Source of the DNA: Thraustochytrium sp. TN22
Lineage: Eukaryota; Sar; Bigyra; Thraustochytrida; Thraustochytriidae
Assembly: GCA_013306675.1 (NCBI GenBank)
Contig: JABLUY010000019.1
Span: 175,287 to 239,286, forward strand
Direction of reading: 5' to 3'
Length of the DNA: 64,000 bases
The position numbers and the translations under genes are program-made. A model generated the notes under the pieces. The model saw only the letters and a list, made by a program, of their open reading frames with translations. It was not told where the DNA came from and did not search any database. This document shows, one piece after another, positions 1 to 64,000 of the stretch. How positions within the stretch are numbered: position 1 is the first letter of the stretch; each line of letters begins with the position of its first letter.

Positions 1-334
1 GTACGCGCCCCACGCAGGCGCCCTTTCTGCTCGCCTTGACCAGCTCGATGGTCGTGCCCTCGGGCACCAGGTCGCTCAGGTCGCGGCTCGCTACGAAGAG
101 CCGCACCCCCTTGGCCAGTTTCCCGGCCAGCACCCGCGCCAGCACGGACTGCACCGCGTCCACGCTCACGCTGCGGTAGTCGATGATGCTGCTCTCCTCC
201 TCCAGCGGCTCATGATCCTCCAGCAGCTGCTGCTCGTCCAGCTGCTCGCCCTCCGCCGCCGCTCCCTTGCCAGTCGCTTGCCGCGACCCCACGCTCAGTC
301 GCAGGCTCGTACGGAGCGCCTTGAGCGTGGACAT
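1..334 (-). CDS. 3'-truncated hypothetical protein at left edge
   Basis: An open frame runs from an ATG at 334-332 to the left edge without a stop, giving 111 residues of a protein whose C-terminal part lies outside the window. It starts MSTLKALRTSLRL, has a short acidic/Gln-rich stretch (residues ~35-55), then a region with the look of a folded domain (SIIDYRSVSVDAVQSVLAR, then VRLFVASRDLSDLVPEG). Synonymous positions are strongly G/C, as in the neighbouring genes, and the amino acid mix is that of a real protein. I do not recognise the family. The start is the first ATG of the frame; no better one is visible. It reads leftward, away from the 1.26-kb spacer. Confidence 0.55.
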   Translation of the reverse strand, partial: MSTLKALRTSLRLSVGSRQATGKGAAAEGEQLDEQQLLEDHEPLEEESSIIDYRSVSVDAVQSVLARVLAGKLAKGVRLFVASRDLSDLVPEGTTIELVKASRKGACVGRV

Positions 335-475
335 GTGCGCGGACAGAACCCGCTGTACTGTCAGGACGGCCAGGACAAGGCTTGCCACGCCGAGCTTGCC
401 GTGGCAAGGCAAGGCCCTGCGAGCCGAGGCAAGGCAAGGCCTAGCGAATGCTGCGGCGCCTTTGCTGGCCGGCGG

Positions 476-519
<44 letters not shown>

Positions 520-1597
520 CAGCCGAGCGCGAGAGCGAGGCGCCGAGGCTCGAGCCAACTCGGAGCGAGCCCAAGACCCTTTGACGGTCTGTTGGCTCGA
601 GAGCGGGTGAGCACGCTGCGGCTGCGCCGCTGCGGCACGACTGCGGCACGCGCCAAATTTTACGCAAGCCGCCACTACATTCACAGCAACTGGCGAGGAG
701 CGAAGTGGTTGTTAGCACTGGAGGGAAGCCACGGTGTGCGCGGTCTATGGCCGCGGCCACGGCCGTCGCTCTTTAGTAGGTTAGCTAAGATACCCAAGAG
801 CGAGGGGAACCTGACACTGACAATGAGGCCGCGTGAGGCCGCTGCAAGGCTGGCTCGTGGCGCGGTGCGGCGGCTCGCGGGCCGCTGGCCCCGAGAGCGT
901 CCGCAAGTAGCTGTCGGTCTTGAGCGTGCCGGGGTGGCACATCCCTGCATGGCATGTGTCATACTTTCATCTTCCGAGTCTCGCTCCACCTGATGCAGTG
1001 GTTTTACTACTGACTTGTACTACTTCTGGCACCACGCCGGCAGGGCCCGGCAAGCTGAGGCTGAGCGCCGCCGGTCGCGCCGCCAGCGGCCAGCATCGTC
1101 AGCGGCCGATGGGTTGCGCGGGAGCCACCCACCCGCTCTCCTCTGCAATGCTGTCTTTGGGAGGCCACAAGGCACGCAAGGCACGACGCACTCGTTGATA
1201 CTAGGAGGTCGCAGTGTCGCACCCAGGTACCATGGTGGTACCAACGGGTACCTGGTACCAGGGGTAGCACCACAAGCGTTTTCTCGTGCGGCACGAAGCA
1301 TTTGTTTGCAGGACACAAAGCACGACAAACCCCTTGTCTGGGTATCGTTAGGCTGGGTATCGTTCGGTATCAACGTACCAGGTACGAACCACCACGTGAA
1401 GAAACCCGTCTTCTCGTTTGGCTGCCTCGGCTCTGGGTCATCGTTCATCGCAGAGCTGACAGCTGCACATCGTTTGATCAGAGAGATAATGTAAAAGAGT
1501 CCGTCTTGTCGTTGAGCTCGCTCGCTCGCTCGTTCGCTCGACGTCCCTTCATTCGTCATTTGCTTCTCGCTTCCGCAGAGGTGTGTCTATGATGGCA
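335..1597. other. intergenic spacer with microsatellites and GGTACC cluster
   Basis: No gene recognised. The spacer lies 5' of the left-edge gene and 3' of the bZIP gene. It holds a (CCTG)n run at 475-520, a CTCG/TTCG run near 1517-1540 and several overlapping GGTACC palindromes at 1226-1262. Open frames here are low-complexity artefacts of base composition. Confidence 0.6.
475..520. repeat. (CCTG)n tetranucleotide microsatellite
   Basis: About 11 nearly perfect copies of a 4-bp unit. The same unit, or its complement, recurs near 32625 and 53280, so it is a recurrent microsatellite in this genome. Confidence 0.9.
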
Positions 1598-3052
1598 TCA
1601 GATGCGGTTGCCAAGCTCCTGGCGGTAGGACTTGAGGATGTCGACAAACTTCATGGTGATGGCGCCCTCGCTGTTGATGACATCGTCGATGCAGTTGACA
1701 GCCTTGAGCTTGATGTCGTCAGGGAAGCTGAAGACGACGCAGAGGCGGGAATCGGCGAGAACGTTCCAAATAATCGCGCCTTGCACGAAGAGGGAGTTGA
1801 TGCGGTTGGCGTTCTCGTACTCGGGCGCGGCCGAGTGCTGCGTGGTGCTGAGCGCCATGATCATGGCTGCGACCTTGCCGACGGCGGGCTTCGCCTTTGA
1901 GCCGTATGGAAGCGCAAGCGTGGACTTGGCGAGCTCCTTTCGGCGACGGTTGCAAATGAGGACGAGGTCCTGGTCCTTGGAATCCTCCCAGCGCTCGCGG
2001 TAGTAGAGCATCTTGGTATCCTTGTCCGGCATGTCGTCGGTAAGCGGGGTGATCTCAACGCCACGGATCGAGTACAGGCGCTGCTGCGTGGCCGTATTGG
2101 AGAAGGACTCCCAGAAGAAGTCGGCCAGCGAGGCGGCGTCGATGCCGGGGAAGAGCACATCCACGCGCACGTTGAGGCGGCGGCGCGGCTTGGCGTCTGG
2201 GTCGAGGTCCGGCGCGGCCGGGCCCTTGGCGGACTCCTTCTTGACCGTGCCGTACTCGTCAATGAACTTGTAAAACACAGAGAGGTTCTGGTACGGCAGG
2301 TCAGCCTCGAGCGGCACGGTGGCCTGCTTCCAGTTGTCCGCCTGGCTCTGCGACACGAGGCCCAGCACGTGCGCCTGCGCCGTGTCCGCGCCCTGCTTGT
2401 AAATGGCGTGCCGCGCGTTTACTGACGAGGGCGCGCCTTCGCTGAGCCGCTTGAAGCACGCCACGAACCGCTTGTGCTCCTCAAGCTGCGCGCGCAGGAG
2501 TTCGTTCTCGATGCGCATGTCTGTTGACCCTTGCTCGCGCAGGCTCTCCACCTTGAGCTGCAGCTCGCCGATCTTGGCCAGGAACTGAGACCGCTCCTCG
2601 CGCAGCCGCTCGTTCTCGTCGCGAAGATCCTCAAGCTCGCGCTTTCGCCGCGCGCGCGACATGCGGCTGGCCGCCGCGATCTGCTTGCGCCGCTTCGCCT
2701 TCTTCTCCGCGTCGTCCTCGTCGCCGCCGCCGCCGCCGCCGCCGCTCCCGCTCGCCTCGCTCGCGGTGCGTTCCACGCGCGTCGCCTTGCGCGTCGGGCG
2801 ACCGCCGGCCGCCGTCACCTTCGGCGCGCCGGGCGCCACCGGCGGCGCGCCCAAGTCATCGTAGCCCTCGCTCGACGCCAGTCGCAGCGGCTGGCCGCCC
2901 TGCGCGCTCGGGTCGTAGTACTGCTGCTGCGGCTGGCCCGGCGGCTGGCCCATGGGCGCGCCGTGGCCGCCCATGGGCTCCTCCAGGAACATGCCGCCGC
3001 TGTCCGTCACCACGCCCGGCAGCAGCAGGTCGAACTCGAACAGGTCCCCCAT
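1598..3052 (-). CDS. bZIP transcription factor with non-canonical basic region
   Basis: 484 residues from an ATG at 3052. The first ~100 residues are Gly/Pro/Gln-rich and probably disordered. Residues ~108-170 form a bZIP: a basic stretch (KKAKRRKQIAAASRMSRARR) followed by a leucine zipper with heptads L, L, F, L, L. Counting back from the zipper in the N-x7-R-x9-L register, the nearly invariant Asn of the basic region is Ile, while the Ser-Arg at +7/+8 is kept. Residues ~200-484 are a conserved-looking domain rich in aromatic and charged residues (e.g. LSVFYKFIDEYGT, MLYYRERWEDSKDQDLVLIC, CVVFSFPDDIKLKAV); it may be a START-like or other sensor fold, but I cannot assign it. Role: nuclear DNA-binding regulator. 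It is divergent from the Sec14-like gene across 1.5 kb. Confidence 0.85.
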   Translation of the reverse strand: MGDLFEFDLLLPGVVTDSGGMFLEEPMGGHGAPMGQPPGQPQQQYYDPSAQGGQPLRLASSEGYDDLGAPPVAPGAPKVTAAGGRPTRKATRVERTASEASGSGGGGGGGDEDDAEKKAKRRKQIAAASRMSRARRKRELEDLRDENERLREERSQFLAKIGELQLKVESLREQGSTDMRIENELLRAQLEEHKRFVACFKRLSEGAPSSVNARHAIYKQGADTAQAHVLGLVSQSQADNWKQATVPLEADLPYQNLSVFYKFIDEYGTVKKESAKGPAAPDLDPDAKPRRRLNVRVDVLFPGIDAASLADFFWESFSNTATQQRLYSIRGVEITPLTDDMPDKDTKMLYYRERWEDSKDQDLVLICNRRRKELAKSTLALPYGSKAKPAVGKVAAMIMALSTTQHSAAPEYENANRINSLFVQGAIIWNVLADSRLCVVFSFPDDIKLKAVNCIDDVINSEGAITMKFVDILKSYRQELGNRI

Positions 3053-3395
3053 TTTCCCGGCTCGTCTCGTCCAGCTCGTCCGCCGCCGTCTAGCCCAGCG
3101 CCACCTGCACGACCCCGCGTGCAGTCCGAGGCGGTCACGAGCAGCAGCGCAAGCAAGTCAGCGAGCCCACCCCCGGGCGCTCTCCCCGCGATGCAGCCCG
3201 CCCCTTTTGCGCGCGCGCTCGCTTCGCTCTGCTCGCTCGCCAGGGTGCTTGCGCGCCTGCACGCCACCTGCGCCTTGGCGGGAATGAACGAACGAAGCGA
3301 GGGAGACCCGCGCGCCTCTCTCCAGCCGCAGCCGCAGACGCGCCGCGCAGCGCAGCGCAGCGCAGCGCAGCGTCGCCGCGCGAGCGCCCGCCCCC

Positions 3396-3426
<31 letters not shown>

Positions 3427-4538
3427 GGACTCGTACGCCGCCAGCGCAGTGGTGAAGGAGGTTTGGATGCGCGGGTAATGGGATGCACGCAGCGAGCGCG
3501 AATCCGGCCCCGCCGCCACGCGACCCAGGCAGGCACCGCCGGCGCGGCTGGGCGCGGCTGCGCGCGCGCGGCCGCCGCGCGGCGCGCCCTCGCCGAGGCG
3601 GCACAGCGGCGCAGCGCGGCGCCACGCCACGGCGGCACAGCGGCGCAGCGCCACGGCACGGCGCGGCGCGGCCGCGGCCGCGCGAGGCAGCTGGACTCGC
3701 CGGAGCGCGCAGCGGGATAGGCCGGATCCGGGTCCGGCAAGCGGCTTGGGCCGGGTAGCGGGGGCGCCCGGTCTCCAGCCAGCCAGGCCAGAGCGGGCCT
3801 CCTGTTTTTCCCAGTCTGGCTGACTCTGCCTGACTGACAGTGACTGTGACTGACAGTGAGTGAGTTGGAGCGCGCACTGGCACTGCAGGAGGCGCGTGCG
3901 GCAGAGGCGCCGCGCATGGCGTGGGCTTGCGCATGCCGGCGATCGCCTTCCTGGCCTTGCTGGCCTTCCTGGCGCAGGCTGGCGACGGCGCGCCCGGCGC
4001 CTGCAGAGGCGCCTCCGCATTGTGGAGTAGTAGTCCGCAAGGCTTCCTCGCCGCCGGCATCGCTCAGATGATCGCGGGTCGAGGCTCATCGTCTAGGAGA
4101 GTCCGGGCCGAGTCGGCCTTGAAGGGCTGGCGCAGCGTGCGTGGTGGCGCCCAGGTGCGCGGCGGCAGCGTGGTGGCCGGGCGCGCGGCTCTGCGACAGG
4201 GAGAAGGCCTAGCTAGGAAGATGCACGGACAGTGACATCATGTGAGTCAGAGAAGGAGAGGGAGAGCGCCCGAGCAGCAGGCGGCTGGCGATGGATTCGC
4301 GTCACGACGTTCGCCGAGTCGCCGCGCAGGTCCTGCCAGTGGCAGTCTCGGCGGCCGCGCCGCCGCGTCACCCGCGTGCAGGTTGACCGTGACGTGGCGG
4401 TACCGGGTACTACTAACTTTTAATTAAAATAAGGGTACCAGGTCCAGGTAACTTCGTCACTCTGGCGACATTGCAGACTCATGCAGAGACCCCGCGCGGG
4501 CCGGCGAGCTGCTCGCAGAGCGGGTACGCGGAGCGAAG
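3053..4538. other. 1.5-kb divergent promoter region
   Basis: Spacer between the bZIP and CRAL-TRIO genes, which point away from each other. It contains GCGCA repeats (about 3338-3370), a (GCC)n run at 3397-3426 and GC-box-like DNA. Very long frames are open on the minus strand (3007-4089 region), but they encode only Arg/Ala/Pro-rich low-complexity sequence and I treat them as non-coding. Confidence 0.6.
3397..3426. repeat. (GCC)n triplet run
   Basis: About ten perfect GCC triplets between the divergent bZIP and CRAL-TRIO genes. Similar runs sit at the 5' ends of several other genes in this window. Confidence 0.85.
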
Positions 4539-5645
4539 ATGGCGGCGGCTCAGGCGGGCGCGACGGCCGCGGTGGCGGTGGACACGAGCGGGGAGCGCAG
4601 CACAGAGGCGCAGGTGGCGGCGCTGACGGCGGAGCAGCGCGCCGCCTTCGAGGAGCTCAAGCGCGAGTATGAGGCGAACAAGGCGACCACGTACAAGGGG
4701 CAGGATTTTGGCGACTACATGCTGCTGCGGTTCCTGCGCAACAGCCCGGGTGCGAAGAAGTTCAACGTCAAGACGGCGCAGAAGGTGATGCGCAACTTCG
4801 CGGCCTGGAGCCAAAAGATCGAGCTGGACAAGCTCAACGTGGCCATGGTGCGCAAGCAGCTGGAGACCACCACGCTCAGCATCCCCGGCACGCGGTCCAA
4901 GGAGGGCCACCTGTATCTGTTCATGAAGCCGGCGCTCTTCTTCCCCAAGAAGGACTCGCTCGACGAGCTCATGCGCAGCCTCGTCTACCTCCTGGAATGC
5001 ATGACCGAGCTCGAGACCTGCTGCACAGACGGTATTGCTGTCATGTGCGACATGACCGGTTGGACCTTTTCCAACTTCGGCGTGCGCTACGCCAAGACTT
5101 ACTTTGACACCATGCAGGGCCGCTTCCCCATGCGCGTGCGCCAGTTCCTCATCGTCAACCCGCCTTCGTGGTTCGGCGCCATCTGGAAGATCATCCGCCC
5201 CATGATGAGCCACGACTTCGCAGCCAAGGTCAAGCTCCCCAAGCTCAAGGACGTGTCTGACTTCGTCCAGGACCCCAAGCTCCTGCCCGTCGAGTTCGGC
5301 GGCCCCGTGGACGTGCATGCCTCGATCCGCGACCTCATGCACTACCGCGCCAAGGTCGAGGGCGTCGAGCTCGACGCCGACCACGTCGCCGCGCCCTCCA
5401 TGACGGCCACTGGCGTCGGCGCCGGCTACGACAAGCACAACAACGACGACACGCCCAAGGCCGTTGCGGCCGCCCCCAAGACTTCCGAGGCCAAGGCTGA
5501 CACGGTCGCCGACGCCGAGACCGAGACCGAAACTGGAGCCGAGGCCGAGGCAGCGACCGAGGCCGAAGCCGAGGCCGCCATCAAGGCGCACACGAGCTCT
5601 GCGCCCGAGCCCGACAATGCAATTGCCAAGCCCGCTACGACGTAA
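4539..5645 (+). CDS. Sec14-like CRAL-TRIO lipid-transfer protein
   Basis: 368 residues. Residues ~45-85 (DFGDYMLLRFLRNSPGAKKF) match the CRAL-TRIO N-terminal helix bundle. Residues ~105-265 form the lipid-binding fold: a catalytic-looking but non-enzymatic pocket with IAVMCDMTGWTFSNFG, the strand FLIVNPPSWFGAIWKIIRPM and the closing segment LPVEFGG. These proteins carry phosphatidylinositol, phosphatidylcholine or other hydrophobic ligands between membranes and present them to lipid kinases. The last ~100 residues are an Ala/Glu/Thr-rich acidic tail without recognisable fold. The start is the ATG at 4539, followed by an Ala-rich leader. The gene is followed after 282 bp by the nucleotidyltransferase gene on the same strand. 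The family assignment is secure; the ligand cannot be told. Confidence 0.9.
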   Translation: MAAAQAGATAAVAVDTSGERSTEAQVAALTAEQRAAFEELKREYEANKATTYKGQDFGDYMLLRFLRNSPGAKKFNVKTAQKVMRNFAAWSQKIELDKLNVAMVRKQLETTTLSIPGTRSKEGHLYLFMKPALFFPKKDSLDELMRSLVYLLECMTELETCCTDGIAVMCDMTGWTFSNFGVRYAKTYFDTMQGRFPMRVRQFLIVNPPSWFGAIWKIIRPMMSHDFAAKVKLPKLKDVSDFVQDPKLLPVEFGGPVDVHASIRDLMHYRAKVEGVELDADHVAAPSMTATGVGAGYDKHNNDDTPKAVAAAPKTSEAKADTVADAETETETGAEAEAATEAEAEAAIKAHTSSAPEPDNAIAKPATT

Positions 5646-5927
5646 CAGCGCACATCATAGAAGCTTCTCTTACGTTTTTCACGCTCGGTGCGCTTGTGCG
5701 CATGTGGTGAAACACTGAATTATTTCTTTGCTTTCTGCACTGGCAGCTGCGACTTTCAAATGCTACGGGTGTCTTGCATCGCCTCCTGGCGATCTCCATC
5801 TTCTGAAAAGTAAGCTGCTGGTAATAATAAGGCCTACAGCTGCACATCACATACACAAGATCGCGCCTCGGCGGCACACCCGCAGATCGACAACCGCCCT
5901 GCCGCTGTCCTTCCCCCGCACTGCAGC

Positions 5928-8900
5928 ATGGCGTCGCGGCGCGCGGCGGCGGCAGGCGACGAGGCGCTGGAGTCGGGCGTCTTTACTGCCGACGCGCTGC
6001 GCGACCTTGCAGAGGCGCTGCCGGAGGAGAACGAGCACGATGCACGCGAGGCCGATTCAAGGTACGCCGCCGGGCACGACAACGAGGACGAGGACGACGG
6101 CGAGGACGACGAGGACGACGAGAACGAGGACGGCGTGAGCATCGGTAATGATGATGACGACGATGACGACGACGACGACAACCACAACGGTGGGGATGAG
6201 GACGACGAAGGCGAGGGCCCGCTCGCCGGGCTCGCGCGCAAGGCACTCGAAGTCGTGACGGAGCGCGAGGGCAAGGCGTCGATGGACGAGTGGGGCCAGC
6301 GGCGCGCGTTTGGGAGCGTCGGAGAAGATGCCACGCTGGCGCCGGCCGTGCAAGCTTTCCTGGCAGCGCTGCCAGAGCTGCCCAACCCCAAGGGACTCAC
6401 CGGAAAGCTCAAGACCTTCGTGCAGACGCTGCAGGCGTTCTACGTCGACGAGGTTGACCCGGGGCTCGACATGAAGGGCCATCGCATGGCAGCGCGTACC
6501 TTTGCCGGTGCGCTCTCCGCGACCGTGCCGGCTACTGTGCAGGGCGGCCAGCGCGAGGGCGCGGCGCGCGTCGTGGACTTCGTGTGCGTGGCGCTCCTAG
6601 CCGCGCACGACAACAGCGAGGACCCCGACTTCCTGGGCTCTGTCACGTACCTAGACCTCTGGCTGCGCAACGCGGAGCGGCGCAACCACTTCTCGCGCGC
6701 CTTCGCGCCGGCCGGCGCCACCACGCGCAGGCTCCAGGATGAGATCAAGAAGCGCCGCGACGCCAACACGCGCGACAAGGACAAAGCCAGGGCGAGCCGA
6801 GAGCTCGCACTCACCGCCATGACGGCCGACCTCATCGAACCCGTCTCGGCCGGCGTGCTCGCGTTGCTCGCGGAGCTCGAGCCGGCCGCCGAGGACCGCG
6901 CGCGCCGCGACTCCGTCGTCGCCGCCATGCAGGCGACCCTCACGCCCGCGGCGCTGCAAGCCGCGCTCGCCACGCTCGACCCGGAGGCGCCCGCGGACGC
7001 GCTCTCGGAAGAGGCCGCGCTTGGCGACGGCGAGGAGCCCGAGCCCATCGGCGTGGCCATCTTCGGTTCGGCCGCAAGCGGGCTCAACTTCCGCGCGTCC
7101 GCGGACGTCGACTTCTCGCTCGTCGGCGTAGCCAGTCGTTTGGCGCTCGTCGCCGGCCGCCATAGCGCCGCCGTGGCGCAGGAGCGCGCGCACAGCCGCG
7201 CCATCGCGCTCGCTGCCTACGTGCTGTCCGAGTCGGACGCCTTCCTCATCCAGGACATCATTCTCACCTCGCGCGTGCCCATCGTCAAGTGCGTGCACCG
7301 CTCCACCGGCGTGGCCTGCGACGTCGCCTCCGGCAACACCATCGCTCTGCAGAATACGCAACTGCTGCGCGCATACAGCCTCATTGACGCGCGCGCGCGC
7401 GCGCTCATCTACGCGGTCAAGTTCTGGGCCAAGCGCCGCGGCATCTGTGATGCCTCGCTCGGAACGCTCTCTTCCTACGCCTGGACGCTCCTGGTCATCT
7501 TCTTCTTGCAGCAGCGCCGCGACGCGCCCGGCGCCGCGACGGCCGCCGCAAAGAAGGGCAAGCAAGCCAAGCGCGGGGGGCATCGGCGCAAGAAGCAGGA
7601 CGGCGGCGGTGACGACGATGACCACGACGACGAGAACGACCACGATGGTCCCTCTATGAAGACCTCGGCAGCGGCCGCGGCGCACGCTGCTCTCGCACCG
7701 CTCCTGCCCAACCTTCAGGCCGAGGCGGTTCGCCGGGGCATGCGTACTGTCCTCGTCGAGATGGACGGCGAGGAGCTTGACGCCACCTTCGCCGCCGACG
7801 CGCCGCCCGGCTTTCGCCCGGATCTCAACAAGCAGGAAGTTGGCGAGCTCCTGCTTCACTTCTTCCTTTATTACGCGTACGAATTCGACATGAACAAGCA
7901 CGTGGTGAGCATCCGCTTCGCAAAGCCCACGAAGCGGGGCTCGCTCGACGGCTACACCGGCGCCGAGTGGCGCCTGGCCATCGAGGACCCTTTCGAGCTG
8001 CGCCACGACCTTGGCTCCAAAATCGCCAGCAAGGAGGCCATGGAGCTCATTCTCGTGGAGCTGCGTCGCGCCGCTGCCCTCCTGCACGAGGATCTGCGCG
8101 GCGTTCCTCTGCGGGACGCCGTGCTCATGAGCAAGCCGGACGAGCCACCCGCCTTCCCGCGCCGCTGCTTCAACTGCGGCAGTGCCCACCACCGCTCCTC
8201 CAAGTGTCCCATTGGCAGCGTGCGACCTCGCGGTGCCAAGGTTTGTCATCTCTGCGGCGAGTCTGGCCACCTCATCAAGGACTGCCCGTCACGCAAGAAC
8301 AAGAGGCGGGGCAACGACCGCGGCGGCCATGGCAATGACCGCGGGAACGGCAATGATCGTGGCCAAGGCAACGATCGCGCCAAGGGTCCCGGCAACAGCA
8401 ACCACAATGGCCGCCCAGACCCCAGGGCGTGCCATGTCTGCGGCGTTGTTGGCCACTTTGCTCGCGAGTGCCCGACGCGCGAGGCCAGGGAGGCCACGCG
8501 CTTCGGCCGGGGACAAGGCAAGAGTCACGCGTCAGGCAAGAGCAACGAGCCTGCTTCCTCGCACCATGAACAGCAGCAACCAACGTCCAAGATCGACAAC
8601 AAGCAGCAGGGACGGAGGCAGAACGCAAGCCAGGCGCAGAGCCAGAATCATGGTGAAGCCAAATCGAAGAGCGCCGGGAAGCCTGACAACAGCAAGAAGA
8701 AGGGCGCGGGTAAACCCGACGACACGAAGAAGAATGACTCGGACAAGCCTGACCACAAGAAGAAGGCTTCGCCGCGTCGCTCGCAGCAGCAGCAGCAAGG
8801 CCAGCAAGGTCATCAGGACCAAAGCTCAAACGCGCAAACGGCCAAGGGCAAGACAGGTCCGAAGCCTCCGCGCGTCTGCCGCGACTGGCTTGCCGGAAAC

Positions 8901-8966
8901 TGCCGCTTTGGAGAACGCTGCAAGTTTCAGCATGTCGAAATTGACAAGCACCCACCCGGGTTCTAA
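5928..8966 (+). CDS. Cid1/TRF4-type terminal nucleotidyltransferase with CCHC and CCCH fingers
   Basis: 1012 residues. A very acidic segment (~45-90) is followed by a helical region. The nucleotidyltransferase core has GS at ~380 (FGSAASGL), the metal-binding DVD at ~391 (ASADVDFSL) and the third acidic residue in VACDVASGN. Next is the PAP-associated region (RAYSLIDARARAL, KFWAKRRGICDA, GTLSSYAWTLLV), whose usual second half is interrupted by a charged insertion (~540-585). Three CCHC zinc knuckles lie at ~745, ~770 and ~834 (C-x2-C-x4-H-x4-C), then a long Gln/Lys/Ser-rich linker and a C-terminal CCCH finger (C-x7-C-x5-C-x3-H, ~982). Expected activity is addition of U or A to RNA 3' ends; the fingers bind RNA. 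Catalytic residues are present. Whether it is a uridylyl- or adenylyltransferase cannot be decided from sequence. Confidence 0.9.
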   Translation: MASRRAAAAGDEALESGVFTADALRDLAEALPEENEHDAREADSRYAAGHDNEDEDDGEDDEDDENEDGVSIGNDDDDDDDDDDNHNGGDEDDEGEGPLAGLARKALEVVTEREGKASMDEWGQRRAFGSVGEDATLAPAVQAFLAALPELPNPKGLTGKLKTFVQTLQAFYVDEVDPGLDMKGHRMAARTFAGALSATVPATVQGGQREGAARVVDFVCVALLAAHDNSEDPDFLGSVTYLDLWLRNAERRNHFSRAFAPAGATTRRLQDEIKKRRDANTRDKDKARASRELALTAMTADLIEPVSAGVLALLAELEPAAEDRARRDSVVAAMQATLTPAALQAALATLDPEAPADALSEEAALGDGEEPEPIGVAIFGSAASGLNFRASADVDFSLVGVASRLALVAGRHSAAVAQERAHSRAIALAAYVLSESDAFLIQDIILTSRVPIVKCVHRSTGVACDVASGNTIALQNTQLLRAYSLIDARARALIYAVKFWAKRRGICDASLGTLSSYAWTLLVIFFLQQRRDAPGAATAAAKKGKQAKRGGHRRKKQDGGGDDDDHDDENDHDGPSMKTSAAAAAHAALAPLLPNLQAEAVRRGMRTVLVEMDGEELDATFAADAPPGFRPDLNKQEVGELLLHFFLYYAYEFDMNKHVVSIRFAKPTKRGSLDGYTGAEWRLAIEDPFELRHDLGSKIASKEAMELILVELRRAAALLHEDLRGVPLRDAVLMSKPDEPPAFPRRCFNCGSAHHRSSKCPIGSVRPRGAKVCHLCGESGHLIKDCPSRKNKRRGNDRGGHGNDRGNGNDRGQGNDRAKGPGNSNHNGRPDPRACHVCGVVGHFARECPTREAREATRFGRGQGKSHASGKSNEPASSHHEQQQPTSKIDNKQQGRRQNASQAQSQNHGEAKSKSAGKPDNSKKKGAGKPDDTKKNDSDKPDHKKKASPRRSQQQQQGQQGHQDQSSNAQTAKGKTGPKPPRVCRDWLAGNCRFGERCKFQHVEIDKHPPGF

Positions 8967-9058
8967 CTAGCCTAAAGTTGCCAATCGTGGGATCATCGTC
9001 GTCGCCATCATCATCATCAACAACAACAACAGCAATATCGTGTTGCCGTCATCCACTA

Positions 9059-10277
9059 TCAGTCCTGCTCGAACCACTTGATGCTGCCATGCAAAAGGTA
9101 GGTGGAGGGGAGGTCGACGGGACAGGCAAAGTCCGCGGCGAAGGAGTTGGTGGCAATATCAACCTCGAGAACGTGAATGAAACCTGCGACGGGAGCGGTG
9201 AGGACGTGGTCTGGGCTCGTGGCGTGTACGACGGCGAGCACGCAGGATTCGAGCGTCTTATCGACGGTGGTCATTTGCGGGGTCTGGTTAGCGTCGAGGT
9301 CCTCGTCCATGCCAATGGGCATAATCGAGGAATCCGCAATTACGTTTTGTTTTAGCAAAAAGATGGACACGTCGGTTCCGAGCTTGAGCGTCTTGCGCAC
9401 CGGCGAGAGGTGGTGCAACGGGCCGTAAAAGTAGGAGCGCATGCGCTCGTTGGCCTGGCGCGCCGTGGCGCGCGCATCCGCCTCAATGACGCCGCCGGAG
9501 CGTGTCAACTTGACAACGCGCGAGCCGGGCAGCGCCTTGCGCATCTCCGAGAGAAGCCGGTCGTGGCCCATCACTAGAACAATGTCAACGCGGAGCTTCT
9601 CGCAGGCGTGCACGAGGCACTTTTGGGCGGCGGAGCTGCCCGAGGTCCATGCGAAGGTGTCTACAAAGACGCCGGACTGCATCTCGTCGGGCCGCGACGA
9701 GAGCCGCACCTCGAGCGCCTCGGCGAGCGCGTCCACCTGCTCGCGGAAGCGCTTCGGGTTGGCCGAGGCCTTGTCATTGCCCACAAAGTAGGCCAGTGGC
9801 TGCCGCGCGCAGAGCGCCAGCTCGCCCTGCTCCCCGTACAGGTCAAGCGTGGACTCAAGCACCGTGGCGGCCACTGTGCCAGGCACCATGATGTCGTTCT
9901 TTGCCAGGTCCAAGCTCACAAAGGCGGGCCGCCGCCCGGCGCGCACCGCGTAGCCGGCCAGGATCTGGCACAGCGATGTCTTGCCGGACCCGGGCGGCCC
10001 CACGACCGCGACGCGTGGGCCATTTTCCTCCGCGTTGCGCGCGTCCTCCAGCAGCTGATGCACGTTGGCGGCCTCCGCCATGGGCGTCTCCTCCGACACG
10101 TAGACGCCCGTGCAGAAGTCGTCATCCAGCTCCACCTCGCACCCAAACCACGTGAACACGCCGTAGCTGCGTCCCGGCAGCAGCTGGAACGTGTGGCCCG
10201 TGAAGAGTTCCGTGCCGAAGAGCTCCGCGGTCCCGGCCACCACCGTCAACGTCGCCGCCGCCGCCGCCGCGCCGTCC

Positions 10278-10314
<37 letters not shown>

Positions 10315-10378
10315 GCTGCGCCTTGGTCTCAAACCGCAGCTCCTGCGACGCGCCCACGCTCTCGCGCACGCGCGGCAT
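9059..10378 (-). CDS. CLP1: CLP1 polynucleotide kinase / cleavage factor II subunit
   Basis: 439 residues. The Walker A loop GPPGSGKTSLC lies at ~125-135, followed by the family's GRRPAFVSLDLAKND and IMVPGTVAATVLE segments, and the lid and C-terminal domain follow the CLP1 pattern. CLP1 is a nuclear protein of pre-mRNA 3'-end cleavage factor II (with PCF11) and, in many eukaryotes, of the tRNA splicing endonuclease, with RNA 5'-hydroxyl kinase activity. The frame is open upstream through a (CGG)n run that would add poly-Arg, but that extension has no ATG; the first ATG is at 10378 (MPRVRESVG), just before the beta-strand ELRFE. A Gly/Ala run (~25-50), also from GCC triplets, interrupts the N-terminal domain. 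The 3' end faces the nucleotidyltransferase gene 92 bp away. Confidence 0.9.
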
Positions 10379-10384
10379 CCTCCC

Positions 10385-10421
<37 letters not shown>

Positions 10422-10791
10422 GCCAAGCATGCGAGTCTATCGCGGCGCTGACCAAGGTTGATTGATTTTCATCGTCGCTGCCGTGTTCACGATGGGGTTC
10501 ACGCCCGCGGGTGTCCGCGGGGATGCTCCGTGTGCGCCCCGCAGTCACTGCGGCCTCCGCACACCCTGCCCGGCCGGCCGCCCCCGGACACTCAGCTGCT
10601 AGCTGCACAAGTACAGCAGCGGAGATGGGCGGGGAACGAGCGCGCGCGCGAGCCTCGCGAGCGCGCGAGGGCGGCGAGCAAATCTCGATTCTCGAGACTT
10701 TCGAGGTACGGCGTCGGCGAGCGCCGGCAGCGCCGCGCCTGGACGGCCGCCCCGGGGAGGAGAGGGGGGCCGCGCGGGGCCGCGGGGCAGG
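10379..10791. other. divergent promoter with CGG run
   Basis: 413-bp spacer between CLP1 and the MORN gene, which are transcribed away from each other. A (GCC)n run occupies about 10388-10424, immediately upstream of the CLP1 ATG and probably in its 5' UTR. No other feature seen. Confidence 0.6.
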
Positions 10792-12243
10792 ATGCCGGTG
10801 TTCGAGTGCCTCGAGCCGATGCGCGTGCACGACGCGGAGCGGCTGCTGGCGTACGGGCGGATCCCGCGGTCCGACGAGGCGGCGGACGACCTGGTGGAGC
10901 TGGACGCGCTGCAGCCGCCGCGAGGGCCGGAGGACCTGGTGGTCTTCGTGTCGCACCGTTGGCTGCGGCCGCGAGAGATGATGCCGGACACCGCGGACAA
11001 CGCCAAGTTCGAGCGTATTCGAGTCGGCATCGAGATCCTCAAGCGCCAGTTCAAGACGCCGCCGCGCCGCGTCTTCGTGTGGATTGACTTCTCCTGCATC
11101 GATCAAGACGACGACGACCGCAAGCTGCGCGGCGTACGCTCGCTGCCGGCCTACGTGGAGCGCTCCGACGCGCTGCTCACGCCCATCCTCAAGGACGAGG
11201 TCTACACCAAGAGCGAGCGGCGCGAGCTCGAAGCCTGGGACGACTCCGTGCTGCACAGCGTCACGCAGAGCATGTTTGCGCTCGACCGCAAGCAGCTCGT
11301 CCAGTACCTGCACAGCACAGATCTCTTCCGCCGAGGCTGGATCCGCGTCGAGGAAGTCCTCGGCTCCAACGCGCCCATGCCTGAGAATGGCTTTGAATGG
11401 TTCGTCAAGAAGGCCGTGCCGCACCGCCGCGATCGCCCGCACTTTTTCGTCACGCCCGACATGCTCCCGGAAAACTTCTTGCTCTTGCTGCCGCGCCTGC
11501 AAAACGCTACGCTCGCGCGCCTGCACCCCGTGGACGGCTTGCTCACCAGCGAGGCCGACCGCGATGCTATCCGTGAGCTTGTGTCGCGCGTCGACCTTGA
11601 CGCCTCAGAGCCCACATCTTTCGACGGCCCTACCGACCACGAGGGTCGCCCGCACGGCCCGGGTGCCGTCCAGGTCCTCTTCGACGGCGAGCGCTATGAG
11701 GGCTCCTTTGAGCACGGCCAACGCCACGGCCCCGACGGCCGCCTCTACTTTCCCACCGGCGACTGGTACGAAGGCGACTTCGCCGATGGCTTCCCGCATG
11801 GCAAGGGCGTTCACCACTTCGCCGACGGCGACTGGTACGAGGGCGACTTTGAGGGCGGCGAGCACTGCGGCCACGGGACCATGCACTACTCCTTCGGCGA
11901 CACGCACACCGGCCTGTGGCGCGCCGACTCGGAGGAAGGCCCAGGCATCACCACCTTCCCTAATGGCGACGTGTACGAGGGCGAATACCACGATGGCAAT
12001 CGCCATGGCCGTGGTGTCTACCGCTTGGCTGGCAACGACACCTTTTCCGTTTTCGAAGGCACCTGGAAGGATCGCAAGAAGCACGGCCGCGGCCGCTGGA
12101 CCCTGTCTGACGGCACGTTCCTCTACGTCGTCTACAAGGCAGACCGCCCCCAGTTTTGGGCTTCCCTCTTCGCCGGCACCGGAGCTTCCATCTCGCGCTG
12201 GCGCGCGCTCTATCCGACTCTTTCTTCGGTCAAGACGATCTGA
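10792..12243 (+). CDS. HET/TIR-like domain plus six MORN repeats
   Basis: 483 residues. The N-terminal half (~45-170) has a strand-loop pattern like HET/TIR-type domains of protists and fungi: VVFVSHRWL at ~51, a long helix (ERIRVGIEILKRQF), VFVWIDFSCIDQDDDD at ~95 and a segment YVERSDALLTPIL. The C-terminal part (~300-450) has six MORN repeats of about 23 residues, each starting YEG-x-[FYW] or similar (YEGSFEHGQRHGPDG, YEGDFADGFPHGKG, YEGDFEGG, HTGLW, YEGEYHDGNRHGRG, FEGTWKDRKKHGRG). MORN repeats commonly bind membranes or act as scaffolds. Start ATG at 10792 is followed by MPVFECLEPMR. The N-terminal assignment rests on motif resemblance; whether it is an enzyme, for example an NAD-consuming one, is not shown. 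No signal peptide or membrane segment. Confidence 0.8.
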   Translation: MPVFECLEPMRVHDAERLLAYGRIPRSDEAADDLVELDALQPPRGPEDLVVFVSHRWLRPREMMPDTADNAKFERIRVGIEILKRQFKTPPRRVFVWIDFSCIDQDDDDRKLRGVRSLPAYVERSDALLTPILKDEVYTKSERRELEAWDDSVLHSVTQSMFALDRKQLVQYLHSTDLFRRGWIRVEEVLGSNAPMPENGFEWFVKKAVPHRRDRPHFFVTPDMLPENFLLLLPRLQNATLARLHPVDGLLTSEADRDAIRELVSRVDLDASEPTSFDGPTDHEGRPHGPGAVQVLFDGERYEGSFEHGQRHGPDGRLYFPTGDWYEGDFADGFPHGKGVHHFADGDWYEGDFEGGEHCGHGTMHYSFGDTHTGLWRADSEEGPGITTFPNGDVYEGEYHDGNRHGRGVYRLAGNDTFSVFEGTWKDRKKHGRGRWTLSDGTFLYVVYKADRPQFWASLFAGTGASISRWRALYPTLSSVKTI

Positions 12244-12943
12244 GCGCTCGTTCGCTCGCAGGTTCTCTTTTTCTCTGGTTGGTTGGCCTGTTTGTCTTTG
12301 TTATTTTTGTTGTCGCCGTTGCTCTTGTCGTTGCAGGCGCGTTTGGCGACAGGAAAGAAACGACGTCTCGCCGGACTGGCTGACATCATGCTCACGTAAC
12401 AGACCTGCAAAGGCGAAGAGTCCATGCAAAAGCGAAGATATTATGCAAAGGCGAAGAGTCCATGCAAAGGCGAAGAGTCCATGCAAAGGCGAAGATTCCA
12501 TGCAAAGGCGAAGAGTCCATGCAAAGGCGAAGAGCCCATGCAAATGCGAAGAGCCGCGGAGATTTATGCGCGTGCGTCAGTCATTTCGAGCGACGCCGAA
12601 ACCCTTCGCTGAGGCCGCGAGCAGCGGGATTGCATGCAAGCATTACGTCTAGCGATAGCACACGAGGCGCACGCGTTTCAAGAGCAGCAAGCACAGATGT
12701 TGCTTCCTGGAGCAAGGTCGACAACCCGCTTGACTGTGAGGTGGCCGCGCTGCAGAACGAATTGCGTCTCATGGACGAGGAGCTAGCGGACGCGGCGGGC
12801 GGATTCAACGAGGTCCTCTTCGCTAATTCCCCACCTGGCTGCCGGCAGTCGTGCGTGTCGATCAAGAGGGGAACTGATGGCGTCCTTCTGATCATTTGGC
12901 GTGCTTCCCGGTCGTTAGGCTGGCCGGGAGATGGCGTTCCGCA
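12244..12943. other. intergenic region carrying a 19-bp tandem array
   Basis: 700 bp between the MORN gene's stop and the RAD1 start. Apart from the 19-bp array it shows only T-rich 3' UTR-like sequence (12260-12345) and short unassignable frames. Confidence 0.6.
12405..12555. repeat. 19-bp minisatellite, about 8 copies
   Basis: Unit ATGCAAAGGCGAAGAGTCC repeated about eight times head to tail, with one or two substitutions in copies 2, 5 and 8. It lies in the 3' flank of the MORN gene. 19 is not a multiple of 3, so the repeat cycles through all frames and is unlikely to be coding. Confidence 0.95.
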
Positions 12944-14140
12944 ATGCAGCAAAACCAAAAGTCGCGTCTGCGCGCAGGCGGCATGGCGCGCGCGGAGACG
13001 CAACAGAGCGCGGGCACGCAGCGCGGCGCGGTGGCCTTCCGCGCGCAGCTCGGCAGCGCGCAGGTGCTGCTGACGACGCTCCGCGGCGTTGCGAACGGCA
13101 AGAAGGATCAGCATGCGCTGTGCGAGCTGGACGCCGAGGGCCTGCAGTTCGTGGTGACAGACAAGTCGCTGGCGGCGCAGGGGCTGGCGAACCTGAGCTG
13201 CAAGCTCTTCGAGGTCTGGGACCTGTGCGGCCACGCGTCGCTCAGCTTCCGCATCAACCTCACCGTGCTGTTGCAGTGTCTGAGCATCCTCGGCAAGGAG
13301 CTCACCGACACGATGCTCAAGCTCTCGTACCACGACGACGAGGAGAGCTTCAACCTCACGCTGCTGGAGGGCCGCGTCGTCACGGAGTGCAAGATCCGCA
13401 CGCTCTTCGATGCGTCCAAGGACGCCGCCGAGGCGCGCGCCGAGGCGGACGACCTGCGCACGCAGATTACGGCTGACTCCAGCGCGGGCCGCGCCGACTT
13501 TCAGAGCGCCTTCCGTAGCTCGCCCACCGTGAATCGCATGATTGTCAAGTCGGCGCAGCTGCGCGACGCCTTCGCGGAGCTCGGTGAGCTCTCCGGCGCC
13601 GCCTCCGCCTCCGTGCTCATGTCGCCGCAGAAGCCATTCTTTCGCATCTCTGCGGACGGCCAGCTCTCCAGTTGTAGCGTCGACTTCCCGCAGGGCGACG
13701 AGTCCTTCTCCAGCATGAAGTGCGAGGAGCACATGGTCTGCACCTACCGCGCTTCCCTCCTGCAGCTTGCCGGCCGCGCGCTCCCGTTCGCGGACAAGAC
13801 CTTTGTGCGAATGAACCGCCGCGGCACGCTCGGCCTGCAGCACCTGCTCGTCCAGAGCGACGGTGTCAAGTCATACGTCGAGTTTTACATTCTCTCCGAC
13901 GCTGGTGAGATGGCCGCCGACGACGACAGCGAGATGGCGCGCGAGGACAACGACGACGACGACGACGGCGACGACGACGGCGACGACGACGAGGAGCAAG
14001 AGACACGCCCTCGCCCACGCCAGCGCCGTCGCACAGAGCGCCGCCGAGATGAAGACGACAACGACGGAGATGAGGCGGCGGCCGTGCAAGCTACCCTGCG
14101 CGTCGATCCATCGCAGACCAGCTCAGTCAGCATTCTCTAG
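12944..14140 (+). CDS. RAD1: RAD1-type subunit of the 9-1-1 checkpoint clamp
   Basis: 398 residues from the ATG at 12944; a second ATG at 12983 is also possible, and the longer frame upstream has no ATG. The PCNA-like fold is clear: ALCELDAEGLQFVVTD, then the family hallmark LSFRINLTVLLQCLSILG at ~105, GRVVTECKIRTL, the interdomain region, and domain 2 with MSPQKPFFRISADGQ and RMNRRGTLGLQHLL. RAD1 joins RAD9 and HUS1 to form the ring loaded at damaged DNA that activates the ATR-type checkpoint. The last ~75 residues are an acidic Asp/Glu tail followed by a basic Arg patch, longer than in the animal protein. It ends 140 bp from the facing GNAT gene. Confidence 0.9.
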   Translation: MQQNQKSRLRAGGMARAETQQSAGTQRGAVAFRAQLGSAQVLLTTLRGVANGKKDQHALCELDAEGLQFVVTDKSLAAQGLANLSCKLFEVWDLCGHASLSFRINLTVLLQCLSILGKELTDTMLKLSYHDDEESFNLTLLEGRVVTECKIRTLFDASKDAAEARAEADDLRTQITADSSAGRADFQSAFRSSPTVNRMIVKSAQLRDAFAELGELSGAASASVLMSPQKPFFRISADGQLSSCSVDFPQGDESFSSMKCEEHMVCTYRASLLQLAGRALPFADKTFVRMNRRGTLGLQHLLVQSDGVKSYVEFYILSDAGEMAADDDSEMAREDNDDDDDGDDDGDDDEEQETRPRPRQRRRTERRRDEDDNDGDEAAAVQATLRVDPSQTSSVSIL

Positions 14141-14279
14141 CTGGTTTTTTTTTAAAATCAAAATCAATGTGACATGGACTCTCTCGCACAAATTGAACCA
14201 TGCGCGCAGTGCCAGCCGCGTCGCGCGGCCTGACGCTGGTCTCGCGCTGTGACGAGCGAGACACGCGTGCTGCGCATTT

Positions 14280-15311
14280 TTATTCCGTTTGTAGCTCGAA
14301 CATGTGCATGTATCGCTCATAGCCACAAAAGGTGCGGGCATGCGCCGACAACGTGGCCTGCGCCGGGACTGTCGCATGGATGGCCAGGGTCTCGCACGAG
14401 GTAGTCACGCCGAGTGAAGTCCAGTGGTGCACATGCGCCCAGACCTCGGCCTCGCTCGGGCTCACCGTTGTACCGTAATAGAGCGTGTAGGTGCACAGCC
14501 TACCAAGCGGGTCGTCGTCGTCCACGACTTGACCCAGACTCACCATGCCGGGTGACACGAGCGCTGCGACGCCCTCCGATTCGAAAAGGCCCGCAACCTC
14601 CTCGAGATTGTACAGGTCCCAGTACTGGAAGACGACAGCCTGGTCTGGACACCTGGCTTGCAACGCGGCCACCGCACGCGACGCGTCCGCTTCGCGCGTG
14701 AGCGCGATGCCCGCCGCCGCGGGGCCCAGCTTGGCCTCCAGCGCGCCCAAGTACTCCGGTAGCGTCTGACGTTCCTCGCTCAGGCTCACGTACGGCTCGG
14801 TCGCAAAGTCCGCGCCACTGATCACGGCGTAGCGAAAGCATGCGAATTCGCGAAAGCCGACGCTGCGCGCGAGGTGCAGTGAGGCGACGTTGCCCGAAAA
14901 GCTCTGGTAGCGCAGCGCCTTGAGCCGGGGGTCCGCGCGCGCCTGGTCCACCGCGTGCTGGAGCAGGACCTTGCCGATACCGCGCCGCTGCCGGTCGCCG
15001 TGCACGCGAATGCCCTCCACATGCGCCATGCCGCCGTCCGTCCGCCACAGGTGCAGCACCGCGACGAGGCGGCCGTCGGCCTCGACGCCCAGGAAGTCGT
15101 CGCCGTCCCCGAGCCACGCGTCGAAGCTGCCAAGCACGTAGTCCTTGCCGCCGAAGGAGGTCGCCGTGATCTCGCGTACCGCGTCCTTGTCCGCGGCCTC
15201 CACCCTGCGCACGCGCAGCCGGCCCTCGCGGGCGGCCGTGCTGCGCCCGCGCGTGCACAGCAGCATCATACCCAGCGCGGCGGACCCGGCCAGCACCATC
15301 TCCGGCCGCAT
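14280..15311 (-). CDS. GNAT-family N-acetyltransferase with C-terminal extension
   Basis: 343 residues starting at the ATG at 15311 (MRPEMVLAGSAALGMML); the frame stays open far upstream but only as low-complexity sequence overlapping the divergent CtIP gene. A short hydrophobic segment (~5-20) may be a membrane anchor. The GNAT core is at ~35-165: RLRVRRVEAADKDAVREI, GRLVAVLHLWRTDGG, and the acetyl-CoA loop RQRRGIGKVLLQHA (Q/R-x-x-G-x-G/A), followed by SLHLARSVGFREF. About 175 more residues follow, including QAVVFQYWDLYNLEEVAGLF and LCTYTLYYGTTVSPSE. This layout is reminiscent of histidine/N-acyl-amino-acid acetyltransferases with a second domain, but the substrate is unknown. Confidence 0.8.
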   Translation of the reverse strand: MRPEMVLAGSAALGMMLLCTRGRSTAAREGRLRVRRVEAADKDAVREITATSFGGKDYVLGSFDAWLGDGDDFLGVEADGRLVAVLHLWRTDGGMAHVEGIRVHGDRQRRGIGKVLLQHAVDQARADPRLKALRYQSFSGNVASLHLARSVGFREFACFRYAVISGADFATEPYVSLSEERQTLPEYLGALEAKLGPAAAGIALTREADASRAVAALQARCPDQAVVFQYWDLYNLEEVAGLFESEGVAALVSPGMVSLGQVVDDDDPLGRLCTYTLYYGTTVSPSEAEVWAHVHHWTSLGVTTSCETLAIHATVPAQATLSAHARTFCGYERYMHMFELQTE

Positions 15312-15674
15312 CGGAGCGCTCCGCGCCAGGGGGGCGGGCGGGTGGGCGGGCGGGCGGGCGTCTAGGCGGGCGAAAAGCCAACGTAAGGCGCGCGACCGCG
15401 TCGCCTGGCCAGCTGAGAGCGCGAGCGGCGCGGAGCGAGGCGCGAGCGGGTTGTGCTCCTTTTTCACACGGAGAGCAGGCACGGCGCAACGCAACCCAAC
15501 TGGCACTTTGCGCCGCGCCTCTGCGTGCCCCGGCAACCACGCGCCAGAGCAAGAACGCGCGGCCGGCTGGCCGAGGCTGCGAGCTGACGCGGCCAGCGGA
15601 GCGCGGGCGAGGGCCTGCGCAGTGCTCGCAGTCAGGTCAGCGCCGCCGGCCCACCCGCCGCGCTGCGCGGCGCC
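15312..15674. other. 363-bp divergent promoter
   Basis: Between the GNAT gene and the CtIP gene, which diverge. GC-rich, with a GGGCGGGCGGGC stretch near 15335-15360. Nothing else seen. Confidence 0.6.
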
Positions 15675-16883
15675 ATGAGCGGGCCGGCGTCGCACGGCGA
15701 GGCCATGCAGGCACTCGCGGTGTCGCTCGCCACGCAGCCGGACAGGCTCAAGGAGCTCGTGCGCGAGCTGTGCGAGATGGCCTGGGCCAGCGAAGTGGTC
15801 GTCGCCAGGCTGGAGAAGGACAGGGCCGCACTGAAGAGGGCGAACGCGGACCTCGAGGAGCAGGTGGCCGCAGGGCAGCGCAGCGCCGACGAGGCCCGGC
15901 GCAAAGTTGCCGCGCTGGAGAAGGAGGGCGCCGCGCTCAAGGAGAAGCTCGCAATGCTCTCCGGGCAGGTCCAGGACGCCCTCCGCGAGCGGGAGGAGGT
16001 CGCGGAGGAGGCAGCGGCGCTCGAGCGGGCGCTGGAGACCAACAAGGAAGAGTACATTATCAATCTGAACCGCCTCCACGAGGAGCTCCTTGAGGTGCGG
16101 GCGAGCAGAACCACGCACCGTGCACCGCTCAGCCCGCTCCGGAACAACGCTGACGCAGGTATGCCTAAGGAGAACCAGGACCGCAATCGCTCCAGGTCGA
16201 TTGACGCCAAGGTGGATGAGCTCGACGATGCCTCCTCGGAGGACTTTCTCTTTAGCGGCAGCCAGCGATCGAACAACTCCGTGGGGGCGACACAGCTCTC
16301 CGGCGCGGCCCGCACGCCCGTCTCGACGCAGGCCGGCCGGGGCCCGTCCTCGCAGGAGGAGCTGCTCGGTAGCCCGCGCACGCAGGCCGGGGCGTGCGTG
16401 TGGAGCACCCCGCCGACGCGTAAGCGGTGCTTGGTCGTGCCCCACAGCGCTGAGTCGGCGCTCGCTACCCAGGAGGGCGCCAACGACGAGGTTGCATCAG
16501 CGGAAACGACCAACGCGCGGTCCGCACCGCCGCTGGGCAAACGACCGCGACCACGCGAGCGCTCGATGCGGGACGAGACGGCCAGCGCGAGCGCACCCAA
16601 GACGCGGGCGCCTTTGGCCAGGGGCGACAAGTACCGCTTCCAGGAGGTGGTGCGCAAGAAGGCCGACCGCGAGGCGCTGCCAGGGCACAGCTGCGACCGC
16701 TGCGAGAAGTTCTACGCCGCACATCGCGACCTGGACCCGGCCATCCTCGAGGACATGCGCGACAAGTGCTCCCGGCACCGGCACCAGTACAAGGCGCCGG
16801 CAACGCCGCCCAACTACTGGACCATCCCGTCGCTCAACAGCTTCTTCTCGCCGACGCAGAACAGCGTCTCGGGCGACACGTAG
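15675..16883 (+). CDS. CtIP/Sae2/COM1 DNA-end resection factor
   Basis: 402 residues. Residues ~15-145 form a long coiled coil (heptads through LEKDRAALKRANADLEEQ and ALEREREVAEEAAALERAL-like sequence), the tetramerising part of this family. A disordered middle follows. The C-terminal SAE2 domain (~315-385) is diagnostic: YRFQEVVRKKADREALPGH, a CDRC zinc pair, then CSRHRHQY and PATPPNYW. The Thr-Pro in PATPP sits where CtIP has its CDK site (T847 in the human protein). CtIP/Sae2 works with MRE11-RAD50-NBS1 to start resection of DNA double-strand breaks in S/G2. The protein is much shorter than animal CtIP, close to the fungal/plant size. The gene ends 67 bp from a facing gene; an A-run follows the stop. 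Confidence 0.9.
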   Translation: MSGPASHGEAMQALAVSLATQPDRLKELVRELCEMAWASEVVVARLEKDRAALKRANADLEEQVAAGQRSADEARRKVAALEKEGAALKEKLAMLSGQVQDALREREEVAEEAAALERALETNKEEYIINLNRLHEELLEVRASRTTHRAPLSPLRNNADAGMPKENQDRNRSRSIDAKVDELDDASSEDFLFSGSQRSNNSVGATQLSGAARTPVSTQAGRGPSSQEELLGSPRTQAGACVWSTPPTRKRCLVVPHSAESALATQEGANDEVASAETTNARSAPPLGKRPRPRERSMRDETASASAPKTRAPLARGDKYRFQEVVRKKADREALPGHSCDRCEKFYAAHRDLDPAILEDMRDKCSRHRHQYKAPATPPNYWTIPSLNSFFSPTQNSVSGDT

Positions 16884-16949
16884 TTTTTCTCCAAAAAAAA
16901 AAGATTCGGAAGCAAACACAACAAGGGGTGTGGCAACTTTTATCATTCG

Positions 16950-18215
16950 TCATCGTGACAAGAGCCGGAGGCTCTCGACCATGTGTACACCGGTGTCGTC
17001 ATTGAAGACGATGTCCGCGAGCTTGCGGTCCTCGAAGCGGGGCTCCAGATAGTAGGGGCCGCCCATGTCGAAATGCGTGAAGCGCGCGGGCAACTTGGCG
17101 CGCTGCAGCGGGGTGGCGCCGGCCCAGACCGTGAGGATACCTGCGCGGTCAAGTGAGACGATCAGATCGCCGTCGCCGTCGCCGTCGTCCACCTCGCACA
17201 GACGCGTGCAGACCAGGTCGGCGCCCGAGGTGGCTGCCCGATACTTCTCCTCGCCGCTGGACACGCTCCACACAACAATGGTGCGCAGCTCCATGACGGC
17301 CAAGAGGCTGTCCCCCTGCACCTGAACGCTCTCCGGAAGCAGCATGTTGAGCGCCGTTCGCCGCAGCGAGATCGTGCGGACCACGTTCTTGGCCGAGGAA
17401 TTCCAGTCGAGTACCTCGAGGTCGAAGTGGCCGAGAGACTCGCTCCGGATCAGTGCCAGGTAGCGGCCGTCAAAGCTGCACGGCAGGCACTTCTCGGAGA
17501 TGGAGAGGTCCACGTCGCCATGCTCAACACGCAGGCGTGCCGAGTCCCAGTCGGCGGCGGCCGGATCGAGGCGGCTCGTGAAGGCCGAGGGGCCCTGGTC
17601 GTGGTCGTGGGAGGCGTCCTCGGGCGACGCTGAGAGTGCGGCTGGGGCGCCCGTTGGGGCGCTCGCCGGGAAGCGCATCTCGTAGGCGGTGATGGACTTG
17701 CGCAAAATGAGCACGAAGTGGCGTTCGTGGTGAAGCACGTAGGCATTCACGCAGGCGCCGAAGGTGTGCATGCGGCCATAGGCGTACATCTCGTGTTTGA
17801 GCCCGAGCTCGGGGCGGTCCGGGTCCTGAGGGCGCAGGTCGCGCAGGTCGAAGACCTGCACGCAAGCGTCGCCGATGGACACAAAAAGCAGCGCGGCCTC
17901 GCCATCGATGTATGCAGAGCGCACGGCCTCGTTGGCGCGCGGACGCAGCACGAGCTCACGGAAGCGCGTGGTGCCGCCATTTTCGTCGGGGCTGGTACTG
18001 CTGCTGCCCTTCTCGAGGTCGTCCTCGGCCGCCTCGTCTCGCCGCGCGCCGGCGGCTGCCGGGAAGAGCAGTCTCGACGCGCCGTCCGCGCTGCCGACTA
18101 CGACGAGGCCCGTGGGCGCGTGTCTGTACACGCACGTGACCGCGTGGCCTGCGCCCAGCGCCGCCAGCGTCTGCGCGCCGTCGCCGGCCGCCGCCGTGGA
18201 CGCGTTGCCGCCCAT
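16950..18215 (-). CDS. WD40-like beta-propeller protein with possible N-myristoylation
   Basis: 421 residues from the ATG at 18215. The N-terminus MGGNAST fits the N-myristoylation pattern (Gly2, Ser6). The body has recurring strand patterns ending in hydrophobic-Trp/Phe-Asp style blades (ALLFVSIGDACVQVFDLRDL at ~115, HFDLEVLDWNSSAKNVV, LLAVMELRTIVVWSVSSGE, DLIVSLDRAGILTVWAGAT), as in degenerate WD40 repeats. A disordered acidic insertion is at ~60-85. A propeller that can be lipid-anchored would be a membrane-linked scaffold; no partner can be named. It diverges from the next propeller gene across 498 bp. Family call moderate, function unknown. Confidence 0.6.
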   Translation of the reverse strand: MGGNASTAAAGDGAQTLAALGAGHAVTCVYRHAPTGLVVVGSADGASRLLFPAAAGARRDEAAEDDLEKGSSSTSPDENGGTTRFRELVLRPRANEAVRSAYIDGEAALLFVSIGDACVQVFDLRDLRPQDPDRPELGLKHEMYAYGRMHTFGACVNAYVLHHERHFVLILRKSITAYEMRFPASAPTGAPAALSASPEDASHDHDQGPSAFTSRLDPAAADWDSARLRVEHGDVDLSISEKCLPCSFDGRYLALIRSESLGHFDLEVLDWNSSAKNVVRTISLRRTALNMLLPESVQVQGDSLLAVMELRTIVVWSVSSGEEKYRAATSGADLVCTRLCEVDDGDGDGDLIVSLDRAGILTVWAGATPLQRAKLPARFTHFDMGGPYYLEPRFEDRKLADIVFNDDTGVHMVESLRLLSR

Positions 18216-18713
18216 GCCGCTTCGCGCGAGCCAGCCAGCCAGCCAGCCAGCCGGCCGGCCGGGTGGGCGGGCGAGCGCGCGTGCGCGCGCGGGTCAGACC
18301 AACCGGCCGCGCGCGCGGCACCCCACCCCCCACTCGCGGCGACGGGCCGACGGCGGTCTGTCTGCCGCGTGGCGCCGCGCTCGCTGAGCCAGGGGGAAAG
18401 CGCGCGGCGGCGCCCCGCTCCCGCGGACGCGGGGGGCAAACGCGGAGGGAAAAACCCGCCCGCCGAGAAGGCGCGCGTCGCGGCGCAGAACTTGAACCTC
18501 GCCGCGGCGGCGCGGCGCGGCGCGGCGCGGCGAGGCGCGGCGCGGCGAGGCGCGCGGCGGTCGAGGCGGCGGCGGCCGCGCGGGCCCCGCCCCGCCCGGC
18601 CCCCAGCGCGGCGCGGCGGCGCTGGCGGCGACGCGGCGGGGGGCGGCGAGGCGGAGGCACCTGGAGAAGGTGGGCCTGTTCGCGCTGTACGCGCCGGCAC
18701 GGGAGGCGCGAGG
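18216..18713. other. 498-bp divergent GC-rich promoter
   Basis: Between two propeller-protein genes. It contains CCAGCCAG repeats (18226-18256) and an extended GGCGC(G) tract (18505-18560). The plus-strand frame through it is open to the next gene but is only Ala/Arg/Gly sequence. Confidence 0.6.
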
Positions 18714-20384
18714 ATGTCGAGCGCGGGCGGCGGCGCGGGCGGCGGCGGAGGCGGAGGCGGCGGAGGCGGAGGGCGGCGGCGGCAGCAGGATGGCGGCGCG
18801 CAGATGCTGCTGTCGGACGCCGGGTTCGTGGCCAAGCGCAAGCGAGGAGGCGCGCGCCCAGGCGTCAAGGCGCCCGTGACGAGCCCGCGCGCCGCGGCCA
18901 GCAAGCGCAAGCCGGGCGATGCGGAGGGCGCCGTCAAGATGCAGGAGCAGACGCGCGGGACATCCCGGGCGCCAGGGCTCAAGACGCAGACGCGGGCCGC
19001 GGAGGGCGCGAGCGCTCCCGCAGCCGACGCGGCCAGTGCCGCGGCGGCGGCGGCCGCGGCCTTGGCTGCGCTGCCCAAGGTGCCAAACGGGCCGCGCCGC
19101 GCGTCGCGCAGCGCGCCGCAGCGGAACCTGGCCGGCAAGCTGCAGCTGCGCGAACTCAGCGCGGCCGGGGCGGGCGCCTTCCGCGCGCGCGCCGCGCGAG
19201 AGCGCTTCCGCGGCATCCAGCCCGCCTGCATTCTGGACGCGCATGAGCCAGACACCGAGGACGTGAAGCTGTGCTTTCTGCGGCGACGGTCCAAGGTGGT
19301 GGAGATTGTGGCCGCGCACGAGCTGGTCTTTGGCCTTACACAGACTGGTATCTGCACGGCCTTCTCGCGCACCACGCGCAAGCGCGTGTGCTTCCTCAAC
19401 ACGGCGCCAGACGAGGTGGTGCGCAGCCTCTTTTACAACAAGTCCAACGACTCGCTCATCACCGTGTCCGTGTACCGCACGGACAACTACAGCTCGCTCA
19501 AGTGCCGGTCCACGCGGGTCGAGTACATCCGGGAGGGCAGACCCGAAAAGGGCTTCCCGCTCTTTGAGAGCGAGTCACTGCGCTGGCCGGGCTTTGTCGA
19601 GTTTGACGACGTCAACGGCAAGGTGCTCACCTATTCGGCCAAGGAGAAGGTGTACAAGATCTGGGACCTGGTCAACTACTCCCTGCTCTACGCCATCGAG
19701 GACCGCGACATTCAGGAGATTAAGATCTCGCCTGGCATCATGCTGCTCATTTACGCGCGTTCTGACTGCGGCGGCCACGTGCCGCTCAAGATCCTCTCCA
19801 TCGACAATGGCGAGACACTGCAGGCCTTTTCCCATGCCCTGCACCCGCACCGCAAGATCGACTTCATCGAGCAGTTCAACGAAAAGCTCCTTGTCAAGCA
19901 GGAGGAGGGCAACCTGCAGATTGTCGACGTGCGCACCGCAGCACGCCGCGAGGTACCTAGCACGGACTTCCTCACACCTACCGCCTTTATCTTTCTCTAC
20001 GAGTCCATGAGCTTCCTCACTTTTAAAGAGCGCTCCGTCGCGGTGTGGGACTTTCGCGGCGAGCTCGTGTCCCGCTTCGAAGACCACGTGCTCTGGCACC
20101 CGGACTGCAACACCAACAACATCTACATCTCCTCCGGCCAGGAACTCATCATCTCCTACTGCAAGAACGGCGACGCCGCCTTTGGCTCCATCAATGTCTC
20201 CGACATTCTCTCCGGCCGATGCATCGCCAAGATTCAGCCGCCGCCTGGCGCCTCCGCCGCCACGCGTCAGTCCTTTGAGCACGGTCTGGAGAACGTCACC
20301 GCACTCTACTTTAACGAGGACCGCAACGAGATCTACACGGGCAACCGCGCCGGCCAGATCACCATCTGGTCCAGCCTCGTCTGA
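18714..20384 (+). CDS. conserved WD40-like protein of plant/algal type
   Basis: 556 residues from the ATG at 18714, after which a Gly run (~4-20) and a disordered Ala/Lys-rich leader extend to ~165. From there the sequence is highly constrained: VKLCFLRRRSKVVEIVAAHE, FNTSPDEV-like VCFLNTAPDEVVRSLFYN, WPGFVEFDDVNGKVLTYSAK, KISPGIMLLIYARSD, KIDFIEQFNEKLLVKQE, VAVWDFRGELVSRFEDHVLW, HPDCNTNNIYISSGQELIIS and the last blade NEIYTGNRAGQITIWS. These match, as I recall them, a widely conserved but uncharacterised WD40-like family of plants and algae. The high conservation suggests a core nuclear or cytosolic role, but none can be named. The frame continues upstream to 17718 without an ATG-supported protein, so I reject that extension. 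Confidence 0.8.
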   Translation: MSSAGGGAGGGGGGGGGGGGRRRQQDGGAQMLLSDAGFVAKRKRGGARPGVKAPVTSPRAAASKRKPGDAEGAVKMQEQTRGTSRAPGLKTQTRAAEGASAPAADAASAAAAAAAALAALPKVPNGPRRASRSAPQRNLAGKLQLRELSAAGAGAFRARAARERFRGIQPACILDAHEPDTEDVKLCFLRRRSKVVEIVAAHELVFGLTQTGICTAFSRTTRKRVCFLNTAPDEVVRSLFYNKSNDSLITVSVYRTDNYSSLKCRSTRVEYIREGRPEKGFPLFESESLRWPGFVEFDDVNGKVLTYSAKEKVYKIWDLVNYSLLYAIEDRDIQEIKISPGIMLLIYARSDCGGHVPLKILSIDNGETLQAFSHALHPHRKIDFIEQFNEKLLVKQEEGNLQIVDVRTAARREVPSTDFLTPTAFIFLYESMSFLTFKERSVAVWDFRGELVSRFEDHVLWHPDCNTNNIYISSGQELIISYCKNGDAAFGSINVSDILSGRCIAKIQPPPGASAATRQSFEHGLENVTALYFNEDRNEIYTGNRAGQITIWSSLV

Positions 20385-20927
20385 TGGAGTGAGTCAGAGC
20401 AGGGAACGAAGAGAGCTACGGGGAGAAAAGAGATGGGGAAGACCTTGCACTCCACTCATGCTCAGCTCAGAAGTTGTGACAGAACACCTACACATCGAAC
20501 GTCATACCATGCCTTTGCTTTTGCGAGCTTTCGCTCCCATGGCCATAGACTTGCTTGCATGCGCGCAAAGACGTGTACATTAACATCGAGAAGCACGCAG
20601 CCTCAGAGTGCTCAGTACACGGCGAAGCGCCTTGCTTCTGAGGTTATGCTTTATCCCTTGCTCGTCATCACGTCAGCTCAGCTCGACTCCAGCTGTCTCT
20701 GCGAGTGAAGAAAAGGTATGGTGGACATGTGGCCCTGCGAAACCGTCATGACAAGCCTCAAGTGCTGGCACGCTTCTTGTTCTGCTCTACTCCTACTTTG
20801 CATGGCCGCAGCCAGCTACCTGAGTCAAGCACTGAGTCACACGCTCCTTGCTCCTCTTACATAAGTGTCAACCCGGCAAGGACTCACTGTCAGCGCCAGC
20901 TCGGCTCCAGGACCAGCTCCGCTCAGC
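20385..20927. other. convergent 3' spacer
   Basis: 543 bp between two genes facing each other. Lower GC than the surroundings. The short sequence CAGCTCAGCTCGACT(G/C)CAGCTG occurs near 20670 and 20920. No gene seen. Confidence 0.6.
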
Positions 20928-21590
20928 TCAGCTCGACTGCAGCTGGCCCTGCGAGATAGACTTGACCTGCTCTAGGTGCTTGCGCAGCTTCTCCACGGAG
21001 AGTGACGGGAGGCCGACGGGGACATCCTGCCCCGTCTGCCGGTAGTGGTGCTCGATGCGGCCCAGCAAGTCATCCTTGATCTGCCGCTGCCGCATCGCCT
21101 CGGCCTTGTCGCTCGAGATGCCCTGCATGCCAGCCTGGGCACGCTTTTCCGCGGCTGCCGCAGCCGCCGAGATGGGGTGCGCACTGGTGGCGGTCTGGTC
21201 CGCTGCGGCGGCCTGCTGTCCGTCGCGGGACGGCTCCGCGACAGCGCGCGGCGCCTGCTGCGTGGCGGCCCTGTTCTGCGTTGGAACCGGCTTGGGTCCG
21301 CCTGCGCGAGCCTCCCACTCGTTCTTGCGGCCCTCGACGGCGTTGAGCTGCGCAGCGCGCCGCTCCTCGGCCGTCTGCGGCGCCTGGCCGCCGCCCAACC
21401 TGTGTCCCTCGCCTTGGAAGCGCGCGCCAGACTGCAGTGCGTGCGAGGCGCCCGTCGTCAGCCCCACCCCCGCATCCTACCTCATGAAGCTCGTCCTCAC
21501 CGCCATGCCCGCCCGCCCACCTACCGCGTTGCCGCTCTGCGGGTCCGAGACGGACGAGTCGCGCAGCACCGCGCAGCAGCTGTTGCCCAT
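20928..21590 (-). CDS. spliced SVIP-like small protein with VIM-type motif
   Basis: Two exons: 21525-21590 and 20928-21431, separated by a 93-bp intron (GTAGGT...CTGCAG), phase 0, giving 189 residues. Exon 1 encodes MGNSCCAVLRDSSV, a classic myristoylation/palmitoylation N-terminus. Exon 2 continues with SGARFQGEGHRLGG and then EERRAAQLNAVEGRKNEWEAR. That segment fits the p97/VCP-interacting motif R-x5-A-A-x2-R (R-AAQLN-A-V-EG-R) with one Ala replaced by Val. Small VCP-interacting protein (SVIP) has the same order: acylated N-terminus, then VIM. A disordered Ala/Gln linker and a helical C-terminus (MRQRQIKDDLLGRIEHHYRQ, LEKLRKHLEQ-like) follow. Expected site: cytosolic face of ER or vacuole membranes, regulating p97. 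The protein is longer than animal SVIP. The splice model is my inference; the frame without it lacks the acylated start. Confidence 0.65.
21432..21524 (-). other. intron of the SVIP-like gene
   Basis: 93 bp with donor GTAGGT and acceptor CTGCAG on the minus strand, removed in phase 0. Joining the flanks links MGNSCC... to SGARFQGEG... without a frame break. Confidence 0.7.
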
Positions 21591-22443
21591 CCTGGCGCGC
21601 CGCTCGCGTCTGCCGTCCCGCCGAGCCGCAACAAGAGAGCGCACACGAGCTCGTCTATTCGCTACTCGTCCATTCCGGGTCTGCGTCAGCTCCGGGTCGG
21701 CGGCCGCGGCCAGGCGGAAAACCTCCTCGCCGACGCACCTCTGTGGCAGCACGCGCGCGCGCGCCGCAGTGACGATGCTTCAAACTTGAGGGGCTCGGGC
21801 ATGAAGTTCGCGTGGCTGGTTGCCCTGACGCCACGATGGCCGCTTGTCTGTAGATCAGAGTGGATGGCGCTCGGCAGTGCTGTGGGCGACTGGAGCGGAC
21901 GCCAGCGGACAAGATGATGTTCTCTGCCAGCCACGAGGGCGCAGCGGATGCCCGGGAAGCCAGGAAAGCCGGGTACTGATGACTCTTGGTCTCGCAGGTA
22001 AACAACGTCAAGAGTCCGGAGGACCTCTACCGTATAAGTGCTGTTTGCAGCCGGCCTTGTAGGGTCTAGCTAGCTAGCTACTCTAGCAAGCTAGCTAGCT
22101 ACTAGAGAGGCCTCTAGCTAGCTAGAGCCGTTAATTAAAATCCGGAGGCTGACTGTGGGTCCGAGTTCGGGAGTCCAGGTACACGCAAGGTTCTCTGCTC
22201 TGTGCAAGCTGCCGCTTCGCCCTCGCGACCATGGACCCTGGCCGTGGCGAAGCTCGACACAACAGTCATGGTCCTCTCCAGTGTAGCGCCAACGCCGACA
22301 GGTGACAGCCTAGCAGCAGAGACAGTACAGTGCCGTGTAGCGCGTGGCAGCAGATCGAAAAGAGGCACCACGCCTTCGCTGTGAGCGGCGCGGCGCGCGG
22401 CGCGCGCACGTCTCACGCGCGTAGCGCGTGTCCAAACTCTGTC
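21591..22443. other. 5' flank of receptor copy 1, start of duplicated segment
   Basis: From about 21700 this sequence is closely repeated about 2.27 kb downstream (the stretch ending GACGATGCTT is at 21771-21780 and at 24041-24050). A CTAG-rich imperfect palindrome lies at 22066-22126. Indels between the two copies in the first part (around 21735, 21915, 22000) are 3 or 6 bp. No ATG-initiated gene was found. The sequence is probably promoter/5' UTR of the EGF-7TM genes. Confidence 0.55.
22066..22126. repeat. CTAG-rich imperfect palindrome
   Basis: Repeated GCTAGCTA blocks flank a central ACTAGAGAGGCCTCTAG core. The second duplicated segment retains only a short TCTAGCTAGCCG at the equivalent place (about 24333-24344), so the element expanded or contracted after duplication. 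Confidence 0.75.
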
Positions 22444-23595
22444 ATGTGCGAGGCGCACTGGCCCTCGACGACGCCGTGTGCGTGGGGCGGCACATGTAAC
22501 GAGACGCTTGGGCAATGCCAGTGCGAGGAAGGCTTCCGGATTGCCTTGGCCGTCTTCGGCAAAAAGGACACTTCGTGCGCCGTGCCAGACTGGCTCATGC
22601 TCGGCGTCACCTACGCTGGGCTCATCACAAGCACTGCAAACCTCATGCTTCGAGCATTCATGTTGTGGAGACGAGGCTACTTTACGCGAACGCGTCGCGA
22701 CAATCTCGTGGCAAGATCTCAAGAGGCTCGCCGTATCATCGCTTTCGGGGTGCTCAGTGATATCTTCTTCTGGCTTGGTAGCCTATATTGGTGCGTCCGG
22801 GGTGTTTCCAACTTCAGGTTTGCTGAAGATGTCGTCGGGACCGTGCTGCTTCAGGCCCCCATTCCGCCGTACTGGTACTGGTTTCATGCTAAGACTATCT
22901 TTGTCATGAAGTCGGTGGCAGAGGTGGACCGAGTCCGGTCAGAGCTCCTGGTCAAGTCGATCCGACGAGCCGAGCGCTACGTGAAGGCCGCCACGTATCT
23001 CACCTCGATCGTGCTCACCTTTGGCCTGCCTATCCTGTACGCGGTGCAACCTGCCTCACACTGGATAAAGCTTCACTTCGCCTGCTTTGGGGCGGTGGTT
23101 CTTTTTGCTGGGGTTGCTTCCTCATACCTCACCAGCGCGCTCCTCAAAAGCATCGACAGCAACAATGCCAACTTGTCGTCCGCCCCGAAGGCGATTCAAA
23201 TCCTTCGCCGGCGCGCAGTGCGAGTGCGCAGCTTAGCCCGCGTCATTGTTGGGCAAGTCGACCTGATGATGTGGCTCACGTGCGTTTGGCCATGGCTCTT
23301 CGACTTCGCGCCAGTCATCTTTAGCATTTTACACACCAATGGTTCGCTGGCGGTGATGATCTTCCAGGCGCTCACACCCAAGATAACGCTTCGCGATCCC
23401 GAACGACTGTCCCAAGCTGACATTCGACGGAAAGGCGGTCCCATTCCGGGAAACGGCACTTCGAGCAGAAGCACTGGCATCTCATCTACACCACGAGGTC
23501 CTGAGTTCACTGGCAAAGCGACGACTGCAGTATTCCCCGTCGAGAACATTGCTGCGGGCAAGGTTGCCTTGCTCGACGGGGGCGAGCAATCGTAG
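22444..23595 (+). CDS. EGF-like 7TM receptor-like protein, copy 1
   Basis: 383 residues from the ATG at 22444. An EGF-like module with six cysteines is immediately N-terminal (residues 2-46; spacing C-x8/9-C-x5-C-x6-C-x-C-xxGF...C, core GGTCNETLGQCQCEEGF), ending CAVPDW. Seven hydrophobic segments follow: ~50-73, ~98-118, ~130-155, ~183-203, ~212-236, ~275-297 and a short one ~305-318. Loops after segments 1, 3 and 5 are rich in Arg/Lys (RRGYFTRTRRDN, RSELLVKSIRRAERYVK, QILRRRAVRVRSLAR) and the others are not, which predicts N-out/C-in topology like a GPCR. No signal peptide is visible. The tail is Ser/Gly-rich with FPVENIAAGKVALLDGG. I know no named family with this layout. Copies 2-4 follow on the same strand. 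Confidence 0.8.
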   Translation: MCEAHWPSTTPCAWGGTCNETLGQCQCEEGFRIALAVFGKKDTSCAVPDWLMLGVTYAGLITSTANLMLRAFMLWRRGYFTRTRRDNLVARSQEARRIIAFGVLSDIFFWLGSLYWCVRGVSNFRFAEDVVGTVLLQAPIPPYWYWFHAKTIFVMKSVAEVDRVRSELLVKSIRRAERYVKAATYLTSIVLTFGLPILYAVQPASHWIKLHFACFGAVVLFAGVASSYLTSALLKSIDSNNANLSSAPKAIQILRRRAVRVRSLARVIVGQVDLMMWLTCVWPWLFDFAPVIFSILHTNGSLAVMIFQALTPKITLRDPERLSQADIRRKGGPIPGNGTSSRSTGISSTPRGPEFTGKATTAVFPVENIAAGKVALLDGGEQS

Positions 23596-24671
23596 TGGAT
23601 AGACTGCAAGCTTTGTTTTTTTTTTCGCATCAAGCCTGAGATTGTTGCAATCTCACTGCGGAGCCTGAGCTCAATAGAAAGTCACGAAGAGTAACTACGT
23701 GGAAAGCGTCGCTCATGGCACTTGCGGCAGGACTGACTACATCGTAAAAAGAGCCGTTCTAAAGACCCCCTCCGAGTCCAGCGTCCAGCGTCTTGGAGAA
23801 ATTTTTGCTGTCAGGCTCAATTACACGAGCAATGGGTACTTCGGGCCCCTAGCAGCAACGACCGGGTTGCAAAAGACAAGCGAGCAGAGCCCGCAAGCGC
23901 GGCACCTATCAAGTCGCGCAACCCTGTTCTTCCGCCTCACTTCCACCTCGTAGATAGCAAGCGACTCTGATCTCTCTCGCCGCGGCCAGGCGGAGAACCT
24001 CCTCGCACCTCTGTGGCAGCACGCGCGCGCGCGCCGCAGTGACGATGCTTCAAACTTGAGGGGCTCGGGCACGAAGTTCGCGTGGCTGGTTGCCCTGACG
24101 TCACGATGGCCGCTTGTCTGTAGATCAGCGTAGATGGCGCTCGGCAGTGCTGTGGGCGATTGCAGCGGACGCCAGCGGACAAGATGTTCTCTGCCAGCCA
24201 CGAGGGCGCAGCGGATGCCCGGGAAGCCAAGAAAGCCGGGTACGGATGACACTTGGTCTCGCAGGTAAACGTCAAGGGTCCGGAGGACCTCTACCGTGTA
24301 AGTGCTGTTTGCAGCCGGCCTTGTAGGATCATGGTCTAGCTAGCCGTTACAAAAAAAAACAAGAGAATCCGGAGTCTGACCGTGAGTCCGAGTCAAGGTA
24401 CACGCAAGGTTCTCTGCTCTGTGCAAGCTGCCGCTTCGCCCTCGCGACCACGGACCGTGACCGTGACGAAGCTCGGCACAACTGTCATGCCCTCCCCCCA
24501 GTGTAGCGCCAACGCCGACAGGTGACAGTCTTGAAAGCGCCACAGCGCCACAGTACAGTGCCTTGTAGCGCGTGGCAGCAGATCGAAAAGAGGCACCACG
24601 CCTTGGCTGTGAGCGGCGCGGCGCGCGGCGCGCGCACGTCTCACGCGCGTAGCGCGTGTCCAAACTCTGTC
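23596..24671. other. spacer between receptor copies 1 and 2, duplicated both sides
   Basis: The first ~370 bp (T-run, AAGAGTAACTACGTGGAAAG, AGCAAGCGACTCTGATCTCTCTC) reappear after copy 2 at about 25812-26200. From ~23970 on, the sequence repeats the 5' flank of copy 1. So the spacer is the junction of two duplicated units. No separate gene seen. Confidence 0.6.
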
Positions 24672-25811
24672 ATGTGCGAGGCGCACTGGCCCTCGACGAC
24701 GCCGTGTACGTGGGGCGGCACATGTAACGAGACGCTTGGACAATGCCAGTGCGAGGAAGGCTTCCGGATTGCCTTGGCCGTCCTCGGCGAGAAGGACACT
24801 TCGTGCGCCGTGCCAGACTGGCTCATGCTCGGCGTCACCTACGCTGGGCTCATCACAGGCACTGCAAACCTCATGCTTCGAGCATTCATGTTGCGGAGAC
24901 GAGGCTACTTTATGCGAACGCGTCGCGACAATCTCGTGGCAAGATCTCAAGAGGCTCGCCGTATCGTCGCTTTCGGGGTGCTCAGCGATATCTTCTTCTG
25001 GCTTGGTAGCCTATATTGGTGCGTCCGGGGCGTTTCCAACTTCAGGTTTGCTGAAGACGTCGTCGGGACCGTGCTGATTCAGGCCTCCATTCCGCCGTAC
25101 TGGTACTGGTTTCATGCTCAGATCATCTTTGTCATGAAGTCGGTCGCAGAGCTGGACCGAGTCCGGTCTGAGGTCCTGGTCAAGTCGATCCGACGAGCTG
25201 AGCGATACGTGATGACCGCCACGTATCTCACCTCAATCGTGCTCACCTTTGGCCTGCCTATCCTGTACGCGGTGCAACCCGCCGCACGCTGGATAAAGCT
25301 TCATTTCACCTGCTTTGGGGCCATGGTTCTTTTTGCTGGGATCGCTTCCTCGTACCTCACCAGCGCGCTCCTCCAAAGCATCGACAGCAACAATGCCAAC
25401 TTGTCGTCCGCCCCAAACGCGATCCAAATCCTTCGCCGACGCGCAGTACGACTGCGCAGCTTATCCCGCGCCATTGTTGGGCAAGTCGTCCCTATGATGT
25501 GGCTCACGTGCATTTGGCCATGGCTCTTCGACTTCGCGCCAGTCATCTTTAGCATGTTGCACACCAATGGTTCACTGGCGGTGATGATCTTCCAGGCGCT
25601 CACACCCAAGATAACGCTTCGCGATCCCGGACGACTGTCCCAAGCTGACATTCGACGGAAAGGCAGTCCCGGCGCTTCAGGCAGAGGCGCTGGCATCTCA
25701 TCTACTTCACGAGGTTCTGAGTTCACTGGCAAAGCGACGACTGCAGTATTCCCCGTCGAGAACATTGCTGCGGGCAAGGTCACCTTGCTCGACGGGGGCG
25801 AGGAATCGTAG
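24672..25811 (+). CDS. EGF-like 7TM receptor-like protein, copy 2
   Basis: 379 residues, very similar to copy 1 along its whole length: same MCEAHWPSTTPC start, all six EGF cysteines, same seven hydrophobic segments and positive inside loops. Differences are mostly conservative (e.g. CAW to CTW, FGKKD to LGEKD, QAPIPPYW to QASIPPYW, HAKTIF to HAQIIF). The main length difference is a few residues lost in the Ser/Gly tail (RKGSPGASGRGAG). The open frame upstream of the ATG has only a GTG start and differs between copies, which supports starting at MCE. Flanks are duplicated too, so this is a young tandem segmental duplicate. Intact and probably functional. Confidence 0.8.
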   Translation: MCEAHWPSTTPCTWGGTCNETLGQCQCEEGFRIALAVLGEKDTSCAVPDWLMLGVTYAGLITGTANLMLRAFMLRRRGYFMRTRRDNLVARSQEARRIVAFGVLSDIFFWLGSLYWCVRGVSNFRFAEDVVGTVLIQASIPPYWYWFHAQIIFVMKSVAELDRVRSEVLVKSIRRAERYVMTATYLTSIVLTFGLPILYAVQPAARWIKLHFTCFGAMVLFAGIASSYLTSALLQSIDSNNANLSSAPNAIQILRRRAVRLRSLSRAIVGQVVPMMWLTCIWPWLFDFAPVIFSMLHTNGSLAVMIFQALTPKITLRDPGRLSQADIRRKGSPGASGRGAGISSTSRGSEFTGKATTAVFPVENIAAGKVTLLDGGEES

Positions 25812-26596
25812 TGGATAGGTGGATGGCAAATTTTGTTTTCTTTCGCCTCAAGATTGTTCCAATCTCACTACGGAGACTGCGCGAAGAGTAACTACGTGGA
25901 AAGTTTCGCTCATGGCACTTGCAGCAGGATTGACATGGAGGGGTTCGGGAATTCATCGTAGAAAGAGCCGTTTCAAAGCCCCCCCTCCAAGTCCAGTGTC
26001 CAGCGTCAGGAATTTTTGCTGACAGGCTCAAATACACGAGCAACCGGTACTTCAGGTCCCTGGCAGCGGCAGCAACGACCGGGCTGCAAAAGACAAGCAA
26101 GCAGAGCCCGCAAGCGCGGCACCAATCAACTCGCGCAACCCCGTTCTTCCGCCTCGCTTCCACCTCGTCGATAGCAAGCGACTCTGATCTCTCTCCCCGC
26201 GGTGCCGATGTCGTCGTCCACGCGTGATTAGCTGGTGGGAGACAAAACAAGCCAGCCACTCGCTCTCGGTTGCCTGAAGGCTCGTCTACCGGGGAGCGCT
26301 TCATGTGGAGCCTACCGCCTTGAACCATAGAGGCGTTTATGTGAGCTTCCAGGAGCACAGTGAACTGTACGGTGTTGGTCCCTGACTTCTAAAAAATTAA
26401 AAAGCTTGGCTAGCCGTTTCGCAGGGAGACCGTACATTACATTGCCCTTTCATCCATGCAGGAATAGCCCGAAAGGCTCGCGGCTGGTGTCAGCTTGCTC
26501 GCACGGCGCAGAACGCGCTGCGGCGCAGGCGCGCCACGGTGCGGCACAAGACGGCGCGCGGCTAGGCGTGCGGCGCGACGCGCGGCGCAAGCCAGC
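25812..26596. other. spacer between receptor copies 2 and 3
   Basis: The first ~390 bp repeat the 3' flank of copy 1. After about 26200 the sequence is unique, with a short AT-rich patch (AAAAAATTAAAAAG, 26390-26403) upstream of copy 3. No gene recognised. Confidence 0.6.
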
Positions 26597-27742
26597 ATGT
26601 GCGAGGTTCGCTGGCCCTCCAGCAGCGCCTGCTCGTGGGGCGGCACATGCGACGAGACGATCGGCGCTTGCCAGTGCAATGACGGGTACCGTCTGGCCTT
26701 GGTGGTCTTCGGCGAGGCCGGCGCCAAGTGCATGGTTCCAGACTGGCTCCTTGTCGCCATCGTCTACCTCGGCTTGGTCTTATCAAGCATGAATCTGCTT
26801 CTTCGAGGGCACATGCTGGGGACGCGCAACTACCTCATCAGCGCTCGCCATGCTGCGACCCCGCATATCTTCATCCTTCAACGACGCTATATGGCGTGTG
26901 GCATCCTCACGGACATGATGTTGTGGCTCGGCAGCGCTTACATTTGCTTCAGGGGCGTTTCCAACTATGTCTTTCTTCAAGACCTTTTTGGTACAGTGCT
27001 TATTCAGCTGCCCGTTGTCTTCTTTTGGCCATACGCTCACTTCGTGATCATGTTCAGCGCCAAAGCAGTCGCCTCGCTGCAGCAAGTTCACACGGCATCG
27101 CTGGTGATGAATATCGCACGGGTGGAGCGATACTCGCGACTCTTCATTTGGGTTGGCGCAGGTGTGCTCTCTGTGTCACTTCCCGTTCTTTATGCGACAG
27201 TCGGTGCTCCAGTCTGCTTCACCGTGTATTTCTTCCTCTTCGGCACAATAGCCTTTGTTCTCTGCGCGAGTGCGGTGATCGTCGCTGACACGATCCTCAA
27301 GTCCATCAATGCAAGAGTCACGGAAAGAGCCGCACAGTCCCAAGACGTTGATCCCGAGCTTGAGCAGATGCGAAAGCGCACGGAGAAACTTCGACACCTC
27401 GCGATTGTTTTCACTCTGCAAGCACCCACAATGATGTGGCTCACCAGCGCGTGGCCGTGGCTCTGGGGCTGGATGCCAGCAATGTTTTTTCTTCTTCACA
27501 ACAACGGCGCCATGGGGATGATGTTTGCCCAGCAATTCACTCCAAAGGTCGCGTTGCATGGCGTCGGGAGTCCAGCCACTACCACAAAGATGTCCACGGA
27601 AGTCGGCTACAAAGTTCACTCAGTTGTTAGCCAGAGCTTCAAGAGAGTTCTGGAGCTGAGGCGATCTAGCACCAGCTTGCCGAAAGCAGGCGTCATCCCC
27701 GTCGACAATCTGGTAATGAACGACAACGTTCTGAAGCGCTAG
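26597..27742 (+). CDS. EGF-like 7TM receptor-like protein, copy 3
   Basis: 381 residues, an older paralogue. It again begins exactly at MCE (MCEVRWPSSSACSWGGTC) with all six cysteines and the MVPDW exit, then seven hydrophobic segments in the same positions (LLVAIVYLGLVLSSMNLLL, MMLWLGSAYICFRG, IQLPVVFFWPYAHFVIMF, LFIWVGAGVLSVSLPVLYA, FFLFGTIAFVLCASAVIVA, MMWLTSAWPWLWGWMPAMFF, GMMFAQQFTPKV). The segment MMWL-T-x-x-WPWL is shared by copies 1-3 and, with changes, by copy 4. Arg/Lys-rich loops after segments 1, 3 and 5 keep the N-out topology. The tail ends KAGVIPVDNLVMNDNVLKR, echoing VFPVENIA in copies 1 and 2. Synonymous positions are less G/C-rich than in neighbouring housekeeping genes. Confidence 0.8.
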   Translation: MCEVRWPSSSACSWGGTCDETIGACQCNDGYRLALVVFGEAGAKCMVPDWLLVAIVYLGLVLSSMNLLLRGHMLGTRNYLISARHAATPHIFILQRRYMACGILTDMMLWLGSAYICFRGVSNYVFLQDLFGTVLIQLPVVFFWPYAHFVIMFSAKAVASLQQVHTASLVMNIARVERYSRLFIWVGAGVLSVSLPVLYATVGAPVCFTVYFFLFGTIAFVLCASAVIVADTILKSINARVTERAAQSQDVDPELEQMRKRTEKLRHLAIVFTLQAPTMMWLTSAWPWLWGWMPAMFFLLHNNGAMGMMFAQQFTPKVALHGVGSPATTTKMSTEVGYKVHSVVSQSFKRVLELRRSSTSLPKAGVIPVDNLVMNDNVLKR

Positions 27743-28611
27743 TAGGAGCGCTCGAGCTTGCTCGCTGACGCATTTTCTATGTTTTTGATGCGGTTGCGAC
27801 AGCGTCCTCGTCTGAAGCGCAATTGTCTTTTTTGTCTGGCTGGAAATGCGACCGTGCGGGCAGACAAGCAACCATGCGCCCTCCTTCATCCGAGCGGTGG
27901 CAGCGCCTCTAACGTACTCGCCAGAGGCAAGTGCCTCCAGCGCCTCAACTAACAGTTTGTAACACCATCGGGTAGTTGTTTCTTACTAAGTTTTATGAAA
28001 AGGCCACCAAAAGCTGAGGTCATAAGCTGGGCGTTTGGCCCTGCCTCGCACGGTACCATGCAGCTTAGAGCGCCAACTTGCCGCCGAGTAGACTGAAGCC
28101 TTGACTCACTGGGATAGAGCCCTTGAGAGCTAGAGGTTCTCCTCGTAGATGCGATCTTCAACGTCCTCGCTCTCGTACTCTGCCGCCTTGGCCACGTGGA
28201 GACTAGTCCACGCGAGTTTGTACCGTCACCTTCCTCCTCGCTCATCGCCGCCGCCCCGCTGCTCTCCGCCATCGCGCCCGCGCGCGCCGCGCTGGTGGTT
28301 TGTATGGCCGGGGCCAATCGCGCCCGCGCGCGCCGCGCTGGTGGTCTGTATGGCCGGGGCCAATTTGAAACGATTTGGCCTGCACCGCTACGCGCAACCT
28401 AAAAAATTGGTCAAAAACGATCCTACCATACTATCTGCCGGAGTTGACGCGCGCGCGGCGTTGCGCGCCCTGGATGCGTGCTTGCGTCGTGGGCGTCGAC
28501 CGGACTGCATGCGCGAGAGCGCGGCGCACGCCACTCGCGTGAGCGTGTGCGCAATCGCATGTGCGAGCTCTACTCTCGCACTGCAACCTTGTGCATCATC
28601 CCATTCAAAGG
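27743..28611. other. spacer before receptor copy 4
   Basis: 869 bp without a recognised gene. It contains a 46-bp direct repeat (28271-28364) and an ATGTGCGAGCTC at 28559 that mimics the family start but is out of frame with the real module at 28612. Confidence 0.55.
28271..28364. repeat. 46-bp direct repeat, two copies
   Basis: Two adjacent copies of a unit starting ATCGCGCCCGCGCGCGCCGC and ending TATGGCCGGGGCCA, differing at a single position (GGTTTG vs GGTCTG). Confidence 0.9.
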
Positions 28612-29906
28612 ATGTGCGAGGTGCATTGGCCATCGACGACGGCCTGCTCGTATGGCGGCACCTGCAATGAGGCGCTGGGCGTGTGCCAGTGCGATGAAGG
28701 CTTCCGCGCTGCCGGGGCCATGTTTGGCGACAACAGGATTGACTGCTCTGTACCCGACTGGCTCCTCGAGGCATTCATGTACAGTGGTCTCGTACTCTCC
28801 TCAGTGGCTATCGTCCTGAGGGTCTATCTGCTCAAGAAGCGTGGCTACCTCGTTCCGCAGCGGCAAATTGCAAACCCTATGACGTATCGCAGCCTATGGC
28901 GCATCGCTGCCTATGGGATTGCAGGCGACATCGTCTTTTGTGTCACGAGCTTCTATCTTTGCGCTCGAGGGCCGCTCAACTTCGTCTATGTGGAGGACAT
29001 CGTAGGCACAGTCCTCATTCAGGCGTCACTCTTTCCCGGATGGTTTTGTGTGGTAAACACGATGCTCTACTACGCGGAGACCAACGCACAGATTGACCGG
29101 ATTCGATCCGCTCACCTGACGGCAACGCTTGAGAGCGTAAAACGATATGGGCGCCCTGCTGTGCTTTTCTGCGTTGGGACACTCTCCGTCGCGACCCCCT
29201 TCGTCTATGTCAGGCTGGGGCCGCCCTGGTGGATCATGGAGCACTTTCTAGCCTTTGCCGTGCTCTGTGGTGTAATCTGGGTTGGCATTTTGCGCACCGT
29301 CCGCGCGTTCGTGCGGAGCATCGATGAGTCTCTCCAAAGCGAGGTAACAAGCGAGAGCCTCTCTGAGGTTGCGAAACTACGTGCCAACCTCGTTCGGCAT
29401 CGTCGCCTCATTAAAACAGCACGACGTCGCAGATTTTCTTTACATCCCTGCTTACGTCCTGCTGGCCATGGCTCTGGGGTTGCGCATCGGCCATGTTTCT
29501 CACCATGTTCATCAACGGGCCCATGGCTTCGATCATCCAGCTAGCCATGCCCAAGATTGTCATCCTTCGACGGAAGAGTCAGGCGTCGGCGTCCATGCGC
29601 AGGAGGAGGCCGTCGACCACACCTGTAGCCAGCAGCCAGCTTCCCACCGCGGCTATGGCACATACTAAAAGGAGAGAGGTAGTCCCTGAGAGCGAAGGGA
29701 CCGGGTTGTCTGCCACTAACTGTGAGGCCCCGAGTGTCTTACTCACAGTTAGCTCCCCAAGTGTCTTGGCCAAAGCAATTGAGGCTGGGACCGGGTCGAA
29801 TGTCACCAACACCCCGAGTGTCTTTGCCAAAGCAATTGAGGCTGGGACCGGGTCGAATGTCACCAACGCCCCGAGTGTCTTTGCAACGGAAGAGGTCTGC
29901 GAATGA
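28612..29906 (+). pseudogene. EGF-like 7TM receptor-like copy 4, frameshifted
   Basis: Starts at MCEVHWPSTTACSYGGTC with all six cysteines and the SVPDW exit. Hydrophobic segments 1-5 are in one frame (to about 29425). The expected segment 6 (FFTSLLTSCWPWLWG) and segment 7 (FINGPMASIIQLAMPKIVI) then lie in another frame that runs to the stop at 29904-29906. The shift falls in AAAACAGCACGACGTCGCAG (29414-29433) and amounts to one base lost or two gained. In the original frame translation ends at 29544 with an unrelated Arg/Ser-rich tail lacking segments 6 and 7. The second-frame tail carries a 19-residue direct repeat. It is a recent pseudogene, a sequencing error or a truncated receptor; the lack of other damage favours the first two. 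No plausible intron spans the site. Confidence 0.7.
29761..29885 (+). repeat. 57-bp minisatellite, about 2.2 copies
   Basis: GTGTCTT[G/T]GCCAAAGC... recurs at 29761, 29818 and (partial) 29875, period 57 bp. In the frame of the copy-4 tail the unit is 19 residues (SVFAKAIEAGTGSNVTN..P). Copies differ at only about two positions, so the expansion is young. Confidence 0.9.
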
Positions 29907-30198
29907 AGGCTTGAGAAAGCATGCGAGCGTGCGAGCAAGCGAGCGAGTGAGCGAGGCAGCGAGGCACTCGTTGGCAACAAAAATCATGGGTGTGCAGTAG
30001 TACAATGGCTATTTTGATAGATCTCCTTCGGGCGCGATTCTTGGACTTGCACAGGCAGGTTGAGGCTTCTGGTAACCTTCTCGAATGTATAAAAGCAAGA
30101 GAAAGGATAGCCAACCCGGCTAGGGCTCAGCGAGCTGCAGCGATCACCACAACTCGAGTCCGACTTCGCATGTGATGTGCAGCTGGCTTGCGTGGAGG

Positions 30199-32412
30199 TC
30201 AGGCAAGCGGGCGGTCCCACTGCGTGACGGATCGCCCTTCGTGAAAGTAGTAGGGCTTGCCGGAGCCAGGGTCGACGAGACGGACCCAGCCGGGTGGCAA
30301 GGCATCTGGATTGGATTTGGGCGGGGGAGGAGGCGGCCGCGGCGAGCCCGCCGGCGAGCCCATGGCTGAGGAGCGCGAGGAGGCAACGCTTGAGGGCGAG
30401 AGGGACGCGGCTGGAGCCGTGGCAGGCATGGGGCGGCGCGCGAGCTGCGGACCGGCCGGGCGCGTCCCTGCGAGGGAGGCCGCGGAGGGGCCGCGGTAGG
30501 GCACGTCGCTGCCGGCCTGGAGCTCGTGGCGGTCCTCGCTGAAGACACCAGGGCACATGGCGAGCTTGTGGAGCCACTCGTTTTTGGTGAAATGGTCCGG
30601 GCAGACGAGCACCCAGCGCTCGCCGGATTTGCCGCGCACGGCGAAGGCGAGCGGGCCGTAGTCCGGCTCAGCGCCGTACGAGCGAAGCTGCAGCGTGGCC
30701 TCGTGGCGGTAGTACCCGCGTGCGAGCCACTCGGACTCGCGCCCGCAGACGAGGAGGTCGTTGAAGAGCCAAAAGAACCAGGTTTTGGCCTTCTTCTTCT
30801 CCATGCGCTCGAGCTTCCCATGGTGCAGGTAGAGGCGGCGCGGGTTCGCAAGCTCGAGCGCGGGCTGAAAGCTGGACTCGATACGGCGAACTTCCTGCTG
30901 ATTCTTGCGTGTGTCGAGCGCACGGCGCACGTAGTCCGCGGTGATACCAAGGAGCGTGAGCGCCTTGTCGATGTCGGGCGAGGACGGATGCGCCGGGTCT
31001 GTGCGCGCGCGCAGCGTGCGCAGCAGCTCAATGTACTCGTTGAGGCGATCGACCGGGCGGCGCATGAGGTCCGCCAGAGAGGCGACGCCAGCGCGCTGCG
31101 CCGCATCATCGGCGCTGCTGAAGCCGAGGCGCTCGCGGCGCATCTTGGCGATGGTGTCCTGAGCGTCCTGGAAACGTACAACATAGTCCGTGTAGGTCTC
31201 GAAGCGCGGCGCAATGGCGACGAAGTCGGCGGCCAGGCTCTGGTCCATCTCCATTTGGGCGAAGGCGCCCTCGAGCGAGGCGAGGAAGTCGACGTGCATC
31301 GCCGCAATCTCCTCAATGTTGCCGAAGAGCTCCTTGGCCTCCTCGGGCGATAGCGTCTTTTGCGAGAACCACGTCTCGCTCTGCTGCACCTGGCCGCCCC
31401 AGTGCGCCGGGTTCTGTAGCGGCTTGACGTAAAAGTCGAGCAGGTTCGAAAGGTCCAGCACGTAGCGGCGCTCCGACTCAACGATCTCTGACATGGCCTC
31501 GAAGCGCGGCACCTCCTCGGCCGGCAGGTCGCTCATGTCCCAGCCCGAGGAAGTCGGCGCCGCCGGGGGCGGCGGCGAGGGCGGCCGCGGCGAGCGCACG
31601 CGCCACGCGTCGACGTCCGCCTCCTCGTGGCCGTCCGCAAAACGCACGCGATAGCGGTCGGTGGCATCGTGGCCTGTGATGGTGGCCCGCTGCCACTGGT
31701 CGGCGCCGGACGCGGCGCGCACCTCGACCTCGGCACCGATGGGCAGCATGCGGGAGGTGTCGATGGGCGGCGGCGAGGGCGGCGAGGGCGGCGCCACCAC
31801 CTTCTCCTCTGACGTCAGCTCGTCAAAGGCCGCGGCCAGCTCCTCATCGAACTCGTTGCGGTACAAGCTCGGATCAAAGTCGGCGCCCGGCACGAAGTTG
31901 ATCTTCTCATGAGCGGCCAGCCGCACGGGCTCGCCGCCGTTGAGCGCGGCCAGCCGCTGCGCCTCGGCCACGAGCGCGCGCATGCCCTGCAGCCGCCGCA
32001 GCAGTCGGTTGACATGCTCGCGCAGCAGCTTCTTGCTGCGCGTGTCGCGCACCGACGGCACGGCGCGCAAGAAGCACGAGATCGCCGCCACGTAGTTGTC
32101 CACGGCGCTCGTCGCGTGCCGCTCCAGCAGCGCCGGGCTCACCTCCGCGGCCTCGTACACGCGCGTCGCCTTGTCGTCGGCCGCCGTGCCCAGCTCCGAC
32201 CGGACGAAGCCCTGGTTGATGGTCTCCCGCACATCGATCCCGCGCGCCTGCGACAGGTCGGCGCCCGCGCCCGCGCCGCCGCGCGCCGCCAGCATCCCGC
32301 CCGCGCGCCGCCCGCCCGCCGCCGCGCCGCCCGCCCGCTCCTTCTGGCTCTGCTGCCCCTGCCGCCGCTGCTGGTCGCGGACGCAGTCTCCGACTCGGCC
32401 CACCTCGAGCAT
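30199..32412 (-). CDS. MIT/Tudor-like/DH/PH/WW multidomain RhoGEF
   Basis: 737 residues from the first ATG of the frame (32412). An Arg/Gly/Ala-rich leader is followed at ~70-115 by a helical segment like a MIT domain (ERHATSAVDNYVAAISCFLRA). A Tudor/SH3-like barrel lies at ~225-275 (GAEVEVRAASGADQWQRATI, YRVRFADGHEEADV). The Dbl-homology domain spans ~300-500 (AMSEIVESERRYVLDLSNLL, core helix LMRRPVDRLNEYIELLRTL). The PH domain is at ~525-617 (RRLYLHHGKLERM, WFFWLFNDLLVCGR). A Pro/Ser-rich linker precedes a C-terminal WW domain (LPPGWVRLVDPGSGKPYYF). DH-PH pairs load GTP on Rho-family GTPases at membranes, the WW domain binds proline motifs and MIT domains bind ESCRT-III tails. DH, PH and WW calls are strong; MIT and Tudor are tentative. 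Confidence 0.85.
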   Translation of the reverse strand: MLEVGRVGDCVRDQQRRQGQQSQKERAGGAAAGGRRAGGMLAARGGAGAGADLSQARGIDVRETINQGFVRSELGTAADDKATRVYEAAEVSPALLERHATSAVDNYVAAISCFLRAVPSVRDTRSKKLLREHVNRLLRRLQGMRALVAEAQRLAALNGGEPVRLAAHEKINFVPGADFDPSLYRNEFDEELAAAFDELTSEEKVVAPPSPPSPPPIDTSRMLPIGAEVEVRAASGADQWQRATITGHDATDRYRVRFADGHEEADVDAWRVRSPRPPSPPPPAAPTSSGWDMSDLPAEEVPRFEAMSEIVESERRYVLDLSNLLDFYVKPLQNPAHWGGQVQQSETWFSQKTLSPEEAKELFGNIEEIAAMHVDFLASLEGAFAQMEMDQSLAADFVAIAPRFETYTDYVVRFQDAQDTIAKMRRERLGFSSADDAAQRAGVASLADLMRRPVDRLNEYIELLRTLRARTDPAHPSSPDIDKALTLLGITADYVRRALDTRKNQQEVRRIESSFQPALELANPRRLYLHHGKLERMEKKKAKTWFFWLFNDLLVCGRESEWLARGYYRHEATLQLRSYGAEPDYGPLAFAVRGKSGERWVLVCPDHFTKNEWLHKLAMCPGVFSEDRHELQAGSDVPYRGPSAASLAGTRPAGPQLARRPMPATAPAASLSPSSVASSRSSAMGSPAGSPRPPPPPPKSNPDALPPGWVRLVDPGSGKPYYFHEGRSVTQWDRPLA

Positions 32413-33934
32413 CGCGCCGCCGGTCACGGCAGCGCGCGCTGACGGGCCCGGCAGGCCGGCCGAGCCTCGTCTGGCTGTCGAGCCTGGGCGAGCGAGCCTT
32501 GCAGCGCCGCGAGGGCCGCGAGCTCGGATCGGTTGAGTGATTGATCGTTCGATCGATCGCCGCGGCCTCGGTCACGGCGGTGGCGGGTCTCGGGCGGGAT
32601 CCGGGTTCCGCCTTTCTGTCTGCCTGCCTGCCTGGCTTTTGCAGTGCCTGCTCCGAGTTCGGTCAGCCCGCCCTGTCCGAGTCGGCGAGTCCGAGCCAGC
32701 GAATCGTTCGGGACAGAGGCCGTCTAACTTGCGCATCGAGCCAGCGCGCGAATGCCACGAAAGCGGTGGGACAAAGCTTGATTCAACTGCGCTGCCTCAG
32801 TCTGCGCAGGTTGGCTGTCTGGTTGCTCATCATGGTGAGTCAAGGTCCGGCCACAGCGTGGTCCGAGTCCTCCCCAAGAGCACTTGGCCGGGCTCAGGCT
32901 TGGCTCTCTTGCTTTAGAATGCCTCGCATCGTGCGATGTGAGTGACGTGAGGTGACTGAGGTGAGCCCGAGGTGACGAGTCTTGCCGGTTCCACGGTGCC
33001 GCAGAAAAGCCGCCTCAAGGCCTGGCAGGCCTGCAGTGGCATCTGGGCCACGTGCAGTGATCATGACAGGCAACATCCGAGTCCTCAACAAGACACCGTG
33101 AAGGAGCGCACACACGTACTGGCCGCGCATGGCCGCAACTGGCGGCGCCGCCGCAAGCCGCCGCGACGCCCGCCCCGCGTCCCAGTCCCCATCCCAGACG
33201 CCAGACGAGATGTGTGTGCTCACGTGGCGCTAGCTAGAATCGCGAGACTTCGAGTTGGCTTGCCAGTCATCAGTGGCATCAGTGGTAGCACTGACAGCGC
33301 CGCGGAGGCACGGGCCCACTGGCGACGCCTGGCGACTGACATCCCAAAGTTTCGGTGCGTTTCGGTCTCCATCCCAATTGAGTCCCTTCGATGTGTTTGA
33401 CTGAGCCGCCTCCACCCCGCACCCGCCACAGTGCCAGTGGCGCGCGATGCACGCCTTCTACGCCCTTTGCCCCGCACCGCTCCACACCGCTTGGCAGGCG
33501 AGGCCGGCTTCCCCCTGACCGCGCGCGGCGCCGGGCGCTGCGGGCCCGCAGACGGAGGCACGCGCCGCGGAGCAGAAGCCGTCAGCTTGCGCAGCAGAGC
33601 TACAGCAGTAGTCGTTCCTGTTTTCGCGCGCCGCGCCGCGCCGCCTCCTCGCCACGCGCCGCGCTGCCGTGAGCGCCCCGCCGGCGCCGGCAGACAGCCA
33701 ACGACCGATCAATCCTCAGCGCGTCCGCCTCCTCGCCGCGCGCGCCCTGCCCGGTTTGCCCTGGCCTCTGTTGCTTGCGCAGCAGCCTGTCGCTCGCAGC
33801 GTGTGCGGTCGCCCAACGTGATCGTCGTGTACAAGTCGAGGTGGAGCGAGCTTGCGAGCGAGGCGCGCGCAGCGTACAAGCCCGAGGCGGCGTCGCTCGC
33901 GTACTGAGCCGAAAGGGGCGTTCCTAAGGAGATC
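32413..33934. other. 1.5-kb spacer upstream of RhoGEF and glutaredoxin genes
   Basis: Divergent spacer. It holds GATCGATCGATCG near 32546-32560, a short CCTG run near 32623-32636 and otherwise unique sequence. Frames here look like compositional artefacts; I see no exon with convincing protein character. Confidence 0.55.
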
Positions 33935-34246
33935 ATGACCATGTTCACGATCGTTGGGTACGAGGGCTGCGGCTTCTACGCGAGCGCCAAGGCGCAGGCG
34001 GTGCGCCTCACGAGCGCACACCCGGACATCAAGGTGGAGACTGTGACCATGAGCAGGAGCGAGTACATGGCGTGGCTGCAGAAGACACTCGCTGGTTCCG
34101 GCATCGAGCACAAGACGAGCCCAGCCATCTGGTCCGGCACGCCTGAGGAGGGTATGTTCATCGGCGGCGCCTCGGACTTCGAGGAGCTTGTGCGCCGCGA
34201 CTACGGTCTCGACATGTCCGGTGGCGGCTGCTGCACCATCTCCTAA
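33935..34246 (+). CDS. glutaredoxin-like protein with CaaX-like C-terminus
   Basis: 103 residues; a second ATG two codons on could also serve. The fold pattern is glutaredoxin/thioredoxin-like: beta strand MFTIVGYEGCGFYASAK with a single cysteine where glutaredoxins have CxxC, a helix, strand IKVETVTM, the cis-Pro element SPAIW at ~65, then MFIGGASDFEELVR matching the GGxxD/E signature of glutaredoxins. The C-terminus GGGCCTIS is a CaaX-type box (CTIS) with an extra cysteine, predicting prenylation and perhaps palmitoylation. Monothiol-type glutaredoxins handle glutathione or Fe-S clusters; with CGFY instead of CGFS or CPYC its chemistry is open. It faces the coiled-coil gene, with 126 bp between the ends. 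Confidence 0.7.
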   Translation: MTMFTIVGYEGCGFYASAKAQAVRLTSAHPDIKVETVTMSRSEYMAWLQKTLAGSGIEHKTSPAIWSGTPEEGMFIGGASDFEELVRRDYGLDMSGGGCCTIS

Positions 34247-34372
34247 TCAGATGGAGGCTGGGCGGGCCCGCCATGGCTGCGACACCTCTTATGATCTTCT
34301 TATGCAAAATGTACATGGTGACGATATTGTTGTTATGGATGATGGACAATTGCGGCGCTTGGCTTGCCATGG

Positions 34373-35605
34373 TCATGACCGCCGCGCAACGAAGGACACA
34401 CGCGCGTCGGTCTCGGGCGGCGCCAGCAGGCGCGTGGCGAGGCGGTAGAAGCGCGCGAACTCGCGATCGCTTTGCGGCGGTTGAGCGCTCGCCGTCCGCA
34501 CAAGGTCCGCCACGTCGCGCCCGGCGAAGCGACGGAGGTCGCGGCGCAATGGCGCGAGCGCAAGCTCATGCAATTGTGCGCGCGAGGGCGCCTGGTGTGT
34601 CTTGAAGGCGCGCTTAGCGGCCGCCACGAGGTGGCCTTCGAGCTCACGCAGGGCAAGGTCCACTTCCGAGAGCACCGGGTCGGCGTCCAAGCGCCGCAGG
34701 CGATCGGCGCGTGCCTTGAGCGCCTCGCAGCGCTCCAGCAGCAGGTTGTACTGGAAGCGCACAGGAAAGACGGCCTCGACGGCCTCCTGGGCCGGGCAAC
34801 CCGGCGCGGGCGCTTCGAAGGCAGCGCTCTGCGCCTGCAGATCTTGCAGGGCCGCCACGAGAGTGTCAGCCTCGGCGGCGACCAGACCTGCCTCGAGTTC
34901 GCGGGCGGCTTGAGCGTCGCCGCCGTGCGGGGGGTCCACGCGCTCGAGCCCAGCGTCTCGCACAACGCGAGGCCGCGCCCGCCGCAGGAACTCCCGCCGC
35001 GCGTCCTCCAGCTTGCGTCGTTCTGCCGCCAGCTCGCGCCGCAACTTGCCGTAGTCTGGCGGGCGCTCCACGGGCTCGAAGGTCTGGTCCGGCGCGGGCG
35101 CGGGCGCAGGCGCCGGTGCGGGTGCTGGCGCCGGCGCCCTTCCCGCCTCGGCGCTCTTGCGGCGCGAGGGTCGTGCCGGCGCGGGCGAGGGCCGCCGTCG
35201 TGCCTGTGGTAGAGTCTTGGGCGCCGGTGAAGGCCGCCTCGCCCTGAGGCTTCCTTTGCCCGGTGGCCTAGCCTTTGGCGTCTCCTGCTCTTGCTCTTGC
35301 TGTTCTTGCTGCTGCGTCTTGGCAGCTTGATCTCGACGCTGATTGGGAGGCTCTTCGCCCTTGCGCAGGGCCTCGGCCTCGCGCAGGAGCGCCGCAGCGG
35401 CCGCCTCATCGTTGCGCCGTTGCTCGCGTTCCAGGAGCACCTCCTCGCGCCTCGCCAGCCTCCGCGGCGCTGCGCGCGCCTCGGTGGCCGCCTCGTACTG
35501 CGTGCAGACCTCCTCCAAGAGCGCCGCCTCGGCCTCCACGGCCTGCACCAGCGCGCGCAGCCTTCCTAGCGCGTCCAGAGCCAGGGCCTGCGGCTTCGCC
35601 GTCAT
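34373..35605 (-). CDS. coiled-coil protein of unknown function
   Basis: 410 residues from the ATG at 35605 (MTAKPQALALDALGRL). The frame is open upstream to 36157, but that part is low-complexity and includes the (ER)n read-through of a CT microsatellite, so I exclude it. Residues ~5-75 and ~225-265 are predicted coiled coil (LVQAVEAEAALLEEVCTQYE, LAAERRKLEDARREFLRRA). Between them lie a Gln/Glu run (~100-112), a Lys/Arg/Pro-rich segment and an (AP)n run (~165-180). The C-terminal ~130 residues (VRFQYNLLLERCEALKARAD, LREFARFYRLATRLLAPPE-like) are helical and better conserved in character. It may be a cytoskeletal or centrosomal component, but no family is recognised. Confidence 0.55.
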   Translation of the reverse strand: MTAKPQALALDALGRLRALVQAVEAEAALLEEVCTQYEAATEARAAPRRLARREEVLLEREQRRNDEAAAAALLREAEALRKGEEPPNQRRDQAAKTQQQEQQEQEQETPKARPPGKGSLRARRPSPAPKTLPQARRRPSPAPARPSRRKSAEAGRAPAPAPAPAPAPAPAPDQTFEPVERPPDYGKLRRELAAERRKLEDARREFLRRARPRVVRDAGLERVDPPHGGDAQAARELEAGLVAAEADTLVAALQDLQAQSAAFEAPAPGCPAQEAVEAVFPVRFQYNLLLERCEALKARADRLRRLDADPVLSEVDLALRELEGHLVAAAKRAFKTHQAPSRAQLHELALAPLRRDLRRFAGRDVADLVRTASAQPPQSDREFARFYRLATRLLAPPETDARVSFVARRS

Positions 35606-35769
35606 GGCCTCGTCCCGCTCAGCAGCGGGCTTGCGCTCCGGGCGGGCGCTCCGGGCGGGCGCTCTGGGCGGATGCTCCGGGCCGGCGCTCCTGGCCCGCC
35701 CGCCCGCCGGCCAGCCAGCCAGCCGGCCCGCCAGCTGCGCCGCGCGGCGGCTTGCGGTCTGAGCCTGCT

Positions 35770-35813
<44 letters not shown>

Positions 35814-36029
35814 TTCATCGGGATGATCGATGTTGGCAAAAGCAAAGCGCCGCGACCATCCATCCATCCATTCGTTCTTTCGCCCGAGGCTCCTCTCTCC
35901 CTCGCGCGCGCGCACGCACGGGCGGGCGGGCGAGCTCGCGCGGAGCAAGGGCAGGCCGGCCAGCGCCGCGGTCGCGGTCGCTGGCGCTCGTGCGCGCGCT
36001 CGCGGACGTGCGTGAGACCGGGGGGCAGG
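35606..36029. other. divergent promoter with CT microsatellite
   Basis: 424 bp between the coiled-coil gene and ATP12. It includes GGGCGGGCGCT repeats (35640-35670), the (CT)n run and a CATCCATCCATCCATTCG stretch near 35860. Confidence 0.6.
35771..35809. repeat. (CT)n dinucleotide microsatellite
   Basis: About 19 perfect CT units upstream of both divergent genes. Pyrimidine-rich runs like this are often in promoters or 5' UTRs; here it lies about 220 bp before the ATP12 ATG. Confidence 0.95.
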
Positions 36030-36860
36030 ATGCTGGCGGCGGCGCTGCGAGGCTGCGGCGGCGCGGGCGCGGCGGCGGCGCGGCGTACGGCGGTGCGCGG
36101 GCTGGCGGCGGAGGCGTCCGAGCAGGCGGCGAGCGGGACGTCGTACCGCGGGCGCAAGCGGTTCTACAAGCGCGCGGATGCGGTCAAGGGGGACGAGGGC
36201 TACGTGGTGGAGCTGGACGGGCGCAAGCTGCGCACGCCGTACCGGCAGGTGCTGACGCTGCCGACGGAGGCGCTGGCGCACGGCGTGGCGCATGAGTGGG
36301 CGCTGCAGAAGGAGGACATCCAGCCGGCGTCGATGCCGCTCATGACCATGTCGTGCACGGCGACGGACACGACTGCGGCGAGGCGCGAGCTCATCGTGGA
36401 GGAGCTCATGCGCTTTCTGAGCACGGACACGGTGCTCTTCCCCGGGCATCCGGAGGAGACCGAGGCGAAGCTTCTTGACCTGCAGGAGGAGCTGTGGACG
36501 CCGCTGGTGGACTGGATGGCGACGCGCTACGGCCCGGTCAACGTGTGCTCGCACCTGCGCATCCCGCCGCACCCCGAGGCGACGGTCAAGGCCGTCGAGG
36601 AGCACCTTCGCAGCATGGACGACTGGACCTTGACGGGCGTGGAGAACCTCACGTACGGCTGCAAGTCCATCATTATCCCGCTGGCGCTGCTGGATGGTGC
36701 TGTGGACGCCAAGACGGCCATTCGCGCGTCGCGCGTCGAGGAGGAGCATCAGATCAACGCATGGGGCCTTGTGGAGGGTGGCCATGATGTGGACCGGGCC
36801 CACGTCGTGTCGCAGGTGGCTGCGGGTGCTGTCTTCTTGCGCACGTGCCGCGCTGCGTAG
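36030..36860 (+). CDS. ATP12: ATP12-type mitochondrial F1-ATPase assembly chaperone
   Basis: 276 residues from the ATG at 36030. The first ~30 residues (MLAAALRGCGG..AARRTAVRGLA) look like a mitochondrial targeting peptide: Ala/Arg-rich, no acidic residues until ~28. The mature part follows the ATP12 pattern: RKRFYKRADAV, VVELDGRKLRTPYRQVLTLP, ALAHGVAHEWALQKEDIQPA, MPLMTMSCTATDT, and near the C-terminus SRVEEEHQINAWGLVEGGHD. ATP12 binds the F1 alpha subunit in the matrix and prevents its aggregation before F1 assembly. The length is typical. The frame extends upstream through promoter repeats without supported protein, so the start was moved to the targeting peptide. Confidence 0.9.
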   Translation: MLAAALRGCGGAGAAAARRTAVRGLAAEASEQAASGTSYRGRKRFYKRADAVKGDEGYVVELDGRKLRTPYRQVLTLPTEALAHGVAHEWALQKEDIQPASMPLMTMSCTATDTTAARRELIVEELMRFLSTDTVLFPGHPEETEAKLLDLQEELWTPLVDWMATRYGPVNVCSHLRIPPHPEATVKAVEEHLRSMDDWTLTGVENLTYGCKSIIIPLALLDGAVDAKTAIRASRVEEEHQINAWGLVEGGHDVDRAHVVSQVAAGAVFLRTCRAA

Positions 36861-37520
36861 CCTTTTTAGCTCTGCCATGGTAGTTCATTCCTGAAAGAAG
36901 GACGAACATGAAATGCCGCACGAAAGAGTGTTGTTAGCGCATTGAAGCAAGCAACTTGACTGACTGTGTGAGCTTGGCGGCAGCATTCTCGTCGCTGGCG
37001 CCGCCGCCGCAGGTCGCGGCAACGGCCGCGTCGCCACTCTCGGCCACGCCGCCGGAAAAGACGAACATGGACGAGAAGGCCTTCGTCTTGCCAGTGGACG
37101 ACCGGCCCGGGGCGAAGAAAGGAAAGAGCAGAATCCGGTCATCAAGGCGTTTGGGAGAGTTGCGGGAGACCAAAGAGCCGGCCAAATGGCGAGGTGACAA
37201 GCCTGTCTTGCTGGCCGATGGTGCGCAAAAGGGCAGGCCGGCCGAGAATCCAATCAGCAAGGCGGACGGCCCATCATGACGCAGCGAAGACCATGTCACA
37301 CGCCGCATGCATAAAAGTGTGGGAAGAAGAAGAAATGTTGAGCGAGCTCTTGCTGTTTTGTCTACCAGTATCTCTCTGCTGCCACCAGCCGGCTTTGCTG
37401 TATCCAGGCTCGCTCCGTCAGGCTAAAGGTAAGTGTGTTCGTCTCCTATCAACACTTATGCGCGCAGCACGGCGCGCATGCATGCCTGCAGGCAACCACC
37501 GTCACGGGAGTCGGCGCGCT
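36861..37520. other. 660-bp spacer with an ambiguous small ORF
   Basis: Between the ATP12 stop and the H+-pyrophosphatase stop. Apart from the minus-strand frame listed separately, a plus-strand frame from an ATG near 37067 (MDEKAFVLPVDDRPGAKKG) is also open. A perfect donor GTAAGT (37428) and a CTGCAG (37488-37493) on the plus strand hint at transcription but may be chance. Confidence 0.5.
36934..37308 (-). CDS. possible small protein, strand uncertain
   Basis: 124 residues from an ATG at 37308. The last 50 residues use mostly G/C-ending codons and read like protein (KTKAFSSMFVFSGGVAESGD, then SDENAAAKLTQSVKLLASMR). A competing plus-strand frame overlaps it, and I cannot tell which, if either, is translated. 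No family recognised, no signal peptide. Confidence 0.25.
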   Translation of the reverse strand: MRRVTWSSLRHDGPSALLIGFSAGLPFCAPSASKTGLSPRHLAGSLVSRNSPKRLDDRILLFPFFAPGRSSTGKTKAFSSMFVFSGGVAESGDAAVAATCGGGASDENAAAKLTQSVKLLASMR

Positions 37521-39800
37521 TTAGGCAACGACGTGCTGGTGCCAGTTGATGAGGCCGTGGCCACCGTTGACAATGGTGAAGAAGTCGGCAAAAACGACGG
37601 AGAGAATGGCCATGAGCTTCATGACGATGTTGAGCGCCGGGCCGGAGGTATCCTTGAGCGGGTCGCCGACGGTGTCGCCAACGACGGCGGCCTTGTGCAC
37701 CTCGGAGCCCTTGCCCATCTGCTGGCCCTCGACGTAGACCTCGCCCTTCTCGACGTACTTCTTGGCGTTGTCCCAGGCACCGCCGGTGTTGGAGGCGGAG
37801 ATGGCCATCTGCACGGCGGAGGAGATGGAGCCGGCGAGGAGGCCAGCGACGGCCGAGGTGCCGAAGAGGATGCCGGTGAGGAGCGGGGTGCTCATGACGA
37901 GGACGCCGGGGAGGATCATCTCGCGCAGGGAGGCGTTGGTGGAGATTTCGATGCAGCGGGCATGGTCGGGCGGGGAGTGGCCGGCCTCGCCGGTGAGGAG
38001 GCCCGGGATGGTGTCGAACTGGCGCTTGACCTCCTTGACCATCTCGTTGGCGGCAACGCCGACAGACTTCATGGTCATGGCAGTGAACCAGTACGGGATG
38101 AGGGCGCCGACGAGGAGGGCGGCGAAGATGATGGGGTCGAGGATGGAGACCTGCGCCTGCTCGAGGCCGGCGCGCTTGGTGAAGGCGCCGAAGAGGGCGA
38201 GGCCGACGAGGCAGGCGGAGCCGATCGCGAAGCCCTTGCCGATGGCAGCCGTGGTGTTGCCAGCGGCGTCGAGGGCGTCAGTGACGTCGCGGACCTCCTC
38301 GGGCAGGCCGGTCATCTCGGCGATGCCGCCGGCGTTGTCGCAGATGGGGCCGTAGACGTCGATGGTGAGGCCGGTGGCGAGCGTGCCGAGCATGCCGAGC
38401 GCGGCGAGCGAGACACCGAACATGTCGAGGAGCGTAAAGGAGAAGTAGACGACGCCAGCGAGCAGGAAGACCGGGATGATGGCGGACTTGTAGCCAAGCG
38501 CCAGGCCGTAGATGATGTTGGTGGCGGCGCCAGTCTCGCAGGACTGGGCGACCTCACGCGTGGGCTCGTACGAGTGCGAGGTGTAGTACTCGGTGATGAA
38601 GCCGATGAGGCAGCCAGCCCAGAGGCCAGCCCAGACGCAGGCGCAGGCCTGGAACGGGTTGCCCTCGATCGCGTGGCCGGCGACGTTCTCGATGAGGTAG
38701 GACTTGGGAAGCGCCCAGTAGGCAACCGGGAGCACGGCGACGGTGGCGAGGAGCGTCGAGACGCCAATCTGCACCTTGAGCACCTTCTCGACGTCCGACT
38801 CCTGGCGCACGGGCGACACGTTGGTGGCCACGAAGCTGGTGATCATGCACATGAGCAGGCCGACGGCGGAGATCATGACCGGGAAGAGCACGGCGGACCA
38901 GCCCGCCTCGCGCAGGCCCTGCGAGGACGAGGCGACGATGAGGGCGGCGCACGAGGCCTCGGCGAAGCTGCCAAAGAGGTCCGAGCCCATGCCGGCGACG
39001 TCGCCGACGTTGTCGCCGACGTTGTCCGCGATGGTGGCCGGGTTGCGGGGGTCGTCCTCCGGGATGCCGCTGACCACCTTGCCGGCCAGGTCGGCGCCAA
39101 CGTCGGCAGCCTTGGTGTAGATGCCGCCGCCGACGCGGCCGAAGAGCGCGATCGAGGAGCCGCCCAGACCGAAGCCAGCGACGCACTCGAAGAGAGCCTT
39201 GTAGTTGGCCTCGTCGTCAAAGTGGTAGACGCTGTTGTAGGCGATGATGAGCACGTAGAGCACGACCAGGCCCAGACCGCAGAGCGCGAAGCCCATGACG
39301 CCGCCAGCGCGGAAGGCCGTGTTGAAGGAGCCGGTCCACGGGTTGGCCGGGTCCATGGCCATGACGGTGGTGCGCGCGTTGCTGAAGACGGCCACCTTCA
39401 TGCCCAGGTAGCCGCTGGCGATGGAGGTGAGCGCGCCAATGGCAAAGGCGAGCGCGGTCAGGCCGCCCTGCTCCCACTTCCAGCTGCTCTCGCCCTCCGG
39501 GCTCTCCACGTAGGAGGTCAGCACCAGCACAAGCGAGCCGAACATCACCACGAAGATGAGGCAGATCTTGTACTCGGCGAACAGGAAGCTGTCCGCGCCC
39601 TCGCGGATCGCGTTGTAGATCTCCAGCATGCGCGCCGAGGCATCGCCGTCCGCCAGCAGACGGAACGAGTTGTCCGACGAGCTCGAGTCGTCCAGCTGCA
39701 CGCTCGCCACAATGCGGAACTGCACGTAGGCGAACACCATGCCCAGCACGCCCGCCGCCAGGATCAGCACCGAAGCGCCCACATCCACCTCACCCGTCAT
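37521..39800 (-). CDS. membrane-bound H+-translocating inorganic pyrophosphatase
   Basis: 759 residues, the usual length, with about 16 hydrophobic segments. Signature motifs are present: DVGADLAGKV at 233-242, IPEDDPRNPATIADNVGDNVGDVAGMGSDLF split over 247-280 with the paired DNVGDNVGD, and the C-terminal GDTVGDPLKDTSGPALN. GNTT-A-A-IGKGFAIGSA (~514-530) carries Ala, not Lys, after GNTT, which marks the K+-dependent type I group. The enzyme hydrolyses PPi and pumps protons into vacuoles or acidocalcisome-like organelles. One oddity: in the otherwise nearly invariant DVGAD-x2-GKVE the Glu (E263 in the mung bean enzyme) is Val243. All other substrate-binding Asp/Lys residues I can check are kept. 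Start is the ATG at 39800. Confidence 0.95.
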   Translation of the reverse strand: MTGEVDVGASVLILAAGVLGMVFAYVQFRIVASVQLDDSSSSDNSFRLLADGDASARMLEIYNAIREGADSFLFAEYKICLIFVVMFGSLVLVLTSYVESPEGESSWKWEQGGLTALAFAIGALTSIASGYLGMKVAVFSNARTTVMAMDPANPWTGSFNTAFRAGGVMGFALCGLGLVVLYVLIIAYNSVYHFDDEANYKALFECVAGFGLGGSSIALFGRVGGGIYTKAADVGADLAGKVVSGIPEDDPRNPATIADNVGDNVGDVAGMGSDLFGSFAEASCAALIVASSSQGLREAGWSAVLFPVMISAVGLLMCMITSFVATNVSPVRQESDVEKVLKVQIGVSTLLATVAVLPVAYWALPKSYLIENVAGHAIEGNPFQACACVWAGLWAGCLIGFITEYYTSHSYEPTREVAQSCETGAATNIIYGLALGYKSAIIPVFLLAGVVYFSFTLLDMFGVSLAALGMLGTLATGLTIDVYGPICDNAGGIAEMTGLPEEVRDVTDALDAAGNTTAAIGKGFAIGSACLVGLALFGAFTKRAGLEQAQVSILDPIIFAALLVGALIPYWFTAMTMKSVGVAANEMVKEVKRQFDTIPGLLTGEAGHSPPDHARCIEISTNASLREMILPGVLVMSTPLLTGILFGTSAVAGLLAGSISSAVQMAISASNTGGAWDNAKKYVEKGEVYVEGQQMGKGSEVHKAAVVGDTVGDPLKDTSGPALNIVMKLMAILSVVFADFFTIVNGGHGLINWHQHVVA

Positions 39801-41643
39801 CCTGCCTACCGCAACTAGAGACTCGCTATCCGTCTGCGTCGCGCGTCCGTTAGTCTATCTATCTCTTCAGTGGACCGATGTCCCCGGCTCCCTTGCTCGC
39901 TCCCTCGCTCCCTCGCCGCCGGCCAGCCCGTGTTCGCCGACCGACCACCAACCGCCCGCCTCAGCGGCTCCCAGCCGCTGCGAGCAGCCAAGAAAAATAG
40001 ATACTGGCTTGCTCGCCTCGCCTCTCGCCCTCCAGCACCGGTGGCCGGCCGGCGAGTCTCAGCCGCACGAGGCCCGCGAACCGCGGCAGCCCGCACGCCT
40101 CGGCCGCCCCGCCGCGGCGGCGAGCGCGGGGCCGCGCGGGCAGCTCGCCCTCGGCCTCTCGCGCGCCCGTCCGCCGCTGCCGTCGCCCGTCCGCCGCCTC
40201 TCTCTCCCCTGCCGAGTCGTCGGAGGTCGCGTCGCCGGCGTCGGCGCGTTCGAACCTGCGCGGATTCGCTGTCGCCGCCCAGCCCTGCCCCGCCAGCGCC
40301 CCGCGCCGCGCCGCTCCGCAGCGCCGCGCCGCCGCCGCGCCGCGCTCTGCTCCGGGCGCGCCGCCGCCGCGCCGCCGCCGCCGCCGCCGCGCTGCACGTA
40401 CCTGCGCCTCGAGTCGATGTCGGTCTGCCCGCGCGCCGCGGCGCTCCGTTCGAACCTCGCCGGCCACGTTGACTCTGAGAGGCCGGCGCTCTCTCTCCTC
40501 TTGGAAAGCAGGGCGAAGAAAACAAACCAAGCTGAGCAAGGCCAGCAACTCCGGGGCCAGCAAAGAAAGAACTTGAAAGCGAGAAGGAAAGAAAGAAAGA
40601 ATGAAAGAAAGAAAGAACGGCCACGGGTGAATGTCGAGTGAATGAAAGAAGGGCACAAGGGAAGACGAGGGAAGAAGATACAACGTGAAGCGCCGCTGCA
40701 GCCAGCCACTGCACGCCGCGCGGCGCTGAGGCTCTCACGAGACCGCCGAGGCCAAGTCGGCTTCGCGCTCGGGCAAGTGGTCACTGACAGCCACCGATCG
40801 ACGTCGTGATTGCAGTGCCGCTCAAGCAAGCCTCGCGCCGAGTCGCGCGAACTCGCACAGCCTGCCAGGCCCAGCCAGGGACCTGCGGTCCTGCGCTACG
40901 GCGATCGATTGCGCGGCCACGCGTCGCGCCGCGCGTGCGGGCGTGCAGTGCGGCGGCGAGCTCTTCGACGAGTTGTCGGAGCCTGGGCTCTCGGCAGCCA
41001 GTCATCGTCTCTTTCGGTGCAGCCTTGTGACCGACCGCCGCCTTGACAAGCGAGCGCTGCAACTGCGCGTTGCACTGCCACCGGCACTGGCAATCAGCGG
41101 GTAGTGCGCCGAGGCTGGTGCTCGCACTGCCTGCAGCTGCGACAGCGCAGCGGCACAACTCCGCCGCGCTACTACGAGGCTCCGCTCCGCTCGGATCGGC
41201 GTTGCGATCAAGCCTCTCCTGCAAGAGCTAATGTGAAAAATCGCTTGGCGAAGTTCAAGTTGGCGGCAAGCGTGAGGTCGCTAGTGACGGCGCATAAGCT
41301 GGACGACGGCGTGGAGCTCGCGTGAGGCACGGCCCGGACGGCGTGCCGTGCAGTGGCATGACTACACCACTTTGCACGCGAGGGCAAGAACAACTTGGGC
41401 AAGGACAACTCGGGCAAGAACAACTCGGCAAGGACAACTCGGGCAAGGACAACGAGGGCAAGGCGTCCTGGGTTTTGCTTGAGGTTCTGCGCCGAGCCTG
41501 ACTCGAACGTGGACCTCGAATGGCCAATGTGCATGCAGGGGAAAGAGTCCTGAGCAGCACTGCAGTTGGCTTTTTTCCCTGAGCAGGCAGCAGTTGTTTC
41601 GCTTGGGAGGGATGCCGTTTCGTGTATTTATGGACACAAGGAC
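39801..41643. other. 1.8-kb spacer, repeat-rich, no gene recognised
   Basis: Between the pyrophosphatase start and the AP2-exonuclease stop. It holds (GCC)n near 40370-40392, a GAAA-type purine run (about 40590-40620) and a 15-bp tandem array at 41382-41463. Frames of 150-300 codons occur, but all are Arg/Ala/Ser/Pro compositional sequence. Confidence 0.55.
41382..41463. repeat. 15-bp tandem repeat, about 5.5 copies
   Basis: Unit GGGCAAGGACAACTC with A/G and C/T variants; one copy is 14 bp. It lies downstream of the AP2-exonuclease gene. Confidence 0.9.
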
Positions 41644-43565
41644 TCACTGTCCGGCCGTCTTCGACTGCACGGGCAGCGCACCATTGAGCGCGGAGTGCAC
41701 CATCTGGACGGCGCGCTGCAACTTGTCTGGGTGGTCCGCGGCGACCTGAATCTGGGCTGCGTTGCGCAGCTCAGGGTCCGAGGCGGACTTGTCCGGTTGG
41801 CGCGCAATGACGATGCGTGCGCCGCAGACTTGCTGGATCATGAGGACGGTGCGGCCCATGGGGCCCATGAGCTTGCCGAGCACGGAGACGCGCACGTTCA
41901 TGAGGCGAGTGTAGCGCAGATCGGCGGGAAAGTAGGAGATGACCTCGCAGGACGCGAAAGGCGCGCCGTCCGGCAGTGGCGCGCGCACCAGCTTGCGCGG
42001 CATGCCCTGGCGGTCCGGCCAGCCGTCTGGGCAGCAGGGCCCAGACGCGTCATAGCCGCCGCAGCCGCTCTGCACGCAGTGCATCGAGCTGAAGACGGCG
42101 TGCGCGATTTCGGGGGAGCCAAAGTCGACAACGATGGAGCCAACCTTGGAGCCATCCTTGCGCTCGTTCCAGCGGATCTGGCGCACCTCGAGCACGGGCA
42201 CGCCCTTGGGCAGGCTGGCCTCGGCTCCCTCCGGCAGCCGCTCACGCACAAAGGCACTCAGGGCCTCCTCGCTTGCACCGAGCGGCAGCAGGTGAAAGGT
42301 GAGGCGCGCGCGGTAGCGGTCCGGGATCTCGTCGAAGATGAGCGGGAGCGCCGTCTTGCGCGCGCGAGAGAGTTCCACGAGGCGGAACATGACACGCAGC
42401 GCCCATTGCGCGTCGGCCACGCTATCGTGCGCCTCGCCGGCAGACTGGAACTGCTCCTTCTCGCGCTGGTCGCGCAGGACCGCCTTGGCGGCGTCTTTGA
42501 GTGAGAGGGTCATGTCCGGCAGGTTGCGCACGCCGCAGAGCGCCGTGGTGTCCACGACGTTGGCGTGCCAGAGCCGCATCGCGGCGAAGTCGGCCCACAG
42601 CGAGTGCCCCACGAGGATGTCGCGCGCGCGAACGGCGCGCGCCACGAGCGCCTGTGCCTCCGAAAAGTCCAGCTTGGCGTCGTCCAGGTTTGCCTGCTCC
42701 ACGCCGCTCACCTGCGTGAGCAAATCCACTACCACCATGCCAGGCGGCGTACGCACATACTCGTCGCACACGGTCTCGAACTGCAGGTCCGTGGTGCCGT
42801 CGGCGCGCCGCCGCGGCTTGCACCGCACGAGACTGACGCGCGCCAGGACCGAGTCTGGCGTGTCGCCTTCCTCGAGCTCCTTGTCCTTGCCACGACACAA
42901 GACCATCTCGCAGTCGAGTGCAAAGAGCCGGACATGGTCCTCCTCTTCCTTGTCGTCGTCCTGGTCTTCGTCCTCATCCTTGTCGCTTTTGGACTTGTCC
43001 TGGTCGGCCCCCGACGCGACACCCGTCTGCAGCCATTGCTCGCGGTCGAAGCGTTGCAGCAGTGGTTCGTAGTAGCGCTTCCAGCCGACTTCGGCGCGCG
43101 TGAGCTCCACGAGCTGTGCCACGTCGCGAAGTGCCTCGTTGCGGATCTTGTGCGCCTCGATCTTGGCTCGCCCGCGCGGCCGGCGCGTGGTCCAGCCGCC
43201 GCCGTCGTCATCACCTGCGTTGGCGCCAGCGCCAGCAGAAGACGTCGGCTTCTTTTCAACGTGCGCCAGGAGCGGGACCGGGCGCGCGCGCAGCTTGGGC
43301 GCCGGCGCCAGCGTCAGAGTCGGCGCGGCCAGGAGCGCCGCTGTCCCAGCGCCGCCCAGTGGCCTGCGCGCCGGGTCCTGCCGCTTCTTGTCACGCTGCA
43401 GCTCGCGCCGCTGCTTTTTCTTGGCACGCCGCTTCGCCGACTGCGACTGCTCTTGTACCTCGCGGGGGTCTGCCCGCGGCTCGGCCACCGGCTGCGGCTG
43501 CTTTGGCTTGTTGTCGTTCCCATCGTCGCTCGCGCCAGGGCTGGACGGCCGCTTCCGCTTCGTGG

Positions 43566-43636
<71 letters not shown>

Positions 43637-43992
43637 GCGTCCACCTTTGACTGGGGCTGCTGCGGCTGCTGTGACTGGGACTGCGGCGGCGGCAACTGTT
43701 GGCTTTGCACGAGGTCCGTGAGCGAGCCGCCAAGGGAGGCCGCCGAGCGCTTCTTCTCCGCTGCCATGCGCGCTTCAGGGCTCAAGAAGTTCACAGGCTG
43801 CGCAGGCAGGCCATCCTCCAGCACCGCCGAGTCGTAGGCGCGCGCCGCCGCCTCGGCCGTCGGGTACAGCTCCTTCAGCCAGGCGCGCTTGCCGTCGCTC
43901 CGGTAGTACCGCGCGCGCCACTTGCGCTCCTGCTTGTGAAAAACCACGCCCGTGTACTTGCGCTGCAGCGCCGTCACCTCGGCGTCCTTCAT
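41644..43992 (-). CDS. AP2/ERF domain - DEDDh exonuclease - KH fusion protein
   Basis: 782 residues from the first ATG (43992). Residues ~10-70 form an AP2/ERF domain (KYTGVVFHKQERKWRARYY, YPTAEAAARAYDSAVLEDG, VNFLSPEA). A poly-Gln run of about 23 residues and Lys/Arg-rich linkers follow. Residues ~380-565 are a REXO-type DEDDh 3'-5' exonuclease: Exo I LFALDCEMVL (D, E), Exo II GHSLWADFAAMRLW (D), Exo III HDSVADAQWALRVM (H and D), so all five catalytic residues are present. An RRM-like stretch (~575-660) precedes a KH domain (~700-770: VLGKLMGPMGRTVLMIQQVC, ARIVIARQPD). The enzyme half should trim RNA or single-stranded DNA; the AP2 and KH parts suggest nucleic-acid-specific targeting. I know of no described AP2-exonuclease fusion. 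One uninterrupted frame, no sign of misassembly. Confidence 0.85.
43567..43635. repeat. coding (CTG/CAG)n triplet run, 23 units
   Basis: Perfect CAG codons on the coding (minus) strand encode poly-Gln between the AP2 and exonuclease domains. Purity with no synonymous CAA suggests recent expansion and length polymorphism. Confidence 0.95.
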
Positions 43993-44499
43993 CCTTCCTC
44001 CCGCGAGCGCTTGCTGCTTCCCGCCCACGTCCGAGTCCTGCCGCACCACGCCCCGCCCGCGGGGCCTGTCGGCGAGAGCGAGAGCGACGAGTCATTTCCT
44101 TCGTCCACCCTGTCGTTGACACTGCCTATTTGGCGCACACCCCTGGCTCGTTTTTGGTGACAGTCGCAGTGGCCGGCGCTCGGGCGCTGTGCCCGGGGAC
44201 AGTGGGGGGCTGTACGGTGTCTGCCCTTCTCATGAGACTTCTCAGGGCGGGGCCCCGCCGGACCGGTTGCGGTTGCGCGTGCAGGGCAGAGCAATGCGTT
44301 TTGCAAATGAGTGGCCGCGAGACTTGAAGAGGTGCCCTCCGAGTCGACTCGAGTTGCAGCCGTGAATCACGTGATGCTCCCGGACTCGGAGTCGGCTGAT
44401 TGGTCACGGTTGGTGTTTGACAGGCGGCCGGCCGGCGGGCTGTTCGTGGGATTGGCTGGCCGGCTGGGGCCGACTCCTCAAAGCTCAAGGTTGCGGGTT

Positions 44500-44773
44500 G
44501 GTGCGGACGTGAGCAAAGCCATGGCCCCGTACCCGCCCTGCCCGTAGAAAGTTAACGTTTTAAGTAAGCCGCCGTCGGGCAGCCAAGGGTGGACGCCCGA
44601 GCATGGGGACGACTCGGACGGCTCAGCTCTGAGATCAGATGCGACTCGGTGCGGACTTGAGTAGAGCCATGGCTCCGGACCCGCCCTACCACCAGTAAGT
44701 AAGCCGCCGTCGGGCAGCCAAGGGCGGACGCCAGAGCATGAGGACGACGACTCAGCTATCTGATGAGATGCGA
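44500..44773. repeat. ~140-bp tandem direct repeat
   Basis: GTGCGGAC(G/T)TGAG...GCCATGG and AGTAAGCCGCCGTCGGGCAGCC each occur twice, 148 and 134 bp apart; the difference is a ~14-bp insertion (AAAGTTAACGTTTT) in copy 1. Both copies contain GACGACTC..CTCAGCT near the end. Confidence 0.85.
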
Positions 44774-46803
44774 CAGCGTTCTCTGTCAGAGCAACGTATC
44801 CGTAGCCTTGAGACTCGAGCGATGAACTCGAAAGGGGTCGGCGCCGAGTCGGCGAAGGCTCGCGGAGCCCGAGGCGCCATCTTGATCCAGCAAAGGCTTC
44901 GCGCCCAGGCGCCCCTGTAGTTTTCTCACCAGTGGTTCCTGTTTGACCTTGGGGCAGCGCGGAAATCCTAACAGCCACGTTAAAGAGCCTGAGCGAAGGT
45001 GCTATTCTTCAAGTCTTCTCGCAGCGCAAGACGTTGTGCTCAAGATGGGCGCCGCGCAGCGGCCGTGCTATTGTCGCAGCTGCCGGAATAGAACCCGTGG
45101 CCACGCTTCTATTTTGGCTGCAGCTCCGTTCGGGCTCAAAGGGGTTGAAGCGCCGGCTCAGAGGGCCCAACCAGCCAGGGGCTATGGCGGCAGCTGCAGC
45201 CGCCTGCAGGCAGGCAGGTCTTGACGCAGGCTTGAGCTGGCATCGGAAAATCGGCCAGCGTTGCAACCCATGGCGGCCACGGAAGGGCCGTTCTTGCCGT
45301 GAGAAGACAGACGCACCCGACCAGCGAGCGCCCCAACCATGGCGACTCGGCGTACGGGCGCGACTTGCCGACTCGGGAGCGTGCCGGCCGGCTGCCAGTG
45401 GCAGGCTGCCCGGGCCGCCTGCGGCCTGCCCTGCCCGTGCCCTGGCACGCCCAGACTACGACTAAGTTACGACCACCGCCACTGGCACTGGCAATGTAGG
45501 GTGATGTGCGTCAATACGCCCCAGAAGAGCCCCAGCGCCCCTGACATGTTCATGTTCCCCGCAAACCCCGCAGCGCTGCGCACCGTGAGGGCATTGTGTG
45601 CCACGCCTGCACCGTGACCGCTCACCGACGCTCATCATGCTCGACGCTCGCTGCCGCCAAGGTAAGGCCACTCTCAGCGAAGCCCCCGAGCGCGCGCCGG
45701 TCCCCGTGTGATTACGGGATGGCTCCAGAAAGCAGCAAACGCAGCGCCATCTACTTCCGCCTTCTTCGCCCCGACCCCGGCGGCCTGCGCGCGGCGGCTT
45801 CCTTCGAAAGGTCGTCCGGGGCCATGCGGACCAGCGCCGCGGGAATTCGAGCCTGGCGCTGATGCCGCCGTAGACTCGTAGACTCGGCAAGTGGCGAGCA
45901 GCCTAGCAGCCGGATGCTGCGCGCCCTGTCAGGCCAGGCCACGCCGCATGGCCGGTCCGGCCGGTCCGGCGCGACGCGACGCGTGCATGTGATTAGCGTC
46001 GTTGGTGATGCGATCATGCGAGGCGCTGCAGCGCCGCCCGGCTGCTCAGGCTCAGGCTGCGCCAGATGCTGGCTGCGTCAAGCCCCATGCGTTCCTGCCG
46101 CCGGCCTCGGCCTGGGCGTTTGGCAGCTCAGCTCGCGGCGCGGCGCGCGCGCGGCCCGAGGAGATGCTGGAGCTCGGGCGGCGGCTCGTCGCCACGAAGC
46201 CTGCTGCAAGCATGACAACGGCGCGGCGAAGCAGCCAGCAATGAGCGCTCGCAAAGGTTCGGCGAGCGACAGCCAGCGGTGCTGGTTGCCAAACCGGCCG
46301 GCCGACGACGATCCGGCCAGGGCCTTGGACCTGTGCTCCTGGCGCTCGAGAAGCTCGAGAATCCGCTCGTGCCCTGTGCTGCGCTGTGCTCCAGAAGCCC
46401 GCGTCGCGCTTCGTGCGCTCGACGGGAAGTCGGCGTCGGCGCCCGGTCCGCGAGCACGGCGTGATGCCGCCCGCGGCGCTCGCCGTTGCCAGTTGGTTGC
46501 TCGCCCTCGCCGCCTCGACGCGCTCGCTCGTGCGCCGGGCCGGGCCTGGCCGGCCAGCACGCCTGACCCGCGTGCAGTCAAGTGCCATCACCAGTGCAGC
46601 CCTGTAGGCTGCCGCTGGCACCGCTCGCAACGCGGGCCTTTGAGCGCGACTCACGCGACGCCGACCTAACCCGGCCGCCTGCCTGCCAGTGCCTGTCCGA
46701 GCTGAGTCGCTCCTCGCGCAGTGGTCGCTCGCGCGGCTGGCTGCCTGTGATCCTCCAACTTCGAGTTCCCTCTCTGCCTTACAGTAGCGCTATCGTGCTG
46801 CGG

Positions 46804-46813
46804 ACGCGACGTG

Positions 46814-46844
<31 letters not shown>

Positions 46845-46875
46845 CACGACGCGACGCGACACGCGACGCGACGCC
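46804..46875. repeat. GCGAC pentanucleotide microsatellite
   Basis: About 12 copies of GCGAC with a few interruptions (GCCAC, ACAC). Confidence 0.9.
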
Positions 46876-48427
46876 GCAGCGCAAGCCAGCCGTGGCGCGG
46901 CGCGCGCTCGCCGCGGCGCCCTGCCAGCCTTGGCGCGAGTTTCGTAGCCAGTGGGCCGGCGGCCACGGCCGGTGGCGGAGAAAAGCGCAAATCTCTGCGT
47001 TGCCGGCCCGGTCCTTGCCATGAAGCTGCCGCAGGGCTGACAAGCCTCGCGGCCTTGAGAGGACGGGCTGCGCGCGCCGCGAGGCGAGGTTGCCAACTGC
47101 CGCCCGCAGCCCGGCACAGCCAGCGCCTGCGCAGCTGCGGTGGCCCCGATCGCGAGGCCGGCGGCCAGCCGCGGCGGGTGCAGAGCGCCCAGGCGCGCTC
47201 CAAGGCATTCCCGATGGCGCGCGGGGAGAACCGTCCCCCACAGAACAAGCTAGTCGAAAGCAGGTCGCAAGCAGGCGGAAGCTGGCGGAAGCTGCGGACT
47301 GAGCTGAGCGGGAAGCGTCCCCGAGTGGCTGGGGGCCTCCCCACCGAAGGGGCTTCCTGCAGCCGGACCCGGGCCCCCCATCCGCGCTGTGTGCCGCGGC
47401 GCCGTCACTGCGGCGATCCCACCGTGGGCCCGCAGCCCCTCTACGGATGCCTATCTTCTTGGCCGCAGCGCCACCGCAGCGCCCCGCTGAGGGGCCGGCT
47501 TGTTGGCAACCGGACCACCACGTGCCGCGACGCCGCGAAACGCGGCACGTGAGAGGGGGCTAGCTAGCTGGCTGGCCGCGGCCGGCCATCCGAGCGGCGC
47601 CATCGCGCTCAAAAACCTCCGCCGCAGCCCCGGGCCCGCGAGCTTCCCGACGCGCGACCCACCCCGCGCGGCGCGCGGGGGCGGCAGAGCGCAGACGCGG
47701 CGCGGCAGGCTAGCCGGCCGGCGGGCGTACGGGCGTACGGGCGGGGAGGCGCAGGCAGGGCCCGGCCAGACCTCATCCACGTCGCGGCGCAGGTCGCAAG
47801 GACCTCCATCGCAGAAGCGCCGCGCCGGTGCTGCAGCTCGCGAGCTCGAGCTGCGCGCGCAGCTGCAGCTTGCTCCGGCCCGCCTGCGAGCCGGGCGGGG
47901 CCCGCCTGCGGCGCGGCGCGGCGCGCGAGGCGCGGCGCGGCGCGGCGCGGCGAGGCGCGGCGCGGCGCGGCGCAGCGCGGCGCGGCGAGGCACGGGCCTC
48001 CGCCTCTTGCGCGTCCCTCCCTCCCTCCCTCCGCTCCGCTCATCCATCTCATTCGCGCATCGTCCCTTCGCGCCCTCCCACTTCCTGTTTGTCTACCGGA
48101 GAGGCGAGGCGCAGCGCCCCGCGGGCTCTGTCGCACGCGACGCGGGCAACCCGGCCAAGCCGGCGCCCCGGCGCCCCGGCGAGCCTCGGCGAGCGCGCAG
48201 TCGTCCGTCTCCTCTCGTCTCGTCTCGTCTCCTCTCCTCTCGTCTCGCCCGCGCTCGCCGCCTCTCTTCCCTCCCCGCGCCTGTTTCCCGGCTGACCCGG
48301 CGTACGAGCGCGAGTCAGGTCTCCCGGGCTTGGAGCGCGGGCCCGAGGTGCACTCGGGGAGCGGCAGGGCCGCGGGCGCTCGTCGAAGTTGAAGCAGGTG
48401 AAAACGGCGCAGGAGGCGGCGCGCGGC

Positions 48428-50671
48428 ATGCAGCAGAGGCGGCGGCGGCGGCGCGAGCTGGACGGGGACGGCGGGCCGCTGGGCCCCGGCAGCGACAGCG
48501 GCAGCGGCGGCAAGGGCGGGGAGCCCAGGCGCGCACAGGCGCTGCGGCTCGACGAGGAGGGCAGGCAACAGCAGGAGAGGAACGTGGCAGCAGCCGCGGG
48601 AGCAGGCGCTGGCGCACTGGACGGGGCCGGCGCCGAGCGATGGCTGCAGGACATTGAGCCGCTGCTCGTGGACACCTACGAGGGGAGGCCAGCGATGGAG
48701 GACCATGACCATGACGGACACCACGATTTCTCGCACGCGCAACTGCAGCAGGGGCGCGCAAGCCCAAGCGCCGTGCTGCTGTCCGCGCAGACCAACTCGG
48801 CGCTGCTCAACCCGCAGGGGCGCGCTGCGCAGTCAATACCGCCGCCGCCGAACTCGTCCTCGTCCTCGTCTTCGTCCTCCGCCGCAGCGTCAAACATGTC
48901 CACCTCGGGCTCCTCTGCCTCGGTCGGCGGCGGCATGCCTTCACACCTGCCAAGTCCCGGCGGCCCGCGTAGCTCGCGCGGCCACCGAGCTGGCGCAGGC
49001 AACAACAACAACAACGATATCAACGACAACCATGGCAGCGCCCAGGGTGGAGGAGGAGGCGCGGGCAATGCGCCGGTCCGCCGGTCCGCGAGCAGGGACT
49101 CGCCGAACGTGAATGAGGAGGGCCCGGCCTCGTACACGCCAGGGCAAGGCGACGAGGACCACATGATGCTAGGGCGGACGCCCTCGACCGAGGCCATGCC
49201 CACCTCGCTGGAGGTCTTCATGCGCTTTGTGCGGCGCGCCGCGGACGGCGGCGTGGACGCCTCGGGCGTGCTCAGCCCCGCCTGCTATCGCGAGTGGGTG
49301 CGCACGCGCCGCAACAAGCTCAAGGCGCCGCAGGAGTCCTTCCGCCGCACGCTCACCGCGCACGTGACGGGCCTCGACGGCCGCAAGGCCTTTCCCGCTG
49401 CCACCGAGGACGCCATGCTTAGGGAGCTGCGCAAGCAGCGCATTTGGCCCTGCTTCCAGGGCACCCTGGTCAAGGGCCGCCCCAGCAACATCGGCCTGCA
49501 AGGCTTCCGCACGCTAGGCTGGCACGAGCGCCACGCTCGCGGCGAGGAGCCCAAGCCGCGCAAGTCCAAGGTCAAGGCCAAGGCCAAGCGAGCGCGCGCG
49601 CGCGCGCTCAATAACGCGCGCAGCCCCGACGCCTCCGACATGGAGGACGACCTCGACGACGACGGCATGAGCGGCATGGGTGCCCCCGGCACGCGCCTCG
49701 GTCGAGGCAACAGCAGCAGCAGCAGTAGCACCGAGCTCGTTGGGAAGCTTGGCAACGCGCTGCCCAACGTGACCACCTCGCCCAGTAGCAGCAGCAGCAG
49801 CAACAACGCCAAGGCGCCGCTCAGGAAGCGCTCCCGCGGCTCTAGCGTCACCAGCAGCCTCATCGGTCACGGTGGCGGCCAGGGTGGCCAAGGCCCACCG
49901 CCGCCCCACGGACTTGGCGGCACCGCCAACATGCCGCTCGCGCCGCTGCAGTCCGACACCCTGCCCTACGCGCCAGGTCGCGACGCCGTGGTGCCGGCGC
50001 CGCAGCCGGGACTTATCCAGTCGCGCTGGGCGCAGAACCGATCCGTGCTCGAGCTCCTGCTGCGCATCTTTGGCGTCAACGTGCAAGAGTACGCACCTGC
50101 CGCGCTCTACGCGCCGGCCGCGCAGCAGGCCTTTGCGCTGCTCGAGGGCGACGCAATGCCCAGCACGCTGCGCGGCCAGCTCGCCTTCAACATCGTGCGC
50201 TGCATCCCGCCGCACGTCTTCTGTGCCTGCTACGGTGCCATTGTTGGCCTCAACCCCGTTGCTCTGCAGCCCGCCGTCGTCGCCGCGCTCGCGCAGTCCA
50301 ACGACGCCGTCACCCTCGGCAACGCCAGCTGGTTTGTCAACCCAGCGCGCCAGCACTTTGTGCCCAGCGTGCCCGTCGCCACGGTCGTCGTGTGCGGCCT
50401 CACGCTCGTCATTACCTCCGCAGACACTCCCGCGCTGCACCTACTCGGCGCCAACCCGGTTGGTCTGCACTTTTCACAGCTCATGGACCCGGTGTCCTTT
50501 TGGGCTGGCTTCCTCGGCTTCTGCCTGCGTCTCTTCTCGCAGCTCCTCGAGGTCTGGGCCCGCCTGCCGATCACTCCGCTCGTCAGCGCCAACGCGGCGT
50601 CCCCGCGTATGCACATCTCGCGCTGGATCTGGCATGGCCACGATTTACACATTCAGTTCCAGCCCATGTAG
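48428..50671 (+). CDS. large low-complexity protein with possible PAS-like C-terminus
   Basis: 747 residues from the first ATG (48428, MQQRRRRRREL). The frame opens upstream only from a TTG. The first ~250 residues are Ser/Gly/Asn-rich and disordered. Residues ~260-370 look folded (SLEVFMRFVRRAADGG, CYREWVRTRRNKLK, AMLRELRKQRIWPCFQG, LQGFRTLGWHERHARG), a helical region perhaps binding protein or DNA. A Lys/Arg stretch (KPRKSKVKAKAKRARARA) could be a nuclear localisation signal. After another Ser-rich linker, residues ~520-747 are folded again: SVLELLLRIFGVNVQEYAPA, VVVCGLTLVITSADTPALHL, FSQLMDPVSFWAGFLGFCLR. The last part has the strand-helix rhythm of a PAS domain. I guess a nuclear regulator, but no family is firm. 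Confidence 0.6.
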   Translation: MQQRRRRRRELDGDGGPLGPGSDSGSGGKGGEPRRAQALRLDEEGRQQQERNVAAAAGAGAGALDGAGAERWLQDIEPLLVDTYEGRPAMEDHDHDGHHDFSHAQLQQGRASPSAVLLSAQTNSALLNPQGRAAQSIPPPPNSSSSSSSSSAAASNMSTSGSSASVGGGMPSHLPSPGGPRSSRGHRAGAGNNNNNDINDNHGSAQGGGGGAGNAPVRRSASRDSPNVNEEGPASYTPGQGDEDHMMLGRTPSTEAMPTSLEVFMRFVRRAADGGVDASGVLSPACYREWVRTRRNKLKAPQESFRRTLTAHVTGLDGRKAFPAATEDAMLRELRKQRIWPCFQGTLVKGRPSNIGLQGFRTLGWHERHARGEEPKPRKSKVKAKAKRARARALNNARSPDASDMEDDLDDDGMSGMGAPGTRLGRGNSSSSSSTELVGKLGNALPNVTTSPSSSSSSNNAKAPLRKRSRGSSVTSSLIGHGGGQGGQGPPPPHGLGGTANMPLAPLQSDTLPYAPGRDAVVPAPQPGLIQSRWAQNRSVLELLLRIFGVNVQEYAPAALYAPAAQQAFALLEGDAMPSTLRGQLAFNIVRCIPPHVFCACYGAIVGLNPVALQPAVVAALAQSNDAVTLGNASWFVNPARQHFVPSVPVATVVVCGLTLVITSADTPALHLLGANPVGLHFSQLMDPVSFWAGFLGFCLRLFSQLLEVWARLPITPLVSANAASPRMHISRWIWHGHDLHIQFQPM

Positions 50672-51552
50672 CCCAACCGCCGTCGCATGCGAGCGGCTGA
50701 GCTCTAGAGGAGGTCTAAGAGCCTCAGAACTTCTTCTTCGCCGACGTGTGCTCATGGGAGACCCTTAGCTCCGTCACCCCCACGTCCTGTCCTGCCCTGC
50801 CCTGTCTGCTTTGTCCTGTCCTGGTCTGTCCTGCTTTGTTCGTACCCGACGACGATAAGCGCTGAAGCACACTGCAGCGCTCGCGCACCATGTTGCGCGC
50901 TCAATTATTTTAAATACTTCACGCGGTCATTCGTGCTCAGTCAATGATGATGAACCAGATAGATCCGACCAAATGATGAATCAATGAATCAATGAACGAT
51001 GTGGTCGATCGATCGATCGACTAGGTAGGCCTAGCGCTCCGCCCTTGCATGCAAGCGTGCTCATGGGCATGGACAGCAAGCAGCCGCCATCATCACTGTC
51101 TCACTGCTTCGCCTGCACGTGCGAATACCTGTCAGTGCGCACCTGCTTGCTAATGGGGATGTTCGGGGGGTCTAAGAGCCTCAGAACTTCTTCTTCGCCG
51201 ACGTGTGCTCATGGGAGACCCTTAGCTCCGTCACCCCCACGTCCTGACCTGTCCTGTCCTGCTTTGTCCTGTCCTGCTTTGTCCTGCTTTGTTCGCACCC
51301 GACGACGATAAGCGCTGAAGCACACTGCAGCGCTCGCGCACCATGTTGCGCGCTCAATTGAATACTTCACGCGGTCATTCGTGCACAGTCAATGATGATG
51401 AACAAGATAAATCCGACCAAATGATGAATCAATGAATCAACGAACGATGTGGTCGATCGATCGATCGATCGACTAGGTAGGCCTAGCGCTCCGCCCTTGC
51501 ATGCAAGCGTGCTCATGGGCATCGACAGCTAGCAGCCGCCATCATCACTGTC
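50672..51552. other. convergent spacer made of a 457-bp tandem duplication
   Basis: Between the stops of the low-complexity gene and NIT2. Almost the whole spacer is two copies of one segment (listed as a repeat); no further gene. Confidence 0.7.
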
Positions 51553-51616
51553 TCACTGCTTCGCCTGCACTTGCGAATAAATGTCAGTGCGCACCTGCTT
51601 GCTAATGGGGATGTTC
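50712..51616. repeat. 457-bp tandem duplication reaching into the NIT2 3' end
   Basis: Copy 1 starts GGTCTAAGAGCCTCAGAAC at 50712 and copy 2 at 51169. Shared landmarks are TGTGCTCATGGGAGACCC, GACGACGATAAGCGC, GATCGATCGATCGA and TAGGTAGGCCTAGCGC. The end of copy 2 is the last ~65 bp of the NIT2 coding region. The end of copy 1 (about 51112-51166) is a detached duplicate of it, with CGAATACC where NIT2 has CGAATAAA. The two copies differ mainly by small indels in the TCCTG repeats. Confidence 0.9.
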
Positions 51617-52434
51617 GTGCGCACCTCGTCGGCGCGGTTCAGGTCAATGTCCGCGTAGACAATGTCGGCGTCGTGCTCCGTGGTGGCCAGCACCTCGCCC
51701 CACGGGGAGATGATGGACGAATGGCCCCACGCCTGATACTTGGAGTCCGGGTTACGCGCAGGCGACGCCGTCGCGACGAAAAGCTGGTTGTCCACGGCGC
51801 GACCGCGCTGCAGCAGCTCCCAGTGCGCCGGACCCGTCGTCGTGTTGAAAGCGCCCGGGTACACGATCAGCTTGCAGCCCTGCTGGCGCAGCAGCATGGC
51901 ATACTCTGCGAAGCGAATGTCGTAGCAAATGCCCACGCCAATCTTGCAGTACGGAGTCTCAAAGCACGTCACCTCGTTGCCCGCGCTCAGCGTCTCGGAC
52001 TCCTTAAAGGTGATGCCGCCCGGCACGTCAATGTCGAACAGGTGCATCTTGCGATGCTTCGCCAGCAGCTCGCCCTCGGGGCTCACCACCAGGCACGTGT
52101 TGTACACCTTGCCCTCCGAGTCGCGCTCCGGGAACGAGCCGCCCACCAGGTACACCTTGTTCTCCTTGGCCGCCTTGATGAGCATGGCCGTGCTCGGGTG
52201 CTTCTCCTCGTCCAGGTCCGACGCCGACGCGGGCACCTCCTCCGCGTACTTGGGGAACATGTCCGTCGCGTACGGGCTGTTGAAGCACTCCGGCAGCGAC
52301 ACCAGCTGCGCGCCCTTGCCGGCCGCCTCCGCCACCGCCTTGCTCGCGGTCGCCAGGTTCGCCACCTTGTCCGTGCCCACCAGCACCTGGCACATCGCCA
52401 GCTTCAGCGCGCCCTTGCCTGCTGCCGCCGCCAT
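51553..52434 (-). CDS. NIT2: omega-amidase / nitrilase-family NIT2
   Basis: 293 residues from the ATG at 52434 (MAAAAGKGALKLAMCQV); the frame is open upstream but without protein character. The Glu-Lys-Cys catalytic triad of the nitrilase superfamily is visible: E in LVSLPECFNSPYATD, K in KHRKMHLFDIDVPGG and C in GVGICYDIRFAEYA. VYPGAFNTTTGPAHWELLQR and SIISPWGEVLATTEH match the NIT2 branch, which hydrolyses alpha-ketoglutaramate and alpha-ketosuccinamate, closing the glutamine transaminase cycle in cytosol and mitochondria. The length is normal. Its last ~65 bp are duplicated downstream. Confidence 0.95.
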   Translation of the reverse strand: MAAAAGKGALKLAMCQVLVGTDKVANLATASKAVAEAAGKGAQLVSLPECFNSPYATDMFPKYAEEVPASASDLDEEKHPSTAMLIKAAKENKVYLVGGSFPERDSEGKVYNTCLVVSPEGELLAKHRKMHLFDIDVPGGITFKESETLSAGNEVTCFETPYCKIGVGICYDIRFAEYAMLLRQQGCKLIVYPGAFNTTTGPAHWELLQRGRAVDNQLFVATASPARNPDSKYQAWGHSSIISPWGEVLATTEHDADIVYADIDLNRADEVRTNIPISKQVRTDIYSQVQAKQ

Positions 52435-53375
52435 CCTGCCCGTCCGCTCGCTCGCTCGCTCGCCCGCCCGACCGCCCGCCCGACCGCCGCTGGCCCCGCG
52501 CGCGCGTCTTTTGATTTGATTTTGGACTCGGAGTCCCGCGTCGGCAGACCCTCCAGCAAGCGCCGATCGCCGCACACGACACCGCGCGCCGTCCCTTGCA
52601 CGGGTCGCGCCAAGCGCGCCATCAAGAGGGTCGCGAACTCGGACTACGCGACGCGACGGGCACCAGGGGCGGCGCACTAGCCTTTCTTCATGCGGGTTCA
52701 CATGGTGCAGCAAGAGCGTGGCGTACGTGGTGCCCATGAGCCAGGGTCGAATTATGTTCAAGAGAGACGTTCGTTCTCCGTGGTACATGGCAGAAGGACC
52801 AGCCGCAGGCGGGTATTGCTGCTCTGTGTGTGCCTGCCTGCCTGAAAGGGGCGAGGGCATCATGTCGTCGTCATTGTGGACAACGTGATGGTCATCGTCG
52901 AGGTCAAGCTCAATTTGCTGTACGCCTGCCGGGCCAGTGCGTCCTGACACACGCACGCGGGAGCAACCGAGAGCTGTCCAGAAGGCTGGACGGTCGTGGT
53001 CATCATCTGCAAGAGCCCTCTGCAGCTTCGCCTTCGAGCTGCTTGCTGGGACTGGCGCTTGCGTTTGGGACTTTCCTGCCGCCAGGCCGGTGCTCTAGCT
53101 AGGCTTGGCACAAGGATGGTTGATTGACGACATAGTTGTCAACTCGCCCACAAAAAGGCACTGGCGGCGGCCGTCGGCGTCGCCAGCTGCGAGGGGAGCG
53201 AGCACGGGCTCGTCGTGCTCGCGGCTGCTCGCTCGCTCACGACGCCCGCAAACCGACTCGCCGAACGACCTGCAGGCAGGCAAGCAGGCAGGCAGGCAGG
53301 CAGGCGGGCAGGCAGGCTCGCGGACGCGCGCGGAGGCAGACCGGCACGCAAGCCGGGCCCGCACACGCGGTCGCC
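52435..53375. other. 941-bp divergent promoter with GCAG-type microsatellite
   Basis: Between NIT2 and the methyltransferase gene. (GCTC)n and CGCCCGCC runs lie just upstream of NIT2 (52445-52490), and a GGCA/GCAG run is at 53272-53313 just upstream of the other gene. No gene seen. Confidence 0.6.
53272..53313. repeat. (GGCA)n tetranucleotide microsatellite
   Basis: About ten units with one variant, complementary in type to the (CCTG)n at 475-520. Confidence 0.9.
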
Positions 53376-54455
53376 ATGGCGCACGAGCAGGAGACGCACG
53401 GCGGGAGCCTGGAGGGCGTGGAGACGGCCGTGGCGACGCCGGAGGACATTGTGACGCAGGACGGGACCCACGCGCATATTATGACAGCCTCGCTGCAGTC
53501 GCCGCCGGCCGCGGGCGAGAAGCGCTCCTCGCCGGTGGCGGCGGCGACCTCGGCGGCAGCCGCGGCAGCATCGGAAGCAGCAGCAGCAGCAGCCTCCGAG
53601 GACGAGGACGAGGGGGATATTGGGTTCTTCAATCCGGACTTGTTCACGAGTAACGTCGAGTACGAGCTGAGCGAGTTCCGGTTTCCAGGGGCAGAGGGCG
53701 CAGAGGGCGCAGAGGACGTGGTCGTCAAGCTCTCGTACCTGCACGGGAGCCACCAGTTCATCGAGAAGTTCGTGTCGCGTGTGGTGTGGCCGTCTGCCGA
53801 GGAGCTGGCCAAGTACTTGGCGCTGCACGTGTCGGAGGTGTTGGGTAAGCACGTTGTGGAGCTCGGGAGTGGTACGGGGCTATGTGGCATCACCATGGCT
53901 CGGCTTGGCGCCGCGTCGGTGGTGCTCACCGACTACAACGAAGCGTCCGTGGAGCTCTTGCAGGAGAACATTGACCTCAACGAGGTCGGCAATGTGTGCT
54001 CAACGGCTCAGCTCGTCTGGGGCGACGAGGCAGGTTGCACCGACATTCTCCAGGGCCTGGACCTGCCCCACTTTGACGTTGTCGTTGGAACCGACGTTGT
54101 GTAGGTTGCTTGAGAAAACGGACTAGCAAGAAGCTCAGCTAGCTATGCTAGCTGCAGGTGGGGACGTATGACGAATGGACTGGATTAGACTGACGGATAC
54201 CTGTGCATCGCATCGCATCGCAGCTACGAACCAGAGTGCATCCTGCCGCTCTTGCAGACCGCCAAGGCGTTCTTGAATGGCAATCCGGAGAGCCTTTTCC
54301 TGCTCGCCAATCACACGCACCGCTACAACAAGTACGCTCACATCGTTCACGAGACGGCTGTGGAGCTCGGCCTGGATGAGGATTGCCGGCCGCCACTTGT
54401 GGGTGGCGACGGCCAGGTGGACTTCTCCATTTTCACGCTGCGGCCGCAGTCTTGA
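53376..54455 (+). CDS. spliced METTL21/FAM86-type protein methyltransferase
   Basis: Two exons, 53376-54100 and 54224-54455, joined across a 123-bp intron (GTAGGT...ATCGCAG), giving 318 residues. Without splicing the frame stops just after GTDVV. An Ala/Ser/Glu-rich leader reaches ~80. The fold then shows the family-16 layout: a pre-motif VVWPSAEELAKYLA, motif I VVELGSGTGLCGITMARLGA at ~160, acidic loop VVLTDYNEASVELLQENI and motif post-II DVVVGTDVVYEPECILPLL, which is made by the splice junction. These enzymes use S-adenosylmethionine to methylate lysines of translation factors or chaperones; the target here is unknown. Splice sites and restored motif agree, so the model is strong. Confidence 0.85.
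54101..54223 (+). other. intron of the methyltransferase gene
   Basis: 123 bp, donor GTAGGT, acceptor CGCAG after a CATCG repeat, phase 2. Removing it restores DVVYEPECILPLLQT. Confidence 0.85.
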
Positions 54456-54588
54456 AGACGTCTGATAATGCAATTCAAGCGAGAGTGTCGCAAGAGGCTC
54501 GCAAGACAAGGAACAAGAGTGTCTACCTCCACCTTACATGTGCAGTAGTGTCGATCGTCATGCATGATTTGGTACATTCACTGTTTAG

Positions 54589-55268
54589 TTAGGAAAAGGC
54601 GGTGCCGACACCATCGGCACCGTGGCGGTAGACACGCAGCATGGGCACCTTGATATCGCCGTTGAGTTTGTTCAGGAGCCAGAGCAAGGTGGCGCTCGGC
54701 GCTTGCGTGAGGTGGATGCCAAAAGAGCGATACTCCGCATAGGTGTAAATGACCTTGCGGCCCGACTTGCAGCGTACACGGCGCCCGACGAGCTCCACGA
54801 CGAACTCACGAAGCTCCGGCGCGCGGTCCTGGTTGAGACAGGCCACGCGGTGAATTTTGCGAATGCAGGGCGGCGCAGTCGTAATGGACATGAGCACGCC
54901 ATCACCGCGCAGATGCACCGTGCCGCGCACCGGGCGGCCGCACACGTGGCCCTCGGGGTTGCCGTCTTCCGAGTCGTCATCCGAGTCGGACTGCACGGTG
55001 CGTCCCACGAAGGCGTCCATTGCGCTCCACCGCGGGCTCAGCGTTCCAGCGGCGCGCGGACTGAAGCGAGCACCATCTGTAGAGCTGCGGCGCGCCGCGC
55101 GCCGGCCAGATCCCGAGGCCCCCGGCACTGACGAGGTGCGCTGTCGCGAGAGCAGAAAGTCCACGGCCGAGTCCGCGGCTTCATCGTCCTCGTCAGATAC
55201 GGACCGGCGCATGTGACTGCTGCTGCCGCGGCGACGGCGGCGGCGATGCCGCCGAAGGTCGCCCGCAT

Positions 55269-55299
<31 letters not shown>

Positions 55300-56928
55300 G
55301 CTTGCGGCGTGTGCTGCTGTCGTTGTGCCGCTCGTGTCGGGGTCCACCGAGGCGTCGAGCGCTCGCGAGGCCGGCGCAAAGCCACCCGACGAGCTCGGGA
55401 GGCGCAGCGGCGGCATCCTCAGGACATCAGCCGCGGCGTCCGCGCCTTCCGCGCCAGCACTCGTGGAGCGGCGGCGCGGCGTGGCGCCGCGCAGGTTAGC
55501 GTTGGGCGATATGCCGCCGCTGCCGGCGCCCCTGGTGTGCTGGCCAAAGTAAGACTCGATCGAGGGCCGCGCCCAGAAGAGCAGACTCTCGTTCCACTTG
55601 GTCTGCGACACCTGCATCTTGAATTTGAGCGCGGACGGGCCAACCAGCACCAGATCGCCCTCGTTCTCCGGCTCGTCCACCGCGGACATGGACCACGTCT
55701 GCTCGCGCTGGTCCGAGGCGGCGTGCTCGTGGTGCAGCGCGAGGTGTGCGCCAGGGTAGACCGCCTCCCAGAACATGGCGTCTGCGTGGTCGCCGAGCAG
55801 GTCAGGCTCGGGCCGGCCTCCAAGGCTGGTGGCCCGTCCGCGAAGGGATTCTGGGATGTCTTCGTCCGTCAGCTGCACGCGCGCGCCACTTCCCGCGCTG
55901 CTGTCGTTGGCCGCCCAGAGCGCCTGGTCATAGTCCCCGGTGTCGACCTTGAGGCCGCCGTTGTCGTCGCCATCGTTGCCGCTTCCGCTGTCGCCATCGG
56001 CGCGGGCCTCAAGGGCGGCACGCGAGGCCACAAAGGTGGACGCAATGGACTCGCGCATGAGCTTGAGGCGACGCAAGAGCGAGGCCTCGCTCCGTCGGCG
56101 GCGCTGGCCCGGCGCGGCGTTGACGCTGCGCGAGGTCACCCAGGACCGCGCCTGCGGAAATGTCATGACGATCCACTGCATCATGCCCCAGAACAGATAC
56201 TCGAGGCGGCTGCGCACGTTGCGTGTCAGCGAGCGAAGCCTCGCGTACGGGTTGAGCTGGTGCTCGCGCTCCAGTAGACCCGATTTGTTGGGCCGCAAAT
56301 GGCCCCACGGCCCATCGCCGAAGAGAAGCGCCACGAGCCCAAGCGTGCAGTGCAGCGCGAAGCTGAAGATGTGAAGGTGCGTGTACGCTGCGTACGGCTC
56401 AGCGCGGAAGAAATAGACAATCTGTGGCGGCGGTGGCGGCGGTGTCGTCGCCCATCTCGAACGAAAAGTCAGTCAAACGATACGGCGGCCGCCTGCGCGG
56501 GGCCACTCACGATGCTCAGCCGGAAGCTCCCAAACATGTACCCTATGGACACACGAAACGTGGGGCTCATCCACTTGACGCGAACGTGCGCAAGCGTGGT
56601 GGCGGCCATGTAGTGCTGAGGACGGCAAGCGAGTTGTCCTTGTCAGCTGTGATGGCCGCGAGGAGGCAGAACACGCTCGGCGAGTACCTACCCATACCAA
56701 AGTGAGCAGCACGTCGGCGCAGATGAGCACCACGGAGTACAGCTCCCAGTCCAGATCGGAGCTCTTGAGCATGGGTGGGCCCCACTCTCCGTGCTCCATG
56801 CGGAAGGGCTGCGGCACGCCGATCGGGCCTTTGCGGTAAAGCTCCGGCCACGGCATCTGCATGGCGCTCAGCGCCTGCATCGCGCCGCTCAGCCAGCTCC
56901 TCGGGCACGCCGACGAGGCCGTGCCCAT
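54589..56928 (-). CDS. spliced membrane protein with cytosolic low-complexity region
   Basis: Three exons: 56692-56928, 56511-56615 and 54589-56421, with introns of 76 and 89 bp (GTAGGT...CTCAG; GTGAGT...CCACAG), all phase 0, giving 724 residues. The N-terminus MGTASSAC could be myristoylated. Hydrophobic segments are SVVLICADVLLTLVW (end of exon 1), a moderately hydrophobic stretch in exon 2 (VSIGYMFGSFRLSI), LHIFSFALHCTLGLVALLFG (start of exon 3), and perhaps LEYLFWGMMQWIVMTF. The rest is soluble: a folded stretch (~330-400, DLVLVGPSALKFKMQVSQTK), long Ser/Gly/Arg-rich linkers, and a conserved-looking C-terminal domain (~610-724, VHLRGDGVLMSITTAPP, LREFVVELVGRRVRC, EYRSFGIHLTQAPSATLLWLL). 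No family recognised. The exon joins keep frame and rebuild the hydrophobic helices, which supports the model. Confidence 0.6.
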
Positions 56929-58087
56929 CAAGCCTCCGCGCCGCCGCTAGCTCGAGCCGGCGCCGCCGGCGCCGCCGGCCCGCCAGCCCTCGCGCGCGTG
57001 GGTCTTGCCTTGCCTGCCTGCGCCGAGGTTGGCGAGGTCGACGCTCTCGAGGAGGAGTCCGCTGAGCACGACGCCAAGAGGCGGCCGACCAGCCCCCGCC
57101 CCTGCCCGCGCGCGCGCCGCCGCAGCGCCGGCGGCCGGCGGCCGGCCGCTGGCCGCGCCGCGCGCCGCGCGGCGCCGCCCGCGCCGCCGCGCCGCGCCGC
57201 GCCGCGCCGCGCCGCGCCGCGCCGCGCCGCGTGCGCGTCGAGCGGGTCTGGTCGACGATGGTCGCGCCTTGGAGCTTCCGCGCGACGACGAGGAGACCAA
57301 CTTTGAGGAGAAGGAGGAGGAGGTGGAGGAGGAGGTGGAGGTGGAGGAGCAGCAGCAGCGCGCGCGCGGCTCGCTTGCGGCTCTGGCCGCCCGATCTCGA
57401 TGGCCACGTGCTTGAGCAACTCCTGGCCGGCCGACCGGCCGGCCGGCCGACCGGCGCGCCGCGGTCCAGCCCGCCGGTCGCAGGTTCGTTTGTTGCGGAC
57501 CTGGGAGGTAAGTTCATGGATGTGATGGACACGAGCGAGCTGAGCGAGGTCGAGGGCCAGCCTGAGAGGGGACTCGGAGGATGTTCAAGGTGCGCTGCTT
57601 GGGTGCTGGGATGCAAGATTGTTGAGAAGGGGTTGACTGACGGGGCCGAGTGCAGGGACTACTTCGCTGCAGGCGACGCCGAGGTGGGTGCAGGCAGGCA
57701 GGCAGGCTGGCTGGCAGCCAGACGAATCGCGGCGGCGGTGGCCGCGTGTATGGGACATAATGGGCGAGCGTGATGGGCGGCGTGGGCCCTGGGACGAATA
57801 GAGACAAAGAAAAAGGGCATGGGCGAGGGGCTGGCCACGCGCATGACGCTCAAAAATGAGGAAACCGGGACGCAGGTGGCGGGCGCCCTACGCGCTGCAG
57901 GTGGCGGTAGCGCGCTGCAGGTGGCGGGCGCCCTGCGCGCTGCAGGTGGCGGACGCGCTACGCACTGCAGGTGGCGGGTGCCCTACGCGCTGCACGTGGC
58001 GGGCGCCCTGCGCGCTGCACGTGGCGGGCGCCCTGCGCGCTGCACGTGGCGGGCGCCCTACACGCAGGAGGCCCCAGCCGCAGCGCC
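56929..58087. other. spacer with GGA/GCC runs and the 25-bp array
   Basis: 1.16 kb upstream of the membrane protein gene and downstream of MED10. It contains a GCGCC tract (57190-57230), a GGAGGTGGAGG purine run (57301-57360) and the 25-bp tandem array. No gene recognised. Confidence 0.55.
57870..58070. repeat. 25-bp minisatellite, about 8 copies
   Basis: GTGGCGG[G] recurs at 57875, 57901, 57921, 57945, 57971, 57996, 58021 and 58046; the last four units are an exact 25 bp (GTGGCGGGCGCCCTGCGCGC..), earlier ones 20-26 bp. It ends 18 bp before the MED10 stop codon. Confidence 0.95.
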
Positions 58088-58582
58088 CTACGCGCTGGAG
58101 GCCTCAGCCGCAGCGCCCGAGGCATCGGCGGCGCCCGAGGTGTCCGCAGTGGCGTCCGCCATCTCCGCGTCCGCAGTAACGGCGTCCTGGCGAGAGGCAG
58201 GCGCGCGGTCAAGGCCGGAAGCGACCTCTTTTCGGATCTCGTCCTTGATGGACTGCAGGTCCTTGGCGACGCGGCGCTTGCGCTCGACCTCCTCGAGCAG
58301 GTAGTTGGCCTTGTAGCGCGTGTACATGTCCGGGTTGGCGTTCTCGACCTGGTCCAGATGGTCGAGGAAGTCCACCGGCACGCGCAGGCCGTCGAGCTGC
58401 GTGCGCAGGCCGTCGACCTTTTCAAAGTGGGCTACCAACGCGTTGACGCGCTCGAACATCTCGCGCTGCGCTGTGCCTTTGCCGTCGTCGTAGAACTCGC
58501 TCACGAGCCGCGCCGTCGCGTCCAGCTCCGCCAGTGTGTCCTGCACGGCCTTCATGACCGGCTGCGCCTTCTCTGCCGACAT
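58088..58582 (-). CDS. MED10: Mediator complex subunit 10
   Basis: 164 residues from the ATG at 58582 (MSAEKAQPVMKAVQ). The MED10/Nut2 core spans ~10-120: a first helix LAELDATARLVSEFYDDG, then the hallmark ALVAHFEKVDGLRTQLDGLR followed by VPVDFLDHLDQVENANPDMY, and a helical end (LLEEVERKRRVAKDLQSIKD). MED10 is an essential subunit of the Mediator middle module, bridging activators and RNA polymerase II in the nucleus. The C-terminal ~40 residues are Ala/Asp/Ser-rich and may have grown by repeat slippage next to the 25-bp array. The longer upstream frame is Arg/Ala compositional. Confidence 0.85.
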   Translation of the reverse strand: MSAEKAQPVMKAVQDTLAELDATARLVSEFYDDGKGTAQREMFERVNALVAHFEKVDGLRTQLDGLRVPVDFLDHLDQVENANPDMYTRYKANYLLEEVERKRRVAKDLQSIKDEIRKEVASGLDRAPASRQDAVTADAEMADATADTSGAADASGAAAEASSA

Positions 58583-59083
58583 GGCGGCGTTGTGTCCGCT
58601 CGCGGCGCCTGGTTGGGCTGCACCGAGGCCACGCCGCGCTGCGCCGCGCCGTGCTGTGTCGCGCCGCGCCGCGCCGCGCCGCGCCGCGCCGCACTGCGCT
58701 ACGCAGCACCGCCACTCCACGCGCGCGCGCCCGTCCGCAGCGGCGCGCTCTAGCTAGCCAGCTGTTGCGCCTTTGCTCTCAGGTGGCTGTCGTTGACTGT
58801 GACAAGCACGGCGCGGCCACGGCCGCCAACGAGGAGGGCGCCGTGGGCGGCGCTGACAACGCCAACGTGAACGCTGAAGGAGATAGGGCCGAGGAAAGTC
58901 GTAGCAAGGAGGTCGCTTTCACAGAGAGAGAAAAGATTGGTTTTACTGCCTAGGTCGGCCCTCGCGCACCAACATTCAAGCAAGAGCCGGCGGCGTCCGT
59001 TCTCCCTGTTTCTTCACACAAAAACCAAAGCGAGACGTCTACACAGGGGGTGCTCTGGCTAGCAAGTCCCCTACTTATGGTCA
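58583..59083. other. 501-bp spacer with an ambiguous exon-like stretch
   Basis: Between the MED10 start and the PH-protein stop. A GCCGCGCC tract is at 58650-58690. From 58783, after a pyrimidine tract and TCTCAG, a plus-strand frame (VAVVDCDKHGAA...) is open to 58953, while the minus strand is also open. Neither has an ATG-supported model. Confidence 0.5.
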
Positions 59084-60514
59084 TCATCCTCGGTGCTGCA
59101 CGTCGTCGGCGTCAATGTCGTCGTCAAAGTGCTCCTGCTCGTCGACGTCGACGTGGGCATCAACGTCATCGTCATCGTCAAAGTGCTCCTCATCGTCGTA
59201 CTCGTGGATCTCCGCAGCCTCGTCAGCGTCCTCGTGGTCAACATCATCATCGTCGTCGTCGTCGTCGTCGGTGATGGGCCGCGGGTTCTGCGCGAGAAAG
59301 GCGGCGAACTTGTCCTTGCCCGGGGCCGGGCCAGCCTGGGCCGCCGCCTCGCGCTTCTCCTTGGCCAGGACCTTGGCGGCCTCCTTGGCCTCCTTGGCCT
59401 TGCGGCGCTCGTTCTCCTCCTTGCGGCGCGCGAGGTCTCTGGCAAGCTTGGACTTGGAGATGTCATCGGCGAGGCCGACCGTGGCGGCGCCCGTGAGGTA
59501 AATGCCGCCGCCGGCCTGGCGAGCCTGCCGGGCGATCTTCTCTCGAATTTCGTCCTTGCTCAGAGCCTTGCCGGCCGGAGGTGGCGCTTCGTTGCCAGGG
59601 GCCGGCTCGGCGGCCTTCTTGGCGAAGAGCCCGCGGCCCAGACCGCGGCCCTTCTTGCGGCCGCCCGCCGCGGACGCCTTGACGTACTTGGGCGGCGCAC
59701 TCCCTGCCTTGGTGGAAAGGTTCTTGGCGATGAGCTGGCCCAGCGCCTCCTTCTCCCTGTCGACGGGCTTCGCTGGCGCCGTGGTCTTCTTGGCCGCGGC
59801 CTCGGGTTCGGGGGCGGGCTCCAGGTCGTCATGTGGGTCCTCGGGCTGCAGGACCGGCTGCTCCTTCGCGCCCTTGGCCTTGGCCTTGGCGCGGCCCAGG
59901 CTGTTGCGCAGGGAGGTGCGCAGCTTGCTGAGCACGCCCACCGGCTTGGGCTCGGCGCCGGCCCCGATCCACAGGAGGTTGTCGCGGTCCACGACGATAC
60001 CACCGATAAACTCAAAATAGGTCAGGTCCGCCACGGAGCCCGGCGCTGGCCGCTTCTTGCGGCTGCTGCGGCGCGAGCCGGCGGCTGGGGCCTCGACCGG
60101 GATGTCCGGGACCTCCTCCTCCTCCGCCTGCTGCTCGTGCTGCTCGCCCTCCTCGTCGTGCTCGAGGCCCTCGGCGTCCTGCATTCTGCTGTGCACGCGC
60201 TCATGCATCGTCTGAATGGCCTCCGCCCAGTCCTCCGCCTCCTCGGTCGACGTGCACATGACGGAGAAGTCGCGGCCATTGTTGGGCGGCGCCGCCGCCG
60301 CCATGAAGTGCAGCGTGAACCTGGCTCCATCCACGGACACCGACGCGATATCCGCCAGCGGCAGCGTCTTGCGGCTGTGCAGGTCCTTCTCGTTCTTGCA
60401 CACGCGCAGCACCTCCGCGGCCTCGTCCAGCGCCAGGTACCTCCGCTGCTTGACGAAGCCCACCTTGCCACTCACCTGCACGAAGCCGGCGTGCACCACA
60501 GCCCCGTCCGCCAT
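59084..60514 (-). CDS. PH-domain protein with acidic tail
   Basis: 476 residues from the ATG at 60514 (MADGAVVHAGFVQVSG). A PH domain spans ~5-105: AGFVQVSGKVGFVKQRRYLA, VLRVCKNEKDLHSRKTLPLA, FTLHF, FSVMCTSTEEAEDWAEAIQT with the conserved Trp in the last helix. PH domains bind phosphoinositides or proteins and place a protein at membranes. After an acidic linker (~110-140), a Lys/Ala/Pro-rich region includes DLTYFEFIGGIVVDRDNLLW and GRKKGRGLGRGLFAKK. A predicted single helix (~385-425, DLARRKEENERRKAKEAKEA) precedes an Asp/Glu/His tail. No catalytic domain. The partner is unknown. It diverges from RPL36. Confidence 0.75.
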   Translation of the reverse strand: MADGAVVHAGFVQVSGKVGFVKQRRYLALDEAAEVLRVCKNEKDLHSRKTLPLADIASVSVDGARFTLHFMAAAAPPNNGRDFSVMCTSTEEAEDWAEAIQTMHERVHSRMQDAEGLEHDEEGEQHEQQAEEEEVPDIPVEAPAAGSRRSSRKKRPAPGSVADLTYFEFIGGIVVDRDNLLWIGAGAEPKPVGVLSKLRTSLRNSLGRAKAKAKGAKEQPVLQPEDPHDDLEPAPEPEAAAKKTTAPAKPVDREKEALGQLIAKNLSTKAGSAPPKYVKASAAGGRKKGRGLGRGLFAKKAAEPAPGNEAPPPAGKALSKDEIREKIARQARQAGGGIYLTGAATVGLADDISKSKLARDLARRKEENERRKAKEAKEAAKVLAKEKREAAAQAGPAPGKDKFAAFLAQNPRPITDDDDDDDDDVDHEDADEAAEIHEYDDEEHFDDDDDVDAHVDVDEQEHFDDDIDADDVQHRG

Positions 60515-61177
60515 GTTTGCTCCGGCCCTCTCCGCGCGCCGCGCCTTCCGCCGCCCTTCCGCCGCCCGAGCCGCGGACTGCCTGCCTGCACTGCCGCGCC
60601 GCCAGCGCCCCGCGCCCTCGCGCGCGCGGCCGCCTCCGCTCGGGTTAGTCCCGCGCTCGTCGGCGCGAGGCCTGCGCGCCTCCGCCGCCAGGCCGGTCAG
60701 CGCGCGCGCGCGCGCTCCCCGTTCCGAACGGGGGGTCCCTCTGCGTCTTCCCGCGCGCGCCGCCGCGCCGCGCCTGCTCGCGCGCGCCTGCCGCTCCCGC
60801 CGCGCCGGCGCCGCGCTTGGCGCCTGCCCCCCGTTCCGTTTTGGGGGGCACGCCGCGCCTCCCGCGCCCCCGCCCGGCGTGTGCACGCGCGCGCGCCTGC
60901 TCGCGCCGCGGACGCCGCGCCGGCGCACGCGCTGATACCTTCCCGCCGCGCGCACCGTGCCCCCCGGCGGCGGCGGCGGCGGGAAAAAAGACCGGCGCCG
61001 AGGCGCGCCGGAAGCCGCGCGCCCTAACCGCGGCGCGGGCAGCGGGTGGCGCGGGGCGGGGGAACGCGGGGCGGCGCGGCGGCGGCGGGCGGGAGGAGGA
61101 GGCGGGAGGCCGCGGCGGCGGGCAGACGCTGCTCGACGGGAGCTTCGCGAGTAGTTGGTGCGAGCGAGCGAGCGACG
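60515..61177. other. 663-bp divergent promoter, extremely GC-rich
   Basis: Between the PH-protein and RPL36 starts. Alternating CG tracts (GCGCGCGCGCGC near 60700), CCCCCGGCGGCGGCGG and GAGCGAGCGAGC (61162-61174, just before the RPL36 ATG). The inverted pair CCGTTCCGAACGGGGGG (60719-60735) is a short palindrome. Confidence 0.6.
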
Positions 61178-61314
61178 ATGACGGCCTCGGGCATGGTGCG
61201 CGGCCTCAACAAGGGCCACATCGTGGAGAAGCGGCCGACCGCCTCCTCCTCGCGGCCTTCGCGGCGCGCTGGCGTACGTCGGGATGGAGGAGAGGGATGG
61301 AGGAGAGGGCGAAG

Positions 61315-61353
<39 letters not shown>

Positions 61354-61827
61354 TGGCGCGGGTGGTGCTGCGCAGGCCGCGGCTGCTGCTGCTGCTGCTG
61401 CGCGTGCTCATGCCGATGCTGCTGCGAATGCTGCCGGTGCTGCGAATGCTGCTGCTGCGGGTGACGCGAATGGGTGGTGTCGGAACCTAAGGCGCTGCGG
61501 AGCGCAGGCCACTACAGCTGTTCGAGCTGTAGCTGGACGAGGACGAGGGGGACGGGAAGACTGACGATTTATGAATGGACGCGATAAACGCAGCGCAAGA
61601 GCAAGCGCGTGGGCGAGGTGCGCAAGATCATCCGCGAGGTGGCTGGTCTTGCCCCGTACGAGAAGCGGATCATCGATGTCATCAAGGTGATGGGCGGCAG
61701 CGCCGACAAGAAGATCTACAAGGTGGCCAAGGCCCGCCTCGGCTCGCACCGCCGTGCCGTGCTCAAGCGCGACGAGCTCAAGAACCTCGCCGCCCAGATG
61801 CGCGCTCGTGGTCAGCAGCAGCACTAA
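61178..61827 (+). CDS. RPL36: 60S ribosomal protein eL36
   Basis: Two exons, 61178-61273 and 61594-61827, giving 109 residues; intron 320 bp, donor GTACGT, acceptor AACGCAG, phase 0. Exon 1 encodes [20 protein letters not shown] and ends SRPSRRAG. Exon 2 continues [20 protein letters not shown], then [20 protein letters not shown] and [20 protein letters not shown]. This follows eL36 closely (VGLNKGH, SRR-G, IREV-G-APYE, G-H-RA--KR-EL). It is a small basic protein of the large cytosolic ribosomal subunit. The intron is larger than others here and carries triplet repeats; introns near the 5' end of ribosomal protein genes often help expression. Confidence 0.9.
61274..61593 (+). other. RPL36 intron with GGC and CTG runs
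   Basis: 320 bp with donor GTACGT and acceptor CGCAG. Inside are (GGC)n at about 61321-61350 and CTG-rich runs (61383-61460). Its frame is partly open, but splicing is required to make eL36. Confidence 0.85.
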
Positions 61828-62233
61828 GTTGTGAAATCAGCTTTCTATTGGCGTGTGTGCATGAGGACGAGCCCAGAGGGCGGGGTATTGAGCGAAGCGA
61901 CATGCGGCACACTGTGTCATCATTCTCTTCGCAAACCACCTATTCCGTCTTGGTCGACACGAGGCCTGCTCGATGAGGCCTGCAGGCAAGGCGCCGAGCG
62001 CGACTCTCTGATTCCACCCAACAGGACGAACTGCAAGCTTGTCTCGTTTACGTTCACATTCTCCTCCAACCCGTACTAGCCTAGTCCTTGGACTAAGTTC
62101 CGTACAAACTCTACAACGTAGACCTGACCTGATTTCACTTTGCTCACATGGTTGATCGGTAACGTTACCACCAGGAAAGAAAGTTTCAAGTCATAGCTTA
62201 CATGTGCGGTGCTTCAGGTACTATACTTGGTCA
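61828..62233. other. convergent 3' spacer
   Basis: 406 bp between the RPL36 stop and the NIPA-like stop; lower GC than average, no feature seen. Confidence 0.6.
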
Positions 62234-63947
62234 TCACCGTTGGACGTGCAAACCGTGCAAGGCATTCACGGAGTGCAAAGAGTCTCGGCGCTGCGCGACG
62301 GAAGACAAGTGGTGCGGCCACGTAGGGTGCACGAGCGGTTCGCTCGGCGCGTTGTCATTGGCGGCCGGACGGCGCGCTCTTCTCACCCCAGTCTGTCTGT
62401 CCTTGGCCCTGACCTTGCCCTCGTCCTCGTCCTTGGACTTGGCGTTGTCGGAGGAGGCCGCGAGCATGGCGACGCCGAGGACAATGGCGAGGACGCCGGC
62501 GCCAAAGGTGGCGTACTGGCGCGCGGAGAACTCGGCAAAGTCGCCGTAATAGAGCGCGCCGCAGAGCGTGGAGGAGAGCAGAAGCGTGGCCTGGTATACG
62601 GGCACGATGAAGAGCGGCTCGAACTGCTCGAGTGCCGAGTTGATCCAATGGAGCTGGCAAAAGGCCACAGCGATCCAGACGACAAGCAGCGCGATGCTGG
62701 AGGTGGACTCGAAGAGCGAGAGCTGGCCGATGAGCTCGACGGCCGCCTTGGCCAGCACGTTGTTGAAGCCGCCCATGATGCCGGGCATCATGCCGCGCGC
62801 GAGCTGGCGGCGAGTGCCCTCGCGGCGGTCCGCGAGCGCGCGCAGATAGACAATGCCAGCGGAGGCCAGTAGCGAGTAGGCCTGGAAGGCGCGACCGCCG
62901 AACATGGCCACGAGCTCGTCCAGCCCGTAGTGCTTGGTGACGCGCGGGCCGCCGCCCACAATGAGCACGCAGCCGAAGAGCGTGAGCAGCGTGGCAAAGA
63001 TGTCGCGCGAAGACAGCGCGACGCCGCCGAACCAGCGCGTAGTGGCCAGCAGCGCGTTCCACACGATGGTGAGCCCCGAGAGCGGCGCCAGGAGGGACTG
63101 CGAGGCGAGCGCCAGGCTCATGAGCGTGAGCAGCGTGCCGAGGATGGTGATGGCCACGTTGCCGCCCATCCAGCACAAAAAGGAGGGCCGCGATACGTAG
63201 GACGCCACCAGGCGGCGCGCCGCGCGGTTGCTGGGCACGAGCGCGCGCGCCCAGGCCGCAGGCGGTGGCCGCCGCACCACGCCGCGCCGCGTCTCCTCCG
63301 CCACCGACATCTTGTGCGCCAGCGTGACCAGGTGATTGCCCACGGCCGCCACCATGGTGCCGAAGAGCGCCAGCAGCACGCCCACGTACCACAGGTCTTC
63401 CTCCTCATCGCCGTGCGCCTCGCCGATCTGCTGCAGGTCGTCCAGCGCGGCGGCGGCCGCGGCCGCGGCCGCCGCGGCCGCCGCGCGCGCGCGCTCGTCC
63501 GCGGCCGCAACGGCGGCGCGCGCCACCTCCATCGCCAGCTGCTCCTCGGCGTGGCGCGCGTCCGCGCTCTGCGCGTGGTGGTGATGGTAGTGGCCCAGGA
63601 GGCCAAGCCAGTGGAAGTGGAAGACGCGCTCGATCAGGCCGCCTGCTGCCTCCGCGAACGGCTCGAACCACGGCCCGCGCGGCCGCAGGCTTGGCGCGCG
63701 CACCTTGCGCACCACCGCCGCGGAGGACTCGTCCAGCGGCATGGTGGTCATCCGCGCCACCGCCACCGTGAAGAACACCACATGCGTCAGCACCAGCATC
63801 GCCGCCATCACCTTGAACAGCACCTCGTCCCACACCGTCGCTCTAACGCGCGCCCTTGCCCTTGCTCTCGCGTTCAAGCTGCCGCGCGGAGCGCCGACCA
63901 CGGCCACGCGTACGTCGTCATCTTCAGCCCCCCTTGCGGCGCCCAGC

Positions 63948-63987
<40 letters not shown>

Positions 63988-64000
63988 TCGCGCCGCGGCC
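62234..64000 (-). CDS. NIPA-like magnesium/DMT-superfamily transporter, 5' end off the window
   Basis: The frame is open from the stop at 62234 to the right edge, so the start may lie beyond 64000; the first ATG inside the window is at 63808 (VMAAMLVLTHVVFF). An N-terminal hydrophobic helix is followed by a long soluble loop with a His run (GHYHHHHAQ) and a poly-Ala run. About nine hydrophobic segments come next: LWYVGVLLALFGTMVAAVGN, CWMGGNVAITILGTLLTLM, SLLAPLSGLTIVWNALLAT, DIFATLLTLFGCVLIVGGG, AYSLLASAGIVYLRALA, GGFNNVLAKAAVELIGQ, IALLVVWIAVAFCQLHW, LFIVPVYQATLLLSSTLCGA and TFGAGVLAIVLGVAMLAA. The order and the SxLAPLSxLxIVWNALLA core fit NIPA magnesium transporters. The substrate is inferred from family only. 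The C-terminal ~60 residues are basic and polar. Confidence 0.75.
63951..63986. repeat. (GCC)n triplet run at right edge
   Basis: About twelve GCC triplets in the 5' region of the NIPA-like gene; in its frame they would encode poly-Gly. Confidence 0.9.

Follow-up and report, generated by a model that had tools for sequence, protein, structure and literature searches.

A genome-wide thraustochytrid gene family that probably encodes divergent, GPCR-like receptors with an EGF-like N-terminus

Introduction

What is encoded by four neighbouring genes, here named A to D, in a 64,000-nucleotide stretch of contig JABLUY010000019.1 of Thraustochytrium sp. TN22 (the window), each of which joins an EGF-like module to a series of hydrophobic segments? 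Thraustochytrids are marine decomposers exploited for DHA production and, to our knowledge, little is known about how they sense their environment. The accessible part of one study reports that G proteins and class C GPCR domains are enriched in this lineage (PMC6050695), and the titles and abstract openings listed by searches of the open-licence literature contained no earlier description of an EGF-plus-7TM architecture in thraustochytrids. The results presented below favour, with a probability of roughly 0.55, the view that the four genes and their relatives form a family of about 20 loci of short cell-surface receptors, in which an EGF-like N-terminus is set on a seven-helix bundle and which likely signal through G proteins.

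Results

Four window genes combine an EGF-like module with a membrane part

The features delineated in the window are as follows.

22444..23595, + strand: gene A (383 aa), open frame with conserved ATG; EGF-like module, about seven TM segments and C-terminal tail
22444..22578, + strand: EGF-like module of A; six cysteines with spacing 9-5-6-1-17; EGF_2 at 15.2 bits, under the cut-off
22579..23394, + strand: membrane part of A, probable TM1-TM7, end approximate; from hydropathy, loop charge and a low-confidence model
24672..25811, + strand: gene B (379 aa), open frame; recent duplicate of A (90% identical)
26597..27742, + strand: gene C (381 aa), open frame; older paralogue; EGF_2 at 22.8 bits in the genome search
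28612..29418, + strand: gene D, first frame; EGF-like module and TM1-TM5, aligned to the family up to this point
29427..29909, + strand: gene D, second frame; TM6-TM7-like part and short-repeat tail, not in frame with the preceding part
21734..26202, strand not assigned: tandem duplication (direct repeats); the repeated unit, about 2.2 kb long, contains A or B plus flanks

All four genes are paralogues on the + strand, and each runs from a conserved ATG through a six-cysteine EGF-like module into about seven hydrophobic segments. The reading frames span 22444-23592 (A), 24672-25808 (B) and 26597-27739 (C); that of D begins at 28612, and its second frame ends at 29906. The window contains 82 open frames that reach 250 codons. 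Five of them have the EGF-type cysteine pattern and seven have at least five hydrophobic segments; in exactly four, genes A to D, the pattern is followed by the segments. Moreover, the cysteine pattern appeared within the first 60 residues in 0 of 4000 residue-shuffled versions of the A-D proteins. Together these results indicate that the shared architecture is not due to chance.

In all four genes similarity begins one base 5' of the ATG. A separate upstream signal-peptide exon was rejected on this ground, and also because no shared splice acceptor was seen by eye and no in-frame ATG was found between the starts of A-D and the preceding stop. In agreement with the original prediction, the proteins thus start at the six-cysteine module, even though the EGF_2 scores of single proteins are weak. 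With hmmscan all four stay below the cut-off of 22.1 bits (15.2-20.0 bits); in the genome search C (22.8) and D (23.7) pass and A (18.0) and B (18.4) fail. For any single protein, the EGF assignment is therefore weak. The gap between Cys5 and Cys6 is 17 residues in 17 of 21 proteins and 15 in the other four. The genome search with EGF_2 gave 84 matches, and in the part of the list that was inspected six regions (C374, C1, C343, C66, C70 and C453) have other architectures.

The predicted topology places the module outside

Simple hydropathy segmentation gave 7, 8, 8 and 5 segments for A, B, C and D (first frame only of D); some of the counted segments lie within the EGF module or the tail, and TM3 of A was missed. 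The prediction of about seven segments is supported, with the precise number being a matter of reading, and from these data we infer exactly seven helices. The first, third and fifth loops are basic in A-D, as had been predicted, and the number of Lys plus Arg residues alternates from loop to loop (in B: 2, 9, 2, 7, 2, 6, 0, 9). Since three of 21 proteins also have signal-peptide-like starts, the EGF-like module is predicted to be outside (N-out/C-in), which would place the proteins at the cell surface. The predicted extracellular loops are short, and the tail would be long and cytoplasmic.

An AlphaFold model and a structure comparison, both suggested with the original prediction, gave a low-confidence structure (pLDDT 51) for which GPCR structures made up 47 of the 50 rows, on a level with a microbial rhodopsin. 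A model of this quality cannot separate a GPCR from another seven-helix bundle.

A recent tandem copy, two old paralogues and a frameshift

The repeats that contain A and B are spaced by 2216-2270 bp, with ungapped blocks that are 93-98% identical and gapped flanks that are 82% and 79% identical. A and B, which are 90% identical, arose by a recent tandem duplication; C and D, which share 38% and 36% identity with A, are old paralogues. Pairwise dN/dS ranged from 0.24 to 0.48 for five of the six pairs; dS was saturated for C/D. For A/B the ratio over the whole gene was 0.48; the EGF part and the membrane part each gave 0.41 and the tail 1.17, so that, as measured by codon substitutions, purifying selection has acted between A and B and is relaxed in the tail only.

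Gene D is not a single intact frame, and in this respect the prediction of four EGF-like plus 7TM genes has to be amended: the four genes are real, and D is frameshifted near 29418, where its first frame departs from the family alignment. In tblastn the A, B and C proteins match the TM6-TM7 region of D in frame 3. A short GT-AG stretch can be drawn by eye at the frame change, but as an intron it would remove coding sequence that is conserved in A-C; a frameshift, real or introduced by the assembly, is therefore preferred. An assembly error could be its cause.

The frameshift raises the question whether the cluster is what remains of a gene family that is decaying and no longer functional. Three in-frame TGA codons in a second C310 copy (a search row) and the 39 non-synonymous versus 26 synonymous changes between A and B would fit such decay. 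We nevertheless consider it highly improbable: A, B and C are intact across 379-383 codons, relaxation between A and B is confined to the tail, the cysteine spacing is constant even in very divergent members, and the assembly could account for the state of D.

The family extends across the genome

Sixteen further related loci are present in the same 38-Mb genome, whose PUFA synthase is of thraustochytrid type, which brings the family to about 20 loci including A-D. When the EGF part was left out, the membrane parts were still related (E values of 1.1e-11, 6.8e-6, 1e-27, 6.9e-7 and 1.8e-7), compared with E values of 0.18-0.68 in six control comparisons. Hence, by sequence similarity, the family is genome-wide. 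The predicted local expansion with divergence is borne out by the recent A/B copy and the old C and D genes, and it is not limited to the cluster. C16 and C179 were rejected as members because, although both begin with an EGF-like module, their TM parts show no link to those of the family. The count of 20 leaves out these two as well as C429, which is a search row only. No relatives were confirmed in viral contigs or in bacterial or archaeal contigs.

The membrane part lacks a match to known families

Complete Pfam lists of A-D and ten relatives contain no GPCR family, except for one sub-threshold 7tm_7 match. Neither 7tm_2, the family expected for adhesion GPCRs (class B2), nor 7tm_3, that of class C, occurs in the full lists for the window proteins, the ten relatives and, at E values up to 10, the TM parts of the 11 second-branch members, and in this same set no transporter or enzyme family, which the original prediction had named as evidence against it, was found above the cut-off. 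A PDB sequence search with two membrane profiles returned nothing for one and 6 weak rows for the other (best E 0.21); when the EGF part was kept, all rows below E 0.01 lay within that part. At the level of sequence comparison, the membrane part is thus without a known-family match. GPCR-like status, as originally proposed, would fit the mostly GPCR structures ranked by the low-confidence model; no GPCR profile matches the window proteins, and the class C profile comparison described below is negative.

In accordance with the original prediction, neither the window proteins (all Pfam matches up to E 1) nor the ten relatives show a GAIN/GPS region. There is also no room for one: Cys6 is residue 45, and the first helix begins near residue 51, some five residues later. 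We therefore rejected an adhesion GPCR identity. Adhesion GPCRs of the EGF-TM7 type (e.g. CD97/EMR2) resemble the family in having EGF modules outside and seven helices; they differ in their GAIN/GPS region and in carrying several modules instead of one.

Class C GPCRs and G proteins in the same genome

About 12 near-full-length loci for G-alpha occur in the genome, and a search for class C GPCRs placed 37 loci above the cut-off. Of six class C loci retrieved in that search, five carry a juxtamembrane module with a similar cysteine framework and a last gap of 16-18; the juxtamembrane module of the family, with a last gap of 17 or 15, resembles it in cysteine count and spacing. In L070, an EGF module is located directly N-terminal to 7tm_3. 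In addition, the last helix of A, C and D ends in Pro-Lys, similar to the Pro-Lys that closes TM7 in class C receptors and is present in L064-L070. These observations raise a more specific form of the receptor interpretation, namely that the family's members are GPCRs of class C (the glutamate family) in which the large ligand-binding domain was lost, the cysteine-rich module was retained and the sequence diverged past recognition. Such a domain (Venus flytrap or Cache) is indeed absent, the A-D proteins beginning at the EGF-like module. We regard this origin as unlikely, since 7tm_3 is missing from all lists mentioned above, and Pro-Lys is absent at this position in C217/C404 and in second-branch members. 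Furthermore, hhalign of the family against seven class C GPCRs from this genome gave a best E of 0.007 over a short stretch that was not colinear, in a test of limited reach, as L070, itself a 7tm_3 protein, reaches one other class C member at just 0.0043. On this negative comparison, class C membership by sequence was rejected.

Discussion

The preferred interpretation, a GPCR-like receptor family, has to be weighed against seven-helix proteins with other functions. The bundle might be that of a transporter, a channel or a membrane enzyme, with the EGF-like module as its cap. TMEM8/PGAP6 of the CREST group, to which AdipoR also belongs, provides a precedent, in that an EGF-like domain adjoins a seven-helix bundle. 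CREST hydrolases require conserved metal-binding His residues in the membrane part, however, and no invariant or nearly invariant His is present in our two membrane alignments (11 and 8 sequences). In the Pfam lists described above, neither this family for the window proteins nor any other transporter or enzyme family was matched at the cut-off, and short extracellular loops combined with a long cytoplasmic tail likewise argue against such a function, which we judge quite unlikely. The insect-type chemoreceptor (7tm_7) channels, which occur in several protists, would be another source of seven helices. Their case depends on the EGF-headed protein C179, which matches 7tm_7 at E 3.3e-4 (20.5 bits versus a cut-off of 26.6). 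This match is below the cut-off, the sole one in 21 proteins scanned, none of the four window proteins has one, and the membrane part of C179 is unlinked to the family. As the N-terminus is inside in insect chemoreceptors and predicted outside here, such kinship is scarcely probable.

We conclude that A-D and their relatives are probably an undescribed, divergent and GPCR-like family of 7TM receptors. More tentatively, and with odds somewhat short of even, they might represent a new receptor class: a self-placed EGF-like module joined to an orphan 7TM bundle that belongs to no known GPCR family, with tandem duplication having raised the number of loci to about 20 in a genome with about 12 G-alpha genes. 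In such receptors, a single disulfide-knit module, whose last loop is unusually long yet fixed, would constitute the entire extracellular N-terminus. In most members the first helix would act as a signal anchor that carries the module out of the cell; in three distant members a signal-peptide-like segment at the start would take this role. The module would sit directly on the seven-helix bundle, with the basic loops and the tail on the cytoplasmic side. Its most likely role would be to bind a cue or partner outside the cell, or to cap the bundle in the manner of the juxtamembrane EGF-like linker of class C receptors such as GPR158. The bundle would most likely signal to some of the organism's many heterotrimeric G proteins.

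The class C receptors GPR158/mGlyR come close to this arrangement, with an EGF-like module placed straight on a seven-helix bundle. According to the accessible parts of two reports (PMC8611064, PMC12716839), their architecture comprises a Cache or PAS domain, an EGF-like linker and 7TM; the family studied here has no Cache/PAS or Venus-flytrap domain, so that the EGF-like module is the whole N-terminus, and no detectable 7tm_3 similarity. Lineage-specific 7TM families of protists are also described in choanoflagellates (RSF, Hi-GOLD, GPCR-TKL/K and GPRch1-3; PMC12716839, accessible part), a different lineage, and are likened here by description and not by sequence. If our interpretation is correct, this compact family would be a minimal model of how an EGF module and a seven-helix bundle cooperate outside animals, and a further candidate receptor class in a lineage for which enrichment of G proteins and class C domains is reported (PMC6050695, accessible part). 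Tandem duplication followed by divergence is compatible with chemosensing or surface recognition. The proteins, of about 380 residues and without large accessory domains, are therefore practical to express and test.

Four EGF-headed genes in tandem

The window contains four paralogues, A, B, C and D, arranged head to tail on the + strand, in which an N-terminal six-cysteine EGF-like module precedes about seven hydrophobic segments.

18708-20381, +, flanking gene, DUF7899 protein (Pfam match, 618 bits)
22444-23592, +, gene A, open frame
24672-25808, +, gene B, open frame
26597-27739, +, gene C, open frame
from 28612, +, gene D, open frame with a frame change near 29418
30202-32427, -, flanking gene, RhoGEF and WW protein (Pfam match)

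A-D are real genes. Their protein alignment, which includes D only as far as its frame change, has 65 invariant columns, among them all six module cysteines and VPDWL at the entry to the first helix. All four proteins begin with Met-Cys-Glu. Since no additional in-frame ATG was found between the upstream stop and the Met-Cys-Glu ATG in any of the four, and since their DNA similarity (family D1) begins one base 5' of this ATG, we take it as the real start. The architecture is not due to chance. The window has 82 open frames of 250 codons or more; five of them contain an EGF-type cysteine pattern, seven show five or more hydrophobic segments, and A-D are the only four in which both occur in that order. 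When the residues of A-D were shuffled, the cysteine pattern appeared within the first 60 residues in 0 of 4000 proteins.

Genes A and B form a tandem duplication of ~2.2 kb that includes their flanks (dS 0.098; dN/dS 0.48, being 0.41 for the EGF part, 0.41 for the membrane part and 1.17 for the tail). Gene D departs from the family frame near position 29418, with the TM6-TM7 region that matches A, B and C lying in a different frame; D is either a recent pseudogene or the product of an assembly error, and was analysed as assembled, with the frame change left in place. Short tandem repeats (SVFAKAIEAGTGSNVTN-like) occupy positions 29700-29890, in the tail frame of D. The cluster region (22001-30000) is the most AT-rich part of the window, with a G+C content of 0.57-0.59 versus 0.60-0.75 in the remaining 2-kb bins.

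A genome-wide family with homologous membrane parts

The assembly holding the window (G000:C110:175287-239286) comprises 37.9 Mb in 453 contigs. It encodes an omega-3 PfaA-type PUFA synthase (2539.7 bits, a single 3044-codon frame), adjoined on the opposite strand by a 2083-codon synthase-like frame. Such genes are indicative of a thraustochytrid. Searches of this genome with A, C217a, C74, C414 and C407m as queries linked A-D to 16 further loci, located on the following contigs:

C217 (three tandem genes), C404:25388, C74, C73
C310 (two), C246, C222 (two), C181
C414, C440, C407 (two)

One of the two C310 copies, known from its search match alone, has three in-frame TGA codons. Thirteen of the 20 family loci are grouped in sets of two to four over five contigs.

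Homology was assessed by profile comparison after the EGF part had been cut away. A-D matched C217/C404 with E 1.1e-11, and these eight sequences constitute the first branch. In the second branch, the main group matched C414/C440 with E 1e-27 and C407 with E 6.9e-7. The two branches (8 and 11 sequences) matched each other with E 1.8e-7, and six control comparisons, in which two pyrophosphatase pieces and a transporter-like protein from the window were each compared with both branches, gave E 0.18-0.68. A-D alone reached only E 0.034-0.074 against the three second-branch groups, and C217/C404 only 0.097 against C414/C440 and 0.13 against C407; the link between the branches therefore depends on the match of C217/C404 to the main group of seven sequences (E 6.8e-6 over 239 columns). 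Together these profiles indicate that the membrane parts are homologous across the family even without the EGF part. A tree of 19 members separated the two branches at 100/100. Loci C16 and C179 also encode EGF-headed multi-TM proteins; profile comparison gave no link of their membrane parts to the family, and they were rejected as members.

Topology and module

Simple hydropathy segmentation at its middle setting, applied to 21 proteins (the 19 fetched members plus C16 and C179), gave seven segments in seven proteins, eight in nine, nine in two, six in one and five in two, one of the latter being the first frame of D. Many of the extra segments coincide with the EGF module, the tail or a signal-peptide-like start. 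These sequences are most consistently read as seven helices in which loops 1, 3 and 5 and the tail are basic, as in B, where Lys plus Arg number 2, 9, 2, 7, 2, 6, 0 and 9 from the N-terminus on; this charge pattern points to an N-out, C-in topology. A signal-peptide-like hydrophobic start precedes the module in three of the 21 proteins (C246 and both C222 proteins). Four of the 21 end in an acidic stretch followed by Tyr-Val (e.g. DDDDYV), which may serve at the C-terminus as a signal for sorting or of PDZ type:

L044:5123-6598, +, acidic-Tyr-Val C-terminus
L044:1386-2648, -, acidic-Tyr-Val C-terminus
L046:2157-3365, +, acidic-Tyr-Val C-terminus
L049:1563-2885, +, acidic-Tyr-Val C-terminus

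The Cys5-Cys6 gap of the module is 17 in 17 of the 21 proteins and 15 in the other four. EGF_2 was matched (E up to 1) in 20 of 21, at best with 9.3e-7, among the best 25 of 33 families listed in the Pfam scan. No Pfam family exceeded its cut-off for the membrane part of the window proteins, ten relatives or the TM parts of 11 second-branch members, and PDB sequence searches with two membrane profiles returned zero and six rows (best E 0.21), with no convincing relative. A-D are members of a divergent family of minimal surface proteins with an EGF head and probably seven helices, a family named by none of the libraries searched.

Relation to class C GPCRs

The reading with the best support, though unproven, is that the predicted proteins are GPCR-like receptors that probably couple to G proteins. 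The genome contains about 12 G-alpha loci of nearly full length (11 matched as single rows and one spread over two rows in the same frame) and two partial ones. Among 38 rows for class C GPCRs, 37 loci pass the cut-off, partly in tandem (e.g. five on C437 and four on C222). Thraustochytrids have been described as enriched in the G-alpha domain and in three GPCR domains of family 3 (PMC6050695).

Among specific origins, descent from class C receptors is the most attractive; sequence comparison does not show it. In GPR158 the extracellular domain is connected to the 7TM bundle by an EGF-like linker (PMC8611064). At L070:1-1149 (-) an EGF module (EGF_Teneurin, 24.8 bits, cut-off 24.3) directly precedes 7tm_3 (44.5 bits, cut-off 33.5) in a single frame, and EGF-on-7TM receptors therefore coexist with the A-D family in this genome; the Cys5-Cys6 gap of this module is eight. 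Five other class C loci (L064, L065, L067, L068 and L069) have a juxtamembrane module of similar cysteine framework, with 16-18 residues in the last gap. A Pfam EGF match was absent from both of the two that were scanned, so the likeness to the family module is one of cysteine spacing only. Direct sequence comparison of the family with seven class C members was negative, its best match (E 0.007) not being colinear, and has limited reach because L070 itself matched the other six jointly with 1.4e-4 (L066 alone, 0.0043).

In the class C GPCRs at L064:1-2421 (+) and L067:1375-3777 (-), a Cache-like ectodomain (sCache_2: 17.8 bits, below the cut-off, and 29.8 bits, over it, respectively) is followed by an EGF-like cysteine pattern and then 7tm_3. 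This order of parts is similar to that of mGlyR, here outside animals; within the data set of PMC12716839, Cache/EGF modules were found in metazoans only.

An EGF-headed multi-TM protein at L056:1743-3077 (+) weakly matches 7tm_7, the insect-type chemoreceptor family, and has a relative at G000:C429:11710-12519, known from its search match alone. Adjoining the C217 cluster, L009:4140-7529 (-) is a 1129-aa frame that, judged by eye, looks like leucine-rich repeats, a GTPase and a TIR-like end.
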